Below are positions 1-43,599 of a DNA stretch of 43,599 nt, in pieces (positions within the stretch are counted from its first letter, which is position 1; the number at the start of each line of letters is the position of its first letter). Made by a program: the position numbers and the translations under genes. Source of the DNA: a virus; the IMG/VR virus record IMGVR_UViG_3300025163_000006, positions 1-43,599 of that record. One strand, given 5' to 3'. Below the pieces are notes generated by a model, which searched no databases, was not told the origin of the DNA, and saw only the letters and a program-made list of their open reading frames with translations.

Positions 1-57
1 CGTGTTAACAAAATTTTCGACAAAAATAAATAAAATAAATTAATTTTTTATTTTATT

Positions 58-83
58 TTTAAAAACACTTGCGTGTTTTTAAA
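58..83. repeat. 11-bp perfect inverted repeat
   Basis: TTTAAAAACAC at 58-68 and its complement GTGTTTTTAAA at 73-83 flank a TTGC loop. It sits on the border of the AT-rich block. It could be an operator, a cruciform or a bidirectional terminator for transcripts leaving the origin region. Confidence 0.6.
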
Positions 84-131
84 GTTATAGGGAGGTACGG
101 CAGTTAACTGTATCGAGGAAACTATAACTTT
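81..131. repeat. 10-bp inverted repeat enclosing a second palindrome
   Basis: AAAGTTATAG (81-90) is perfectly complementary to CTATAACTTT (122-131). The enclosed 31 nt contain the perfect palindrome CAGTTAACTG (101-110). The nested dyads overlap the edge of the 58-83 repeat, so only one of the two can extrude at a time. The role is unknown; a binding site for an origin or control protein is the simplest reading. Confidence 0.6.
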
Positions 132-137
132 AGTTAC

Positions 138-274
138 TGGCAACTTGGTAAGTATATAGTGGCATATAACTTAATATATTGCCATTAAGTTAGTATAATG
201 GCAATAACTAAGTAAATGCCATTGAGTAAGTTAAAGGCAACTAACTAAGTTAGATGGCGTTAACTTTGTTAACC
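138..274. repeat. Iteron array, about seven ~19-bp units
   Basis: Units begin at 138, 160, 180, 199, 217, 236 and 255, so the spacing is 22, 20, 19, 18, 19 and 19 bp. Most open with TGGCA or TGCCA (the sixth with AGGCA, the last with TGGCG) and continue with a TAACTTAGT-like block, for example TGGCAATAACTAAGTAAA at 199-216. Spacing near two helical turns would place bound protein on one face of the DNA, as in iteron origins. It is not a CRISPR array: there are no unique spacers. Confidence 0.6.
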
Positions 275-300
275 AAAGTAAATCATTTTTAAAATAGCCT

Positions 301-338
301 TGTGGTTCTAAAGCCTTGCTATTCTTTAGTTTACCACA
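301..338. promoter_or_regulatory. Imperfect hairpin before the portal gene
   Basis: TGTGGT-CTAAAG (301-313, one unpaired T) can pair with CTTTAG-ACCACA (324-338, three unpaired bases). It lies about 45 bp before the portal start and is followed by the AAATCAT-G-ATGATTT palindrome at 339-353. These may be operator sites for the late operon. No good -35/-10 pair stands out here; TTGTTA/TAAAAT at about 267-296 is a weak possibility. Confidence 0.4.
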
Positions 339-381
339 AAATCATGATGATTTAAACTTTGATATTTGACTTCTCTGTGAT

Positions 382-1533
382 GTGGTTTACTTTGGAGTGA
401 TGCCTTATTGGGTGAAGCGTAGGCTGGAAAGCCACGAGAGGGAATTAGTGAAGTCAACTGATATCACGCATTTACAGGAGCTGTGGCAACGCTTTTTTAC
501 TGGTAAAGAGGTGCCTGTCGGGTTGAACACTTATCTTGAGAATGTTTGGGTCTATGCAGCTGTTTATGTGATAGCTACACAGGCAGCGAGGACACCTTGG
601 AAGATATACAGGATAGAGGGTGATAAGCTTGAGCCCTACGATGGTGAGGCGGTAAAAGTTCTCAGCCAACCGAATGAGACGATGTCAGGTTTCGACCTAA
701 TTGAACGGACGGTGTTGCATCTGGAGCTAACTGGTCGTGCATACTGGGAATTGGCATTTGAGGGCGATAAGTACGAGATTTACGTGATACAACCGAACCA
801 CATCGAGACACTTGACCTCGATACCAAAGGTCGTGTCCGTAGCTACAAGTACAGGATACCACAGCTTGACCTTGTACGCACGTTACCTGCCCACAAAGTG
901 GTCTATTTCCACTACGCACATCCGCTGAACGAATATGATGGTATGTCACCACTTGTACCTGCTGAACATTCGATAGCTGCAGATAGAAATTCAACAAAGT
1001 TCACCAAGTATTTTTTCCAACGGGGGTTGATGTTACAGGGTGTCTTGGAATGTGATTATGCACTTCCTGACCGTGAGCGTCGCCGTATACGTGAGGAGTG
1101 GGCTGAAATGCTATCGGGTATTGAACGTGCATTCTCGATGCCACCCATATTATCAAGTGGTATACGGTATCGTGAGATAGCAACCAATCCCAAGGACATA
1201 CAGTTTGTCGACCTGCGTAAGATGGCACGTGAGGAAATACTTGCGGCACTCGGTGTACCACCGATACTGATTGGTCTAACTGAACGTGCAAGCTATGCAA
1301 ATGCAAGGGTGCAGGAACGTGTGTTCTGGTTGGTGACCATGTTACCGAAGTTGACGAAGATTGAGTGGACAATCACGAACCAGTTGCTTAGACGGCACTT
1401 CAAGGATGAGGGTGAGTTGGTGTTTAAGTTCGACACCTCGGAGGTTGAAGTCCTGACCCAACGCAACCGCAAAACAGTTGGCGAATCACTATCAACGGAA
1501 GGTAAGAAATGGGACAAACTGACCGAGACATGA
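382..1533 (+). CDS. HK97-type phage portal protein
   Basis: A 383-residue protein matching the HK97 portal family, which forms the dodecameric ring at the capsid vertex through which DNA enters and leaves. The most telling part is the C-terminal third (about 295-335), with the family pattern of an Ala-Leu-Gly-Val-Pro-Pro turn, then a Leu-Ile-Gly and a Tyr-Ala-Asn-Ala segment before a long helix. Length is normal for the family. The start is uncertain: GTG at 382 gives the full frame but lacks a clear ribosome-binding site, and ATG at 400 has GGAG only 2 nt upstream. It overlaps the next gene by 25 nt. No small terminase subunit precedes it, and the large terminase lies 28 kb away on the other strand. 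Confidence 0.9.
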   Translation: MVYFGVMPYWVKRRLESHERELVKSTDITHLQELWQRFFTGKEVPVGLNTYLENVWVYAAVYVIATQAARTPWKIYRIEGDKLEPYDGEAVKVLSQPNETMSGFDLIERTVLHLELTGRAYWELAFEGDKYEIYVIQPNHIETLDLDTKGRVRSYKYRIPQLDLVRTLPAHKVVYFHYAHPLNEYDGMSPLVPAEHSIAADRNSTKFTKYFFQRGLMLQGVLECDYALPDRERRRIREEWAEMLSGIERAFSMPPILSSGIRYREIATNPKDIQFVDLRKMAREEILAALGVPPILIGLTERASYANARVQERVFWLVTMLPKLTKIEWTITNQLLRRHFKDEGELVFKFDTSEVEVLTQRNRKTVGESLSTEGKKWDKLTET

Positions 1534-4500
1534 ACCAGAGGATGAAGGATTTAGAGGCACGTCACTTGGAGATACACAGGATATACCAGCGTATACCACT
1601 TATGCGGCGTGGTCGCCAGAATAAGCTGAGACGCAGATTGCAGAAGGAGCATGATGAGCTGGCGCCCGAGCTGGATGACCATCCAGTTTGGGATGGGCTC
1701 GACGGCATTGATGATGTGGTGCTCGTGGATTTCGATGACCAGCAGGTGATAATCAAGACTAAAGAAGGGGTTATCGCTATTTCAGATGACGAGGTACCAT
1801 ATGCGATTATGAGGTTCCCGTGGACTAAGGAGCTACCGTATTTTGAGAAACACACCTATACGGTGTATCCATTCATGAAGGTTGAGCAAGCAGGTGTACT
1901 CGACCGCTACAGCTACGTTATTCACTATAAAGGGGTCAAGCTGGCGGTTGGTGATAGGCAACCCGATGTCAAGCCCGATGTCATCATTAGCCGCAGGAAC
2001 CTGAAAGGCGGTCGTCTATTTCTACAGAAGCGTGAGGCGCAAACCCTATCGATACAGTTGAGTTATCCAGAATGGGCTATAGTTTCGCTCGGCGATAGAG
2101 CACAATTAAATGGTCGACACTTCTGTCTCGGTGTGCAGGAAGGTGATTTCAAGATACTGGTTGACCCATCGATACCACGTGACAAGCTACCTGAGGAGTG
2201 GCAGAACCCCGACGCCTTGCTGGTGACACAGGTTGATAAAGACCATTGGCGTAACATCGAGGAGTTCGAAGGTACACCACTGTATTCGGTGGCTGCTATA
2301 TTGAACCAAATCCCATACCGCAAGAAGCGTGCAATCCGAGGTCCCAAGATAGGCAAGATACGGGTACATCCGTTCAAGACCACCCACAAGGTTGGTGTGC
2401 CATCCATCGGTGTAAGGTTCGATTTTCGTGATGGTACACAGGTGTCGGTGATACCTGAGTTCCTTGAGCTGGGGCAGTTCGCTAAGAACCTAATCACCGA
2501 TACTATATGGATAGTTGGTGTCGGCGACTACAAGGAGGATGACATCAAAGAAGGTAAACTTTCGTATCAATCACTACTTGAGCTGGCAGATGAACTTAAA
2601 CCCAAAGCTATATGGTTGACCAACATCCGAAGGTCGCTGGATGACAGGCTCAAAGGTATTGACAAGGAGTTACGTGAACACTGGAATGGCGGTGTGTTCT
2701 ATAAAGGGATGGTGCTATCATCGAATAAAGAGGCTGAGAAATCTAAAGATAGCAAAAAGGTGCCGTTCTGGACGTGGGCTAAACCCGCATATCGGATATT
2801 TGAGGTCGAGGATTTGGAGCTCACACCCAACTGGGAGCCCGATGATAGGGTGGTGCTTGAGACAAAGTGTGACGGTCTACGTGTACAACCGATTGTCTAT
2901 GAAGACGGACGTATTGAGATATGGACTGACCCTGATGACATCAAGGGACCACCTGAGGAGGCGGAACGGTCGTCGAGGTTACCTGTAATTGTCAAGGAAC
3001 TGGCATCCATGAACCTCAAAGGCAGGTGGCGGTTCGATGGTGAGTTGGTGGCAATCAAAGGGAAGGAGGCTTTACATCGTACAGTCATTAACTCGTGCTT
3101 GACGGGTAAGTTTTCGCCTGAGAAGTGTGCAGATTTGGCACACCTGTTCATATTTGATGTGCTGGAAGCTGAAAGTAAAGATGTGCGTAGCTATCCATTG
3201 AAAGAGAGATTAGAGATTTTGGCGAAACTCAAAGATACAGACCACATATTCTTTAGCCGACCATCGGTCAACCTCAAAGAAAAAGGGCATTTCGGATACG
3301 TGATGCGAGTGAGAGATATAACCGAAGAGTGGCTCAACCAAATGGCAAACCAGAAAATCACCGACCCAATAGAGGTGGAGAAGTTGTCTGAAGGTGCGAT
3401 GATTAAGAAGTTGGATGCACCATATGAAGCACCACATAATAAAGGCTCCATTAAATGGAAAAAAGAACGTGAAATTGACGTGCTGGTAGTGGATAAGAAG
3501 GAGATTTATCGGCTCGGTAAACCCACGGGCAACTATAACTACACGATAGCTGTAGGACCATTAACTGAACGTGAGGCTAAACTCATACGTGAGAAGGATA
3601 AAGATAGGGTGGTTGAGTTTAGGGGCAAATACTGGAACGTCTTAGGTAAAACGGATAACACGAAGATAGATGTCGAGGTCGGTGATATTATTCGTATAGC
3701 GGCGGAGGAGGTGATTGAATATGAGACTGACGACCCAGAGGTCAAGTATTACAGCACCTATATCGCAAGGGTGTTGCAACCAGTACCTGAACGTAACATC
3801 CCTGATACACTCGAAGTGCCAAGAAGGTTAGCAGCACTCGAACCCAGACGTGTGTCGTTGGTTGAGAAAGGAAGAGGGTTTTTTAGTTTAAAGGGTGAAA
3901 TCCCGATTAATAAAAAATTAGCCGCATCCTTACCTCCGCATAAAACATATGTAGAAGCTACTTGTGGTGCAGGTGAAGTTTTTTGGTATAAAGAGCCGTC
4001 CGAGGTGGAAGTATTGAATGATATAAATCCCGATATAATGCGATTATATCGTATAGTCAAAAGATTAAAACCAGAAGATTTCGCGCAACTTTCAAAATAC
4101 AACTGGGTAGGCGATGAGGAATATTATATCAATCTTCAGAAAAGAGGTAAACCGAAGGACGACCTCGCCTTCCTCCATTGGTACATGTATCTCACCAGAT
4201 TTGGTTGGAAGTTTAGAGGCGACCCTGCCAAAGATAGTTTTCGGAAAACAGACCAAGGTAAGGAGATGCGTTGGCGTGAAAGGCTCGAAAAAGCGAAGGA
4301 ACGTTTACAACATGTGAAGTTGGAGAACAAAGACTATACTGAGGTCATAAAAGAATACGACAGCAATGATACTTTGTTTTTCTTTGACCCACCCTATCCG
4401 GGACGAGAGGTTTATTATGACACCGAGCCCTTTGATTATATCAGGCTCGCAAAAGTGTTGAAGCAGATTAAAGGGAAATTCATACTTTGTTCTATTTTAC

Positions 4501-5507
4501 CCGATGACATCAAATCTCACTTCAAAAATTTCTATATTCAGACTATTAGCTGGAAATCACCATTATCTCAATTTGGTGGCAAAGACCAAGAACTTTGTAT
4601 AATCTCGAACTTTAAATTTGATTTAAAAGGTGTGGTGAAGAAAAAGGAGAAGTATAACATCAAAGAGTTTATCGAGCAAGGTCACATACCGAAGGAAATC
4701 TACATCAAGATAGCTAAACCCAATGAACCACTACCACCTGAGTTCTATGTTGACTCACGTGAGGGTGTTGCTTGGGCACAGACGCACGTTCGAGGTTTGG
4801 AACCAGAAGATGTAGAGAAATTTAAACAGGGTAAATTATCGCTCGCTGATTTGTTTGTAGGCCATTCCATCCATGTAGATTTACGCATGGACTTAGGATT
4901 GCCTAAACTCGTGCAATGGGTGATAACTGATAACGATGTTGAGAGCTATTTCAAGATGATGCTTGGGCAACTCAGAGAAACTAAAGGCGGCGTGATGAAC
5001 GTGGCTCACAGTTTATGTATAATAAAGCCTTCGAGCGAGCCACCTGAAACTGAAAAACCGAAGATAAAGAAAGCCACACTTGAAGAGCCAAGCATTGATA
5101 AGGAAGGTGCCAAGTTATTAGAGAAGTATCAGATAATTTCAGGTTCGTATTTCATCCCCGCAGGAGGCGTGGGCGCTTCAGCCTACAAAGCTGCATGGAT
5201 GGGCTTGATTTGGAGTGGTAGAGTAAAGACTGGAGTGGCTCGACCAGATTACCACGAATATTTCTTTTATCCTGACGACGATTTACCTGAATTGAACAAA
5301 AAGCTATTCAATGGCAGATTTATCATTAAGTGCCTCGAAGACCATGGTGACCGACGCTGGGAAATCTGGAAAGCTGTACGTGACCCCAAGCCTGCTGACC
5401 CAATACTGCACAAAGATACAGGTTACCATTGGCCTCTGAAAGCCGAAGAGGTGCCAGCACTTGGTAAAGAACACTATGAGTATGGTAAGAAGGAGCCTGT
5501 GAGATGA
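1509..5507 (+). CDS. Polyprotein: MBL-like region, ATP-dependent DNA ligase, DNA adenine methylase, LigD-PE-like domain
   Basis: A 1332-residue protein with four recognisable parts. (1) About 190-400 resembles the metallo-beta-lactamase fold, with a degenerate metal motif (Gln-Val-Asp-Lys-Asp-His near 241) and a His-Pro-Phe-Lys-Thr-Thr-His segment near 287. (2) About 430-770 is an ATP-dependent DNA ligase: nucleotidyl Lys453 in E-T-K-C-D-G, motif III F-D-G-E-L at 509, motif IV E-G-A-M-I-K-K at 628, motif V near 647, then an OB-like region. (3) About 785-1040 is a D12-class N6-adenine methyltransferase with motif I at 815-823 and D-P-P-Y at 960-963. (4) About 1060-1332 resembles the LigD 3'-phosphoesterase, with H-S-I-H-V-D-L-R at 1119, some key residues uncertain. 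ATG 1509 has GGAAGG upstream; ATG 1530 is an alternative. It lies between portal and protease genes, so it is expressed with virion genes. Whether it is cleaved is unknown. Confidence 0.88.
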   Translation: MGQTDRDMNQRMKDLEARHLEIHRIYQRIPLMRRGRQNKLRRRLQKEHDELAPELDDHPVWDGLDGIDDVVLVDFDDQQVIIKTKEGVIAISDDEVPYAIMRFPWTKELPYFEKHTYTVYPFMKVEQAGVLDRYSYVIHYKGVKLAVGDRQPDVKPDVIISRRNLKGGRLFLQKREAQTLSIQLSYPEWAIVSLGDRAQLNGRHFCLGVQEGDFKILVDPSIPRDKLPEEWQNPDALLVTQVDKDHWRNIEEFEGTPLYSVAAILNQIPYRKKRAIRGPKIGKIRVHPFKTTHKVGVPSIGVRFDFRDGTQVSVIPEFLELGQFAKNLITDTIWIVGVGDYKEDDIKEGKLSYQSLLELADELKPKAIWLTNIRRSLDDRLKGIDKELREHWNGGVFYKGMVLSSNKEAEKSKDSKKVPFWTWAKPAYRIFEVEDLELTPNWEPDDRVVLETKCDGLRVQPIVYEDGRIEIWTDPDDIKGPPEEAERSSRLPVIVKELASMNLKGRWRFDGELVAIKGKEALHRTVINSCLTGKFSPEKCADLAHLFIFDVLEAESKDVRSYPLKERLEILAKLKDTDHIFFSRPSVNLKEKGHFGYVMRVRDITEEWLNQMANQKITDPIEVEKLSEGAMIKKLDAPYEAPHNKGSIKWKKEREIDVLVVDKKEIYRLGKPTGNYNYTIAVGPLTEREAKLIREKDKDRVVEFRGKYWNVLGKTDNTKIDVEVGDIIRIAAEEVIEYETDDPEVKYYSTYIARVLQPVPERNIPDTLEVPRRLAALEPRRVSLVEKGRGFFSLKGEIPINKKLAASLPPHKTYVEATCGAGEVFWYKEPSEVEVLNDINPDIMRLYRIVKRLKPEDFAQLSKYNWVGDEEYYINLQKRGKPKDDLAFLHWYMYLTRFGWKFRGDPAKDSFRKTDQGKEMRWRERLEKAKERLQHVKLENKDYTEVIKEYDSNDTLFFFDPPYPGREVYYDTEPFDYIRLAKVLKQIKGKFILCSILPDDIKSHFKNFYIQTISWKSPLSQFGGKDQELCIISNFKFDLKGVVKKKEKYNIKEFIEQGHIPKEIYIKIAKPNEPLPPEFYVDSREGVAWAQTHVRGLEPEDVEKFKQGKLSLADLFVGHSIHVDLRMDLGLPKLVQWVITDNDVESYFKMMLGQLRETKGGVMNVAHSLCIIKPSSEPPETEKPKIKKATLEEPSIDKEGAKLLEKYQIISGSYFIPAGGVGASAYKAAWMGLIWSGRVKTGVARPDYHEYFFYPDDDLPELNKKLFNGRFIIKCLEDHGDRRWEIWKAVRDPKPADPILHKDTGYHWPLKAEEVPALGKEHYEYGKKEPVR

Positions 5508-7237
5508 TAGACTTAGAGAAACTAAAACAGCTAACTAAACAAGGTGAACAGCAATACGAAACATCCGCTAACACCGAAAATTATCCCGAGTTTGTCTGGG
5601 TTCCCGAGTTCATTTCACTTGGTGGTTCAGTCCTCTACGACCGCAATGGCCGAGAACCCAACGACATAGATATAATTGTGCGTGCTGATGTCACACCTGA
5701 TGGTCGGCTATTCATATATCTTGACCCAGCTCTGAGGTTGAAGATTGAACGCATACTCAGAGAAAAGTATGGCGACCTGCCTGTTGAATGGGTGCCCAGC
5801 CGCTACGGCCCCAACTGGCGTTACAAGCCACTCTACCACCTTGTGCTAAAACCCGCTGACGGCGAGGTTGTTAGACTTGAAGAGCTTGAACCCGAATTCG
5901 CACAACAGTTTTATAAAGCATTTGAGCACGAAGGTATAGAGTTTGATATCGAGCATGCCAAAGACAGATGGCGTGAACTCATAGCCGACCTCCGTTATAT
6001 CGCAAATAGCGGGTATCCGAGATTAAAAGAAGGCAAGGTTTGGGGTAAATGGACACTTGACGATGTAAAACGTTACTTCGCACGCATAGTTGACACACTA
6101 CGAGGTTTATATTTCCCAATAATGCCACCACCAAAAGGTGATAAGAGGTGGCAAACCTCCTACTGGCAATTGTATCGTGAAGCCGAACCCTACATGAAGA
6201 CCAAGCCACCAAAAGATAAGGACGAGCTAAAGGAATGGAATGCCAAACGCCGTGCACTCCTATCCCAGAGACGTGAGGCTAAAAAGACGCATCCCGAAGA
6301 CTATAATCCCAAAGAGTTTGACGATGACAGGTTGTTACAAGATATGCGTATGTTCACGAAATGGTGGCACAAAGAGAAACATGGTGACACAGTTTTCACA
6401 CCCGAAGAGATAATCGAATTCGGCCGCAAATGTCTGAACGAAATCGTCAACCGCAACTTACCGTTAAAGATAGAGCCTGAAGACCACGAGTATTATCGTG
6501 AATTACTGAAACCTATAAAAGCTGGGCTGTATCTCGTGGCACCACACGCTGAGCTGATATACCGAGGCAATAAATCTGCAATCGTCAAATCACGTCGCTA
6601 CGATAAGATGACCAGTTTTTTAATCCTCTGTGATAACGACACAGCCTATGGTTACATCCGATGTGCTGAACCACAAGCTATTGGTTTGGAGGAGTTTAAG
6701 AAACTGCAAGATAAGCACAAGGTATCGGAAGACGAACGTCAAACTTGGTGGCCTGATGCCGATAAGCTGTATTACTACGAGATACTCAACTTCATACCAT
6801 TTGAGTCACCTCGACCAGTCAAGATACCTAAAGGTGTGCAGACCTTTATCCCAGAGGTTGAGTTCATCAAATCACGCATCCTCTGGAAAAGTGAGGAGAA
6901 ACAGCAGTTCATAGTCGTCGTCTACGAGCCTTATGTCCGTGATGCACAGGGTGATTGGACGACACCCGAAGAGATTGAGAAGATGGCTGACCAGTTCGCA
7001 CTCAAAGGTTTTCCATTCTACATCGAACATTCGACACCCAGTGACATCAAAGTCTTATGGAACTGGTGCACACCAATCGACTTCACATGGAATGGCCAGT
7101 TCATACGCAAAGGTAGCTGGCTGATAAAGGCGTGGGTGCCTGATAAACAGCTATGGGATGAGATTAAGAAAGGCGAATTCACAGGCGTATCAATCCGTGG
7201 TTACGCCAAGACAGTTAGCGATGAGGAGGCAAGATGA
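5504..7237 (+). CDS. Nucleotidyltransferase-like / XkdF-type prohead protease fusion
   Basis: A 577-residue protein that overlaps the preceding stop by 4 nt. Residues 36-60 have the nucleotidyltransferase signature: Gly-Gly-Ser at 40-42, then Asp54-x-Asp56 in a beta strand. Residues 210-340 are charged and helical. Residues 345-450 form a beta-rich domain of uncertain family, possibly ASCH/PUA-like. Residues 465-577 match the XkdF-like phage serine protease: a Tyr-Glu-Pro-Tyr-Val-Arg-Asp start, Glu-Glu-Ile-Glu helix, His509 and Ser563 in G-V-S-I-R-G as candidate catalytic residues. Such proteases mature the prohead before the capsid gene, which fits the location. The usual C-terminal 'EVSLVxxPAN' segment is missing here and appears at the start of the gene at 7989. 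Confidence 0.8.
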   Translation: MIDLEKLKQLTKQGEQQYETSANTENYPEFVWVPEFISLGGSVLYDRNGREPNDIDIIVRADVTPDGRLFIYLDPALRLKIERILREKYGDLPVEWVPSRYGPNWRYKPLYHLVLKPADGEVVRLEELEPEFAQQFYKAFEHEGIEFDIEHAKDRWRELIADLRYIANSGYPRLKEGKVWGKWTLDDVKRYFARIVDTLRGLYFPIMPPPKGDKRWQTSYWQLYREAEPYMKTKPPKDKDELKEWNAKRRALLSQRREAKKTHPEDYNPKEFDDDRLLQDMRMFTKWWHKEKHGDTVFTPEEIIEFGRKCLNEIVNRNLPLKIEPEDHEYYRELLKPIKAGLYLVAPHAELIYRGNKSAIVKSRRYDKMTSFLILCDNDTAYGYIRCAEPQAIGLEEFKKLQDKHKVSEDERQTWWPDADKLYYYEILNFIPFESPRPVKIPKGVQTFIPEVEFIKSRILWKSEEKQQFIVVVYEPYVRDAQGDWTTPEEIEKMADQFALKGFPFYIEHSTPSDIKVLWNWCTPIDFTWNGQFIRKGSWLIKAWVPDKQLWDEIKKGEFTGVSIRGYAKTVSDEEAR

Positions 7238-7527
7238 CGGCTGAGGAATCGAAAGTCCTCGACTTGATACGTGAAGACATACAAGAGATTAAACAGAAGA
7301 TTGACTCGTTGCTACGTCAAGTCAATACGATTAGCCAAACCGTCACCGCACACGATGTTGAAATCAACTATTTGAAGCGAAACCGCAACTCATTCACCGA
7401 AGACCGTAAGCTCATACAGCATGCGATTGAACGTGCCAACTTAGCTTACAGGGCGTTCTGGATAATGTTATCCGTGGTGTTAGGGTCAACACTTGGTCAG
7501 CTGATACCAAAATTTATCCTCAAATAG
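7234..7527 (+). CDS. Coiled-coil protein with C-terminal membrane segment (XhlA-like)
   Basis: 97 residues. An amphipathic coiled coil spans about 5-55 and a hydrophobic helix about 74-92, followed by a Lys-containing end. This arrangement resembles hemolysin XhlA / phage membrane-anchor proteins. It overlaps the protease stop by 4 nt. It is oddly placed between the two halves of the prohead-protease signature. The function is unknown: membrane anchoring or a lysis accessory are possible. Confidence 0.65.
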   Translation: MTAEESKVLDLIREDIQEIKQKIDSLLRQVNTISQTVTAHDVEINYLKRNRNSFTEDRKLIQHAIERANLAYRAFWIMLSVVLGSTLGQLIPKFILK

Positions 7528-7565
7528 CTATTTGACAGTTGACATATCAGGTTGATAGGTTAAAT
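7521..7565 (+). promoter_or_regulatory. Possible capsid-operon promoter with overlapping palindrome
   Basis: Two overlapping -35-like TTGACA boxes lie at 7532 and 7539. TTAAAT at 7560-7565 lies 15 bp from the second, the same distance that separates TTGACA from TATATT in the shared promoter motif elsewhere in this window. The perfect palindrome CAAATAGCTATTTG (7521-7534) covers the end of the upstream gene and part of the first box, and could be an operator. The -10 match is weak. Confidence 0.4.
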
Positions 7566-7595
7566 TTAAGTGGCGACGACTACCAACTGCACACC

Positions 7596-7640
7596 GCCGA
7601 AAGGCACATCCGCCGAAAGGCGATAATCCCGCCGAAAGGC
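7596..7640 (+). repeat. Three tandem GCC-GAAA-GGC tetraloop hairpins in an mRNA leader
   Basis: The ten-base unit GCCGAAAGGC occurs at 7596-7605, 7612-7621 and 7631-7640. Each would fold into a tiny hairpin capped by a GNRA (GAAA) tetraloop. They sit in the 169-nt untranslated region before the gene at 7697. GNRA loops often dock to receptors or proteins, so these may protect or regulate the capsid-operon mRNA. The rest of 7528-7696 holds no gene. Confidence 0.7.
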
Positions 7641-7696
7641 TGACAGTAAAGGAGCAGAGCGATAATCATTCAACAGCATCGAGTTAAGGAGCGACG

Positions 7697-7975
7697 ATGA
7701 GAGAGTTTGTCTCCAACGTTGCAAGTAAAAACCAGAACGAATCTGTCACTATACAGCCACCGAGCGGTAAAGTCTACATTGTGAAGACGGTTGCGGGTTC
7801 GGACGCTTGCGACCTCTACTACACCGACGGCAGCACCGACTGCAAGTTTGCGACCAAGAGCACCTTATTCGTCGACACCAATGGTTACGTGGTGACCCAT
7901 GACCTGTATCTGAAGGTTACTGTGACTGCTACAGGTGGCGCAGTCATCGCCTACGTTGCTGAGGAGATAGTTTAA
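7697..7975 (+). CDS. Small beta-rich virion protein, possible capsid decoration protein
   Basis: 92 residues, no recognised domain, predicted mostly beta strands (alternating Thr/Val/Tyr), without membrane segments. A strong AAGGAG site lies 7 nt before ATG, and a long structured leader suggests high expression. Its position just before scaffold and major capsid genes suits a head-decoration or minor head protein. This is inference from position, size and composition only. Confidence 0.6.
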   Translation: MREFVSNVASKNQNESVTIQPPSGKVYIVKTVAGSDACDLYYTDGSTDCKFATKSTLFVDTNGYVVTHDLYLKVTVTATGGAVIAYVAEEIV

Positions 7976-7988
7976 GCCGTAAGGCAAG

Positions 7989-8633
7989 ATGGCTTACTTC
8001 TGGGATGTTGATATCACCGAGGTCTCGCTGGTCAAGAAGCCAGCGAACCGCAGGCGTTTTATACTCCTGAAGCGTGAGGAGGCAGACATGCCAGACACCA
8101 AAACGGCAACAGCTCCCGAAGAGGAGCGCACACTTGAGAAGCAGTTTGACTTAGATAAGTGGATACGTGAGGTCCAGGATATCGTCTCCTCTTTGGCTGA
8201 TAAGTTGGATGAGTTTGTGGGCAAAGATAAGGTCGAGAGTTTGCCCGCAGATATCAAGTCGCTGCTTGTCAGCTTAAAGGAGACGTTGGGTGTTGGGGCA
8301 TACCCGTATCCGTATGCGAGAGGGCCGCATCCCTATCCGTATGCACGTGGCCCCTACCCCCATCCTTACGCCAAAAAGGCTGAGGAGAAGGGTGATGACA
8401 CACCTGAAACCACCGAGCAGGTGAAACAGGAGACTCAGGATACGGGTACACCCAACAATACGCAACCCACACAGGATGCTCAACCGCAGGAGGCCGCAAC
8501 GGCCAACCCAGAGCCTGAGAAGGCAGAGCAGAGTGGTATCTCGAAAGAGGTTGAACAGCAGTTGATTGACCTTATCACCAAGATAGGTGAACAGATTGAA
8601 CATCTGAGCAGGTTACTCGGAGGCGAAGCATGA
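7989..8633 (+). CDS. Scaffold-like protein carrying the protease C-terminal motif
   Basis: 214 residues. The N-terminus (about 6-23) reads D-V-D-I-T-E-V-S-L-V-K-K-P-A-N, the pattern that normally ends prohead proteases of the XkdF and related families. Next come helical charged stretches (50-95), a Tyr/Pro/Ala/Arg repeat (about 98-125: YPYARGP and PYPYARGP units), a disordered acidic Glu/Gln/Pro/Thr region (125-180) and a C-terminal coiled coil. That composition and the place immediately upstream of the capsid gene fit an assembly scaffold that is degraded during maturation. It overlaps the capsid start by 4 nt. Confidence 0.6.
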   Translation: MAYFWDVDITEVSLVKKPANRRRFILLKREEADMPDTKTATAPEEERTLEKQFDLDKWIREVQDIVSSLADKLDEFVGKDKVESLPADIKSLLVSLKETLGVGAYPYPYARGPHPYPYARGPYPHPYAKKAEEKGDDTPETTEQVKQETQDTGTPNNTQPTQDAQPQEAATANPEPEKAEQSGISKEVEQQLIDLITKIGEQIEHLSRLLGGEA

Positions 8634-9868
8634 AAGCAGTAGTTGAGAAGCTTACTCAGCTTTCCAAGAGCATTGAGAAATTGAACGAGAAAGCCGAAAA
8701 GGCACTTAAAGCTAAGAATGTCGGTAGCCGAGCTACCGCAGTTATACCACCGACATTTAGTGTGAAGCCAGTCACGACGGTTGAGGAGATACTAAAATCC
8801 GAGGACCCGAAACTCAAACCCGTGCGTGAGGCAGCTGATAACCTCTACCTCATGTCGGTGCTTTCGGGTAGGGACCCACGCACACTTCCATACTGGGATG
8901 TCTACATGAAGACACTCCAGAAGGCGATTGATATGAGCACGGGCACAGGTGCTGAATGGGTGCCAACTTACTTCTCGACTGAAATGATTGAGCGGATAGA
9001 GCTCGAACTCAAAGTTGCCAAGCTATTCCCCATCTATAAGACGGATTCGCCGAAATATCACTTCATGCAGAGGAAAGGCACGCTTTCGGCTTACCTTGTG
9101 AGCGCAGCCACCCAGATAACTGAGGAATCGCTCAGCAACTACACGGGTGAGGTGACAGGTACGACCAACAAGATAGCCGTCTATCTACCAGTAGCTGATG
9201 AAGTGGTTGAAGGTAATCCCAGCGCACTCCAGCTTGTGAAGGACGATATTGCACACACGATAGCGGCGGCTATTGAGAACGCCATCATCAACGGCGATGA
9301 CAGCGACTCTCATATGGATAGCGATGTCACGAGTGCTACCGACCCACGTAAGGCATGGAAAGGTTTGAGGAAGCTCGTCACCTCGTCAGCCAAGAAGGAT
9401 GCTGGTAACACGGCACCTGATACAACTGATTTACGTGCTGTACGTAAGGCGATGGGTAAGTATGGGGTCGACCCAAACGACCTCGCATGGGTTGTCGGTC
9501 CTGCAGGTTATTATCACCTCATGAACCTCGAAGAGACGAAGACCGTCGATAAGTATGGTCCCGATGCTACCATCAAGACGGGTAAAATCGTGACCTTCGA
9601 TGGTATAGAGGTTGTGCCTTCGGGTTACGTGAGGGAAAACCTCAATGCCAGCGGCGTATACGACGGCACGACAACCGACCGCACAGTCATCCTGTTGGTG
9701 AACAAGAGGGCATTCATGCTTGTATGGCTACGCCAGATTAAGCTCGAAAGCGCAAGGAACATCAGGCGACAGGCAACCGAGCTCGTGGGTGTGGCGGAAC
9801 TCGACTTCGTACCTCGGATAGCAAGCACTGAGACAATTGTTGGTATGCTGTACAACGTGCCATCTTGA
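8630..9868 (+). CDS. HK97-fold major capsid protein
   Basis: A 412-residue protein fitting the HK97 capsid family that tiles the icosahedral head. Residues 1-60 are a Lys/Glu-rich helical delta-like domain, probably removed by the protease. The remainder shows family features: a Gly-Thr-Gly-Ala-Glu-Trp-Val-Pro segment at about 104-111 (start of the mature N-arm/E-loop region), a helical P-domain with an Ala-Ala-Ile-Glu-Asn-Ala-Ile-Ile-Asn-Gly-Asp core near 224, and a C-terminal A-domain strand region. Length is typical. Confidence 0.88.
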   Translation: MKAVVEKLTQLSKSIEKLNEKAEKALKAKNVGSRATAVIPPTFSVKPVTTVEEILKSEDPKLKPVREAADNLYLMSVLSGRDPRTLPYWDVYMKTLQKAIDMSTGTGAEWVPTYFSTEMIERIELELKVAKLFPIYKTDSPKYHFMQRKGTLSAYLVSAATQITEESLSNYTGEVTGTTNKIAVYLPVADEVVEGNPSALQLVKDDIAHTIAAAIENAIINGDDSDSHMDSDVTSATDPRKAWKGLRKLVTSSAKKDAGNTAPDTTDLRAVRKAMGKYGVDPNDLAWVVGPAGYYHLMNLEETKTVDKYGPDATIKTGKIVTFDGIEVVPSGYVRENLNASGVYDGTTTDRTVILLVNKRAFMLVWLRQIKLESARNIRRQATELVGVAELDFVPRIASTETIVGMLYNVPS

Positions 9869-9901
9869 TGATATGATTTAGGGTGACGGCCACCTCTCGT
9901 G

Positions 9902-10432
9902 ATGGCGTTATTGACACTTGACGAAGCAAAGGAATTTTTGCGGATAACAGGTACAGAGGAGGATAGCCTCATCTCTTCACTCATTGAGCAGGCGAGCCAG
10001 ATGGTTGAGTCTTACTGCGACCGTTACATTGAGAAGCGCACCAATTTGACTGAGGACTTCTTTCACGTGAAGGATAGAATATTATTGCATGCATACCCGA
10101 TAATCAGCATATCGGCGGTGCAGCTGGTGGATGCTGAAGGTAACACCACCGATGTCACGGAATACACAACAGACGATAATCTGGGTATCATCTATTTGAA
10201 TTCTGAGTATTCAGATGCACACTTTCGGGTGACTTATACAGGTGGTTACGAGAATATACCTGCGGACATCAAGTTTGCGGCTATGTATCTGTTGGGTCAA
10301 ATCTATCGCATAAGCACCGATGGTGCACATGGAGTTAAGGCACGTACAGCACCCACAGGGTCGGTAACTTACTACATACAGGATATGGCACCCGTTGTGA
10401 AGGCAGTACTTGATAGATACAAAAGATGCTGA
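9902..10432 (+). CDS. Head-tail connector (gp6-like adaptor)
   Basis: 176 residues from ATG 9902; GTG at 9899 would add one Met. The opening Leu-Thr-Leu-Asp-Glu-Ala-Lys-Glu-Phe-Leu-Arg-Ile, followed by a helix with Leu-Ile-Glu-Gln-Ala-Ser-x-Met-Val-Glu-x-Tyr-Cys, is the hallmark of the gp6-like head-tail connector family, which forms a ring below the portal. It directly follows the capsid gene, as in many siphoviruses. Confidence 0.85.
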   Translation: MALLTLDEAKEFLRITGTEEDSLISSLIEQASQMVESYCDRYIEKRTNLTEDFFHVKDRILLHAYPIISISAVQLVDAEGNTTDVTEYTTDDNLGIIYLNSEYSDAHFRVTYTGGYENIPADIKFAAMYLLGQIYRISTDGAHGVKARTAPTGSVTYYIQDMAPVVKAVLDRYKRC

Positions 10433-10818
10433 ACATCCAGCTTGTGGGCTATGAATTGCTCGACAAGCGGTTAGGTATAATGCAGTACTATGGTGCACAG
10501 CTTGTGCGTAATGCATTATGGCGTGGTGCACAACTGATAGCGGATACAACGAAATCGAGGTATATGGATGGACCACACCCTGATTACATAATCACACGTA
10601 CGGGTAGGCTTAAGGCTTCTATACGACCGATACAGACCGATGATGGTGCAGCAGTAATCACAGACTGCATCTATGCAAGGGTACATGAATTCGGTTATCC
10701 ACCTCGTAACATACCTGCACGTCCATATCTATCACGTGGCTTCTATGCGGAGCTCGAACACATATACAAGCTGTTGGGTAGAGCATTAAGAGCTATGATA
10801 CTGGCAGGTCAGCAATGA
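10426..10818 (+). CDS. HK97 gp10-like head-tail joining / tail component
   Basis: 130 residues. An N-terminal helix, then a segment reading T-R-T-G-R-L-K-A-S-I and later Y-A-R-V-H-E-F-G with I-P-A-R-P-Y-L at about 93-103, match the HK97-gp10-like family (head-tail joining or tail-completion proteins). It overlaps the upstream gene by 7 nt and the downstream gene by 4 nt, indicating translational coupling in the neck-gene cluster. Confidence 0.85.
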   Translation: MLNIQLVGYELLDKRLGIMQYYGAQLVRNALWRGAQLIADTTKSRYMDGPHPDYIITRTGRLKASIRPIQTDDGAAVITDCIYARVHEFGYPPRNIPARPYLSRGFYAELEHIYKLLGRALRAMILAGQQ

Positions 10819-11228
10819 GCGTACGTGACGAGATACGCAATTTTATAAAATCGAAGCTCGAAACCCAGTATGATGCCGTGTATCTGGATTACAAGACACC
10901 TGATATGGTGCCCACATTTCCAAACCTTTCGGTAACCATAGGTGAGGAGCGTGTCAGCTACGGGCAAACCTTCTATGAATGTGATGTCGATATCATTGTC
11001 ACTATCAATGTCAAGGACAATAGCGACCCTATCTCTGTGCTGAATGACCAGATTGAAACGATTTATAAGCTTTTCTATCCCTATGTTATAGGGTGTCAGG
11101 ACACAGGTGTCGACAACCTGCTTTGGTTAAGAATAACTCGGATAATCACTGACGAGAGGTGGCTGTCACCTTTCGCTGTGGCACGCATGATATTCACAGC
11201 GAGGTACAGGATATATCAGGGGGCTTGA
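10815..11228 (+). CDS. Putative tail terminator protein
   Basis: 137 residues, alpha/beta. A helix at the start (R-D-E-I-R-N-F-I-K-S-K-L) is followed by beta strands around 40-70 and a final helix/strand. It resembles tail terminator/tail completion proteins (HK97 gp11 / lambda gpU type) in size and order: connector, gp10-like, terminator, tube. Sequence similarity alone is weak; position carries the call. The start ATG overlaps the previous stop. Confidence 0.65.
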   Translation: MSVRDEIRNFIKSKLETQYDAVYLDYKTPDMVPTFPNLSVTIGEERVSYGQTFYECDVDIIVTINVKDNSDPISVLNDQIETIYKLFYPYVIGCQDTGVDNLLWLRITRIITDERWLSPFAVARMIFTARYRIYQGA

Positions 11229-11431
11229 TGACAGAAAAGAAATTCAAGTGTCGGGTCATCCGATACTTTTACTACTTCGGTAAGGATTACTACGAAGGTG
11301 ATGTCATCGAGGTAGATGACGAATTCTATAACCGCTGGAAAGCATATCTTGAGAAGCTGAAGCCTGAAAAGGCGAAACCTAAACCCGAACCTAAACCAGA
11401 GCCTGGAATACCTGACACAGGAGGTAAATAA
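11228..11431 (+). CDS. Small basic protein with Lys-Pro-Glu tail
   Basis: 67 residues from ATG 11228, which overlaps the upstream TGA; an in-frame upstream start at 11159 would run through the previous gene and is not preferred. A beta-rich half (SH3-like: V-I-R-Y-F-Y-Y-F-G, G-D-V-I-E-V) is followed by a flexible Lys-Pro-Glu-Pro repeat. Its stop shares one base with the tail-tube ATG. Unknown role in tail or neck assembly. Confidence 0.6.
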   Translation: MTEKKFKCRVIRYFYYFGKDYYEGDVIEVDDEFYNRWKAYLEKLKPEKAKPKPEPKPEPGIPDTGGK

Positions 11432-12375
11432 TGGCTGCACCAACAATTATACGGCCACAGCTCGCATATATCGAGCAACGTGATGCCAACTACATGCTCG
11501 ACCTCACAGGTAACGTCGAGGTGCGGTTACAACGTGAGATTATCGACCGTGGCACACCTTGGTGGTTCCCAACCAGCGAGATAGCGGGCAAAGAATGGGT
11601 TGAGATACGAATACCGTTCACGTTGACGGATAGGAAAGACACATCCGAGAAGAAGATACCGTGGATTGAATTGCTCAAAACGTTGCCACTTGATTGCTCA
11701 GAGAGCTGGACAGGTACAGCAGCACCCTACACCTTCAATGGTGTCACATTTTCGATAACCCAGCAGCCATCGCATAACGTCTGCGATGTGATTATCACCG
11801 AAGGCAACCAGTATCGGAAGTTCACCAACTGCAAAATCAGCTCACTCACCATCTCGAAAGATGCACAGAACCAGCTAATCCTCGAAACCACTCTCTACGG
11901 GTTATACAGTAGCACGGGTTCTGCCACCAACGTGGGGATTGGCACATCAACTAACTATCCAACCCTCTGTATGCAACACAACAGCGGTAGCTTCGGCGAA
12001 AACTACATCTGCAGGTCGGCACGTATGACCATCACACCGACGCTTGCCGAACGTCCGAAACCCGAAGCTTCACCATTCATAACTGATTGGCGGGCAACCA
12101 GCGTCACAATAACTATTGAGAGCGAAATGGAGGCTGATGCTGCCGCTTGGTCGTCAAAGATACGAGATAGCCTCGGGACACAGGTTAGCTTCCTCTTCCG
12201 CTGGGGTGAACTCACAATAGGTGGGTCGACATTCACAATAGACACTAACCTGAAGGGTACCTTACAGTCCTACGATATTGGTGACGCCGATGGCATAAGG
12301 ACTTGGAGCTACACGATACAGGTGGATTGGGACGACACTTACAATGAAGTGTTGAAGCTCACCAGTATAACATAG
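11431..12375 (+). CDS. Major tail (tube) protein
   Basis: 314 residues, almost entirely beta. It sits where siphoviruses encode the tube protein, between terminator and chaperone genes. Segments such as E-W-V-E-I-R-I-P-F-T-L-T-D near 53 and the closing W-S-Y-T-I-Q-V-D-W-D resemble phage tail-tube proteins, which stack as hexameric rings. The SD AGGAGG lies 7 nt before ATG, within the end of the previous gene. A hairpin downstream of the next gene could favour high expression of this segment. Confidence 0.75.
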   Translation: MAAPTIIRPQLAYIEQRDANYMLDLTGNVEVRLQREIIDRGTPWWFPTSEIAGKEWVEIRIPFTLTDRKDTSEKKIPWIELLKTLPLDCSESWTGTAAPYTFNGVTFSITQQPSHNVCDVIITEGNQYRKFTNCKISSLTISKDAQNQLILETTLYGLYSSTGSATNVGIGTSTNYPTLCMQHNSGSFGENYICRSARMTITPTLAERPKPEASPFITDWRATSVTITIESEMEADAAAWSSKIRDSLGTQVSFLFRWGELTIGGSTFTIDTNLKGTLQSYDIGDADGIRTWSYTIQVDWDDTYNEVLKLTSIT

Positions 12376-12389
12376 AAAAAGGAGAGCCG

Positions 12390-13118
12390 ATGTCTAACGA
12401 GATGACCCATAAATTCAGCATGCAGGAGCTGCTCGAACGCCTCTATCGATACTTCGAGGTGACCGCCTGTTTGTCGGATGCCGAGACCATCAGTCCAAAC
12501 ACCTCGAAATCGGTTTCAGGTACGGCAGTCGACATACGTAACGTCGAGAATTTCGCCATCCAGTTTGTCGTTGGTGAAGACATCGATAAGCCAACCAATG
12601 TCACATGCACGGTCACAAATACGGGCTCAACACCTGACACCACGTATTACTTTGTGGTCACAGCGGTCACCGAAGACGGCTACGAAAGCGCAATCTCCGA
12701 CGAGGTGAACACGGGTTCGATAGACCCAGATGGCGGTGCCACCTACACCGTATCCTGGGATGCAGTTGATGGCGCATCGAAGTACAGGGTTTACAGGGGC
12801 ACATCTTCGGGCAATTACACGGAATACACAGAGACCACCGAAACTTCCATAGATGAGACCGCCACTTACAGTAGCGGGTCGACACCCGATACCCGTACGG
12901 TCACGTTTTATTTCTACACTTCGCCTGATGGTTCAACTTGGGATACTGTCGCTTGGAAGTCGCATTCTATCACCAGCACACCAGGTGAGAAGACTGTGCA
13001 AACAATTGACACCTATTGCTACAGCGGGTATATCAAGCTCGGCAAAATTGAGAATGGCGGCACGAATACTGGTGATACGGTGACGAATGTGAACGCCTAC
13101 ATCATACGTAAAGAGTGA
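12390..13118 (+). CDS. Virion surface protein with fibronectin-III-like domain
   Basis: 242 residues. The central part (about 70-165) reads as an FN3/Ig-like beta sandwich: a Pro-Thr-Asn-Val-Thr start, the Tyr-Tyr-Phe-Val-Val-Thr-Ala-Val strand, W-D-A-V-D-G-A-S-K-Y-R-V-Y-R-G, and an acidic Thr-rich end. Such domains decorate phage tails and may bind carbohydrates. The flanking regions are beta-rich and unknown. It may be a tail-tube decoration or a second tube protein. Confidence 0.65.
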   Translation: MSNEMTHKFSMQELLERLYRYFEVTACLSDAETISPNTSKSVSGTAVDIRNVENFAIQFVVGEDIDKPTNVTCTVTNTGSTPDTTYYFVVTAVTEDGYESAISDEVNTGSIDPDGGATYTVSWDAVDGASKYRVYRGTSSGNYTEYTETTETSIDETATYSSGSTPDTRTVTFYFYTSPDGSTWDTVAWKSHSITSTPGEKTVQTIDTYCYSGYIKLGKIENGGTNTGDTVTNVNAYIIRKE

Positions 13119-13152
13119 CGAGAGGTATAATGAAGTGCCTCTCGTATTTAAA
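13118..13152 (+). terminator. Hairpin, partial terminator/attenuator after the tail-tube/FN3 genes
   Basis: ACGAGAGG (13118-13125) pairs perfectly with CCTCTCGT (13138-13145), followed by ATTTAAA. The weak T-tract suggests partial termination, which would lower expression of chaperone and tape-measure genes relative to capsid and tube proteins. Confidence 0.5.
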
Positions 13153-13178
13153 CAAGGCAGTAATAAGCTGGAGGTGTA

Positions 13179-13583
13179 ATGATTAAACCAGTAAAAGTGG
13201 GTGCAACAATTGAATACACTTCAAGGCTCGACACAGGTAAAGAGAAAACAGTTTGGTTGCTAAGGGTTGTACCACTCGGTTGGCGCAAAGAGGTATGGAA
13301 TAACACGTCGAAGCTGGTGACCACCGCAGGCGCATTTAAAACCAACTATGTGCCGTCGGCTGATGAGTTGATTCAAATAGTGAAGATGGGTTTAGAAGGA
13401 TGGCGTAACTTTAAAGATGACGAGGGGAAAGAAATTACCCCGAAGTATGAAGCTGAGACCAAATATGGGCTGAAAGTTATAACTGATGAATCGCTCGGCA
13501 TGATACCGTGGCCTGTGTTGTCGGAGTTGGCAGGTGAGATAATGAGGCTCAACTTCCTGCAGGAGCCAGAAAAAAAAGGCTAA
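13179..13583 (+). CDS. Tail assembly chaperone, short form (gpG-like)
   Basis: 134 residues between the tube/FN3 and tape-measure genes, where lambda-type phages encode gpG. Alpha/beta with a central W-R-N-F-K-D-D region. It ends at CAG GAG CCA GAA AAA AAA GGC TAA, a run of eight A that forms a slippery site. The -1 frame stays open to 13954, giving the gpGT fusion. An AGCTGGAGG site lies 5 nt before ATG. Confidence 0.85.
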   Translation: MIKPVKVGATIEYTSRLDTGKEKTVWLLRVVPLGWRKEVWNNTSKLVTTAGAFKTNYVPSADELIQIVKMGLEGWRNFKDDEGKEITPKYEAETKYGLKVITDESLGMIPWPVLSELAGEIMRLNFLQEPEKKG

Positions 13584-13954
13584 AACTGCTGTTCACGGGG
13601 CTACTGGAGGGTATATCATGCGATGAATGCCTTAAACACCCAGAATGGCGTGAAATCCGAGGCTGCCAAAAACGTGGGAAACATTACTTCACGTTTCGAG
13701 ACGATAACGGAAAAGCTTATCGTATCTGGCGCTGTCCACTGGCTATTGCAACTCCATTCGAGTGGGAGATTGTCCGCCTATGGTCGTACTATCACGTTCA
13801 CCACATCCTACCCGAAGCTGGTGGAATTTACGACCAGCCTGCCTTCCTGTTCGAGGCATTTGATATACTGGATTCCATCTTCACCGAACGCAGAAAGCGT
13901 GAGGAGGAGAAATGGCTAATGGAGGCACGGCGACAAGTGCAACGCTGCAGGTAG
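13179..13954 (+). CDS. Tail assembly chaperone, -1 frameshift fusion (gpGT-like)
   Basis: Slippage by -1 at the A-AAA-AAA stretch (about 13571-13577) bypasses the TAA at 13581 and continues for about 126 codons to TAG at 13952. The extension carries C-D-E-C, a Cys/His pair further on (R-G-C-Q-K-R-G-K-H), the aromatic segment Y-R-I-W-R-C-P-L-A, and a helical charged end, so it may bind zinc. Long and short forms made in fixed ratio by -1 frameshifting just before the tape-measure gene are a conserved feature of siphovirus tail assembly. The fusion overlaps the tape-measure start by 43 nt. Confidence 0.85.
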
Positions 13955-16440
13955 TCCTCAAGGCGGTAGACCAGTTCACGCCCGTCATCCAGCAGGCACG
14001 TGCAGAACTTGCACGTTTTAAAGCGACCACACAGCAGGTAGTGGCTACCGCTACACGACCCTACACCCAAGCAACTAAGCAAGCAACACAGGCAGTTCGT
14101 GAACAATCGCAAATCCTTTATATTGTTGACCGTTATGGCGGTATAACAGCCAAAACTTTAAGCCAAGAAGTGGCACCAGCCCAAGAGGAGGTTGCCAAAA
14201 AGACGGAGGATGCAACCCGTGCTTTTAGGCGGCATAAGCAACAGATTTCTGAGCTACAGCGGTTCTACATGATGTTTAAGAATATTTTGATTTCCATGTT
14301 CATCTACTTTGCTCTCCGACCATTGCTATTCGGATTACAGCAATTAATCACCAATTATGCAGAGCAGGAGGAAGCGTTATTCAGGCTGTCGGCGGTATTG
14401 AAATCCACGGGTTTTGCCGCACGTGCAACCGCTATGGAGTTGGTCGATTTTGCAGAAGCATTACAACGCCAAACTATTTTTAGTGATGAAGCCATTGAAC
14501 GTGTTGAGGCTATACTTTTGACTTTCACAAAATTGAAAGCGCCTGTGCTCAAAGATGCAACCAAAGCGGTGCTCGATATGTCAGCCGCCCTCGGCACCGA
14601 TTTACAAACCGCTGCTATACGTGTGGGTAAAGCGCTTCAAGACCCAATTTATGGGGTGACAGCGTTAAGGCGTGTCGGTGTGAACCTTGACGACCAAACT
14701 AAAGAGCTAATTCGCACGCTCTTTAAGCAAGGCAAGGTGATGGAAGCGCAACGCATAATCTTAGATGAATTAGAAACTGAATTTGGTGGTATGGCGAATA
14801 TGCTCGCTGCCACCTTACCAGGGGCTGCCCGTAAGTTTAAGAATGCTTTTGGTGATGTGCTTGAACGTATTGGCGATACTATCAATAGGGTTACCGCTTT
14901 AAATGAACGTTTATACCTAATGGCTCGTCGAATGGAAATACTCAACAAACAGGCTGAGCTATTCAGGCAAGGATGGTTTGCTACAGCTGAAAGCGCAGCT
15001 CTCAATATGATGGTGGAAGGTATCGAAACCATTGCAGGTCTATTTGCTGAGAGCAAAGAAGCTTGTCAAGCATTGGGGATTGAGTTCTCGGAGAACAAAA
15101 ATACGGTAGATGATGTGATAGGTGGTTTGGTTTCAGGAACTCGAGAGATAAATGAATGGAGTGCACGTGCCCGAAAATTATACGATATTTTTGACGACAT
15201 CATTCCAGTTATCGACACTATACGGTCTAAATATAAAGACCAAATTTCGATTTTGGAGCGGGCACGCACGATTGGAGAAGTGACCAAAGAAGATAAAGAG
15301 AAAATTGCATCCATTGACGCTGAAATAGCGGATTTGGAAGCTCGAGTCTATGACTGGGAGCGCCAATTATATAATCTCGGCAAAGAACATCTTGATAAAT
15401 TGGGTCGCTTAAGACTCCAATATGCAATTGAGGAGGTATTAGCTGTCCGTGAGCAGCTTAAAATGCGGGCAGAGCATCTCAAAATCCAAACTGGAATAGT
15501 CGATAAATTGGAAGAAGAAACTGAACAGACCGAGGAGCTTGTCGATTTATATTCCCGATGGCGAACTTTAATGAACGATATAAAGACGTCGATAGACGAC
15601 ACCCTGCTCTCACAGTATAAACAAACCGAGTATTACACGGTACAGACCAAAGCTCTCGAACTCATTCAGGCATTTCATATGTGGATAGAGACGAAAAACA
15701 TCGGCTGGTTACAGGTTATGCAACGGATAGTTGACGAGTACCCAAAACTCAACGAGCAAATAGATGCTTCCATCGTGCCAGCAGAAAAATTTTACGGTAT
15801 CTGGCAAGCTATACATAGGTTGATGAAAGAGACTTACGAGCTACCGTCACGTTATCTAATACCTTCGGGCGCATATCCACAGCCACCCGAACAGATAATC
15901 CCTGGTCGCATACGATGGTTCGGTGGTGAGATGCTCATCCCTTACGAGGTAGGTGCAAAGACAGGCGAACAAATGAAGGTCATCGTCCGTAAGGCTATAT
16001 CAGGTGCTATCGACGAGGGTAGTGAAGAGGGGTTCGATTTCGCCTCTCGGTTTGCTACGCTGTTTAGCAATTCATTTGCCGATATGTTAGCTGATGCTGT
16101 CACCACAGGGATATTCGAGGGTTTCCAGAACGTTGAGCTTCGATTTGAGGATATTATGAAGCTGATTATGCGTGAAGCAATCTCTTTAGGTATCAGGTTA
16201 ATGCTTATGAGTGCACTCGGTATAAAAGGTGCACAAGAGGGTGCATATATAACTCGTCCCTCCATTATCAGGGTGGCTGAGCGTGAACCTGAGTATATCA
16301 TACCGCTGAGCAAGATGGCGAAATTTATGCAACCCGTTGTCTATTTAAAGATAGAGACCAGAGACCCATCAACTTGGGTGCAGAGCTGGGATAAACGCAC
16401 CATCTTGGTGCTTGAACGTAAGTTGAGGCGAGGTGCCTGA
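13912..16440 (+). CDS. Tape measure protein
   Basis: 842 residues, largely alpha-helical. It follows gpG/gpGT, as tape-measure genes do. It has an Ala/Gln/Thr-rich helical start, a hydrophobic segment at about 121-145 that could insert in the host membrane, a helical region typical of minor tail proteins at 150-350, coiled coil at 430-560, and a C-terminal stretch at about 770-830 with I-R-V-A-E-R-E-P-E-Y-I-I-P-L, common at tape-measure ends. At roughly 0.15 nm per residue the tail would be about 125 nm. The start has AGGAGG 4 nt upstream. Confidence 0.88.
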   Translation: MANGGTATSATLQVVLKAVDQFTPVIQQARAELARFKATTQQVVATATRPYTQATKQATQAVREQSQILYIVDRYGGITAKTLSQEVAPAQEEVAKKTEDATRAFRRHKQQISELQRFYMMFKNILISMFIYFALRPLLFGLQQLITNYAEQEEALFRLSAVLKSTGFAARATAMELVDFAEALQRQTIFSDEAIERVEAILLTFTKLKAPVLKDATKAVLDMSAALGTDLQTAAIRVGKALQDPIYGVTALRRVGVNLDDQTKELIRTLFKQGKVMEAQRIILDELETEFGGMANMLAATLPGAARKFKNAFGDVLERIGDTINRVTALNERLYLMARRMEILNKQAELFRQGWFATAESAALNMMVEGIETIAGLFAESKEACQALGIEFSENKNTVDDVIGGLVSGTREINEWSARARKLYDIFDDIIPVIDTIRSKYKDQISILERARTIGEVTKEDKEKIASIDAEIADLEARVYDWERQLYNLGKEHLDKLGRLRLQYAIEEVLAVREQLKMRAEHLKIQTGIVDKLEEETEQTEELVDLYSRWRTLMNDIKTSIDDTLLSQYKQTEYYTVQTKALELIQAFHMWIETKNIGWLQVMQRIVDEYPKLNEQIDASIVPAEKFYGIWQAIHRLMKETYELPSRYLIPSGAYPQPPEQIIPGRIRWFGGEMLIPYEVGAKTGEQMKVIVRKAISGAIDEGSEEGFDFASRFATLFSNSFADMLADAVTTGIFEGFQNVELRFEDIMKLIMREAISLGIRLMLMSALGIKGAQEGAYITRPSIIRVAEREPEYIIPLSKMAKFMQPVVYLKIETRDPSTWVQSWDKRTILVLERKLRRGA

Positions 16441-19400
16441 TGCGTACACTAAGCGATAGCTTTAAGACTCATAGGTTGACGCCTGATACCAAGTTAAATA
16501 AGAAACTTGAAATACAGACTTCAGACGGCACATGGCATGACGTTACTTCTGAATGGATAGATGCCGAAAGCTTATCGCTGGAACTTGACACTCAAGAGAG
16601 TATAACTTCGCCCGCCCAGTTTATTTTTACCCTCACGGGTAATAAGCTCGGCACCTATGTGAGGGGCGATAAGGTGAGGCTCACAGTCTATTTTGAATCC
16701 TCTGACACCTACACCATCTTTGAAGGTTACATAGCATCCATTTCGGTGAAAGGCAGAAACACAACCTTCACCGCCTACGATTTCTGGTACAAAGATTTGG
16801 ACAAGCGGCTCGGCAAGGTCGGTTTCCTCGACAGTAAAGGCAATCTAATACCTCTGTTTTCGTTTACCCAGTTACGCAAGCTATGGTCTAAAGGGACAGG
16901 CTATTTCTCATTAATCTCACACTGGAAAGCCGTACGTGACTTCTATATCGACCCTGCCTCTTCGGAAGCCAACATCTGTGACTATCAGGAGTTGATGATT
17001 GGCGGTGACGTAGCTGTTGCACCCAATGGTGCATTTTATGTGTTGATACTGTTTCAAGGGAAAGCAACCATCCAATATTGGGAAACACCTGTTGCACCTA
17101 AGAATGAGGCTACAATCAGCTTCTCCTACGTCTATGATAGGTGCAAAATAGTTACCCCTTTTCCATACTCAGATAAGGTGGCGTTTGTACTTTGGGATAG
17201 CGATTATTATAAATGGCGTGCATATAGATGGCAACCTGGTTCAAGTGTGGAGCTGATATTTACGGATTCGACCTTCCCTAATTACAATTTTGCAGGTGGT
17301 ACCCTCGTACATAGGTCAGACACTTACTGGATGATATCTGGCTACTCTGAAAGTGACCCCGATGTAAAGGCGATATTCACGATTAGGGAAGACGGTTCGG
17401 TCTCCAGCCCACTCATCGGGCTTTACAGCCTTGACACAGATTATAGGGCGGTAGGCGACTACCCCTATTATTATGGATATGAGCAAAGCGGTAGTACTAA
17501 ATACGCCTATGTTTATGATATACCCAATGATACAAAATCATCAGTCCCGATTTCCGAATTCCCGACCATGTTACGTACAGCCGATTTCGGTGATTATTGT
17601 GTCACAGACACCTATTGGATGCGTTATGATGCTCAGGTGGTGGAGATAACTTCTGACACACTTAAAGGCACATATTGGACGAATTATGCCGATAGTGATG
17701 CTGTCTATGGTTGCAAACGCACGGGTAAATATGAGTTAACGATTTTTAAGGCAGAGGCGCAGACAGATGCAGGTGGCGATTTCACAGGTATCTCGTACAC
17801 AACAAGTAAAATTAGGCGCACACTTGTACCAATAGATGATGTACAAACCCCATATGCTGCCAACACTGATAATGCCTCAACAACACCTGAAGGCACAAGC
17901 CACCATTTTATGATAGGCAGGATAACTCAAATCAGCCAGGGTGACTGGAAACTCTTTAACAGCTATCTTTTCTTTCTGGATGAATCTGGTGGCCGCCGTC
18001 GATACTTCCATTTTGCATCCACAAGCGACCCTTACAATTCAGATGCTGAGGCGCTTGCTGATGCAGCATTCCTGTCGTTGCTCGCCGTGCGGGGTGACTT
18101 GGATATTGTGCCGCTTGAAGTATCGGCGGGCCAGCCATCGGTTGAAATCACTGATGATTTAGCAAATCTTAACTCGTTTTCTATCGACCGCAAGTATAAC
18201 GCAGTCAGCGGCCAATTCACCTATCCATATTTGAATGATGAGACACCGAGGTCTATCCAGGTGTCGGGGCTCGATAATGCTGAGCATGCACGTGTGGTTA
18301 GGTTTGCACGCAGGGTGCTCGTTAATTCTCCTATCTGGGAGGGACAGCTCGAATCAGTTTTGCTTATTGAAACCGAGCCATTTGATAAGCTAACGTTGTC
18401 GTTGACCAAGATGCCATTTTCCTATTCGCCGTCGGTTTTCCTTGACGGCCTCACGTATAGGTTACCGAAGATTGAGCTGAGGTTCAGGTTGCGGGAGCTC
18501 GACCCCGATACTCGGCTGTATCTGCCGTTCGAGGAGGGGCATCTCGATATACCTGCACCTGAGGTCTCGGTGATAGAGGAATCGTCAGGCTTCGAACTGC
18601 CTCGATATTACTGTGTGCAGGCATTTGATGGTGCAAGCTTTTCTGATGTGTCGGCAACCGTCGAGGCATATAGTGACGATTTCACATATGCGAATGCAAG
18701 AGTTTACTGGGATGCGATACCAGGCGCCATCTCATATCGTGTTTGGTATAAGAGCTGGCCTACTGATTCGTACGAGCACTATGTTGATGTCAGAGATACT
18801 GAGATACTAGATAAGGGGTCAACCGTTGAGGCCGACGATACGGAGTATGAATGGCAGACTGATAGCTCAGGACCCCAATCATCTGCCATCCTTTACACAT
18901 ATGATTACTCACCCAAGTGTAACCACGGCGTTTGCACGGGTATCACATGCCTGAGCGAATCGCATGGCGTCCTGCTCGACGGCAGTTCAAGCTACATTGA
19001 TGCGGGATACAGAGGTACAGGGTTAGCTGATGAGCTTACCGTGCTGGTAGCTTGCAAGATGACGAAACTTGATGCCACACAGGTGATTGTGCATCGGGGT
19101 GAGCATGGTACAAGCGGGTATCATATCTACAACTATTATGATGCGGTGGCTGATACGAACCGCTTTATCTTTCGTGTGATAGGGGCTGACGGTAGTGTCT
19201 CGTGTTCCGAAGAGGCCACTTTCAATGACTTCGTGACTCTTGCTTTGACTTATAAATCAGGCGAGGGTGGTGCAGGTTACGTCGATGGCGAACAGGTTGG
19301 TGTGATTGCAGACAGCGGCGATGTTGATTACACCAACGACAGCAATGTAGGAATAGGGGCAAACATTTACAGCACACCACAATATTTCTTTGGTGGCGAA

Positions 19401-19487
19401 ATCTATGAGGTTAGGATAATAGCCCGTAAATACAGTCAATCGGAAATTCAGAAGTGGCATAATGAAGTTAAACGCAAATTTAGTTGA
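16440..19487 (+). CDS. Large tail tip protein with FN3-like and LamG-like domains
   Basis: 1015 residues, starting on the last base of the tape-measure stop. Residues 1-130 resemble a distal-tail/baseplate N-terminal domain (beta-rich, ending F-E-G-Y-I-A-S-I-S-V-K-G). About 180-500 is beta-rich with repeated aromatic strands. About 560-690 resembles a baseplate hub. About 700-790 is FN3-like, with W-D-A-I-P-G-A-I-S-Y-R-V-W-Y. About 815-1005 is a concanavalin/LamG-type domain beginning S-H-G-V-L-L-D-G-S-S-S-Y-I-D-A-G, with a V-D-G-E-Q-V-G strand. LamG modules in tail proteins usually bind host glycans, so this is the best candidate for the receptor-binding protein. Confidence 0.8.
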   Translation: MRTLSDSFKTHRLTPDTKLNKKLEIQTSDGTWHDVTSEWIDAESLSLELDTQESITSPAQFIFTLTGNKLGTYVRGDKVRLTVYFESSDTYTIFEGYIASISVKGRNTTFTAYDFWYKDLDKRLGKVGFLDSKGNLIPLFSFTQLRKLWSKGTGYFSLISHWKAVRDFYIDPASSEANICDYQELMIGGDVAVAPNGAFYVLILFQGKATIQYWETPVAPKNEATISFSYVYDRCKIVTPFPYSDKVAFVLWDSDYYKWRAYRWQPGSSVELIFTDSTFPNYNFAGGTLVHRSDTYWMISGYSESDPDVKAIFTIREDGSVSSPLIGLYSLDTDYRAVGDYPYYYGYEQSGSTKYAYVYDIPNDTKSSVPISEFPTMLRTADFGDYCVTDTYWMRYDAQVVEITSDTLKGTYWTNYADSDAVYGCKRTGKYELTIFKAEAQTDAGGDFTGISYTTSKIRRTLVPIDDVQTPYAANTDNASTTPEGTSHHFMIGRITQISQGDWKLFNSYLFFLDESGGRRRYFHFASTSDPYNSDAEALADAAFLSLLAVRGDLDIVPLEVSAGQPSVEITDDLANLNSFSIDRKYNAVSGQFTYPYLNDETPRSIQVSGLDNAEHARVVRFARRVLVNSPIWEGQLESVLLIETEPFDKLTLSLTKMPFSYSPSVFLDGLTYRLPKIELRFRLRELDPDTRLYLPFEEGHLDIPAPEVSVIEESSGFELPRYYCVQAFDGASFSDVSATVEAYSDDFTYANARVYWDAIPGAISYRVWYKSWPTDSYEHYVDVRDTEILDKGSTVEADDTEYEWQTDSSGPQSSAILYTYDYSPKCNHGVCTGITCLSESHGVLLDGSSSYIDAGYRGTGLADELTVLVACKMTKLDATQVIVHRGEHGTSGYHIYNYYDAVADTNRFIFRVIGADGSVSCSEEATFNDFVTLALTYKSGEGGAGYVDGEQVGVIADSGDVDYTNDSNVGIGANIYSTPQYFFGGEIYEVRIIARKYSQSEIQKWHNEVKRKFS

Positions 19488-19498
19488 TAGGAGGTAAT

Positions 19499-19990
19499 AT
19501 GGCGATACTCTGGGGCACACAATACCCGAAGATTGAGCTACAGAAGTGGGATGGCTCGAACTGGGTTACCGCCACCGAGGTTGATAACAACCCCTATCAG
19601 TTCACTAACGATGATGAGGTTGACCTCAAAATCTATTTCGAGAAGGTGCTTGACGGCGACCGCTATGTCACAGAAAGCGGTAAGGTCATCGAATACCTGA
19701 AAGGCTGGAGGCTGGTGGTTGAAATCGGATGGCGTATCTTTGACCGCAAAGATTTGACCGAATTTCTGCGTAACGCTTACAACTGGCATGCCACCGATAA
19801 ACGGATAGTTGTGTATCCACGACCTGCCACCACATCGGAATATGGGATGTCCAGCTACGTCTGCATCGTCGACAAGGACTGGGATTTCGACTATCCAGAA
19901 GGCAAGTGGTTTGGGCATACGGGTCGCATACGGTTTATAAGCACCGAGCTACTGGATAACATACCCGAAGAGCTACTGGCAGCCGCATGA
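19499..19990 (+). CDS. Minor tail-associated protein, unknown
   Basis: 163 residues from ATG 19499, chosen because TAGGAGG ends 4 nt upstream; a TTG at 19484 is in frame but precedes that site. Beta-rich with many Trp/Tyr and acidic residues. It begins with a strand pair like other tail-tip partners (I-E-L-Q-K-W-D-G-S-N-W-V-T). No family recognised. Position after the tip protein suggests a baseplate component. Confidence 0.7.
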   Translation: MAILWGTQYPKIELQKWDGSNWVTATEVDNNPYQFTNDDEVDLKIYFEKVLDGDRYVTESGKVIEYLKGWRLVVEIGWRIFDRKDLTEFLRNAYNWHATDKRIVVYPRPATTSEYGMSSYVCIVDKDWDFDYPEGKWFGHTGRIRFISTELLDNIPEELLAAA

Positions 19991-20610
19991 AACGCATAGC
20001 GATAATCTTGTTGTTGCTGCTTGCGGGGTGCCAGCAACCTGATTACCGCAACTCAGTATGTCAGGTGTGGGCGTACAAAAAGTATACGTTCGACAAGCAG
20101 GTAATTTGTGCTAAACAGGGGACGGGTTTTCTTATCACTCCCAATCTTGTGCTCACCTGCGCACACGTCGTGACGTTTGGCTCGCCTTCATTTATGCATC
20201 GCATGCCCGCCGATAGCATAATCTGCATATTTCTATCGGACACAGTCTTGGCAACTGTCAGCGATATTGACCAGAAGCGTGATATCGCCAAGCTCCAGCT
20301 ACAAGGGTTTCACGGTACACCGCTGAAGGTCGGGCATTTTGAGCTCATATTTACCTCAACCCAGCAATTTGGTAGTTTCCTCTTGGTGCTCGGCTATCCC
20401 AGCGGTGAGTGGTCGGCTTTCCCTGCACGTGCAATCGAACCCGATACCTCAGGTGATAAAATAGTTGCACTCATCGATAGCCATAAGTCATTAGGTGGCG
20501 CTTCAGGTAGCCCAGTTTTATATAAAGGTTATGTGGTGGGTATCCTACAAGAGCAAGGAATAGGTGGTTATACGCATAAGAGGTTTATAAGATTCAGGTT
20601 GTTGGATTAG
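19987..20610 (+). CDS. Lipoprotein trypsin-like serine protease
   Basis: 207 residues. The N-terminus is a lipoprotein signal: two basic residues, a Leu/Ile core and the lipobox Leu-Leu-Ala-Gly-Cys15. The mature part is a chymotrypsin-fold (S1/S46-like) peptidase: G-T-G-F-L-I-T strand, catalytic His in T-C-A-H-V-V, Asp in K-R-D-I-A-K-L, and Ser in G-G-A-S-G-S-P-V. The protein should be exported and tethered to a membrane, facing outside the cytoplasm. It overlaps the preceding tail gene by 4 nt. Possible roles are altering a surface receptor (superinfection exclusion), processing a tail protein, or lysis. It is not a prohead protease, which would be cytoplasmic. Confidence 0.82.
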   Translation: MKRIAIILLLLLAGCQQPDYRNSVCQVWAYKKYTFDKQVICAKQGTGFLITPNLVLTCAHVVTFGSPSFMHRMPADSIICIFLSDTVLATVSDIDQKRDIAKLQLQGFHGTPLKVGHFELIFTSTQQFGSFLLVLGYPSGEWSAFPARAIEPDTSGDKIVALIDSHKSLGGASGSPVLYKGYVVGILQEQGIGGYTHKRFIRFRLLD

Positions 20611-20618
20611 GAGGTGTG

Positions 20619-21476
20619 ATGGATTTTCACAAATTTGTTTTGGAGCCTACAGAGCCTACAGACCATGGCTTATTATACAGGTTGTATTTCGTTGGTGACC
20701 TGCACTTCGGTACGACAGAGTTCAACCACCGTGCATGGCAGAAGTTCATCATCGAATACGTTGAGCACCCTGGATATGTCATCTTTATGGGCGATTTGGC
20801 AGAGTTCATACCCTTTAATGACCCGAGATTTGACATCACGTTGCTCGATAAGCACGAATTTAAGAAATTCACGGATATCAAGGAATATGCATACACCATA
20901 TTGAAGCTACTCGAGGAGAAGCTCGAAATCTTTAAGAACCGCACATTACTATTTATCGGTGGTAACCACGAGATGGCATTCTTTGACACCACAACGTTGT
21001 CACCATTGCGATACTTGAGCGAAAGCTTTGGCTGCCCATATTCTCATTATCGGGCATATGTAGCATTGCGTCTGCATGACCCAACCGTCGACCATTGCCG
21101 AGGAGTGGTCACCGCTATCCTGCATCATGGTGCGGGGTTGGGTAGACGCCGTGGTAGTAGCATTAATCGGGTTGAGGAGATGACGATGTGGGGCAGCGCC
21201 GAGCTCTATGTTATGGGGCACTCACATCAGCTGATAGCGAGCCCCGGCAAACATTATAGGTATCAAAAAGGCACCTTAAGACTGCTCCCAGTCTGGTATA
21301 TCCGAGGTGGCACCTTTCGCACAGGTGATTCGGATGTAAAACCCGAACCCCTCGATTACTCAGTGAAACGTGGCTATCAACCGCTGCCTGCAGGTTGCCC
21401 GAGAGTCAATATCTACATCCCTTGCAAAAAGAAAGGTGATTTCGAGATAACAGTCGATTTATTATCATGGGCGTAA
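20619..21476 (+). CDS. Calcineurin-like metallophosphoesterase
   Basis: 285 residues from ATG 20619 (AGGAGG 4 nt upstream; the GTG at 20616 is too close). All five metal motifs are present: G-D-L-H-F-G, G-D-L-A-E-F, G-G-N-H-E, H-H-G and G-H-S-H. The fold hydrolyses phosphodiesters or phosphomonoesters with two metals. No nuclease-specific capping domain (as in Mre11/SbcD) is evident, so the substrate is open: nucleotide, nucleic-acid end or signalling nucleotide. It lies between the lipoprotein protease and the lysis promoter. Confidence 0.85.
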   Translation: MDFHKFVLEPTEPTDHGLLYRLYFVGDLHFGTTEFNHRAWQKFIIEYVEHPGYVIFMGDLAEFIPFNDPRFDITLLDKHEFKKFTDIKEYAYTILKLLEEKLEIFKNRTLLFIGGNHEMAFFDTTTLSPLRYLSESFGCPYSHYRAYVALRLHDPTVDHCRGVVTAILHHGAGLGRRRGSSINRVEEMTMWGSAELYVMGHSHQLIASPGKHYRYQKGTLRLLPVWYIRGGTFRTGDSDVKPEPLDYSVKRGYQPLPAGCPRVNIYIPCKKKGDFEITVDLLSWA

Positions 21477-21805
21477 AAGAAGGTTATTGCCTCATACAGG
21501 CGATACTTGATGCTTCGGCATTCACAAGACGGGCACTCGATGCACAGAGGTTGCAGACCCTGTATTCGCTCGTCGCCCAGCACGGTGGTTATCCAGCTGA
21601 CCACCTGCAGGAGTTGCTCGATTTACTAATCGACCTTGAGCCATTCGTCGTGATACACGGTAGGGCTTATGTGTCACCAACATTACCCTGTATAGCAATT
21701 ACCAAATCCGAAGACCATGCACACGCTGAATTCCACACCCAATTCGCTGATATATCAACGAAACCCGATATACTCATCGTGTTCACCCAAAAGTTTGAGA
21801 CTTGA
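21467..21805 (+). CDS. Hypothetical protein
   Basis: 112 residues, starting 10 nt inside the phosphoesterase gene. A helical first half (I-L-D-A-S-A-F-T-R-R-A-L-D-A-Q-R-L) is followed by strands with several His residues. No family recognised, possibly a small winged-helix fold. It is the last gene before the lysis promoter. Confidence 0.6.
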   Translation: MGVKEGYCLIQAILDASAFTRRALDAQRLQTLYSLVAQHGGYPADHLQELLDLLIDLEPFVVIHGRAYVSPTLPCIAITKSEDHAHAEFHTQFADISTKPDILIVFTQKFET

Positions 21806-21830
21806 CAATTTGAAAAATGGATTATATTAG
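21802..21830 (+). promoter_or_regulatory. Lysis-cassette promoter
   Basis: TTGACA at 21802-21807 continues as TTGACAATTTGAAAAATGG and leads to TATATTAG (21823-21830). TATATT lies 15 bp and TATTAG 17 bp from the -35. The same extended sequence recurs before the terminase, an early gene and the RNA operon. The holin-like gene starts 31 nt further on with AAGGAGG. Confidence 0.7.
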
Positions 21831-21861
21831 AGATGCAGATGTTTGGAAATAAGGAGGTAGA

Positions 21862-22152
21862 ATGGCAGTAAAGTCACGAGGTGTTATTGTATTAGCTTTG
21901 GTTGTGATAGCGGTTGTCCTAAGTGCAGCGACTGGGATTTTGGACTGGTTCGGTAAGACGAGTGTGTTTATATTCTCGGGACTTGCCATCTTCCTTGCCG
22001 CCTTCTGGTTGGCTGATTGGTTTCTCTTTTGTTGGCTTGACCAGAAGTCTGGCAGGTTCCAGAAGCTGGCGGATGAACCGTTGCCTTTGGCAATCGTAAC
22101 CGCTGCATTGCTATTGGCATTGTCATTTCTGTGGATGGGTATGCCTAAATGA
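21862..22152 (+). CDS. Holin-like membrane protein
   Basis: 96 residues with three hydrophobic segments (about 7-28, 34-60, 74-92), a short basic start and a Lys end. It lies immediately upstream of a secreted peptidase, behind a dedicated promoter and the SD AAGGAGG. Size, topology and position fit a class I holin that would permeabilise the membrane. Holins are too diverse to assign by sequence alone. Confidence 0.65.
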   Translation: MAVKSRGVIVLALVVIAVVLSAATGILDWFGKTSVFIFSGLAIFLAAFWLADWFLFCWLDQKSGRFQKLADEPLPLAIVTAALLLALSFLWMGMPK

Positions 22153-22598
22153 TTATCTTTTTAATTCTGAGCTTCACATCTGGCGATATAGCAACACAAT
22201 TGCAAGAGAAGTTTTTATCTTTTGTCTGGCAAACCAAAGGCATACGTTATGTCTATGGACGTACGGATTGCAGCTGGCTGGTAAAACGGTGGTTCAACCA
22301 CTTGGGGTTATATTTACCTCGTGGTTCGTGGATACAATATGAATATTTGCTCACACAGGGATGGCAGAAGGATACAATTGGTCATGAATTCGGGTTATTC
22401 TTTTTCAGAGGTACCAACCCACGACGTCCAAAGAGCCAGATTTCACACGTCGGCATCTTGTATCGCAAAGAGCTCGATTACTGGTTGACTTATGAGGCAA
22501 GGCGTAAACAGGGAGTTGATTTCTATCTACGGGAGTTACCGCATCCCCAATATAAGACCGAATTTCTGTTTAACCCAAGATGGGACGTGAAGCTTTAG
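22149..22598 (+). CDS. Secreted NlpC/P60-type cell-wall peptidase (endolysin candidate)
   Basis: 149 residues overlapping the holin-like gene by 4 nt. A short hydrophobic N-terminus (M-I-I-F-L-I-L-S-F) may be a signal-arrest segment. The catalytic domain fits NlpC/P60: Y-V-Y-G-R-T-D-C-S-W with nucleophile Cys, then S-H-V-G-I-L-Y with the general-base His. Such enzymes cut D-Glu to diamino-acid bonds in peptidoglycan. The position in a holin-endolysin-spanin-like order supports lysis. Confidence 0.8.
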   Translation: MIIFLILSFTSGDIATQLQEKFLSFVWQTKGIRYVYGRTDCSWLVKRWFNHLGLYLPRGSWIQYEYLLTQGWQKDTIGHEFGLFFFRGTNPRRPKSQISHVGILYRKELDYWLTYEARRKQGVDFYLRELPHPQYKTEFLFNPRWDVKL

Positions 22599-23056
22599 CT
22601 TTGGTTGCAATAATCTTGATTTCTATGGGTTTGGGTTATTCGCTGGCTGTTATCACTTTAGAACCCGAAGAGCCACTAATTTTACAACCACGTAGTGTGA
22701 TAGCTGTCGATACAGTGTATCGGACGTCCACACAAATCCGCTATATTCACGATACTGTATATGCGATAGTTGTTGATACAGTATTCCGTCGTGACACCCT
22801 GCGCATACCGCTCACCCTTTACTGGTGGTTCTACAAGGACAAATATGTTAATGTGAAATTACGGACGGTGTACCTTGATTCATTTAGCTATTCGCTCAAT
22901 TTCACACCTGCACGACCCAAACATCTAATGCTGGGTCTATGTTTTGATAACTATTCCTATCTCTGGCTGCTTGGCGGTTATAAGAACGCTTTACTCGGGG
23001 TTGGTAAACGAGGCAATAGCTATCGGTATATGCTCGGTATTCGATGGACATTTTAG
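22580..23056 (+). CDS. Membrane-anchored envelope protein, possible spanin equivalent
   Basis: 158 residues, overlapping the peptidase gene by 19 nt. There is an N-terminal transmembrane segment (about 5-25), a Thr/Val/Asp-rich region with repeated D-T-V-Y / D-T-V-F strands, and a C-terminal half of alternating aromatic strands ending in Trp-Thr-Phe. A C-terminal Phe after an amphipathic strand is typical of outer-membrane proteins. Together with the lysis context, this suggests a protein spanning the periplasm. Not a sequence match to known spanins. Confidence 0.5.
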   Translation: MGREALALVAIILISMGLGYSLAVITLEPEEPLILQPRSVIAVDTVYRTSTQIRYIHDTVYAIVVDTVFRRDTLRIPLTLYWWFYKDKYVNVKLRTVYLDSFSYSLNFTPARPKHLMLGLCFDNYSYLWLLGGYKNALLGVGKRGNSYRYMLGIRWTF

Positions 23057-23087
23057 TTGACAACCCGATTTCTATATTAGATTAAAG

Positions 23088-23312
23088 ATGATGCGTATCT
23101 ATCCGTGGACAGGCTTACAGCTGGATGTCACTATCTTGAAGGATAGACCACGAGATGCCATAAAAGGTAGGACATTTCTGCGCTGTACAGTTGGGCGTAT
23201 GCAACATCCAGCTATCATCTTTATCGTCGTCACCGCTAAACAGACACGCCGATTCTTCGGTATTCCAATCCGCAGGAAACGTAAATATGCCATCCCTGTG
23301 TGGGTTGATTAG
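23088..23312 (+). CDS. Small basic hypothetical protein
   Basis: 74 residues, very basic (about a fifth Arg/Lys). Beta strands around I-I-F-I-V-V-T-A and a basic R-R-K-R-K patch near 62-66. Two consecutive ATG codons start it; no strong ribosome-binding site. A TTGACA at 23057 has no good -10. Unknown. Confidence 0.5.
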   Translation: MMRIYPWTGLQLDVTILKDRPRDAIKGRTFLRCTVGRMQHPAIIFIVVTAKQTRRFFGIPIRRKRKYAIPVWVD

Positions 23313-23325
23313 AAAGGAGGTTAAA

Positions 23326-23610
23326 ATGATAAGTAAATCAGATTTGGAGGTTTTAGGTGAACTTCGGCATGCTATAGACCGAGCCGCAGCTTCTCTTAGT
23401 GAAAAATTAGTTAAGGGTCACGCTCGTATATGTTTATTCCTTCCCGATACTCCCGCTTATCAATTCGTCTTTAAAATGTCGGACGTTGTGAAACGCATAC
23501 TCGATGTCGAGGATATATACAAAGTTGAGAGCCTGGGCGAACCCTTAATAGGTTATGCAACCTTGGTATTCGTGCCGATAGATAGCCAAGGGCGGGTTAA
23601 ATGTGTTTAG
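23326..23610 (+). CDS. Hypothetical protein
   Basis: 94 residues from ATG 23326, which has AAAGGAGG 6 nt upstream; the frame stays open to 23191 but upstream codons overlap the previous gene. Helix-rich first half, then a strand region ending V-F-V-P-I-D. Unknown. Confidence 0.65.
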   Translation: MISKSDLEVLGELRHAIDRAAASLSEKLVKGHARICLFLPDTPAYQFVFKMSDVVKRILDVEDIYKVESLGEPLIGYATLVFVPIDSQGRVKCV

Positions 23611-23876
23611 GCGGTATAGCAAAGATAAAGGATGATAGGATAGCATTGGTTCGGTTGGAACGAGGGCAGGAATTTGCACAGTTATTGTTGGGTCGATGTT
23701 GGGCGAAACGGGATGAAGTTCGAGATGTAGCACTTAATTGTATACGTCTTAAACGCATTATATCGATTGAATTAGTAAATAGAAACAAAGGAGCTTTACC
23801 AATCCGTAAATCAAGGAGGTTGTATGAGTATAAAACTATTCCTTTTATTTATCTTCCTCATCCTTGTTGCCACTGA
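23601..23876 (+). CDS. Hypothetical small protein (uncertain)
   Basis: 91-residue open frame starting 10 nt inside the previous gene, with GGGCGGG upstream. Basic, with helical R-L-E-R-G-Q-E-F-A-Q-L-L-L and a Cys-Cys-His end. Its last 53 nt overlap the next gene, whose SD is strong, so the true end or reality is doubtful. Without it, 23611-23823 would be a 213-nt gap. Confidence 0.4.
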   Translation: MCLGGIAKIKDDRIALVRLERGQEFAQLLLGRCWAKRDEVRDVALNCIRLKRIISIELVNRNKGALPIRKSRRLYEYKTIPFIYLPHPCCH

Positions 23877-24114
23877 ATATTTTAAGAAACGGTTTAAGCT
23901 CGATGGCTGGTCGGTGAATGGTGTGGCTTTCCTTATTGCACTCGTCCTTAGTCTGGCTTACCTGGTTGTGAAGCACGTGGTTTGGTATGAAGTCATCCTC
24001 TGGACGATTGTGTTATTCATCTCGGCTTGTGGCGCATTCGACCTACTCAAAGAGCTATTCCAGTGGATAGGCATCGGTGTGCATAAACGCAGACGTGCAG
24101 TTGTTTCGAGATGA
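23824..24114 (+). CDS. Three-segment membrane protein
   Basis: 96 residues with hydrophobic segments at about 4-17, 31-50 and 57-73 and a basic C-terminus (K-R-R-R). AAGGAGG lies 5 nt before the ATG. It could be a second holin or antiholin, since it is just 1.7 kb downstream of the lysis genes, but no family was recognised. Confidence 0.6.
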   Translation: MSIKLFLLFIFLILVATEYFKKRFKLDGWSVNGVAFLIALVLSLAYLVVKHVVWYEVILWTIVLFISACGAFDLLKELFQWIGIGVHKRRRAVVSR

Positions 24115-24416
24115 GGAATACATACTACCTGCGGGTGCTGCAACAGCATCCGCAGGCTTCAAACAAGGAGCTGGCGAGGCTGTTCTCAACGACACCTGAA
24201 TACGTGAATGTGATACTGCAAAGGCTGAAAGACAAACGGTTAATCACCATCTCACACAGGAATGGTCGCAGGATTAAGTTAACCCGTCAGGGTGAACGTT
24301 TATTGGAGGAGAGTTCAGTTGATAAGCTAACCCTACACCTCAACCGCCTAATCACCCAGCTACGGGAGCTAAACAAGAACTTGCGTGAGCTTCGGAAACG
24401 CAAGTTTGTCAAGTGA
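24111..24416 (+). CDS. Winged-helix DNA-binding protein
   Basis: 101 residues overlapping the previous stop by 4 nt. Residues 5-65 form a winged helix-turn-helix: helix A-S-N-K-E-L-A-R-L-F, recognition helix T-P-E-Y-V-N-V-I-L-Q-R-L-K-D-K, then a wing with I-S-H-R-N-G-R-R-I-K-L-T, ending T-R-Q-G-E-R-L-L. This is the MarR/phage replication-organiser type. A basic coiled coil follows. It is the only clear phage transcription-factor candidate here, next to the replication genes. Confidence 0.7.
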   Translation: MRNTYYLRVLQQHPQASNKELARLFSTTPEYVNVILQRLKDKRLITISHRNGRRIKLTRQGERLLEESSVDKLTLHLNRLITQLRELNKNLRELRKRKFVK

Positions 24417-24417
24417 C

Positions 24418-24445
24418 TTGATTTAATCAACAATTTGTTTATAAT
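24418..24445 (+). promoter_or_regulatory. Possible promoter or operator before replication genes
   Basis: TTGATT (24418) and TATAAT (24440) are 16 bp apart. The first lies in a perfect dyad TTGATT-T-AATCAA (24418-24430). If used, transcription would start about at the SD of the next gene, giving a nearly leaderless message, so either the start is slightly upstream or the dyad serves regulation. Confidence 0.4.
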
Positions 24446-24455
24446 AGGAGGAGCC

Positions 24456-24752
24456 ATGCTATCCTGTAAAATTGGTAAGCACACAGTTTTGGAGATACAG
24501 GTGCTTGGCGTTTTACAGATGCCGAAGGGTTCGTTAATCGGCTACTCAATAGTCAACCATTCACCACGTGTGGTTGACTGGTTCTCAATCAAGTTCCGTC
24601 TGCACACGGATAAAGGAGATATTGACCACTGGGTTGCAGGTGCCGATTTACCACCAAATGGCACAAAGACAAATATCATCTATTCAAATGATGCTATCAG
24701 CGAAGTGCGTGAAATAAGCATCATACAGTTCCTAACAAGTGAGGAGCTGTGA
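24456..24752 (+). CDS. Hypothetical beta-rich protein
   Basis: 98 residues from ATG 24456 (AGGAGG 5 nt upstream). Beta-sandwich-like: V-L-E-I-Q-V-L-G-V-L and a later N-H-S-P-R-V-V-D-W-F strand pair. No family recognised. Precedes and overlaps the prim-pol gene by 1 nt, so it is probably co-translated with it. Confidence 0.65.
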   Translation: MLSCKIGKHTVLEIQVLGVLQMPKGSLIGYSIVNHSPRVVDWFSIKFRLHTDKGDIDHWVAGADLPPNGTKTNIIYSNDAISEVREISIIQFLTSEEL

Positions 24753-26830
24753 TGAACATCTTGGAATTTGCTTTTAAATATGCAGATTTAGGGTGGCCAG
24801 TTGTTATCCTACACGGTATCAAAGATGGAAAATGCACCTGTGGTGACCCAGATTGTGACTCACCAGGTAAGCATCCACGTACACCGCATGGGCTGAAGGA
24901 TGCGACCACAGATAAAGCGGTGATAGAAGAGTGGTTCACTAAGTGGCCACACAGCAACATCGGTATTGTGATGGGTAAGCAATCAGGCATCTTTGCACTG
25001 GATGTCGACGGTGTTGACGGGGTTGCCAGCTTAAAGAATTTCTTATTGCCTAAGACACCGTATGCACGCACAGGTAACGGGTTTCATTTTCTGTTCAACT
25101 ATCCAGAGGATGTTGATGTACGACCCAAAGTTAAGCTGTTGAACGGTGTTGACCTGCGTGGTGAAGGCAGTTACATAGTTGCACCACCATCTATACATCC
25201 AAAAGGTGTGATGTACAGGTGGCTCACCAGTCCATTCGACACGCCAGTCGAAGACCCACCAAGCTGGTTGATAGATTTAATCAAAGAGGATAACAAACGG
25301 AGGTTACGTGCTGACATTTATTCGGGTGATAGAATAGACCCCAAGAAGGTGCTCGAAGGTGTACCCGAGGGTATGCGTAACGAAACCCTATTCCGTTATG
25401 CCTGCAGTTTAAGGGCACGTGGTGTCGCCAAAGAGGAGGCGTTGGCACTCGTGTTGCAGGCGGCGGAGAACTGCCAACCTCCTCTACCTGAAAAGGAGGC
25501 ACGTCGTGTCGTTGACAGCGCATGGCGATATGAACCAAGGATTGCACAAATAATCTCGGAAGCCGAACGTATGCATAAAGATGGCTGGACGATAGAGGCC
25601 AAACGCAACCGCTTAACTTTGCTCAACAGCTACACAGGTATGCGTGCCGTTGTCTCGAATATAACGGCCAAAGGTACCGATATTCATGGCATCTTAAAGA
25701 TTGAATTCCCGTTTTCCGATAAGCCAACACTCATACATCAGGCGAAGCTCAATTTCCTATCGTCGAGGTCACGCAAGGAATACGAGAATGCGCTTAACCA
25801 AAGGATACCAGATTTCGGCTGGAACATAATCCTCGAACGCATAGCAAACGAAGTTATGGAATATGTGGCACGTGGTGAACCCGCTATCCAGCTGACAGAG
25901 GTTGAGAACGAGCCATCGCCACCTGCTTATCTGTTGCCACCCATAGTTTATGATAAACAGCCAGTCATTCTATTTGGGCAACGTGGAGCTGGTAAATCGC
26001 TGTTGGGGCAGGTGATAGCTTTGTCGTTGGCAACAGGTGAGAACTTTATTAATAGCTCGCCCATACGACCGCTGTCTGTGCTGGTATTGGATTGGGAGAC
26101 TGAGCAATCAATCTGGGAGTGGCGCAATCATTGTTTGTTGAAGGGACAGCAGGTGTTTGACGAAAGGATACCAATTTATTATCGAAGATGTGTACGACCA
26201 CTGTGTGAGGATGTTGACCAGATAAGTGAGTTGATTGACGATTTGCATATTGATTTCGTGGTGATTGACTCATTGGGTCCCGCATGTGGTGGTAACCTGA
26301 ATGACCCCGATAGAGCGATACGATACTTTGAAGCCCTGAGGTCACTTAAGGTATCGAGCCTGACGATTGCCCATGTGGCTAAGAATGCACCTGTTGATAA
26401 GCGGACGGTGTTTGGGTCATCGTATTTCGAGAACCTTGCACGTTCGATATGGGAGGTTATACCACACTTGGAGCTGGGGGCTGACGAACTGGCGGTGGCA
26501 TTGAAGCATAAGAAAAACAACTTCGGTAAACTGCATCCCCCTATTGGTTTGAAGTTCGTCTTCGATAAAGATGCAATCTATGTTTATCAAACCAATCCAA
26601 ATGATATACCTGAGCTCGAAGAGACGGCAAGCTATCCTGAACGCATACTTTCGCTACTTGGTGTTGAGGGCAAGTTAAAGGCTTCGGAGATTAGTGAATA
26701 CCTTGAGATACCGTTGAATATCGTGAGGATAACGTTGTCGAGACTTAAACGGAAAGGTAAAGTGATAAACTTCGACGACAATACTTGGGGGCTATTGGAA
26801 CAAACGGAGGAGGAGGAGGCCGATGTGTAA
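24752..26830 (+). CDS. Prim-pol (AEP primase-polymerase) / RecA-fold helicase
   Basis: 692 residues from ATG 24752 (GAGGAG 5 nt upstream). Residues 5-175 are an archaeo-eukaryotic primase-polymerase domain: G-W-P-V-V-I, a Cys-rich insertion C-T-C-G-D-P-D-C, G-K-H-P-R-T, catalytic L-D-V-D-G at about 84-88, G-N-G-F-H-F, and G-V-D-L-R-G-E-G-S-Y-I-V-A-P-P-S. About 200-255 is a PriCT-like helical domain. About 390-600 is a RecA/RepA-type ATPase with Walker A G-Q-R-G-A-G-K-S and Walker B V-V-I-D-S-L-G. The C-terminus is a winged helix. It should prime and unwind at the phage fork and is the only replicase-like enzyme seen, so the host polymerase is presumably recruited. Confidence 0.9.
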   Translation: MNILEFAFKYADLGWPVVILHGIKDGKCTCGDPDCDSPGKHPRTPHGLKDATTDKAVIEEWFTKWPHSNIGIVMGKQSGIFALDVDGVDGVASLKNFLLPKTPYARTGNGFHFLFNYPEDVDVRPKVKLLNGVDLRGEGSYIVAPPSIHPKGVMYRWLTSPFDTPVEDPPSWLIDLIKEDNKRRLRADIYSGDRIDPKKVLEGVPEGMRNETLFRYACSLRARGVAKEEALALVLQAAENCQPPLPEKEARRVVDSAWRYEPRIAQIISEAERMHKDGWTIEAKRNRLTLLNSYTGMRAVVSNITAKGTDIHGILKIEFPFSDKPTLIHQAKLNFLSSRSRKEYENALNQRIPDFGWNIILERIANEVMEYVARGEPAIQLTEVENEPSPPAYLLPPIVYDKQPVILFGQRGAGKSLLGQVIALSLATGENFINSSPIRPLSVLVLDWETEQSIWEWRNHCLLKGQQVFDERIPIYYRRCVRPLCEDVDQISELIDDLHIDFVVIDSLGPACGGNLNDPDRAIRYFEALRSLKVSSLTIAHVAKNAPVDKRTVFGSSYFENLARSIWEVIPHLELGADELAVALKHKKNNFGKLHPPIGLKFVFDKDAIYVYQTNPNDIPELEETASYPERILSLLGVEGKLKASEISEYLEIPLNIVRITLSRLKRKGKVINFDDNTWGLLEQTEEEEADV

Positions 26831-27029
26831 GTTATTCGGTATTCTGTGGTTGATAGAAGCTGGCGTTGCGTTATATTCTCTAATTTGGTTGTTGAACGTG
26901 TTAACTGGGGGCGATTGGCATCGACAGCTGGTGCTCCATGTTAGGAGACCAGCTGGAGGTGGGTTCAAATCCCACCGCCTCCACAAGGTTGTTGATTGGT
27001 TTCATAGATATTGGGATGTTGAAGAATAA
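26823..27029 (+). CDS. Small membrane protein overlapping the tmRNA-like RNA (uncertain)
   Basis: 68-codon frame whose ATG overlaps the prim-pol stop, with GAGGAGGAGG just upstream. Residues 4-27 are hydrophobic (one membrane segment). Its 3' half runs straight through the tmRNA-like RNA at 26907-26983, so those codons may reflect RNA, not protein, constraints. If the RNA is cut out by RNase P and RNase Z the message would be destroyed. Confidence 0.35.
   Translation: MCKLFGILWLIEAGVALYSLIWLLNVLTGGDWHRQLVLHVRRPAGGGFKSHRLHKVVDWFHRYWDVEE
26907..26983 (+). ncRNA. tmRNA-like tRNA-like domain without mRNA region (77 nt)
   Basis: A 7-bp acceptor stem joins GGGGGCG (26907-26913) and CGCCTCC (26976-26982), with discriminator A26983. 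The third pair is G26909-U26980, the G3-U70 identity signal for alanyl-tRNA synthetase. There is no D stem; instead GGCATCGAC matches the tmRNA D-loop pattern GG-NN-UCGAC. The T arm is GTGGG-TTCAAAT-CCCAC (26959-26975), preceded by TGGA as in tmRNAs. In place of the ~250-nt coding and pseudoknot region there is one hairpin: GCTGGT/ACCAGC (6 bp) plus CTCC/GGAG (4 bp) with loop ATGTTA. A standard tRNA reading fails, as no 5-bp anticodon stem forms. The CCA end is not encoded (ACA follows). Ribosome rescue, decoy or alanine donor roles are open. Confidence 0.75.
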
Positions 27030-27039
27030 GGAGGTGCGA

Positions 27040-27351
27040 ATGCCAGTTAAAGTTATTTCGTCAGATAAAATCAAAAGAGGAGAAAGGAAGGTAAATTGTT
27101 ATGATTGTAAATATTGCGGTGAGATTCCTGGGAGCGCACACAAAAAATGTCTCTATGCCCTGAGAGACCAAGATAATCCTATTATTAATCTCCTTTCCCT
27201 GTTCGGAGGTTTACGAATGGATATTCCTCGCATGACTGTAGTTTTAATAGATACGGGAGTAAGAAGAGGTTGGTGTAGTTTTCCTTTTAATTTCGACCCA
27301 ATCTGGATTTATGATTGCGACAAATTTACCCCTAAAGAAAAGGAGACATGA
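27040..27351 (+). CDS. Cys-rich zinc-finger-like hypothetical protein
   Basis: 103 residues from ATG 27040 (AAGGAGG 6 nt upstream); earlier in-frame codons cover the tmRNA-like RNA and are rejected. Residues 18-40 contain C-x-x-C-x-x-C and another Cys, with two more Cys near 75 and 92 (W-C-S-F-P-F and D-C-D-K-F). A small metal-binding protein, function unknown. Its stop overlaps the start region of the next gene. Confidence 0.65.
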   Translation: MPVKVISSDKIKRGERKVNCYDCKYCGEIPGSAHKKCLYALRDQDNPIINLLSLFGGLRMDIPRMTVVLIDTGVRRGWCSFPFNFDPIWIYDCDKFTPKEKET

Positions 27352-27791
27352 TGTTCGACCCGACTAAAGAAGTGCCGAGTTTAGAGTTGTGTAAGGAGTT
27401 GAAAGAGCTGGGATTTCCTCAAGACATCGGGGGTTGGTATTGGTGTAAAATCAAAGAACTGCCTCCAAGCCCGATAAGAAGATGGAAATTAGTATATGCG
27501 AATTCAATTACACAATTAGATAAGAAATTAAGACGGAGATTTGATAAGGTGTATGAAATTATTAAAGCTCCAACTCTTCGTGAAGTTTTGGAGTGGTTGC
27601 CCATCGAAATAGAATATAAAGGCGAAACACTATACTTAGAATTCGATAGACCTGATGAAACCCAGTTCCTTGTGTCGTATTGTTATGCTTACGAACGAAT
27701 ATGCCCTATAGCTATCGGAGACGATGAGATAATTAATGCCCCGACCAAGATGCTAATTTATTTAACCTATAAAGGTTATGTTTCATTTTGA
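27351..27791 (+). CDS. Hypothetical protein, paralogue of genes at 32829 and 36917
   Basis: 146 residues from ATG 27351 (AGGAG 5 nt upstream; ATG 27348 is too close). N-terminal pattern E-V-P-S-L-E-L-C-K-E-L-K-E-L-G-F-P-Q, a Trp-Tyr-Trp core, then K-A-P-T-L-R-E, L-P-I-x-I and a C-terminal M-L-I-Y-L-T-Y-K-G-Y-V-S-F. The same pattern is found in the gene at 32829-33221 and, broken, at 36917-37391. No biochemical function is known to me; being kept in several copies suggests a fast-evolving accessory role. Confidence 0.7.
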   Translation: MFDPTKEVPSLELCKELKELGFPQDIGGWYWCKIKELPPSPIRRWKLVYANSITQLDKKLRRRFDKVYEIIKAPTLREVLEWLPIEIEYKGETLYLEFDRPDETQFLVSYCYAYERICPIAIGDDEIINAPTKMLIYLTYKGYVSF

Positions 27792-27805
27792 CAAAAGGAG
27801 GGTTA

Positions 27806-27991
27806 ATGACAAGGAAAGTTGGTTTAAGGCCAGAAGAGATTATCGTGAACCTCATCTACTGGCCTGCTGTGATATTTATCGGGATTTATTGTAAATTCAG
27901 AGGGATTGAACTATTATGTTATATCGGAGCGGTGCTTTTGCTTTATATTGGAATTTTAAGTATGTTAGCAATAGACCACTTTATACCTTAG
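27806..27991 (+). CDS. Small two-segment membrane protein
   Basis: 61 residues from ATG 27806, with AGGAGGG 4 nt upstream; the TTG at 27788 lies before that site. Two hydrophobic helices (about 13-29 and 36-57). Unknown. The 85 nt after it contain no gene. Confidence 0.6.
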   Translation: MTRKVGLRPEEIIVNLIYWPAVIFIGIYCKFRGIELLCYIGAVLLLYIGILSMLAIDHFIP

Positions 27992-28076
27992 ATGGCAGGT
28001 AAGGTGGTGGTTTAGCTCAGTATTTGCGAAAGAAAAGGGAGGCAGAGAAGATTGATTAAAAAAAGAAGGAGGTATT

Positions 28077-28508
28077 ATGTGTAAGTTATGTGAAGAGTTT
28101 TATAACAGATATCCTTTGGATGGGGATGGCTACCATGTTATTAGTCATCGTGAGAAGATGATGCCGATTAGATGTGCATTCGATAAGAATGGACGTTTCC
28201 ATAAACGGAACTGGAATTGCATGACACTTAATGCATTACGTGAGATAGCTGAAAGCCACAAAGATTGCTATCACTATCGGGATGACATATATGCAGGTAC
28301 AATTTATGTCTTACCCATTCCTGCACCTAATGAAGTTACTGATGATGTGCAACGAGGCTACATAGTGATGACTTGTCATAAAGGTCATGGCACTATAGAT
28401 AGAGCAATAGTTATTAACGAAGATGATATCGAAATATTAACTCTAAAGACTGCCGAATGGGTGATTAAAGCTTATAGAGGAAAATTATCTTTATTCAACC
28501 ACGATTAA
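28077..28508 (+). CDS. Hypothetical protein with Cys motif
   Basis: 143 residues. AAGGAGG lies 6 nt before the ATG. It starts M-C-K-L-C, has three further Cys, then a strand region Y-A-G-T-I-Y-V-L-P-I-P and G-Y-I-V-M-T-C-H-K-G-H-G near 111-122. Last gene of the rightward unit; unknown function. Confidence 0.65.
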   Translation: MCKLCEEFYNRYPLDGDGYHVISHREKMMPIRCAFDKNGRFHKRNWNCMTLNALREIAESHKDCYHYRDDIYAGTIYVLPIPAPNEVTDDVQRGYIVMTCHKGHGTIDRAIVINEDDIEILTLKTAEWVIKAYRGKLSLFNHD

Positions 28509-28514
28509 TCAGCT

Positions 28515-28559
28515 ATGCATCATCCTTAAATGCTTCACGTAGAGAATAGGGTGATGCAT
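28515..28559. terminator. Hairpin between converging transcription units
   Basis: ATGCATCATCC (28515-28525) pairs with GGGTGATGCAT (28549-28559), 11 bp with one G-T. It lies between converging gene ends (28508 and 28580). A copy of TGATGCATTA at 28552 recurs at 28573-28582. U-tracts are poor, so efficiency is uncertain. Confidence 0.45.
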
Positions 28560-28579
28560 TATGCATTTAGATTGATGCA

Positions 28580-28915
28580 TTACCAGTATCCGAAGGCTTT
28601 GAGCCGACGTTCAATCTCAGACTTCAATTTATGATTTTTTGCTACTGATAGAACCTCATCAGTCAACACCTTACCTCTCAGCGGTGACGAACTCAACACC
28701 CTTAACTCCTCACTATCAATAGGCACACCGAAGGTGACGAACCACCCGCACTTCGGGCATTTCATATAGACATCGACATGCAGGAACCCACGAGCTGCCT
28801 GACCCGCTGTAAAGTGATGCACTATTAGCTCTTCGCCGTCGAATGCACAGTATTTCGGTGTCTTGGGATAAGGTAATGCACCATGTGCAGTCTGTAAGAT
28901 TTCCCAATCTCTCAT
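28580..28915 (-). CDS. Hypothetical zinc-binding protein
   Basis: 111 residues from ATG 28915, which overlaps the terminase TGA and has GGGAGG 5 nt upstream; a longer frame inside terminase is rejected. C-x-x-C (M-K-C-P-K-C-G-W-F-V) at about 55-60, preceded by a Cys-Ala-Phe-Asp-Gly-Glu segment. Strand-rich then a helical, basic end. Unknown; co-translated with terminase. Confidence 0.65.
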   Translation of the reverse strand: MRDWEILQTAHGALPYPKTPKYCAFDGEELIVHHFTAGQAARGFLHVDVYMKCPKCGWFVTFGVPIDSEELRVLSSSPLRGKVLTDEVLSVAKNHKLKSEIERRLKAFGYW

Positions 28916-30447
28916 CACAACCTCCCAATAGTTGGTCGTTGATAAGCCTCTTTCGCCCACAGTGCTATCACAAGGCTATCAGCGTAATCGGGTGACCTAT
29001 GGAGTTTCTTACGGATGGCATCTTTAGGTAGGATAAGGATTTTGTTGTCTTTGGAATACTTGTATTCCATGACTTCCAAGTCTTGACGCAAGAATTTCAC
29101 ATACGGGTCGCTGGCACGTGCAACCCTCAGCTGTCCTCTGAATGCCAACCTCTGCAACAGGAAATAAGCTTGTGCACGCAGGTTCTTATATGCAGGTTCG
29201 GTTGCATGGTATGACGACATGAATCCCTTAACTGGTAACCCACGTTTCGATAAGATGTCTATCAACCCGCCACCCAACCCCATAGCATCCACCAAGATGA
29301 TGAGCGGGTCGTAGTGTTCATACAACTCCTCAATCCTTTCTGCCAGCTCGTCAAGGTACAATCTGTAAGCATATTGGTTAAGGATAACGTTCTTTTCATT
29401 CAACACAGTCACCACCGATACGTCTTCACCGCCACGTGCAACATCAACCCCGAAGTAGGTGTACTCCCAGCGGTCTTCGAGCTCATCCTTGGGTTCGAGC
29501 ATCATCTTAAGAGCATCACGTGTAAGCAACCGCTGGGTAAAATGCTCAGGGGGCAATTCACCCAACACCCGTACCATGAACTGTGGTGACCTTGCACCCC
29601 AGCGTTCTTTCATATTCTCGACCCACTCCTTGGTGACGAGCCCTGGGATAACGATTTTACCCTCCTTTACGTTCGGACAATCATAGCATGAGATATGGAT
29701 ATGATACCAGTTGGGGTTGTCAAAAGTGTCAACAAACCTACCAGTCCCTGTCTCGGGTGGGTTACCAATCGCCAGTATCCTCGAATATTCAGTTGTTAAG
29801 AACCTATCCTCCGCTATGTCGAAAATCTCGTCATCTATGCCACCAGCCTCATCAATCACCAACAACCTGTGTTGTGCGTGGAAGCCGCCCCATCGAACAG
29901 CTCGGTTGGTCGACATGCCGAAGGCGCTACGGTCGTTGGTCAACGCCCACTCCCATTTGAACAGCTTGCCACCAAGCTCTGGACGCCACCACCTGTGGAT
30001 TTCACCCCAAAGGATTTTAATCACTTGCCTAAATGATGGAGCAGTTGAAATAACTAACGTATCGCTATCGAAAGCTTCCATGAACCACAATACAGCTATT
30101 GCAGCGGTCGTACTTTTACCCACACCATAGCCTGACCGTACCGATACGCGTTTGTGGTCACGTAGGGCTTCAAGGATTTCCTTCTGCTTCTCCCAAAGCT
30201 TGATTTCAAGGATTTTCTCAGCAAAATAAATTGGGTCTTTCCAGTACCTTTCTGGGGGGTCAGGTAGCTTAGGCTCTGGTATTTTAGCGGCGGCACCACG
30301 ACCCCAGCGATAGAGGATGTAACGAACTTCCTTTTCAGTAAGACCAGTTTCTATCGCTATCTCGGTGTTGTTGTAATCATCCGTCTTTAACTGGATAACC
30401 CGTTCAATCAACTCACGTGGATACAACGTGTCATGCTTACGGGGCAT
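28915..30447 (-). CDS. Terminase large subunit with N-terminal HTH
   Basis: 510 residues. Residues 8-50 form a helix-turn-helix (E-L-I-E-R-V-I-Q-L ... T-E-I-A-I-E-T-G-L-T-E-K-E-V-R), like the DNA-binding part of small terminases. Residues 70-240 are the packaging ATPase: Walker A G-Y-G-V-G-K-S (106-112), Walker B L-L-V-I-D-E-A-G (catalytic E200). Residues 325-500 are the RNase H-like nuclease with Asp335, Asp387 and Asp490. No separate small terminase was found, so the fused HTH may choose the DNA. It is the next-to-last gene of the leftward unit, far from the portal, and transcribed from its own promoter. There is no ribosome-binding site before the ATG, and the predicted transcript starts at or next to it. 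Confidence 0.92.
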   Translation of the reverse strand: MPRKHDTLYPRELIERVIQLKTDDYNNTEIAIETGLTEKEVRYILYRWGRGAAAKIPEPKLPDPPERYWKDPIYFAEKILEIKLWEKQKEILEALRDHKRVSVRSGYGVGKSTTAAIAVLWFMEAFDSDTLVISTAPSFRQVIKILWGEIHRWWRPELGGKLFKWEWALTNDRSAFGMSTNRAVRWGGFHAQHRLLVIDEAGGIDDEIFDIAEDRFLTTEYSRILAIGNPPETGTGRFVDTFDNPNWYHIHISCYDCPNVKEGKIVIPGLVTKEWVENMKERWGARSPQFMVRVLGELPPEHFTQRLLTRDALKMMLEPKDELEDRWEYTYFGVDVARGGEDVSVVTVLNEKNVILNQYAYRLYLDELAERIEELYEHYDPLIILVDAMGLGGGLIDILSKRGLPVKGFMSSYHATEPAYKNLRAQAYFLLQRLAFRGQLRVARASDPYVKFLRQDLEVMEYKYSKDNKILILPKDAIRKKLHRSPDYADSLVIALWAKEAYQRPTIGRL

Positions 30448-30452
30448 ATATT

Positions 30453-30480
30453 AAGATAACACAATTCATCAAATTGTCAA
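30453..30480 (-). promoter_or_regulatory. Terminase promoter, probably leaderless
   Basis: On the minus strand, TTGACA (30480-30475) and TATCTT (30458-30453) are 16 bp apart; the shared TTGACAATTTG start is present. A start 6-7 nt after the -10 falls at the terminase ATG (30447), and no SD precedes it. Confidence 0.7.
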
Positions 30481-30494
30481 TCAGTTATGTTCTT

Positions 30495-30720
30495 TCATAG
30501 GACACTTGCGATATAATCTGAAGAAGTGAATGTTCCCTCTAATCGGCTTTTCTTATCGAAATATTCGTTTATCAACTTCAAAGCCAGTTTAAGAGTCTCG
30601 ATATGCTCTCTGCAGAAATCATTGCGTTCGTCTTCGCCTTTCGCTGTGATATAGCCTTTAAAGAAACCAGATTAAGTCCTTTATGTTTCCCAAATGCTTG
30701 AGACGTTCTGAATAACTCAT
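30495..30720 (-). pseudogene. Small gene needing a +1 frameshift at CTT-TAA
   Basis: AAAGGAGG and ATG (30720) open a 20-codon frame that stops at TAA (30660-30658) in the context TTT CTT TAA A. The +1 frame continues from TTT AAA GGC for about 53 codons to TGA (30497-30495), encoding a helical, charged segment (E-R-N-D-F-C-R-E-H-I-E-T-L-K-L-A-L-K-L). CTT before a stop followed by +1 slippage to TTT is the arrangement of the bacterial prfB frameshift site. Either this is programmed frameshifting or a one-base indel. No family recognised. Confidence 0.55.
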
Positions 30721-30730
30721 TGTACCTCCT

Positions 30731-30958
30731 TTACAGTGGAAAATAAATCTCATAAGTTGTATCAGAAGCTTCCTTAAAATAATATTTCGGATAAGCTGTG
30801 CTATCATCATACACAGGCAATTCAAGTGGCTTTTTCGGTGGTGTTGGTTTAGAATTCACGATGCTGTCATATATCGCTTTACAGCGTACACAGATATAAA
30901 CTCCTAACCGCCAGTCAAAGTAATTGGTTGGCATACCACAAAATGCACACCTATGCAT
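30731..30958 (-). CDS. Small zinc-ribbon protein
   Basis: 75 residues with two Cys pairs (C-A-F-C near 4-7 and C-V-R-C near 23-26) 16 residues apart, a typical zinc ribbon, followed by a Pro/Lys-rich tail. GGGGGGTGAT precedes the ATG, which lies next to the previous gene's TGA. Could bind nucleic acid or protein. Confidence 0.65.
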   Translation of the reverse strand: MHRCAFCGMPTNYFDWRLGVYICVRCKAIYDSIVNSKPTPPKKPLELPVYDDSTAYPKYYFKEASDTTYEIYFPL

Positions 30959-30959
30959 A

Positions 30960-31526
30960 TCACCCCCCTTCTAATAATTTCTTTATCGCTTCAAATTCTT
31001 CTTTAGTGATGTGTTTCTCCTCAACAACCTCCCACCTCCCAGTAACAGCGCTTTTAAATTCTAACTCAATTAATATACCCTCACCACTTCTGATTGCACG
31101 ACGACGTACCTCATTATTTTGCTCAATAATCATTTCCTCATCAGCACTTTGATTTACATCTGCTTCCCCTGTATAAAATGTAATCTGCATATTCGACAAA
31201 GACCAACGCCGCATGACAAATTTACCTTTCCATGGAAATACACGGAGTACCCCAGCTTCTGGTAGGCAATCTATGGATATAGCCTTCCGATAACCGAAGG
31301 GTGATTCGTCTGGCAATATATCTATCACGTCCGTGATGCCACCCAATTTACCGAGTGGCTTTCCATCTTTCACGGGTATTAGATACATGCACCGCCAACC
31401 AGAATCGTGCAATCTCTTGGTCGGGAGAATAATAAGGCTATCGAATATAATTTGTTCATAATCTTCTGGTAAATCAGGTAGTTGATGAAATTCTCGTTTG
31501 GACATCTTAGTAATTTTCGATACCAT
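30960..31526 (-). CDS. Hypothetical protein
   Basis: 188 residues with AAGGAGG before the ATG (31526). Alpha/beta, W/F-rich in the centre (V-F-P-W-K-G-K-F-V-M-R-R-W), a Glu-rich helical C-terminus. No family recognised. Confidence 0.65.
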   Translation of the reverse strand: MVSKITKMSKREFHQLPDLPEDYEQIIFDSLIILPTKRLHDSGWRCMYLIPVKDGKPLGKLGGITDVIDILPDESPFGYRKAISIDCLPEAGVLRVFPWKGKFVMRRWSLSNMQITFYTGEADVNQSADEEMIIEQNNEVRRRAIRSGEGILIELEFKSAVTGRWEVVEEKHITKEEFEAIKKLLEGG

Positions 31527-31546
31527 TTCACCTCCTTAATTTATCT

Positions 31547-31819
31547 TTAACTACGAAATAAAGCATTAAACCCTTCGAACAACGCTGAGATAGTTCGTTT
31601 AGCATGTTCTATCGCCTCTTGTTTAGCTTGACATTCTGGACACATTTTACTAAAATGCCTATCCCAGATGCTACCAAGATAGAGTTTACCACAGTATGGA
31701 CATCGGACAGGAAATTTCGTCTGTGCACAAGTGTAGCAATAACCAAGGAAGTCACGCTCCTCACGTGTGATTAATGGTTTACCACAAATCGGGCAGCGTT
31801 CATCTAAGACGATTGCCAT
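31547..31819 (-). CDS. Zinc-finger protein, four Cys pairs
   Basis: 90 residues. C-P-I-C, C-Y-T-C, C-P-Y-C and C-P-E-C pairs between about 9 and 63, enough for two zinc sites of rubredoxin-knuckle type, then a helical tail. GGAGGTGAA precedes the ATG. Overlaps the upstream gene by 16 nt. Function unknown. Confidence 0.7.
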   Translation of the reverse strand: MAIVLDERCPICGKPLITREERDFLGYCYTCAQTKFPVRCPYCGKLYLGSIWDRHFSKMCPECQAKQEAIEHAKRTISALFEGFNALFRS

Positions 31820-32283
31820 TTCACCTCCGCTTTATTCCATACTTTATCAAATAATTTATACATCACATAAGCGAGTTTGAGCTGTAACATCGATGTGAAA
31901 TATTTAATTGGCTGCCATTTACCAGGGCATACAGGTTTATAGCACCAGCTATGAAATTCTAAGTGCAAATCTACCAAGTTTTGGGGTACATATTTCTCGG
32001 TCTGATATTCTAATCTAATCGATTCTAACTGGGATTGGGTTGGCAGCCAGATTAATCTGCTTTTATAAATCCAATCAAATCGAGTTAGTTTTTCGTCAAA
32101 TGCAGTTCTAAGAGCAGCGATTCCTAACTTAGGCTCTCTACCAGAATTATCAATATCGAGAACAATACCAATATCAAAGTCACCTTGCGAGCAATAAACA
32201 AAGTCGCCAAATTCAGGCTTCCATAAATCTTGAATCTCATCAGCCCTTTCACACATCTTAATATAAATGTCATCGTCTTTCAT
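31804..32283 (-). CDS. Hypothetical protein
   Basis: 159 residues, AAAAGGAGG before ATG. Has a beta segment (G-D-F-V-Y-C-S-Q-G-D-F-D-I-G-I-V-L-D-I-D) and a helical C-terminal half with several Trp. No family recognised. Its end overlaps the zinc-finger gene. Confidence 0.6.
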   Translation of the reverse strand: MKDDDIYIKMCERADEIQDLWKPEFGDFVYCSQGDFDIGIVLDIDNSGREPKLGIAALRTAFDEKLTRFDWIYKSRLIWLPTQSQLESIRLEYQTEKYVPQNLVDLHLEFHSWCYKPVCPGKWQPIKYFTSMLQLKLAYVMYKLFDKVWNKAEVKWQSS

Positions 32284-32314
32284 TCTACCTCCTTTTTCTA
32301 ATATACGTTCAATC

Positions 32315-32479
32315 TTAGCTTCCGATTGTTTGTAGGCGGGTTAAGGAGTAGATGAACCATAGTTGGAAACCAAGTACATCCATCATCAGTATGCCTTTCC
32401 GCCTGAACAAGGCTATCTTAAAGCTCCGATATTTATCGTCACGCCATCTGTTGGTGTTATAGAAATGAAATCTACGCAT
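32315..32479 (-). CDS. Small basic hypothetical protein (54 residues)
   Basis: Start ATG at 32479 (or the adjacent ATG at 32482) behind AAAGGAGG, ending at TAA 32317-32315. Arg/Phe/Tyr-rich (M-R-R-F-H-F-Y-N-T-N-R-W), with a hydrophobic helix near 30-47. It fills what would otherwise be a 208-nt gap between genes. Confidence 0.55.
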   Translation of the reverse strand: MRRFHFYNTNRWRDDKYRSFKIALFRRKGILMMDVLGFQLWFIYSLTRLQTIGS

Positions 32480-32491
32480 CATCCTCCTTTA

Positions 32492-32851
32492 TTAATCTTG
32501 CAAATATTTATTTGCATCGTCAATAAATAATTTGCACTGCATGTTATTATCTTTCGCTGCCCTCTGCTTCGTATGCTTCGTCTTCTTAAGCCTCTCTTTC
32601 CACACCTTATTTATCTGTTTCAATCCATCACCACACACCCAAGGCCAGTAAGGTCCGAACAAAGCGGAAGCAATACATACGTAGGTGTTAACAGGGTCGA
32701 GTTGCCGATAGATAGCAGTTCTGACTTGCCCATCAATATACAAGACATTGCCCTTCCATTCACATTTATAACCCATCTCCTCTAACCATCCTGATATATC
32801 GTCGCCATCCAAGAAAGCAAATGTTTTCTCAACTAAACGTGAGGTAACCAT
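32492..32851 (-). CDS. Hypothetical protein
   Basis: 119 residues, starting 23 nt inside the upstream gene with no strong SD, so translation is probably coupled. An aromatic central segment (F-G-P-Y-W-P-W-V-C-G-D-G) and Lys-rich C-terminal helix. No family recognised. Confidence 0.55.
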   Translation of the reverse strand: MVTSRLVEKTFAFLDGDDISGWLEEMGYKCEWKGNVLYIDGQVRTAIYRQLDPVNTYVCIASALFGPYWPWVCGDGLKQINKVWKERLKKTKHTKQRAAKDNNMQCKLFIDDANKYLQD

Positions 32852-33221
32852 TTTCTACTAACCAGATTAACATATCAGCTAATCTATTCGGCAAGCCACA
32901 TAAATCACGAATAAACGCAGCATACAATGGCGTTCCAAATTCACGATTCACATAACCAATGTGGTCAAACCCAATTTCCAATGAATACCATATCCCATTC
33001 TTTTTTATCTTTAATGGTAGGTAGCCGAACATCTCTCGGCACAGCGGAGCACGGATGGCACCCCTCGGTATGTGTTCTTTGGCGAGTAAGGTTAGTTCGG
33101 GTCTAGGTTTTAAGCCATCCAAATCCCACCAGAAGAGGCCATCTTTATTCTGAGGATAGCCCAGCTCTTTTAATCTACGACAGGTTTCGAGCGATGGGAC
33201 TTCAAATTCTATCCAGTCCAT
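32829..33221 (-). CDS. Hypothetical protein, paralogue of the gene at 27351
   Basis: 130 residues with TAGGAGG before ATG. E-V-P-S-L-E-T-C-R-R-L-K-E-L-G-Y-P-Q at 7-24, R-A-P-L-C-R-E then Y-L-P-L-K-I, and a final L-A-D-M-L-I-W-L-V-E-N-G-Y-L align with the gene at 27351-27791. Unknown function. Confidence 0.7.
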   Translation of the reverse strand: MDWIEFEVPSLETCRRLKELGYPQNKDGLFWWDLDGLKPRPELTLLAKEHIPRGAIRAPLCREMFGYLPLKIKKNGIWYSLEIGFDHIGYVNREFGTPLYAAFIRDLCGLPNRLADMLIWLVENGYLTFS

Positions 33222-33229
33222 TATTCCTC

Positions 33230-33589
33230 CTACCAGTTAGTTATGACGCATACATGCCAGCCCCATCTTTCAAGCCACTGTTTAATCCATTCTCTGAATA
33301 TTACTGCATCAGGGCTGGCTTCCTCAACATAGGCAATATAAATACCTTTATCTTTACCTTCGACTTTAACGCATCCCACGTCACCCCAGTTTATCGCCTC
33401 CTCATCGAGATGTAACTTCTTAAGCTTTCGGCTATTCACTCGTAGAATAGTCTCCTTGTCTAATTCATAGAGACTGAGAATTAGCCAGTTGATTAAACTC
33501 TTGATGATTTCGGGAGCATCCTGTTTCTTCACTTGTCCAGTTTGTAAGCCTAATAAAAACTCATCATAGGTCCAAAGTTTACTTATCAT
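33230..33589 (-). CDS. Hypothetical protein
   Basis: 119 residues from ATG 33589, where AAAGGGAG lies 5 nt upstream; the longer frame reaches back through the upstream hairpin and is not preferred. Helical N-terminal half, then strands with V-K-V-E-G-K-D-K-G-I-Y-I-A-Y-V. No family recognised. Confidence 0.6.
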   Translation of the reverse strand: MISKLWTYDEFLLGLQTGQVKKQDAPEIIKSLINWLILSLYELDKETILRVNSRKLKKLHLDEEAINWGDVGCVKVEGKDKGIYIAYVEEASPDAVIFREWIKQWLERWGWHVCVITNW

Positions 33590-33608
33590 TATTACTCCCT
33601 TTTCAATA

Positions 33609-33638
33609 CCGTGGCGGCGCCATTGGCTACCGCCACGG
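33609..33638 (-). promoter_or_regulatory. GC-rich 9-bp hairpin between genes
   Basis: CCGTGGCGG (33609-33617 on the plus strand) pairs with CCGCCACGG (33630-33638). It follows the nuclease gene and ends 19 nt before the next ATG. No T-run follows, so it more likely stabilises or processes mRNA than terminates it. Confidence 0.5.
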
Positions 33639-33671
33639 CGGAGGTAAGATGTGGTGGCAGGAGTGGTGGCG

Positions 33672-34586
33672 TTATTCATGTTTATCCATCTTCTTAGGGT
33701 AAAACCGCATAGTCGGTTCTACGAATATAAAGTTCTCTGCCATTGGTATAGCTTTCACGAGCTCCCGTTTATTTCGTATATCAACCCGTAAAAACCGCTT
33801 ACCTTCAGGCGATTTGAGCAACAACTCTACCAACTCAGGTGAATACGTGGTTGTGGATGCTGGATGCCACCCTATCTCGTATTCACCAACTTCAATGTTA
33901 CCATAGACGTTGGTATACTGTTTCAAGTAATCGGCGAGCCTCGAATACTGAGCTCTCAAGAGGATGTACATCTCAGCTATCTCTTGTGGTGATTTGTCTA
34001 TTAGCTCACCGAGTGGAAAGCCCTTCTCCGTACGGCATTTGTCAAGCAACGGGCAGTTGGGGCACTCACGGGTGCTGGGTGTGATGCGTATCTTATCTTC
34101 TGACGTCTCAAGTACACGCAATAACCTGCGTAGCTGTGGTTTAATCGTCTTTTTCATGTATTGTAATGCCTCCTCAGGTGTTATCTGGTTGCTTATCTCC
34201 TCGTCACTCCGTAATGCCTTCACCGTGTAGGTGTAGGGTTCACGATACTTCAACGCCATGATTGCGCCGTAGAACCGAGCCTGCTTGATGTGACTTAAGC
34301 CAATGTGATAGACGTTCTTTAGCTCGATAACTTCTGCCTCATTCTTTCGGTGAACATCGATTAACCCTACGAGCAAAATTTCCTCATCCTTCACCTTCTC
34401 GGGGAACGGAAACTCAAACGGGTCTTCAATTTCAGCATCGGGGTAGCGGTCTGAATATTGGTGCAGTTGGTGCGCTTGTATACCATCAAGCATCGCTTCA
34501 GTTGAGATAGTTAACCCACCTTCATGAATATACCGTAACTTCCGTTCACAGATACTTGTGAATTCGGTGTACGATGTTTTAATCAT
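33672..34586 (-). CDS. Cas4/AddB-like Fe-S PD-(D/E)XK nuclease
   Basis: 304 residues. Nuclease core: His39, Asp77 in G-L-I-D-V, Glu88-Leu-Lys90, and a following Q-A-R-F-Y helix. One N-terminal Cys (C13, in S-I-C-E-R-K-L-R-Y) and three clustered Cys (C175, C178, C184 in C-P-N-C-P-L-L-D-K-C) match the 4Fe-4S arrangement of Cas4/AddB nucleases. It should resect DNA ends. With the RecT-like gene 0.5 kb upstream it forms a probable exonuclease-annealase pair. No CRISPR array is present, so it is not a CRISPR Cas4. Confidence 0.82.
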   Translation of the reverse strand: MIKTSYTEFTSICERKLRYIHEGGLTISTEAMLDGIQAHQLHQYSDRYPDAEIEDPFEFPFPEKVKDEEILLVGLIDVHRKNEAEVIELKNVYHIGLSHIKQARFYGAIMALKYREPYTYTVKALRSDEEISNQITPEEALQYMKKTIKPQLRRLLRVLETSEDKIRITPSTRECPNCPLLDKCRTEKGFPLGELIDKSPQEIAEMYILLRAQYSRLADYLKQYTNVYGNIEVGEYEIGWHPASTTTYSPELVELLLKSPEGKRFLRVDIRNKRELVKAIPMAENFIFVEPTMRFYPKKMDKHE

Positions 34587-34836
34587 TTCGTTTCTCCCAA
34601 CTTAAAGGCTTGATAATTATCTGTCCTCCGAGTATCGTAATATGAGGATAATCCTTATAAATTCGTTGCTGGTCGATGCTGTGGATAAGCTCTTCACGCA
34701 CATCGAAGAGTGTGAGCGTATGGCTCTGGGGTTGCCATTCGTAGCTCACACAGTAGAAGGTGTTGAACCTCGTCTCCACTCGATACCTGTAGTGTTTCAA
34801 TTTTTCCTCGTCAGTCTCATAGAATATGCGTGCCAT
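34579..34836 (-). CDS. Hypothetical protein
   Basis: 85 residues with AGGAGG before ATG and 8-nt overlap with the nuclease start. Beta-rich with Tyr residues (F-Y-C-V-S-Y-E-W). Between annealase and nuclease, possibly an accessory; no family recognised. Confidence 0.6.
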   Translation of the reverse strand: MARIFYETDEEKLKHYRYRVETRFNTFYCVSYEWQPQSHTLTLFDVREELIHSIDQQRIYKDYPHITILGGQIIIKPLSWEKRND

Positions 34837-35055
34837 CTAACCTCCTGCTATAATCCTTGTCAAATACGGTATGATGTATAAGAAGCTTAAACACAACCAG
34901 ATTAGCAGAAGTATGATGAAACCACCAGATATCTCCTTTTCCTTCTCTTTATTGCCTTGTATCGCCATCACCAGCAATCCGATAGCTACCAGCACAACGA
35001 GAAACAAACCGATGCAGGCACCTAAACACCTGAGCACATGCAGGAATAAACTCAT
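34837..35055 (-). CDS. Two-segment membrane protein
   Basis: 72 residues; hydrophobic helices at about 5-31 and 45-66 with a charged linker K-E-K-E-K-E. AGGAGG before ATG; overlaps the RecT-like stop by 4 nt. Unknown. Confidence 0.6.
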   Translation of the reverse strand: MSLFLHVLRCLGACIGLFLVVLVAIGLLVMAIQGNKEKEKEISGGFIILLLIWLCLSFLYIIPYLTRIIAGG

Positions 35056-36065
35056 TTAGCCTCCTGTTTCTTAAGTTTCTTATCTATGATTTTGTTCAAA
35101 GCTTCCAGTTGCCCGATAGTTATGTTTTCTTTTACTTTCTCTTTTTCTAGAAATTCGAGCCAATCAGTATCGAACTCCCATAACTTACTTTTAATTATGT
35201 CGTCGGGTAGCTCATCGGGGTTGATGCGCTTATCTTGCAGTTGCTCAACTTTCTCGAGTATCCTACGGTAGCGGAACTCGAACCTTGAGCCCTTGATTTT
35301 CATATCTGGGTTCTCTTTCAACGTTTTCTTGTAATCGTCGATGATTTTTAGCAACACTTCGAGCGTGTAGCTGGGATTGAGTTTGAAGTTTGTGCGTTCG
35401 GTTTCATGCAGGTCTTTTGGCCAGAACTTGATAATCTTCTCGAATTCCTTAACCTGTTCGGGGGTTGCTGTGCCATTGGATTTGGGTGGCTCAGGCTTAA
35501 CCTCTTCTGCTTCGGGCTTATCCTCAATCTCAGCTTCTATATCCTCAACAGTGGTCTTCTCACCTTCAGACATCTCCTCTATCGTGTAGACACCGAGTAC
35601 AAGGTCGGGTGCATACCGACGTATAGCTTTGGCTACTGCACGCCAGAATAACATGTTCTCAGGTTGCTGTTTCCAGTTCTTTTTCGACGTTAACCCTAAA
35701 CGCTCCGCCTCCTGAATGGTGAACTCTTCCTCGTATTCCTTGCCTTCTGGACGTTTGATTTTAATCCGACATCGTTCGGCAGAGCTTTCCAGTATCTCTA
35801 TTTCACCACCGTATTTCCTGAATAACGCAAGCAATAGCTGGCTTTGGACACAGAGTTTACCATTGACGATTGCCATCATCTGTAGAGCCTGCATCGGTGG
35901 GATGCCGAGCTCACGGCCAAACTCCACAATCGCTATCGCCTGCGTCGGGTTTTCGAGATGAGTGAATAAACCACTCTTATACAATACGTTGGCTACCTTC
36001 TCAAGGGTTTCCCAAGATGGAGGTAAGGTTTCTTTTTCGACGATTTCTTTACTCTTCTGGTTCAT
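35052..36065 (-). CDS. RecT-like single-strand annealing protein
   Basis: 337 residues from ATG 36065 (AAAGGAG 5 nt upstream). About 40-165 matches the RecT family: A-I-A-I-V-E-F-G-R-E-L-G-I-P-P-M-Q-A-L-Q, N-G-K-L-C-V-Q-S-Q, and a final F-W-R-A-V-A-K-A-I-R-R-Y-A-P-D-L-V-L-G-V-Y. Acidic linker 170-200, then a second helical domain (200-337) of unknown type, so it is longer than RecT. It would pair single strands made by the nearby nuclease, for recombination or concatemer formation. Confidence 0.8.
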   Translation of the reverse strand: MNQKSKEIVEKETLPPSWETLEKVANVLYKSGLFTHLENPTQAIAIVEFGRELGIPPMQALQMMAIVNGKLCVQSQLLLALFRKYGGEIEILESSAERCRIKIKRPEGKEYEEEFTIQEAERLGLTSKKNWKQQPENMLFWRAVAKAIRRYAPDLVLGVYTIEEMSEGEKTTVEDIEAEIEDKPEAEEVKPEPPKSNGTATPEQVKEFEKIIKFWPKDLHETERTNFKLNPSYTLEVLLKIIDDYKKTLKENPDMKIKGSRFEFRYRRILEKVEQLQDKRINPDELPDDIIKSKLWEFDTDWLEFLEKEKVKENITIGQLEALNKIIDKKLKKQEAK

Positions 36066-36294
36066 CATAACTCCTTTTCAACATGCAAAATAAATCTGGC
36101 AATATGTCTCTATGTTTGGCATTTGTAATTAAGAAATCGCCATCGCTATCCCAGATTATACTATACCATCTATCTTGGGGTAGTGTCTTTAGTAATTTTT
36201 CAAACTCCGCGATAGGAAGGTGAAACACGGTGTAGCCTTCCCTTGTCACTTCTATATAATCACTTTCACCGTTTAAAAATAAACCTTTAATCAT
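36049..36294 (-). CDS. Hypothetical protein
   Basis: 81 residues from ATG 36294 (AAGGGG 6 nt upstream; GTG at 36297 is too close). Strand-rich, with a helix L-P-I-A-E-F-E-K-L-L-K and W-Y-S-I-I-W-D-S-D-G. Overlaps both neighbours. Unknown. Confidence 0.55.
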   Translation of the reverse strand: MIKGLFLNGESDYIEVTREGYTVFHLPIAEFEKLLKTLPQDRWYSIIWDSDGDFLITNAKHRDILPDLFCMLKRSYDEPEE

Positions 36295-36686
36295 CACAAC
36301 CCCTTTATGAATTGCTCAGCTTTATCTTCAAAGCTTCTCACATCAGCTTTGAGACACTCTATCGTTGCCTCGAGGCATTCTTTTATCCGCTCCTTCTCCT
36401 CTTTTGTGAAATCAGCGAACTCTCCATATCCTACCTGTGAAAGCTCTTCCAGCACCCAAAACGGAACACAGTGATTGGTAAATGCGCAGATAATTAAAAT
36501 AGTAGATATAGGAGCACGGTTTTTTATCTTTATAAAAGTGCCTCCGTGAGTTATATCTAAATCTTCTCGCAATACTGGATGCCGCTGAAATAACTTGAAT
36601 AGCTCTTCTCGCTCCTCCGCTAATGTGACTAACATTATGTCTTGTTTAGTATCCCATAGCACCTCTTCCGTCCAATTTATCTTCAT
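36294..36686 (-). CDS. Hypothetical protein
   Basis: 130 residues from ATG 36686, which has GGAGGTAAG upstream. A second ATG at 36704 lies at the predicted transcription start of the promoter at 36712-36738, so a leaderless, six-residue-longer form is possible. Glu/Lys-rich helices at the end. No family recognised. Confidence 0.6.
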   Translation of the reverse strand: MKINWTEEVLWDTKQDIMLVTLAEEREELFKLFQRHPVLREDLDITHGGTFIKIKNRAPISTILIICAFTNHCVPFWVLEELSQVGYGEFADFTKEEKERIKECLEATIECLKADVRSFEDKAEQFIKGL

Positions 36687-36709
36687 CTTACCTCCTTGTT
36701 CCATGAATA

Positions 36710-36738
36710 CTAATATAATCCAAATTTTAAATTGTCAA
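36710..36738 (-). promoter_or_regulatory. Promoter for the RecT-nuclease gene set
   Basis: Minus-strand TTGACA (36738-36733) extends as TTGACAATTTAAAATTTGG to TATATTAG (36717-36710), nearly identical to the lysis and RNA promoters. Downstream genes include the RecT-like and Cas4-like proteins. Confidence 0.7.
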
Positions 36739-36933
36739 GTCTTTTCTCTTTAGTTCTTCGTAGAACTCTGTAACCTTTTCGTCTACCGATGAGGAAGGCG
36801 TAATAAATAAAGTGATTCCATTAAAGTCCAAATCGATATATACCTGTAAGCGCTTGCTGGTCTCTATTGCTTCCTTTACAGCTTCATCTATACGGGTGCC
36901 AGGTAAACACGTCATCTTAACTATTAGTTTCAT
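36727..36933 (-). CDS. Hypothetical protein
   Basis: 68 residues with GGGAGG before ATG; its start overlaps the end of the broken gene at 36917. Beta-alpha-beta pattern (L-I-V-K-M-T-C-L-P, V-Y-I-D-L-D-F). Unknown. Confidence 0.55.
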   Translation of the reverse strand: MKLIVKMTCLPGTRIDEAVKEAIETSKRLQVYIDLDFNGITLFITPSSSVDEKVTEFYEELKRKDLTI

Positions 36934-37391
36934 TTTCTACCTCCCTTCTCCAAATCCATAAATCGGCGAATGCATTTGGCAGAGTATCGCTTTTAATCTC
37001 ATGTGGGTAACGCCATTTATCGTCGCTTCTTTTTAAATAATAAGCAATCCACTTATCATCCACCTTTACAAACCAAATACAATCCGACTTCTCGAGTTTG
37101 AAATGTTGTTCTATTTCCATCGGAGTGGGCGCTTTTATCAAAGGTATTCGCCACCAAACCTCGCCCACTAAATAATGCCATACGTATCCCTCGTCTCTTC
37201 CTCTAAGAGAAGACCAGAATTTAAAAACTTTAGGAAGTAGTCTCCGGATAACACTCGCCATTCTTCAAATTCCTTGCTCTTTGGCACCTTTACCAATAAT
37301 AACCAGGCGGGTCTTGGGGAAACCCTAACTTCTTCATTTTTAAGCACCTCGACAAATCTGGCACTTGTAGTTCAGAATAACTTTTCTTCAT
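36917..37391 (-). pseudogene. Broken third copy of the 27351/32829 family
   Basis: Start ATG 37391 behind GGAGGTAAG gives V-P-D-L-S-R-C-L-K-M-K-K-L-G-F-P-Q-D and a TAA after G-Y-Y-W. The homologous middle part (V-K-V-P-K-S-K-E-F-E-E-W-R-V) lies in a second frame and the end (L-I-K-A-P-T-P-M-E-I, F-A-D-L-W-I-W) in a third. Two frame changes are therefore needed. Family order is conserved across them, so this is a degraded gene (or two sequence errors). The 3' part, 36917-37261, could still be translated from ATG 37261, giving 114 residues. Confidence 0.7.
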
Positions 37392-37792
37392 CTTACCTCC
37401 TTGATTAAAATTTCCCAAATCCTTTTATAACAACCCTTTACACGTGGCATACTTGTCAAGATAGAAATTTCGTTGCACATTTTCCACAGATAAATTCTAT
37501 CATCTTTCTTTGAGTAACCAACGACAACAGCGAGACCGCCTGCCTTGTGGAACTTCTGTAGTGATGTGATTTCGGTCTCCGTCAGTTTATATAGGCATTC
37601 GGCGGCCGACCTCCCCTGTTTTATTTCGAGACCAATTGGTATGCCATTTATCACGGCGATAGCATCAAAGCTCGACTTCACGAGTATAGTCTTATTATCC
37701 CGTATAATAGGTGTCGGGCTATTCTTCTGCCAGAAACCACCGAGCTTAAGGCAGGCGTGTCGCAGGCGGTCTCGTAAGTAACTCTCCTTCAT
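37388..37792 (-). CDS. Hjc-like Holliday-junction resolvase / VRR-NUC-type nuclease
   Basis: 134 residues. PD-(D/E)XK pattern: Asp43 in S-F-D-A-I-A-V, Glu56-Ile-Lys58, and helix with Q-K-F-H-K-A-G-G-L-A-V-V-V-G, as in archaeal-type Hjc and VRR-NUC enzymes. ATGA overlap with the previous gene; SD weak. It would cut branched DNA during recombination or packaging. Confidence 0.7.
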   Translation of the reverse strand: MKESYLRDRLRHACLKLGGFWQKNSPTPIIRDNKTILVKSSFDAIAVINGIPIGLEIKQGRSAAECLYKLTETEITSLQKFHKAGGLAVVVGYSKKDDRIYLWKMCNEISILTSMPRVKGCYKRIWEILIKEVR

Positions 37793-38079
37793 TCTATATC
37801 TTCTTTCGTCACTACTTTATCGAGCATTCTATCTTCCCAGTCCATGTAATTCCACCATAATGTGGTCACCAGATGTAGGAAGAGCCTTCGTCCTTCATTT
37901 CGTCGCTGTTCCTTATCCAATTGTTTGGTATAGATTGTCGATAACAAATAGAACAAGGCTTCTGTCGCTATTCCGAAACAAAATTCTATGGCATCAGCCA
38001 CCGTAGATTTACCTTTCTCTGCACGTGCTTTCTCGAGCGCCTCCCTGAACATCCCTGCAAATATCCTATCCAGTTTCAT
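37789..38079 (-). CDS. Hypothetical helical protein
   Basis: 96 residues, GGAGGCG before ATG. All-helical, with Arg/Glu/Lys-rich N-terminus and a hydrophobic central helix. Overlaps the resolvase start by 4 nt; unknown. Confidence 0.6.
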   Translation of the reverse strand: MKLDRIFAGMFREALEKARAEKGKSTVADAIEFCFGIATEALFYLLSTIYTKQLDKEQRRNEGRRLFLHLVTTLWWNYMDWEDRMLDKVVTKEDIE

Positions 38080-38254
38080 TCCACGCCTCCTTTATCTTCT
38101 CACGCTCTTCTGGTGGTAAACACTCGATGTGGTAATAGCCATAGGTTATAAGATTGTGGTCAAACGGGTCAATCTCCGCAACAGCTATGTAATCTTCGTC
38201 GCGTCCAATGATTTCACCACACTCTGCACACCTTAAGACTCTGTCTCTGTCCAT
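38066..38254 (-). CDS. Small zinc-binding protein
   Basis: 62 residues with C-A-E-C near 9-12 and H-I-E-C near 42-45, a zinc-ribbon pattern (CxxC plus HxxC). AAGGAGG before ATG. Unknown function. Confidence 0.65.
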   Translation of the reverse strand: MDRDRVLRCAECGEIIGRDEDYIAVAEIDPFDHNLITYGYYHIECLPPEEREKIKEAWNETG

Positions 38255-38646
38255 GTATCCTCCTTCTTCACATATCTAATTACATATTCTTGTCCTTCTG
38301 GCAGTTCTAAGGCTAATTTAGGATAGGCCGCATACTTTGTGAGGCGCACCTCATGTACTTTATATCGAACTTTTAGGCATTTAAATAGCCCGAATCGTCC
38401 TTTTAGCCAGCTCTTTATCCATTGCCAAGGTCCATCGGGATATCTGATAACCGCACATTCCTCACCCAATTTCTCAGCCCAGATAGCTTTTCTTAGTTCA
38501 ACTATCAAAGAATTATGTATCCAATCAGGTATAATCTCACATTCTGTATTCTCAATCAAATCCGCTGGAAATTCGGCACGAACTTTCACCTTTAGCTTTT
38601 CCAATTGTACTTTATCTATTTCCACTTTTTCTTTATCCTTCCCCAT
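38233..38646 (-). CDS. Hypothetical protein
   Basis: 137 residues, AAAGGAGG before ATG. A helical basic N-terminus, W-rich centre (W-Q-W-I-K-S-W-L-K-G-R-F), strands after. No family recognised. Confidence 0.6.
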   Translation of the reverse strand: MGKDKEKVEIDKVQLEKLKVKVRAEFPADLIENTECEIIPDWIHNSLIVELRKAIWAEKLGEECAVIRYPDGPWQWIKSWLKGRFGLFKCLKVRYKVHEVRLTKYAAYPKLALELPEGQEYVIRYVKKEDTWTETES

Positions 38647-38719
38647 CTTGACCTCCTTTAATCAACTTTTCTACTAAAATTACTAATAAGAATATTACCA
38701 AAAGCATCAACGCTCCCAT
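38633..38719 (-). CDS. 28-residue single-membrane-segment miniprotein
   Basis: ATG 38719 has AAAGGAGGG 3-4 nt upstream; stop TAA 38635-38633. Residues 3-17 are an uninterrupted hydrophobic helix, followed by a Lys/Gly tail that encodes the next gene's SD. Too short for usual gene callers; the strong SD and exact fit between neighbours support it. Confidence 0.5.
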   Translation of the reverse strand: MGALMLLVIFLLVILVEKLIKGGQDGEG

Positions 38720-38914
38720 CTACCCTCCTTTACGCAGATATTTCAAAATTATACGTTTAACCCACCTCAACTCTGCTTTAGTGACACCGTTCTGAGCCTC
38801 GATTTTGAATAGCGCAGTTCTCTTACCATTCCTTGCACGTACAAGATATGGAGTGTGAGGATGAGCTGGATATTCAGGGAACATCTCAATATCCCAAAAG
38901 TTATCCTTCCTCAT
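38720..38914 (-). CDS. Hypothetical protein
   Basis: 64 residues. ATG overlaps the previous TGA; no strong SD. Ends with a basic amphipathic helix (K-A-E-L-R-W-V-K-R-I-I-L-K-Y-L-R-K). Unknown. Confidence 0.55.
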   Translation of the reverse strand: MRKDNFWDIEMFPEYPAHPHTPYLVRARNGKRTALFKIEAQNGVTKAELRWVKRIILKYLRKGG

Positions 38915-39135
38915 CCCAGTAATCGGTATATGATGGCGATTAAAACTTCCTTCGGCAATTGCTTTAGTGTAACTTCTTTGCCAAGCCTCTGAGCATCAAT
39001 TTCGTCAACTGTGCCGAGCCATTGATTTACGCCTAACACCCACAGCGGGTCGCTACTCATTGTGAACACGTCGCCGTTTATAATAACAGTGTAGCGGTCT
39101 AAAGTTTCACCGCCATTATCATAGACCTTTATCAT
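38911..39135 (-). CDS. Conserved-type phage hypothetical protein
   Basis: 74 residues, AAGGAGG before ATG. Begins with V-Y-D-N-G-G-E-T-L-D-R-Y-T-V, then G-V-N-Q-W-L-G and L-P-K-E-V-L-I-A-I; the combination resembles a small phage protein family seen repeatedly, without known function. Confidence 0.6.
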   Translation of the reverse strand: MIKVYDNGGETLDRYTVIINGDVFTMSSDPLWVLGVNQWLGTVDEIDAQRLGKEVTLKQLPKEVLIAIIYRLLG

Positions 39136-39136
39136 C

Positions 39137-39445
39137 TTACCTCCTTGTTTTTCTATACCAATCTAATGCGCTTACGGGTATAAACCAATGGATAAATAAC
39201 AGATATTGCTTCAGGTATTTGATGTTTATGCCGTCAGCGGAGAATACGGCATCGGAGAGTTTATCTTTCAACACAGCTTGCATAAAATCACCGCAAGGAC
39301 GTTCACCGTACAGCTCAGCTATTCCAGCCTCAAGGCAATGTATCACGTGGTCTAAGTCGTTTTCAGCTACACCGTTTCGTTTAAGCCATTCTCGAATTTC
39401 GTCCTCATGAGCTTTAAATTCCTTAAAGGACTGAAAGACGGTCAT
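39137..39445 (-). CDS. Hypothetical helical protein
   Basis: 102 residues, AAAGGAGG before ATG. Helical throughout (F-K-E-F-K-A-H-E-D-E-I-R-E-W-L), Cys and Trp in the second half. Stop overlaps the next start by one base. Unknown. Confidence 0.6.
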   Translation of the reverse strand: MTVFQSFKEFKAHEDEIREWLKRNGVAENDLDHVIHCLEAGIAELYGERPCGDFMQAVLKDKLSDAVFSADGINIKYLKQYLLFIHWFIPVSALDWYRKTRR

Positions 39446-39762
39446 TACACCTCCTTTACCAGTTTAAACCCAGTTCTCCTTCTCTCTTTATATTTCTCAC
39501 CGCAATAAATAGCACATTCTCCATAAGAAAATCCGCATCTATTCACTACTAACACAGGTTCGCCGTTCACTATTTCCATCAATTCTTTCACGCTCACATA
39601 TCCGATGTTTCTGGGTTTATCATACCACGCTTTAGATGTATGCTGAGCTTCACCATCCTTGTTTATCACTATAGGATTGCTATATCGTATCAAGCAACCT
39701 GTTTCCTTGTCGTACTCCAAGAATGCTGTAAAACCTGGCCTTGTCACTTTATAAATTTTCAT
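39445..39762 (-). CDS. Hypothetical protein
   Basis: 105 residues from ATG 39762, which has AAGGAGG 5 nt upstream; a longer frame to 39816 runs into the preceding small gene. Strand-rich; Cys pair (C-G-F-S-Y-G-E-C) in the last third. No family recognised. Confidence 0.6.
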   Translation of the reverse strand: MKIYKVTRPGFTAFLEYDKETGCLIRYSNPIVINKDGEAQHTSKAWYDKPRNIGYVSVKELMEIVNGEPVLVVNRCGFSYGECAIYCGEKYKERRRTGFKLVKEV

Positions 39763-39929
39763 TTTACCTCCTTTTTTTCTGAATTCCAATATTCGCAATA
39801 TGAGTGATTTAACCATGGGTATCTGACCTTCGGATAGCCTCTACCTAGGTCGCATTCCTTTGTATCGGGGTTATAGAACTTGCAGGCCTCGCATATTCTT
39901 TTCCTTCTTTCTATTTCTTTCTTATCCAT
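39759..39929 (-). CDS. Small Cys-rich zinc-finger protein (56 residues)
   Basis: ATG 39929 is preceded by GAGAGG. C-E-A-C near 13-16, another Cys near 26 and one near 45, so a single zinc site is likely. Basic N-terminus (K-K-E-I-E-R-R-K-R). Its stop overlaps the next ATG, as is usual in this operon. Confidence 0.6.
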   Translation of the reverse strand: MDKKEIERRKRICEACKFYNPDTKECDLGRGYPKVRYPWLNHSYCEYWNSEKKEVK

Positions 39930-39947
39930 ATTTACCTCTCTTCTTTT

Positions 39948-40166
39948 TTAGATAAGTTTTCTAACCAGTCTAATCCAATCTTTGTATCTCACACGTTTAA
40001 GATAGCGTGGACGTGCAGGTCCGTCGTCACACCGAGCAACATCACCGATTTTAGAGCATTTGGTCATTGCAAGTTGAATGCGTGTTGGAAGCTCGTCATC
40101 GCTCTTCCAAAGCCCTTGCACCACGTTAGTGAAGTCATACTCTACAAAATATCTTCGTTTGACCAT
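39948..40166 (-). CDS. Small basic hypothetical protein
   Basis: 72 residues from ATG 40166 with AAAAGGAGG upstream; the longer in-frame extension is just translation of tRNA-Tyr. Contains C-S-K and R-C-D-D-G, many Arg/Lys. First protein gene after the RNA promoter. Confidence 0.6.
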   Translation of the reverse strand: MVKRRYFVEYDFTNVVQGLWKSDDELPTRIQLAMTKCSKIGDVARCDDGPARPRYLKRVRYKDWIRLVRKLI

Positions 40167-40197
40167 CTTACCTCCTTTTGGTTCATTGTTTATTAAA

Positions 40198-40280
40198 TGG
40201 GCAGGGGGAGGATTCGAACCTCCGAGCCTTTCGGCAGCGGATTTACAGTCCGCCTCCTTTGACCGCTCGGACACCTGCCC
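40198..40280 (-). tRNA. tRNA-Tyr (anticodon GUA)
   Basis: 83 nt, minus strand. Acceptor GGGCAGG/CCTGCCC with discriminator A, D arm with GTCCGAGCGGTC, anticodon loop CTGTAAA (GUA), long variable arm (class II, as in bacterial tRNA-Tyr), and T arm GGAGG-TTCGAAT-CCTCC. No encoded CCA (ATTT follows). It lies 4 nt downstream of the structured RNA and presumably is released by RNase P from the same transcript. Confidence 0.93.
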
Positions 40281-40284
40281 ATCA

Positions 40285-40518
40285 GGCTCCCTGGTGGATT
40301 CGAACCCACGGCGTCGGGTTTTCGTCCTCTGGTGGGTTTTCTTCTATATTCAAACAGAGGACGGGATAACCCTGAACCCCGGTTAATAAGTGGTTGGGAC
40401 TTTTCTATCACATCCGATATCGGACTTACTCCAAAACCCACAAACCCGAGCAGTATCCGATACCAGATGATGATAGAAAAAGTTGCTCTCAACCACCTTG
40501 CCTCCAGTCAGGGAGCCC
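40285..40518 (-). ncRNA. 234-nt structured RNA of unknown class with tRNA-like end
   Basis: The minus strand folds as follows (nt 1 = 40518). A 9-bp closing stem joins nt 2-10 (GGCTCCCTG) and 226-234 (CAGGGAGCC). A long hairpin spans nt 23-129: GTGGTTG/CAACCAC, then about 12 bp (ACTTTTTCTATCA region), then about 14 bp (CATCTGGTATCGGA with TCCGATATCGGATG). A second hairpin joins CGTCCTCTG (156-164) and CAGAGGACG (188-196), with GGGTT/AACCC around it. Beside the closing stem is a T-arm-like GTGGGTTCGAATCCAC. No tmRNA D-loop motif, canonical anticodon arm or long reading frame was found; not recognised as a group I intron, RNase P RNA or 6S RNA. The promoter upstream predicts transcription start at nt 1. 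Confidence 0.65.
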
Positions 40519-40525
40519 ATACTTT

Positions 40526-40552
40526 AATATAATCCAAATTTCAAATTGTCAA
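40526..40552 (-). promoter_or_regulatory. Promoter of the RNA operon
   Basis: Minus-strand TTGACA (40552-40547) extends as TTGACAATTTGAAATTTGG to TATATT (40531-40526). The predicted start is the first G of the structured RNA (40518). An alternative -10, TATTAA, is 17 bp from the -35. Confidence 0.75.
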
Positions 40553-40553
40553 G

Positions 40554-40579
40554 ACGGCAGAGCTTTGGAGCCCTGCCGT
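40554..40579 (-). terminator. 11-bp hairpin after the upstream operon
   Basis: Minus strand ACGGCAGGGCT and AGCTCTGCCGT pair with one G-U around a CCAA loop. It directly follows the stop codon of the gene at 40580 and abuts the -35 of the RNA promoter. There is no T-run, so it may also be an end-protecting or processing element. Confidence 0.5.
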
Positions 40580-40888
40580 TTAAATCACGAATAATCCAGT
40601 TATCGAGTTCAAGTCGAGTGGTGAGAAATCATAATTCACGTCGTGCACCAAGTCATTAACCACCACGGTGATAGACAGCTTACCAAACTCAGAGCCTTCC
40701 TCATACTGCAGTTTTCCGATAAGCTCTACAATAAACATATCGCTTGCATCGGTTTCCTTTATAGTATAGGAGTGGTAGTTCCACGGATAGAAATATTCGT
40801 CGTCACCTGTCTCGAAGTAACCACCATTTTCTTTAGCGAACCGCAGTAGATTTTCGACCCAGTTTTTAACCTTATCGACTTTATTCAT
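40580..40888 (-). CDS. Hypothetical protein
   Basis: 102 residues, AGGAG before ATG. Acidic, with aromatic strands (Y-F-Y-P-W-N-Y-H-S-Y) near 33-42 and a strand-rich second half. Last gene before a strong hairpin. Unknown. Confidence 0.6.
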   Translation of the reverse strand: MNKVDKVKNWVENLLRFAKENGGYFETGDDEYFYPWNYHSYTIKETDASDMFIVELIGKLQYEEGSEFGKLSITVVVNDLVHDVNYDFSPLDLNSITGLFVI

Positions 40889-41345
40889 TTTTATCTCCTG
40901 TGAACAAAGACCACGTTATATGGCAACCCTCCTCTTTAGCCCATTTCTCAAACGCTTTTCTTATATTGCCGTCGAAGAGGGACTTAAAAGCATCGCCATC
41001 ACGCTCCAGAATATGGATACGCACTTTCCCATCCATCGGATAGATATAATACACATAATCTAAATCTGCATGTTCACAATTCGGTTGACACACTCCATAT
41101 CCGAGCTCCCAAGGTTTAAACGGCAAATCATTATTTGACGAGTATAGTTTCCATAGCCTAAGCTTAGCATAGAATATAAAGTTAGCCAAGAAGTATTCGG
41201 GGTCTTCAATAGGGTTTCTATTGTAAACCTGAGTTAGTATCCTTAAATCGCTGAGCACAGCCTCAGGAGCGCCATCATTGTGGCGATAGATACGATAAAC
41301 TTGACCATCCACGCTTTTAATAGTTATGCTACATCTTGTAGCCAT
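40881..41345 (-). CDS. Hypothetical protein
   Basis: 154 residues, CAAGGAGG before ATG. The start M-A-T-R-C-S-I-T-I followed by Y-R-I-Y-R-H-N-D-G-A-P-E resembles a recurrent phage protein type of unknown function. C-x-x-x-C in the middle (C-Q-P-N-C). Overlaps the downstream gene by 8 nt. Confidence 0.6.
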   Translation of the reverse strand: MATRCSITIKSVDGQVYRIYRHNDGAPEAVLSDLRILTQVYNRNPIEDPEYFLANFIFYAKLRLWKLYSSNNDLPFKPWELGYGVCQPNCEHADLDYVYYIYPMDGKVRIHILERDGDAFKSLFDGNIRKAFEKWAKEEGCHITWSLFTGDKNE

Positions 41346-41366
41346 TTTACCTCCTTGCCGTTTAAT

Positions 41367-41597
41367 TCATGCACTCTTAATTATTTTCTTAAATAGCTTG
41401 TAATACGAGCTTTGGGGTGTCGGGCTATAACACTCGAGCACTGTCTGAATTAAAGCAAGTTTCGTGATTGCAAAGCTATCATCAGGGTCACCAGTTTCTT
41501 CCTGTATCCTACGGCAATTCTCTATAAAAGATGATTTAAACGCTTTATCTTCTATTAATTCCGTCAGCCATTCTAACTGGATATTTTCTAACGTCAT
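41367..41597 (-). CDS. Small helical hypothetical protein
   Basis: 76 residues, GGAGGTGG before ATG. Helix-rich (E-N-I-Q-L-E-W-L-T-E-L-I-E-D-K). ATGA-type overlap with its neighbour. Unknown. Confidence 0.55.
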   Translation of the reverse strand: MTLENIQLEWLTELIEDKAFKSSFIENCRRIQEETGDPDDSFAITKLALIQTVLECYSPTPQSSYYKLFKKIIKSA

Positions 41598-41815
41598 CCC
41601 ACCTCCTTTATTCTTATACCTCGTTCTTTTAAAAATTCGACTCTATTTTTCAATACCTCTCCGTCGCCTGCCAATCTTATCCAGATATCATCGGGATTAT
41701 CAGCTAAGTTATCATTGTACAAGATATCAAATACAAACCACTTACGATAATAGATTTCGAGGACACGCTCATTGAAATGTTCAAAGAGGTCATATGCATT
41801 TACATAAATTTTCAT
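41594..41815 (-). CDS. Small hypothetical protein
   Basis: 73 residues, AAGGAGG before ATG. Mixed alpha/beta with many Asp/Tyr; no family recognised. Confidence 0.55.
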   Translation of the reverse strand: MKIYVNAYDLFEHFNERVLEIYYRKWFVFDILYNDNLADNPDDIWIRLAGDGEVLKNRVEFLKERGIRIKEVG

Positions 41816-42003
41816 TTATCCTCCTTTTCTTCAAATAGTTTCTTTAGTATCTTGTATTCTCCGTAAGTAACTATCTTCTGTTCCACGTCTTCCCAGATTT
41901 CAGCATCAGGATTATAAAATTCTTTCACAAATATGACCTCATTGCCATCTTTAATAGCTCTTTCACGATAGTCCTTATATTCAAAGATGATTATTTGTTT
42001 CAT
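41812..42003 (-). CDS. Small hypothetical protein
   Basis: 63 residues, AAAGGAGG before ATG. Two strands then a Lys/Glu-rich helix. Overlaps both neighbours. Unknown. Confidence 0.55.
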   Translation of the reverse strand: MKQIIIFEYKDYRERAIKDGNEVIFVKEFYNPDAEIWEDVEQKIVTYGEYKILKKLFEEKEDK

Positions 42004-42167
42004 TTGTCCTCCTTTTCTTTACACACAGGACATAACTTAACGACATCCACAATTTTACCACGTAGCTCTTTATTAGGTGCATCACCCAACTCAATCCATC
42101 TTCTACCACATTTTGGACATCGGCAGTTTAATTGTAGCAATATACTCGGTGGTATTCTGCGTTTCAT
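42000..42167 (-). CDS. Small zinc-ribbon protein (55 residues)
   Basis: ATG 42167 behind AAGGGAGG; TGA overlaps the next ATG. C-R-C-P-K-C near 15-20 and C-P-V-C near 46-49, a classic zinc ribbon. Basic start (M-K-R-R). Unknown target. Confidence 0.65.
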   Translation of the reverse strand: MKRRIPPSILLQLNCRCPKCGRRWIELGDAPNKELRGKIVDVVKLCPVCKEKEDK

Positions 42168-42460
42168 TCTACCTCCCTTTTTAAATCGTGCATCATCTCT
42201 TTTAATTCCTCCTTTGTTGGCTTATGGTCGAATTGATATATAACATAACCATCTTCGGTAAAGCACCAGTACCAGTAATGCACGTCGCTCCCTTTGCGTT
42301 CAATCTCTTTAATTACAACGTATTTCATAGTCTCATATTCAATATAGCATCGAGTACTATCAGCAAAAACGTTTCTATGAGCCTTCACAAATTCAACCGC
42401 CATCTTAGGATTATGGACACACTCAGGTAATGGACGGTTTATAATTTCTTTACTAAACAT
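42164..42460 (-). CDS. Hypothetical protein
   Basis: 98 residues from ATG 42460 (AAGGAGGTAAG upstream), not the longer frame. Contains W-Y-W-C-F and a helical Glu/Lys end. Unknown. Confidence 0.6.
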   Translation of the reverse strand: MFSKEIINRPLPECVHNPKMAVEFVKAHRNVFADSTRCYIEYETMKYVVIKEIERKGSDVHYWYWCFTEDGYVIYQFDHKPTKEELKEMMHDLKREVE

Positions 42461-42479
42461 CTTACCTCCTTTTTTAGGT

Positions 42480-42707
42480 TTATAAACCGTTTTCAATATG
42501 TTTATCGTTGATTTCAAATTCATGTCCGTTGTTTAAATTACGGAGTTTAATAGCATAGGTTGTCTCCTTTAATCCAAATATATCCTCGTTAATTGTAATC
42601 TCCTTTATGTAAATCACTTTATACGGTGAGCCTCGTAAATAAATTGTCTTACCGACCTTAAAATGATACGGTGGCAGCTTTAACTCGTATAATTTTCTTA
42701 CTTTCAT
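42480..42707 (-). CDS. Small beta-rich hypothetical protein
   Basis: 75 residues from ATG 42707 (AAAAGGAG upstream); the longer frame extends into the preceding gene. Strand-rich, SH3-like length (F-K-V-G-K-T-I-Y-L-R-G-S-P-Y-K-V-I-Y-I-K). Unknown. Confidence 0.55.
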   Translation of the reverse strand: MKVRKLYELKLPPYHFKVGKTIYLRGSPYKVIYIKEITINEDIFGLKETTYAIKLRNLNNGHEFEINDKHIENGL

Positions 42708-42735
42708 CTTACTCCTTTTTTTGTCCGCAAGCCGT

Positions 42736-42987
42736 TTAATATTCATTTAATAGCTCTTGCTCAACCTCCTCATCGGGTTCACGTTCAAATACACGTTGAC
42801 CTAAGTAACCCCAATAGACACGTTGCCAAGCCGTGTCAAGAATGTAAATAACACGTGGATTATTACTTACAATATCGCCGTGTAGGTATAAGTCTTTCAT
42901 GGATAACTCGTCGATAAGCTCTTCCGTAATTTCATTTATCGGCTCATCAAACTCTATAAGCTTATCATCATGTCTCAAGATTTTCAT
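42736..42987 (-). CDS. Small acidic hypothetical protein
   Basis: 83 residues, GGGAGG before ATG. Acidic helices; W-Q-R-V-Y-W-G-Y near 54-61. Unknown. Confidence 0.55.
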   Translation of the reverse strand: MKILRHDDKLIEFDEPINEITEELIDELSMKDLYLHGDIVSNNPRVIYILDTAWQRVYWGYLGQRVFEREPDEEVEQELLNEY

Positions 42988-43004
42988 CTCACCTCCCTTT
43001 CTTT

Positions 43005-43304
43005 TTATTCATATAAATGGAGCTCTGGATTTTTAGGGTCTGATAAGCACACATGAGCGTAATAGTCTTTATCTTTCGTAATCACAAAGAATCCCACACT
43101 TTCGGGGTCACAATCGGCTAAATCATAGCACCTTCTCGTCGCTCTATTCACCTTTATCACCTCGACATGTAGTTCGGATTCAATAACTTCAGCAATTTCA
43201 TCCGCAAGCGCTTTAATTTCTTCCTCTGTTAGCTCTTTTTCGTAAGGAGTGTGGACGGTGGAGTTTAAATCAATTGTTAAAATTTCGTCTATGTATAGGC
43301 TCAT
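43005..43304 (-). CDS. Hypothetical protein
   Basis: 99 residues, GAAGG before ATG. Acidic helical centre (E-E-E-I-K-A-L-A-D-E-I-A-E-V-I-E) followed by strands with F-F-V-I-T. Unknown. Confidence 0.55.
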   Translation of the reverse strand: MSLYIDEILTIDLNSTVHTPYEKELTEEEIKALADEIAEVIESELHVEVIKVNRATRRCYDLADCDPESVGFFVITKDKDYYAHVCLSDPKNPELHLYE

Positions 43305-43322
43305 TTTACCTTCTTTTTGAAA

Positions 43323-43592
43323 TCAAGTGAACCAGTCTATACCCTTTTCATAGGGCGGAGTTATACCCTTGATATATAACTCGACATAACCCCACCCCTT
43401 CCTTAACCACTCACTAAGTATTTTTCTCGCCTCCTCCTCTTTTAGATACTGATATGGATGAAGCCTGGGGGGACCTTCCTCACTGCATAGAGCATAGTCG
43501 CCGTCCCAGGCGAGTGCATCTCTCTCTTTGTTCATCAGAATTACTCCGTGCTCTTTTATCAGTTTCAAAAGTTCGTCAATAATTTTTTTCAT
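43323..43592 (-). CDS. Hypothetical protein, first gene of the leftward unit
   Basis: 89 residues from ATG 43592; its SD (AGGTAA) is the last sequence in the window. Helical start, then W-D-G-D-Y-A-L and W-G-Y-V-E-L-Y-I-K-G strands. Its promoter must lie beyond the window or, if circular, in positions 1-80. Confidence 0.55.
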   Translation of the reverse strand: MKKIIDELLKLIKEHGVILMNKERDALAWDGDYALCSEEGPPRLHPYQYLKEEEARKILSEWLRKGWGYVELYIKGITPPYEKGIDWFT

Positions 43593-43599
43593 CTTACCT

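Follow-up and report, generated by a model that had tools for sequence, protein, structure and literature searches.

The closest described counterpart of the element reported here is the TLD-only tmRNA of mycobacteriophage DS6A, a phage-encoded tRNA-like domain (TLD) without a coding sequence (CDS) (Mao et al. 2009, cited in PMC4131195 and PMC11915505). According to those two papers, a DS6A-like TLD-only RNA is a strong inhibitor of tmRNA in E. coli, in chargeable and unchargeable form alike, perhaps by SmpB titration. CDS-less tmRNAs have also been described from plastids (Mallomonadaceae, ∼65 bp) and from jakobid and oomycete mitochondria. They share with our element a TLD that lacks a tag reading frame, but the mitochondrial forms are mostly permuted and the organellar RNAs are presumed to serve the organelle together with nuclear SmpB. 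Full tmRNAs of phages (Bxz1-like mycobacteriophages, Bacillus phage G, Melnitz) are likewise phage-borne ssrA derivatives with a TLD; in contrast to our element, they keep both the tag reading frame and the pseudoknots. Lastly, PMC3968760 cites an isolated alanyl-TLD crystallised with SmpB and EF-Tu on a stalled ribosome (PDB 4ABR), which makes a lone TLD deliverable to such ribosomes, although this was a laboratory fragment. Of the 97,179 tmRNAs in the 2025 tmRNA database, 9 unique ones of standard form lack a tag frame, and the phage case named in its text is DS6A. The TLD-only kind is known, from a single phage so far, but almost undocumented; what is new is its breadth, with more than 80 distinct phage sequences.

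The DNA analysed, here called the window, comprises 43,599 nucleotides (43.6 kb) of a tailed phage and has the following features:

382-1533: portal
5504-7237: protease
13912-16440: tape measure
24749-26830, + strand: primase-helicase
26831-27039, + strand: 209-bp gap holding the TLD, between the primase-helicase stop at 26830 and the next ATG at 27040, which has GGAGGTG upstream
28915-30447, - strand: terminase
35052-36068, - strand: RecT-like
40198-40280: tRNA-Tyr with a long variable arm (cmscan)

The TLD is on the same strand as both genes that flank it. A tRNA-Tyr with a long variable arm is a bacterial trait, so the host should be a bacterium with tmRNA and SmpB of its own; the window encodes neither SmpB nor a full tmRNA. 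Terminase and primase searches found no close relatives of this phage in viral contigs, and a search of phage records returned distant matches only. The element itself is composed as follows (all on the + strand):

26907-26983: the whole TLD-only tmRNA, 77 nt not counting CCA, assigned by its RF00023 match (66.8 bits) and its viral family
26907-26913: acceptor stem 5' strand GGGGGCG with G3, 7/7 pairs with 26976-26982
26916-26925: TGGCATCGAC, the D-loop replacement; in E. coli ssrA numbering U17 is 26921 and G19 is 26923, with SmpB contacts taken from PMC8363625
26925-26955: P2 helix (8 bp), bulged G26933 and 4-bp apical hairpin CTCC-ATGTTA-GGAG, from the fold
26956-26958: linker GAG, with A26957 corresponding to E. 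coli A334
26959-26975: T arm GTGGG-TTCAAAT-CCCAC
26976-26983: acceptor 3' strand CGCCTCC and discriminator A

The 7-bp acceptor has G-U (G3-U70) as its third pair, and with A73 both elements of alanine identity are present. Only AT separates the acceptor 5' strand from TGGCATCGAC, which gives a GG-NN-UCGAC D region with no D stem, followed by the P2 helix. The P2 strands (26925-26932 with 26948-26955) lead through the bulged G to 4 bp round a 6-nt loop, and this helix with its small hairpin occupies the place where the mRNA-like domain and pseudoknots would stand. Thus the original prediction of a stand-alone tmRNA-type TLD at 26907-26983 is borne out, as are its 7-bp acceptor with a G-U third pair, discriminator A, TGGCATCGAC in place of a D arm and perfect T arm; the single 10-bp hairpin that it described is instead a stem of 12 bp with one bulge. 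The fold has an energy of -43.2 kcal/mol (z -4.97), matched by 0 of 200 shuffles. Equivalents of E. coli U17, G19 and A334 are present (numbering of the last checked on MG1655 ssrA), while base 15 is C, not A. In cryo-EM structures A15, A334 and U17 line the pocket of SmpB Trp122, and A334 is an SmpB contact (PMC8363625).

With cmscan the element matched the tmRNA model RF00023 at 66.8 bits (E 5.3e-24; curated cut-off 47). The match ran end to end (model 1-374) with 303 of 374 positions missing, and tag reading frame, pseudoknots and mRNA-like domain are absent. The other models of its clan, tRNA among them, were outscored, and the comparison of covariance models proposed at the outset thus came out in favour of tmRNA. 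By way of calibration, tRNA-sized matches to RF00023 in 18 bacterial genomes, TLD-only ones aside, reached at most ∼43 bits. ARAGORN made no call at the element, its only call in the window being the tRNA-Tyr.

Three other identities are contradicted: a full tmRNA by the missing model positions; an ordinary tRNA by the lack of a conserved D stem and of a 7-nt anticodon loop, by the clan comparison and by the silence of ARAGORN; and an attP fragment of ssrA by the presence of both TLD halves and the absence of any integrase or resolvase (PF00589, PF00239) among the window proteins.

As in the DS6A-type definition, the element has little beyond the TLD, has no CDS and is phage-encoded. We are nearly certain that a TLD-only tmRNA is what this phage gene encodes, of the DS6A type by the features examined; DS6A is a different phage, and the likeness is to its description in the citing papers, not to its apical hairpin or P2 sequence.

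Viral sequences were searched with two patterns. The first fixed only TGG..TCGAC and the T arm, leaving the acceptor free, and found at least 119 viral stretches; the second also fixed acceptor GGG and TCCA. Because a control with the UCGAC motif of the second pattern scrambled gave 0 matches, the layout does not arise in viruses by chance. An acceptor-pairing filter took out about 20 false matches of the first scan, such as those made of two T arms of tRNAs or of a repeated stretch in which the acceptor does not pair. This left at least 85 distinct sequences with the window included (at least 84 others), counts that are lower bounds from mostly fragmentary viral records and in which the D and T motifs are fixed by the search patterns. 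Clustering of the listed viral TLDs at 88% yielded 73 representatives, of which 68 measure 73-85 nt and 5 measure 60-65 nt. The short subtype has a P2 of 5-6 bp and a GGAU linker (L020, L024, L041, L067, L076, L174).

The 68 longer representatives (the window and 67 relatives) were used to score base pairs, which were counted by segment because MAFFT put the acceptor 5' strand in the wrong place. Pair 3:70 was G-U in 68/68, a figure partly forced by the second pattern, and in 66/69 of the first set, where the acceptor lay outside the pattern; judged from their sequences, one of the three exceptions is U-U, one looks misregistered and one looks rearranged. Acceptor pairs 4-7, by comparison, take 5-6 pair types each (4-6 when the first two T-stem pairs are included). 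The seven P2 pairs, which the pattern does not force, were paired in 93% of cells, against 31-48% when slid by 1-2 positions, and pairs 2-7 show 5-6 pair types and 25-44 double-change cells each. Both the G-U pair and the P2 pairing are therefore conserved in related TLDs, a second check that came out in favour of the original prediction, and P2 covaries strongly. The linker base equivalent to A334, also unforced, is A in 66/68 while its neighbours vary, and the discriminator is A in 88/90 of the listed family. In most relatives the P2 tip reads AAAG-CCG-hairpin-CGG-A, and that of the window differs. This conservation evidence comes from phages unrelated to the window phage, and the covariation across the family shows that it is under selection.

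Among 84,980 genomes of bacteria and archaea, a strict pattern matched 35 loci. A separate tRNA-like type of Eremiobacterota, described below, accounts for 27 of them. Among the other 8, 7 are TLD-only elements above the tmRNA cut-off, accompanied in at least 4 genomes by a full ssrA. These figures bear on whether the window element could be left over from host ssrA, either as an attachment-site fragment or as a decayed gene without a product. Such fragments exist: Mycobacterium phages Shandong1 (L195) and Validus (L201) carry an ssrA 3' end, likely as attP, with a tyrosine integrase gene close downstream. They lack the 5' half, however, whereas the window TLD is complete and paired in a record without integrase or resolvase; the family covaries, and the 8 non-Eremiobacterota loci stand against at least 119 viral stretches. 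We regard a relic as very improbable.

In 50 TLD-bearing viral records no SmpB and no full tmRNA was found, any match over or next to the cut-off being of the ∼80-nt form. Head, protease, terminase, replication and WhiB proteins make up the families encoded near the TLD loci; none recurs as a partner, and there was no integrase among the 25 commonest neighbours. In several records (L016, L100, L102, L167 and L172 among others) the TLD stands beside several tRNAs. The same is true of the cultured Streptomyces phages LuckySocke, Shaeky and BRock, where TLDs scoring 57-64 bits with RF00023 lie unannotated among tRNAs; the annotation of BRock and Shaeky used ARAGORN (PMC7453282, PMC8407747). A covarying family of at least 85 distinct phage TLDs therefore has members in cultured phages that annotation missed, and the question of whether phages attack ribosome rescue becomes directly testable in laboratory hosts.

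We propose that the TLD RNA is probably an alanylated decoy against host ribosome rescue, competing with host tmRNA for SmpB, EF-Tu and stalled ribosomes. It would be cut out of an operon transcript by RNase P and 3' nucleases, receive CCA and be charged with alanine by host AlaRS via G3-U70. The RNA would then bind host SmpB and EF-Tu and take the place of host tmRNA on SmpB and on stalled ribosomes, so that trans-translation and tagging would be damped during infection. The role fits the accounts cited above, in which a DS6A-like RNA inhibits tmRNA and an alanyl-TLD–SmpB–EF-Tu complex has been crystallised on a stalled ribosome; the original prediction, made in ignorance of DS6A and of the breadth of the form, is partly supported here. 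In its favour we count the match to the whole RF00023 model, the fixed pair 3:70 amid a variable acceptor, P2 covariation, the conserved A334 equivalent, the lack of SmpB and full tmRNA in TLD-bearing records, and the copies inside phage tRNA arrays. Against it we count that CCA is not encoded (CAA follows the discriminator), that base 15 is C, that the conservation is drawn from TLDs of phages unrelated to this one, and that nearby promoter-like sites are at chance level, sigma-70-like sites and terminators being no more frequent than in shuffles.

Since the DS6A-like RNA inhibited tmRNA charged or not, the strict G3-U70 counts against a pure SmpB sponge. Its retention suggests that charging and EF-Tu delivery matter, and for this reason the ribosome may be a site of action in addition to any sponge effect. 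Taken further, the large unannotated family of charged TLD-only tmRNAs could be a common phage tool against trans-translation that does more than soak up SmpB: at the ribosome itself the RNAs would accept the nascent chain and let it go untagged; we put this forward tentatively, as a possibility with the odds against it.

The strict G3-U70 and A73, which imply that charging matters, would equally suit an active minimal rescue RNA: a charged TLD with SmpB would enter stalled ribosomes, take over the nascent chain with one alanine and free the ribosome with no degradation tag added, protecting phage proteins instead of blocking rescue. Mitochondrial tmRNAs without tag frames do persist alongside SmpB (PMC11915505). 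Nevertheless, a TLD without a resume codon has no clear step after translocation, the DS6A-like RNA inhibited tmRNA in E. coli, and an RF-1-domain protein able to finish release occurs in 1/50 TLD-bearing viral records and is absent from the window, all of which makes active rescue unlikely. Alternatively, the charged TLD might serve elsewhere, as bait for a host defence that cuts tRNA or tmRNA, or as an alanyl donor to a transferase. Some TLDs do lie in phage tRNA arrays, for which an anti-defence role has been proposed (PMC12803027), but neither the conserved A334 equivalent, an SmpB contact, nor UCGAC would be needed for such roles, and no partner gene recurs; we consider them quite improbable.

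The entire TLD of the window is overlapped by a 68-codon frame (26823-27029, +) that is preceded by a GGAGGAGGAGG stretch and opens with hydrophobic residues. RNase P cutting of the TLD would leave the mRNA of this frame as a non-stop message, and PMC4131195 notes the like for smpB in Carsonella. Open reading frames overlapping TLDs are mechanical calls and were left out of use. Elsewhere in the window, a 1332-aa frame (1509-5507, +) between portal and protease has Pfam matches to ATP-dependent DNA ligase and D12 DNA methyltransferase, and a weak one to the metallo-beta-lactamase fold.

The Ca. Eremiobacterota / WPS-2 loci (L121-L127, L130, L132-L134, L136-L139, L141, L143, L145-L154) encode a tRNA-like RNA of ∼72 nt, present in 1-2 copies per genome and sometimes in tandem. 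It has a GGGGCGN acceptor with G3-U70, UCGAUGGUGUCGAC, and a stem whose CYGANAC/CCGUCAC loop is conserved; some copies are called tRNA-Ile/Asp/Val by ARAGORN, and full ssrA was present in 10/10 of the genomes checked. In Cellulomonas massiliensis a TLD-only element (L188:9780-9862) lies ∼0.4 kb downstream of tRNA-Arg(CCT), with an SNF2 helicase that has a DpdE-like score and a WYL regulator as neighbours; the locus is possibly an integrated element.

Streptomyces phage Riptide (L197, ∼1977-2053) carries a TLD-like element that keeps acceptor, P2 hairpin and T arm, with GG..UCGAC eroded. Pseudomonas phage SM1 (L194), Ruegeria phage RpAliso (L198), Tunturiibacter phage Tunturi_4 (L199) and Caulobacter phage CcrBL9 (L200) have permuted tmRNA genes of the two-piece kind that exceed the Rfam cut-off and go unannotated in their deposited records. 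In Tunturi_4 (L199:1623-1970, 1975-2384) the permuted tmRNA adjoins a gene whose annotation is RF-1-domain release factor (ArfB-like), which places two ribosome-rescue genes next to each other.
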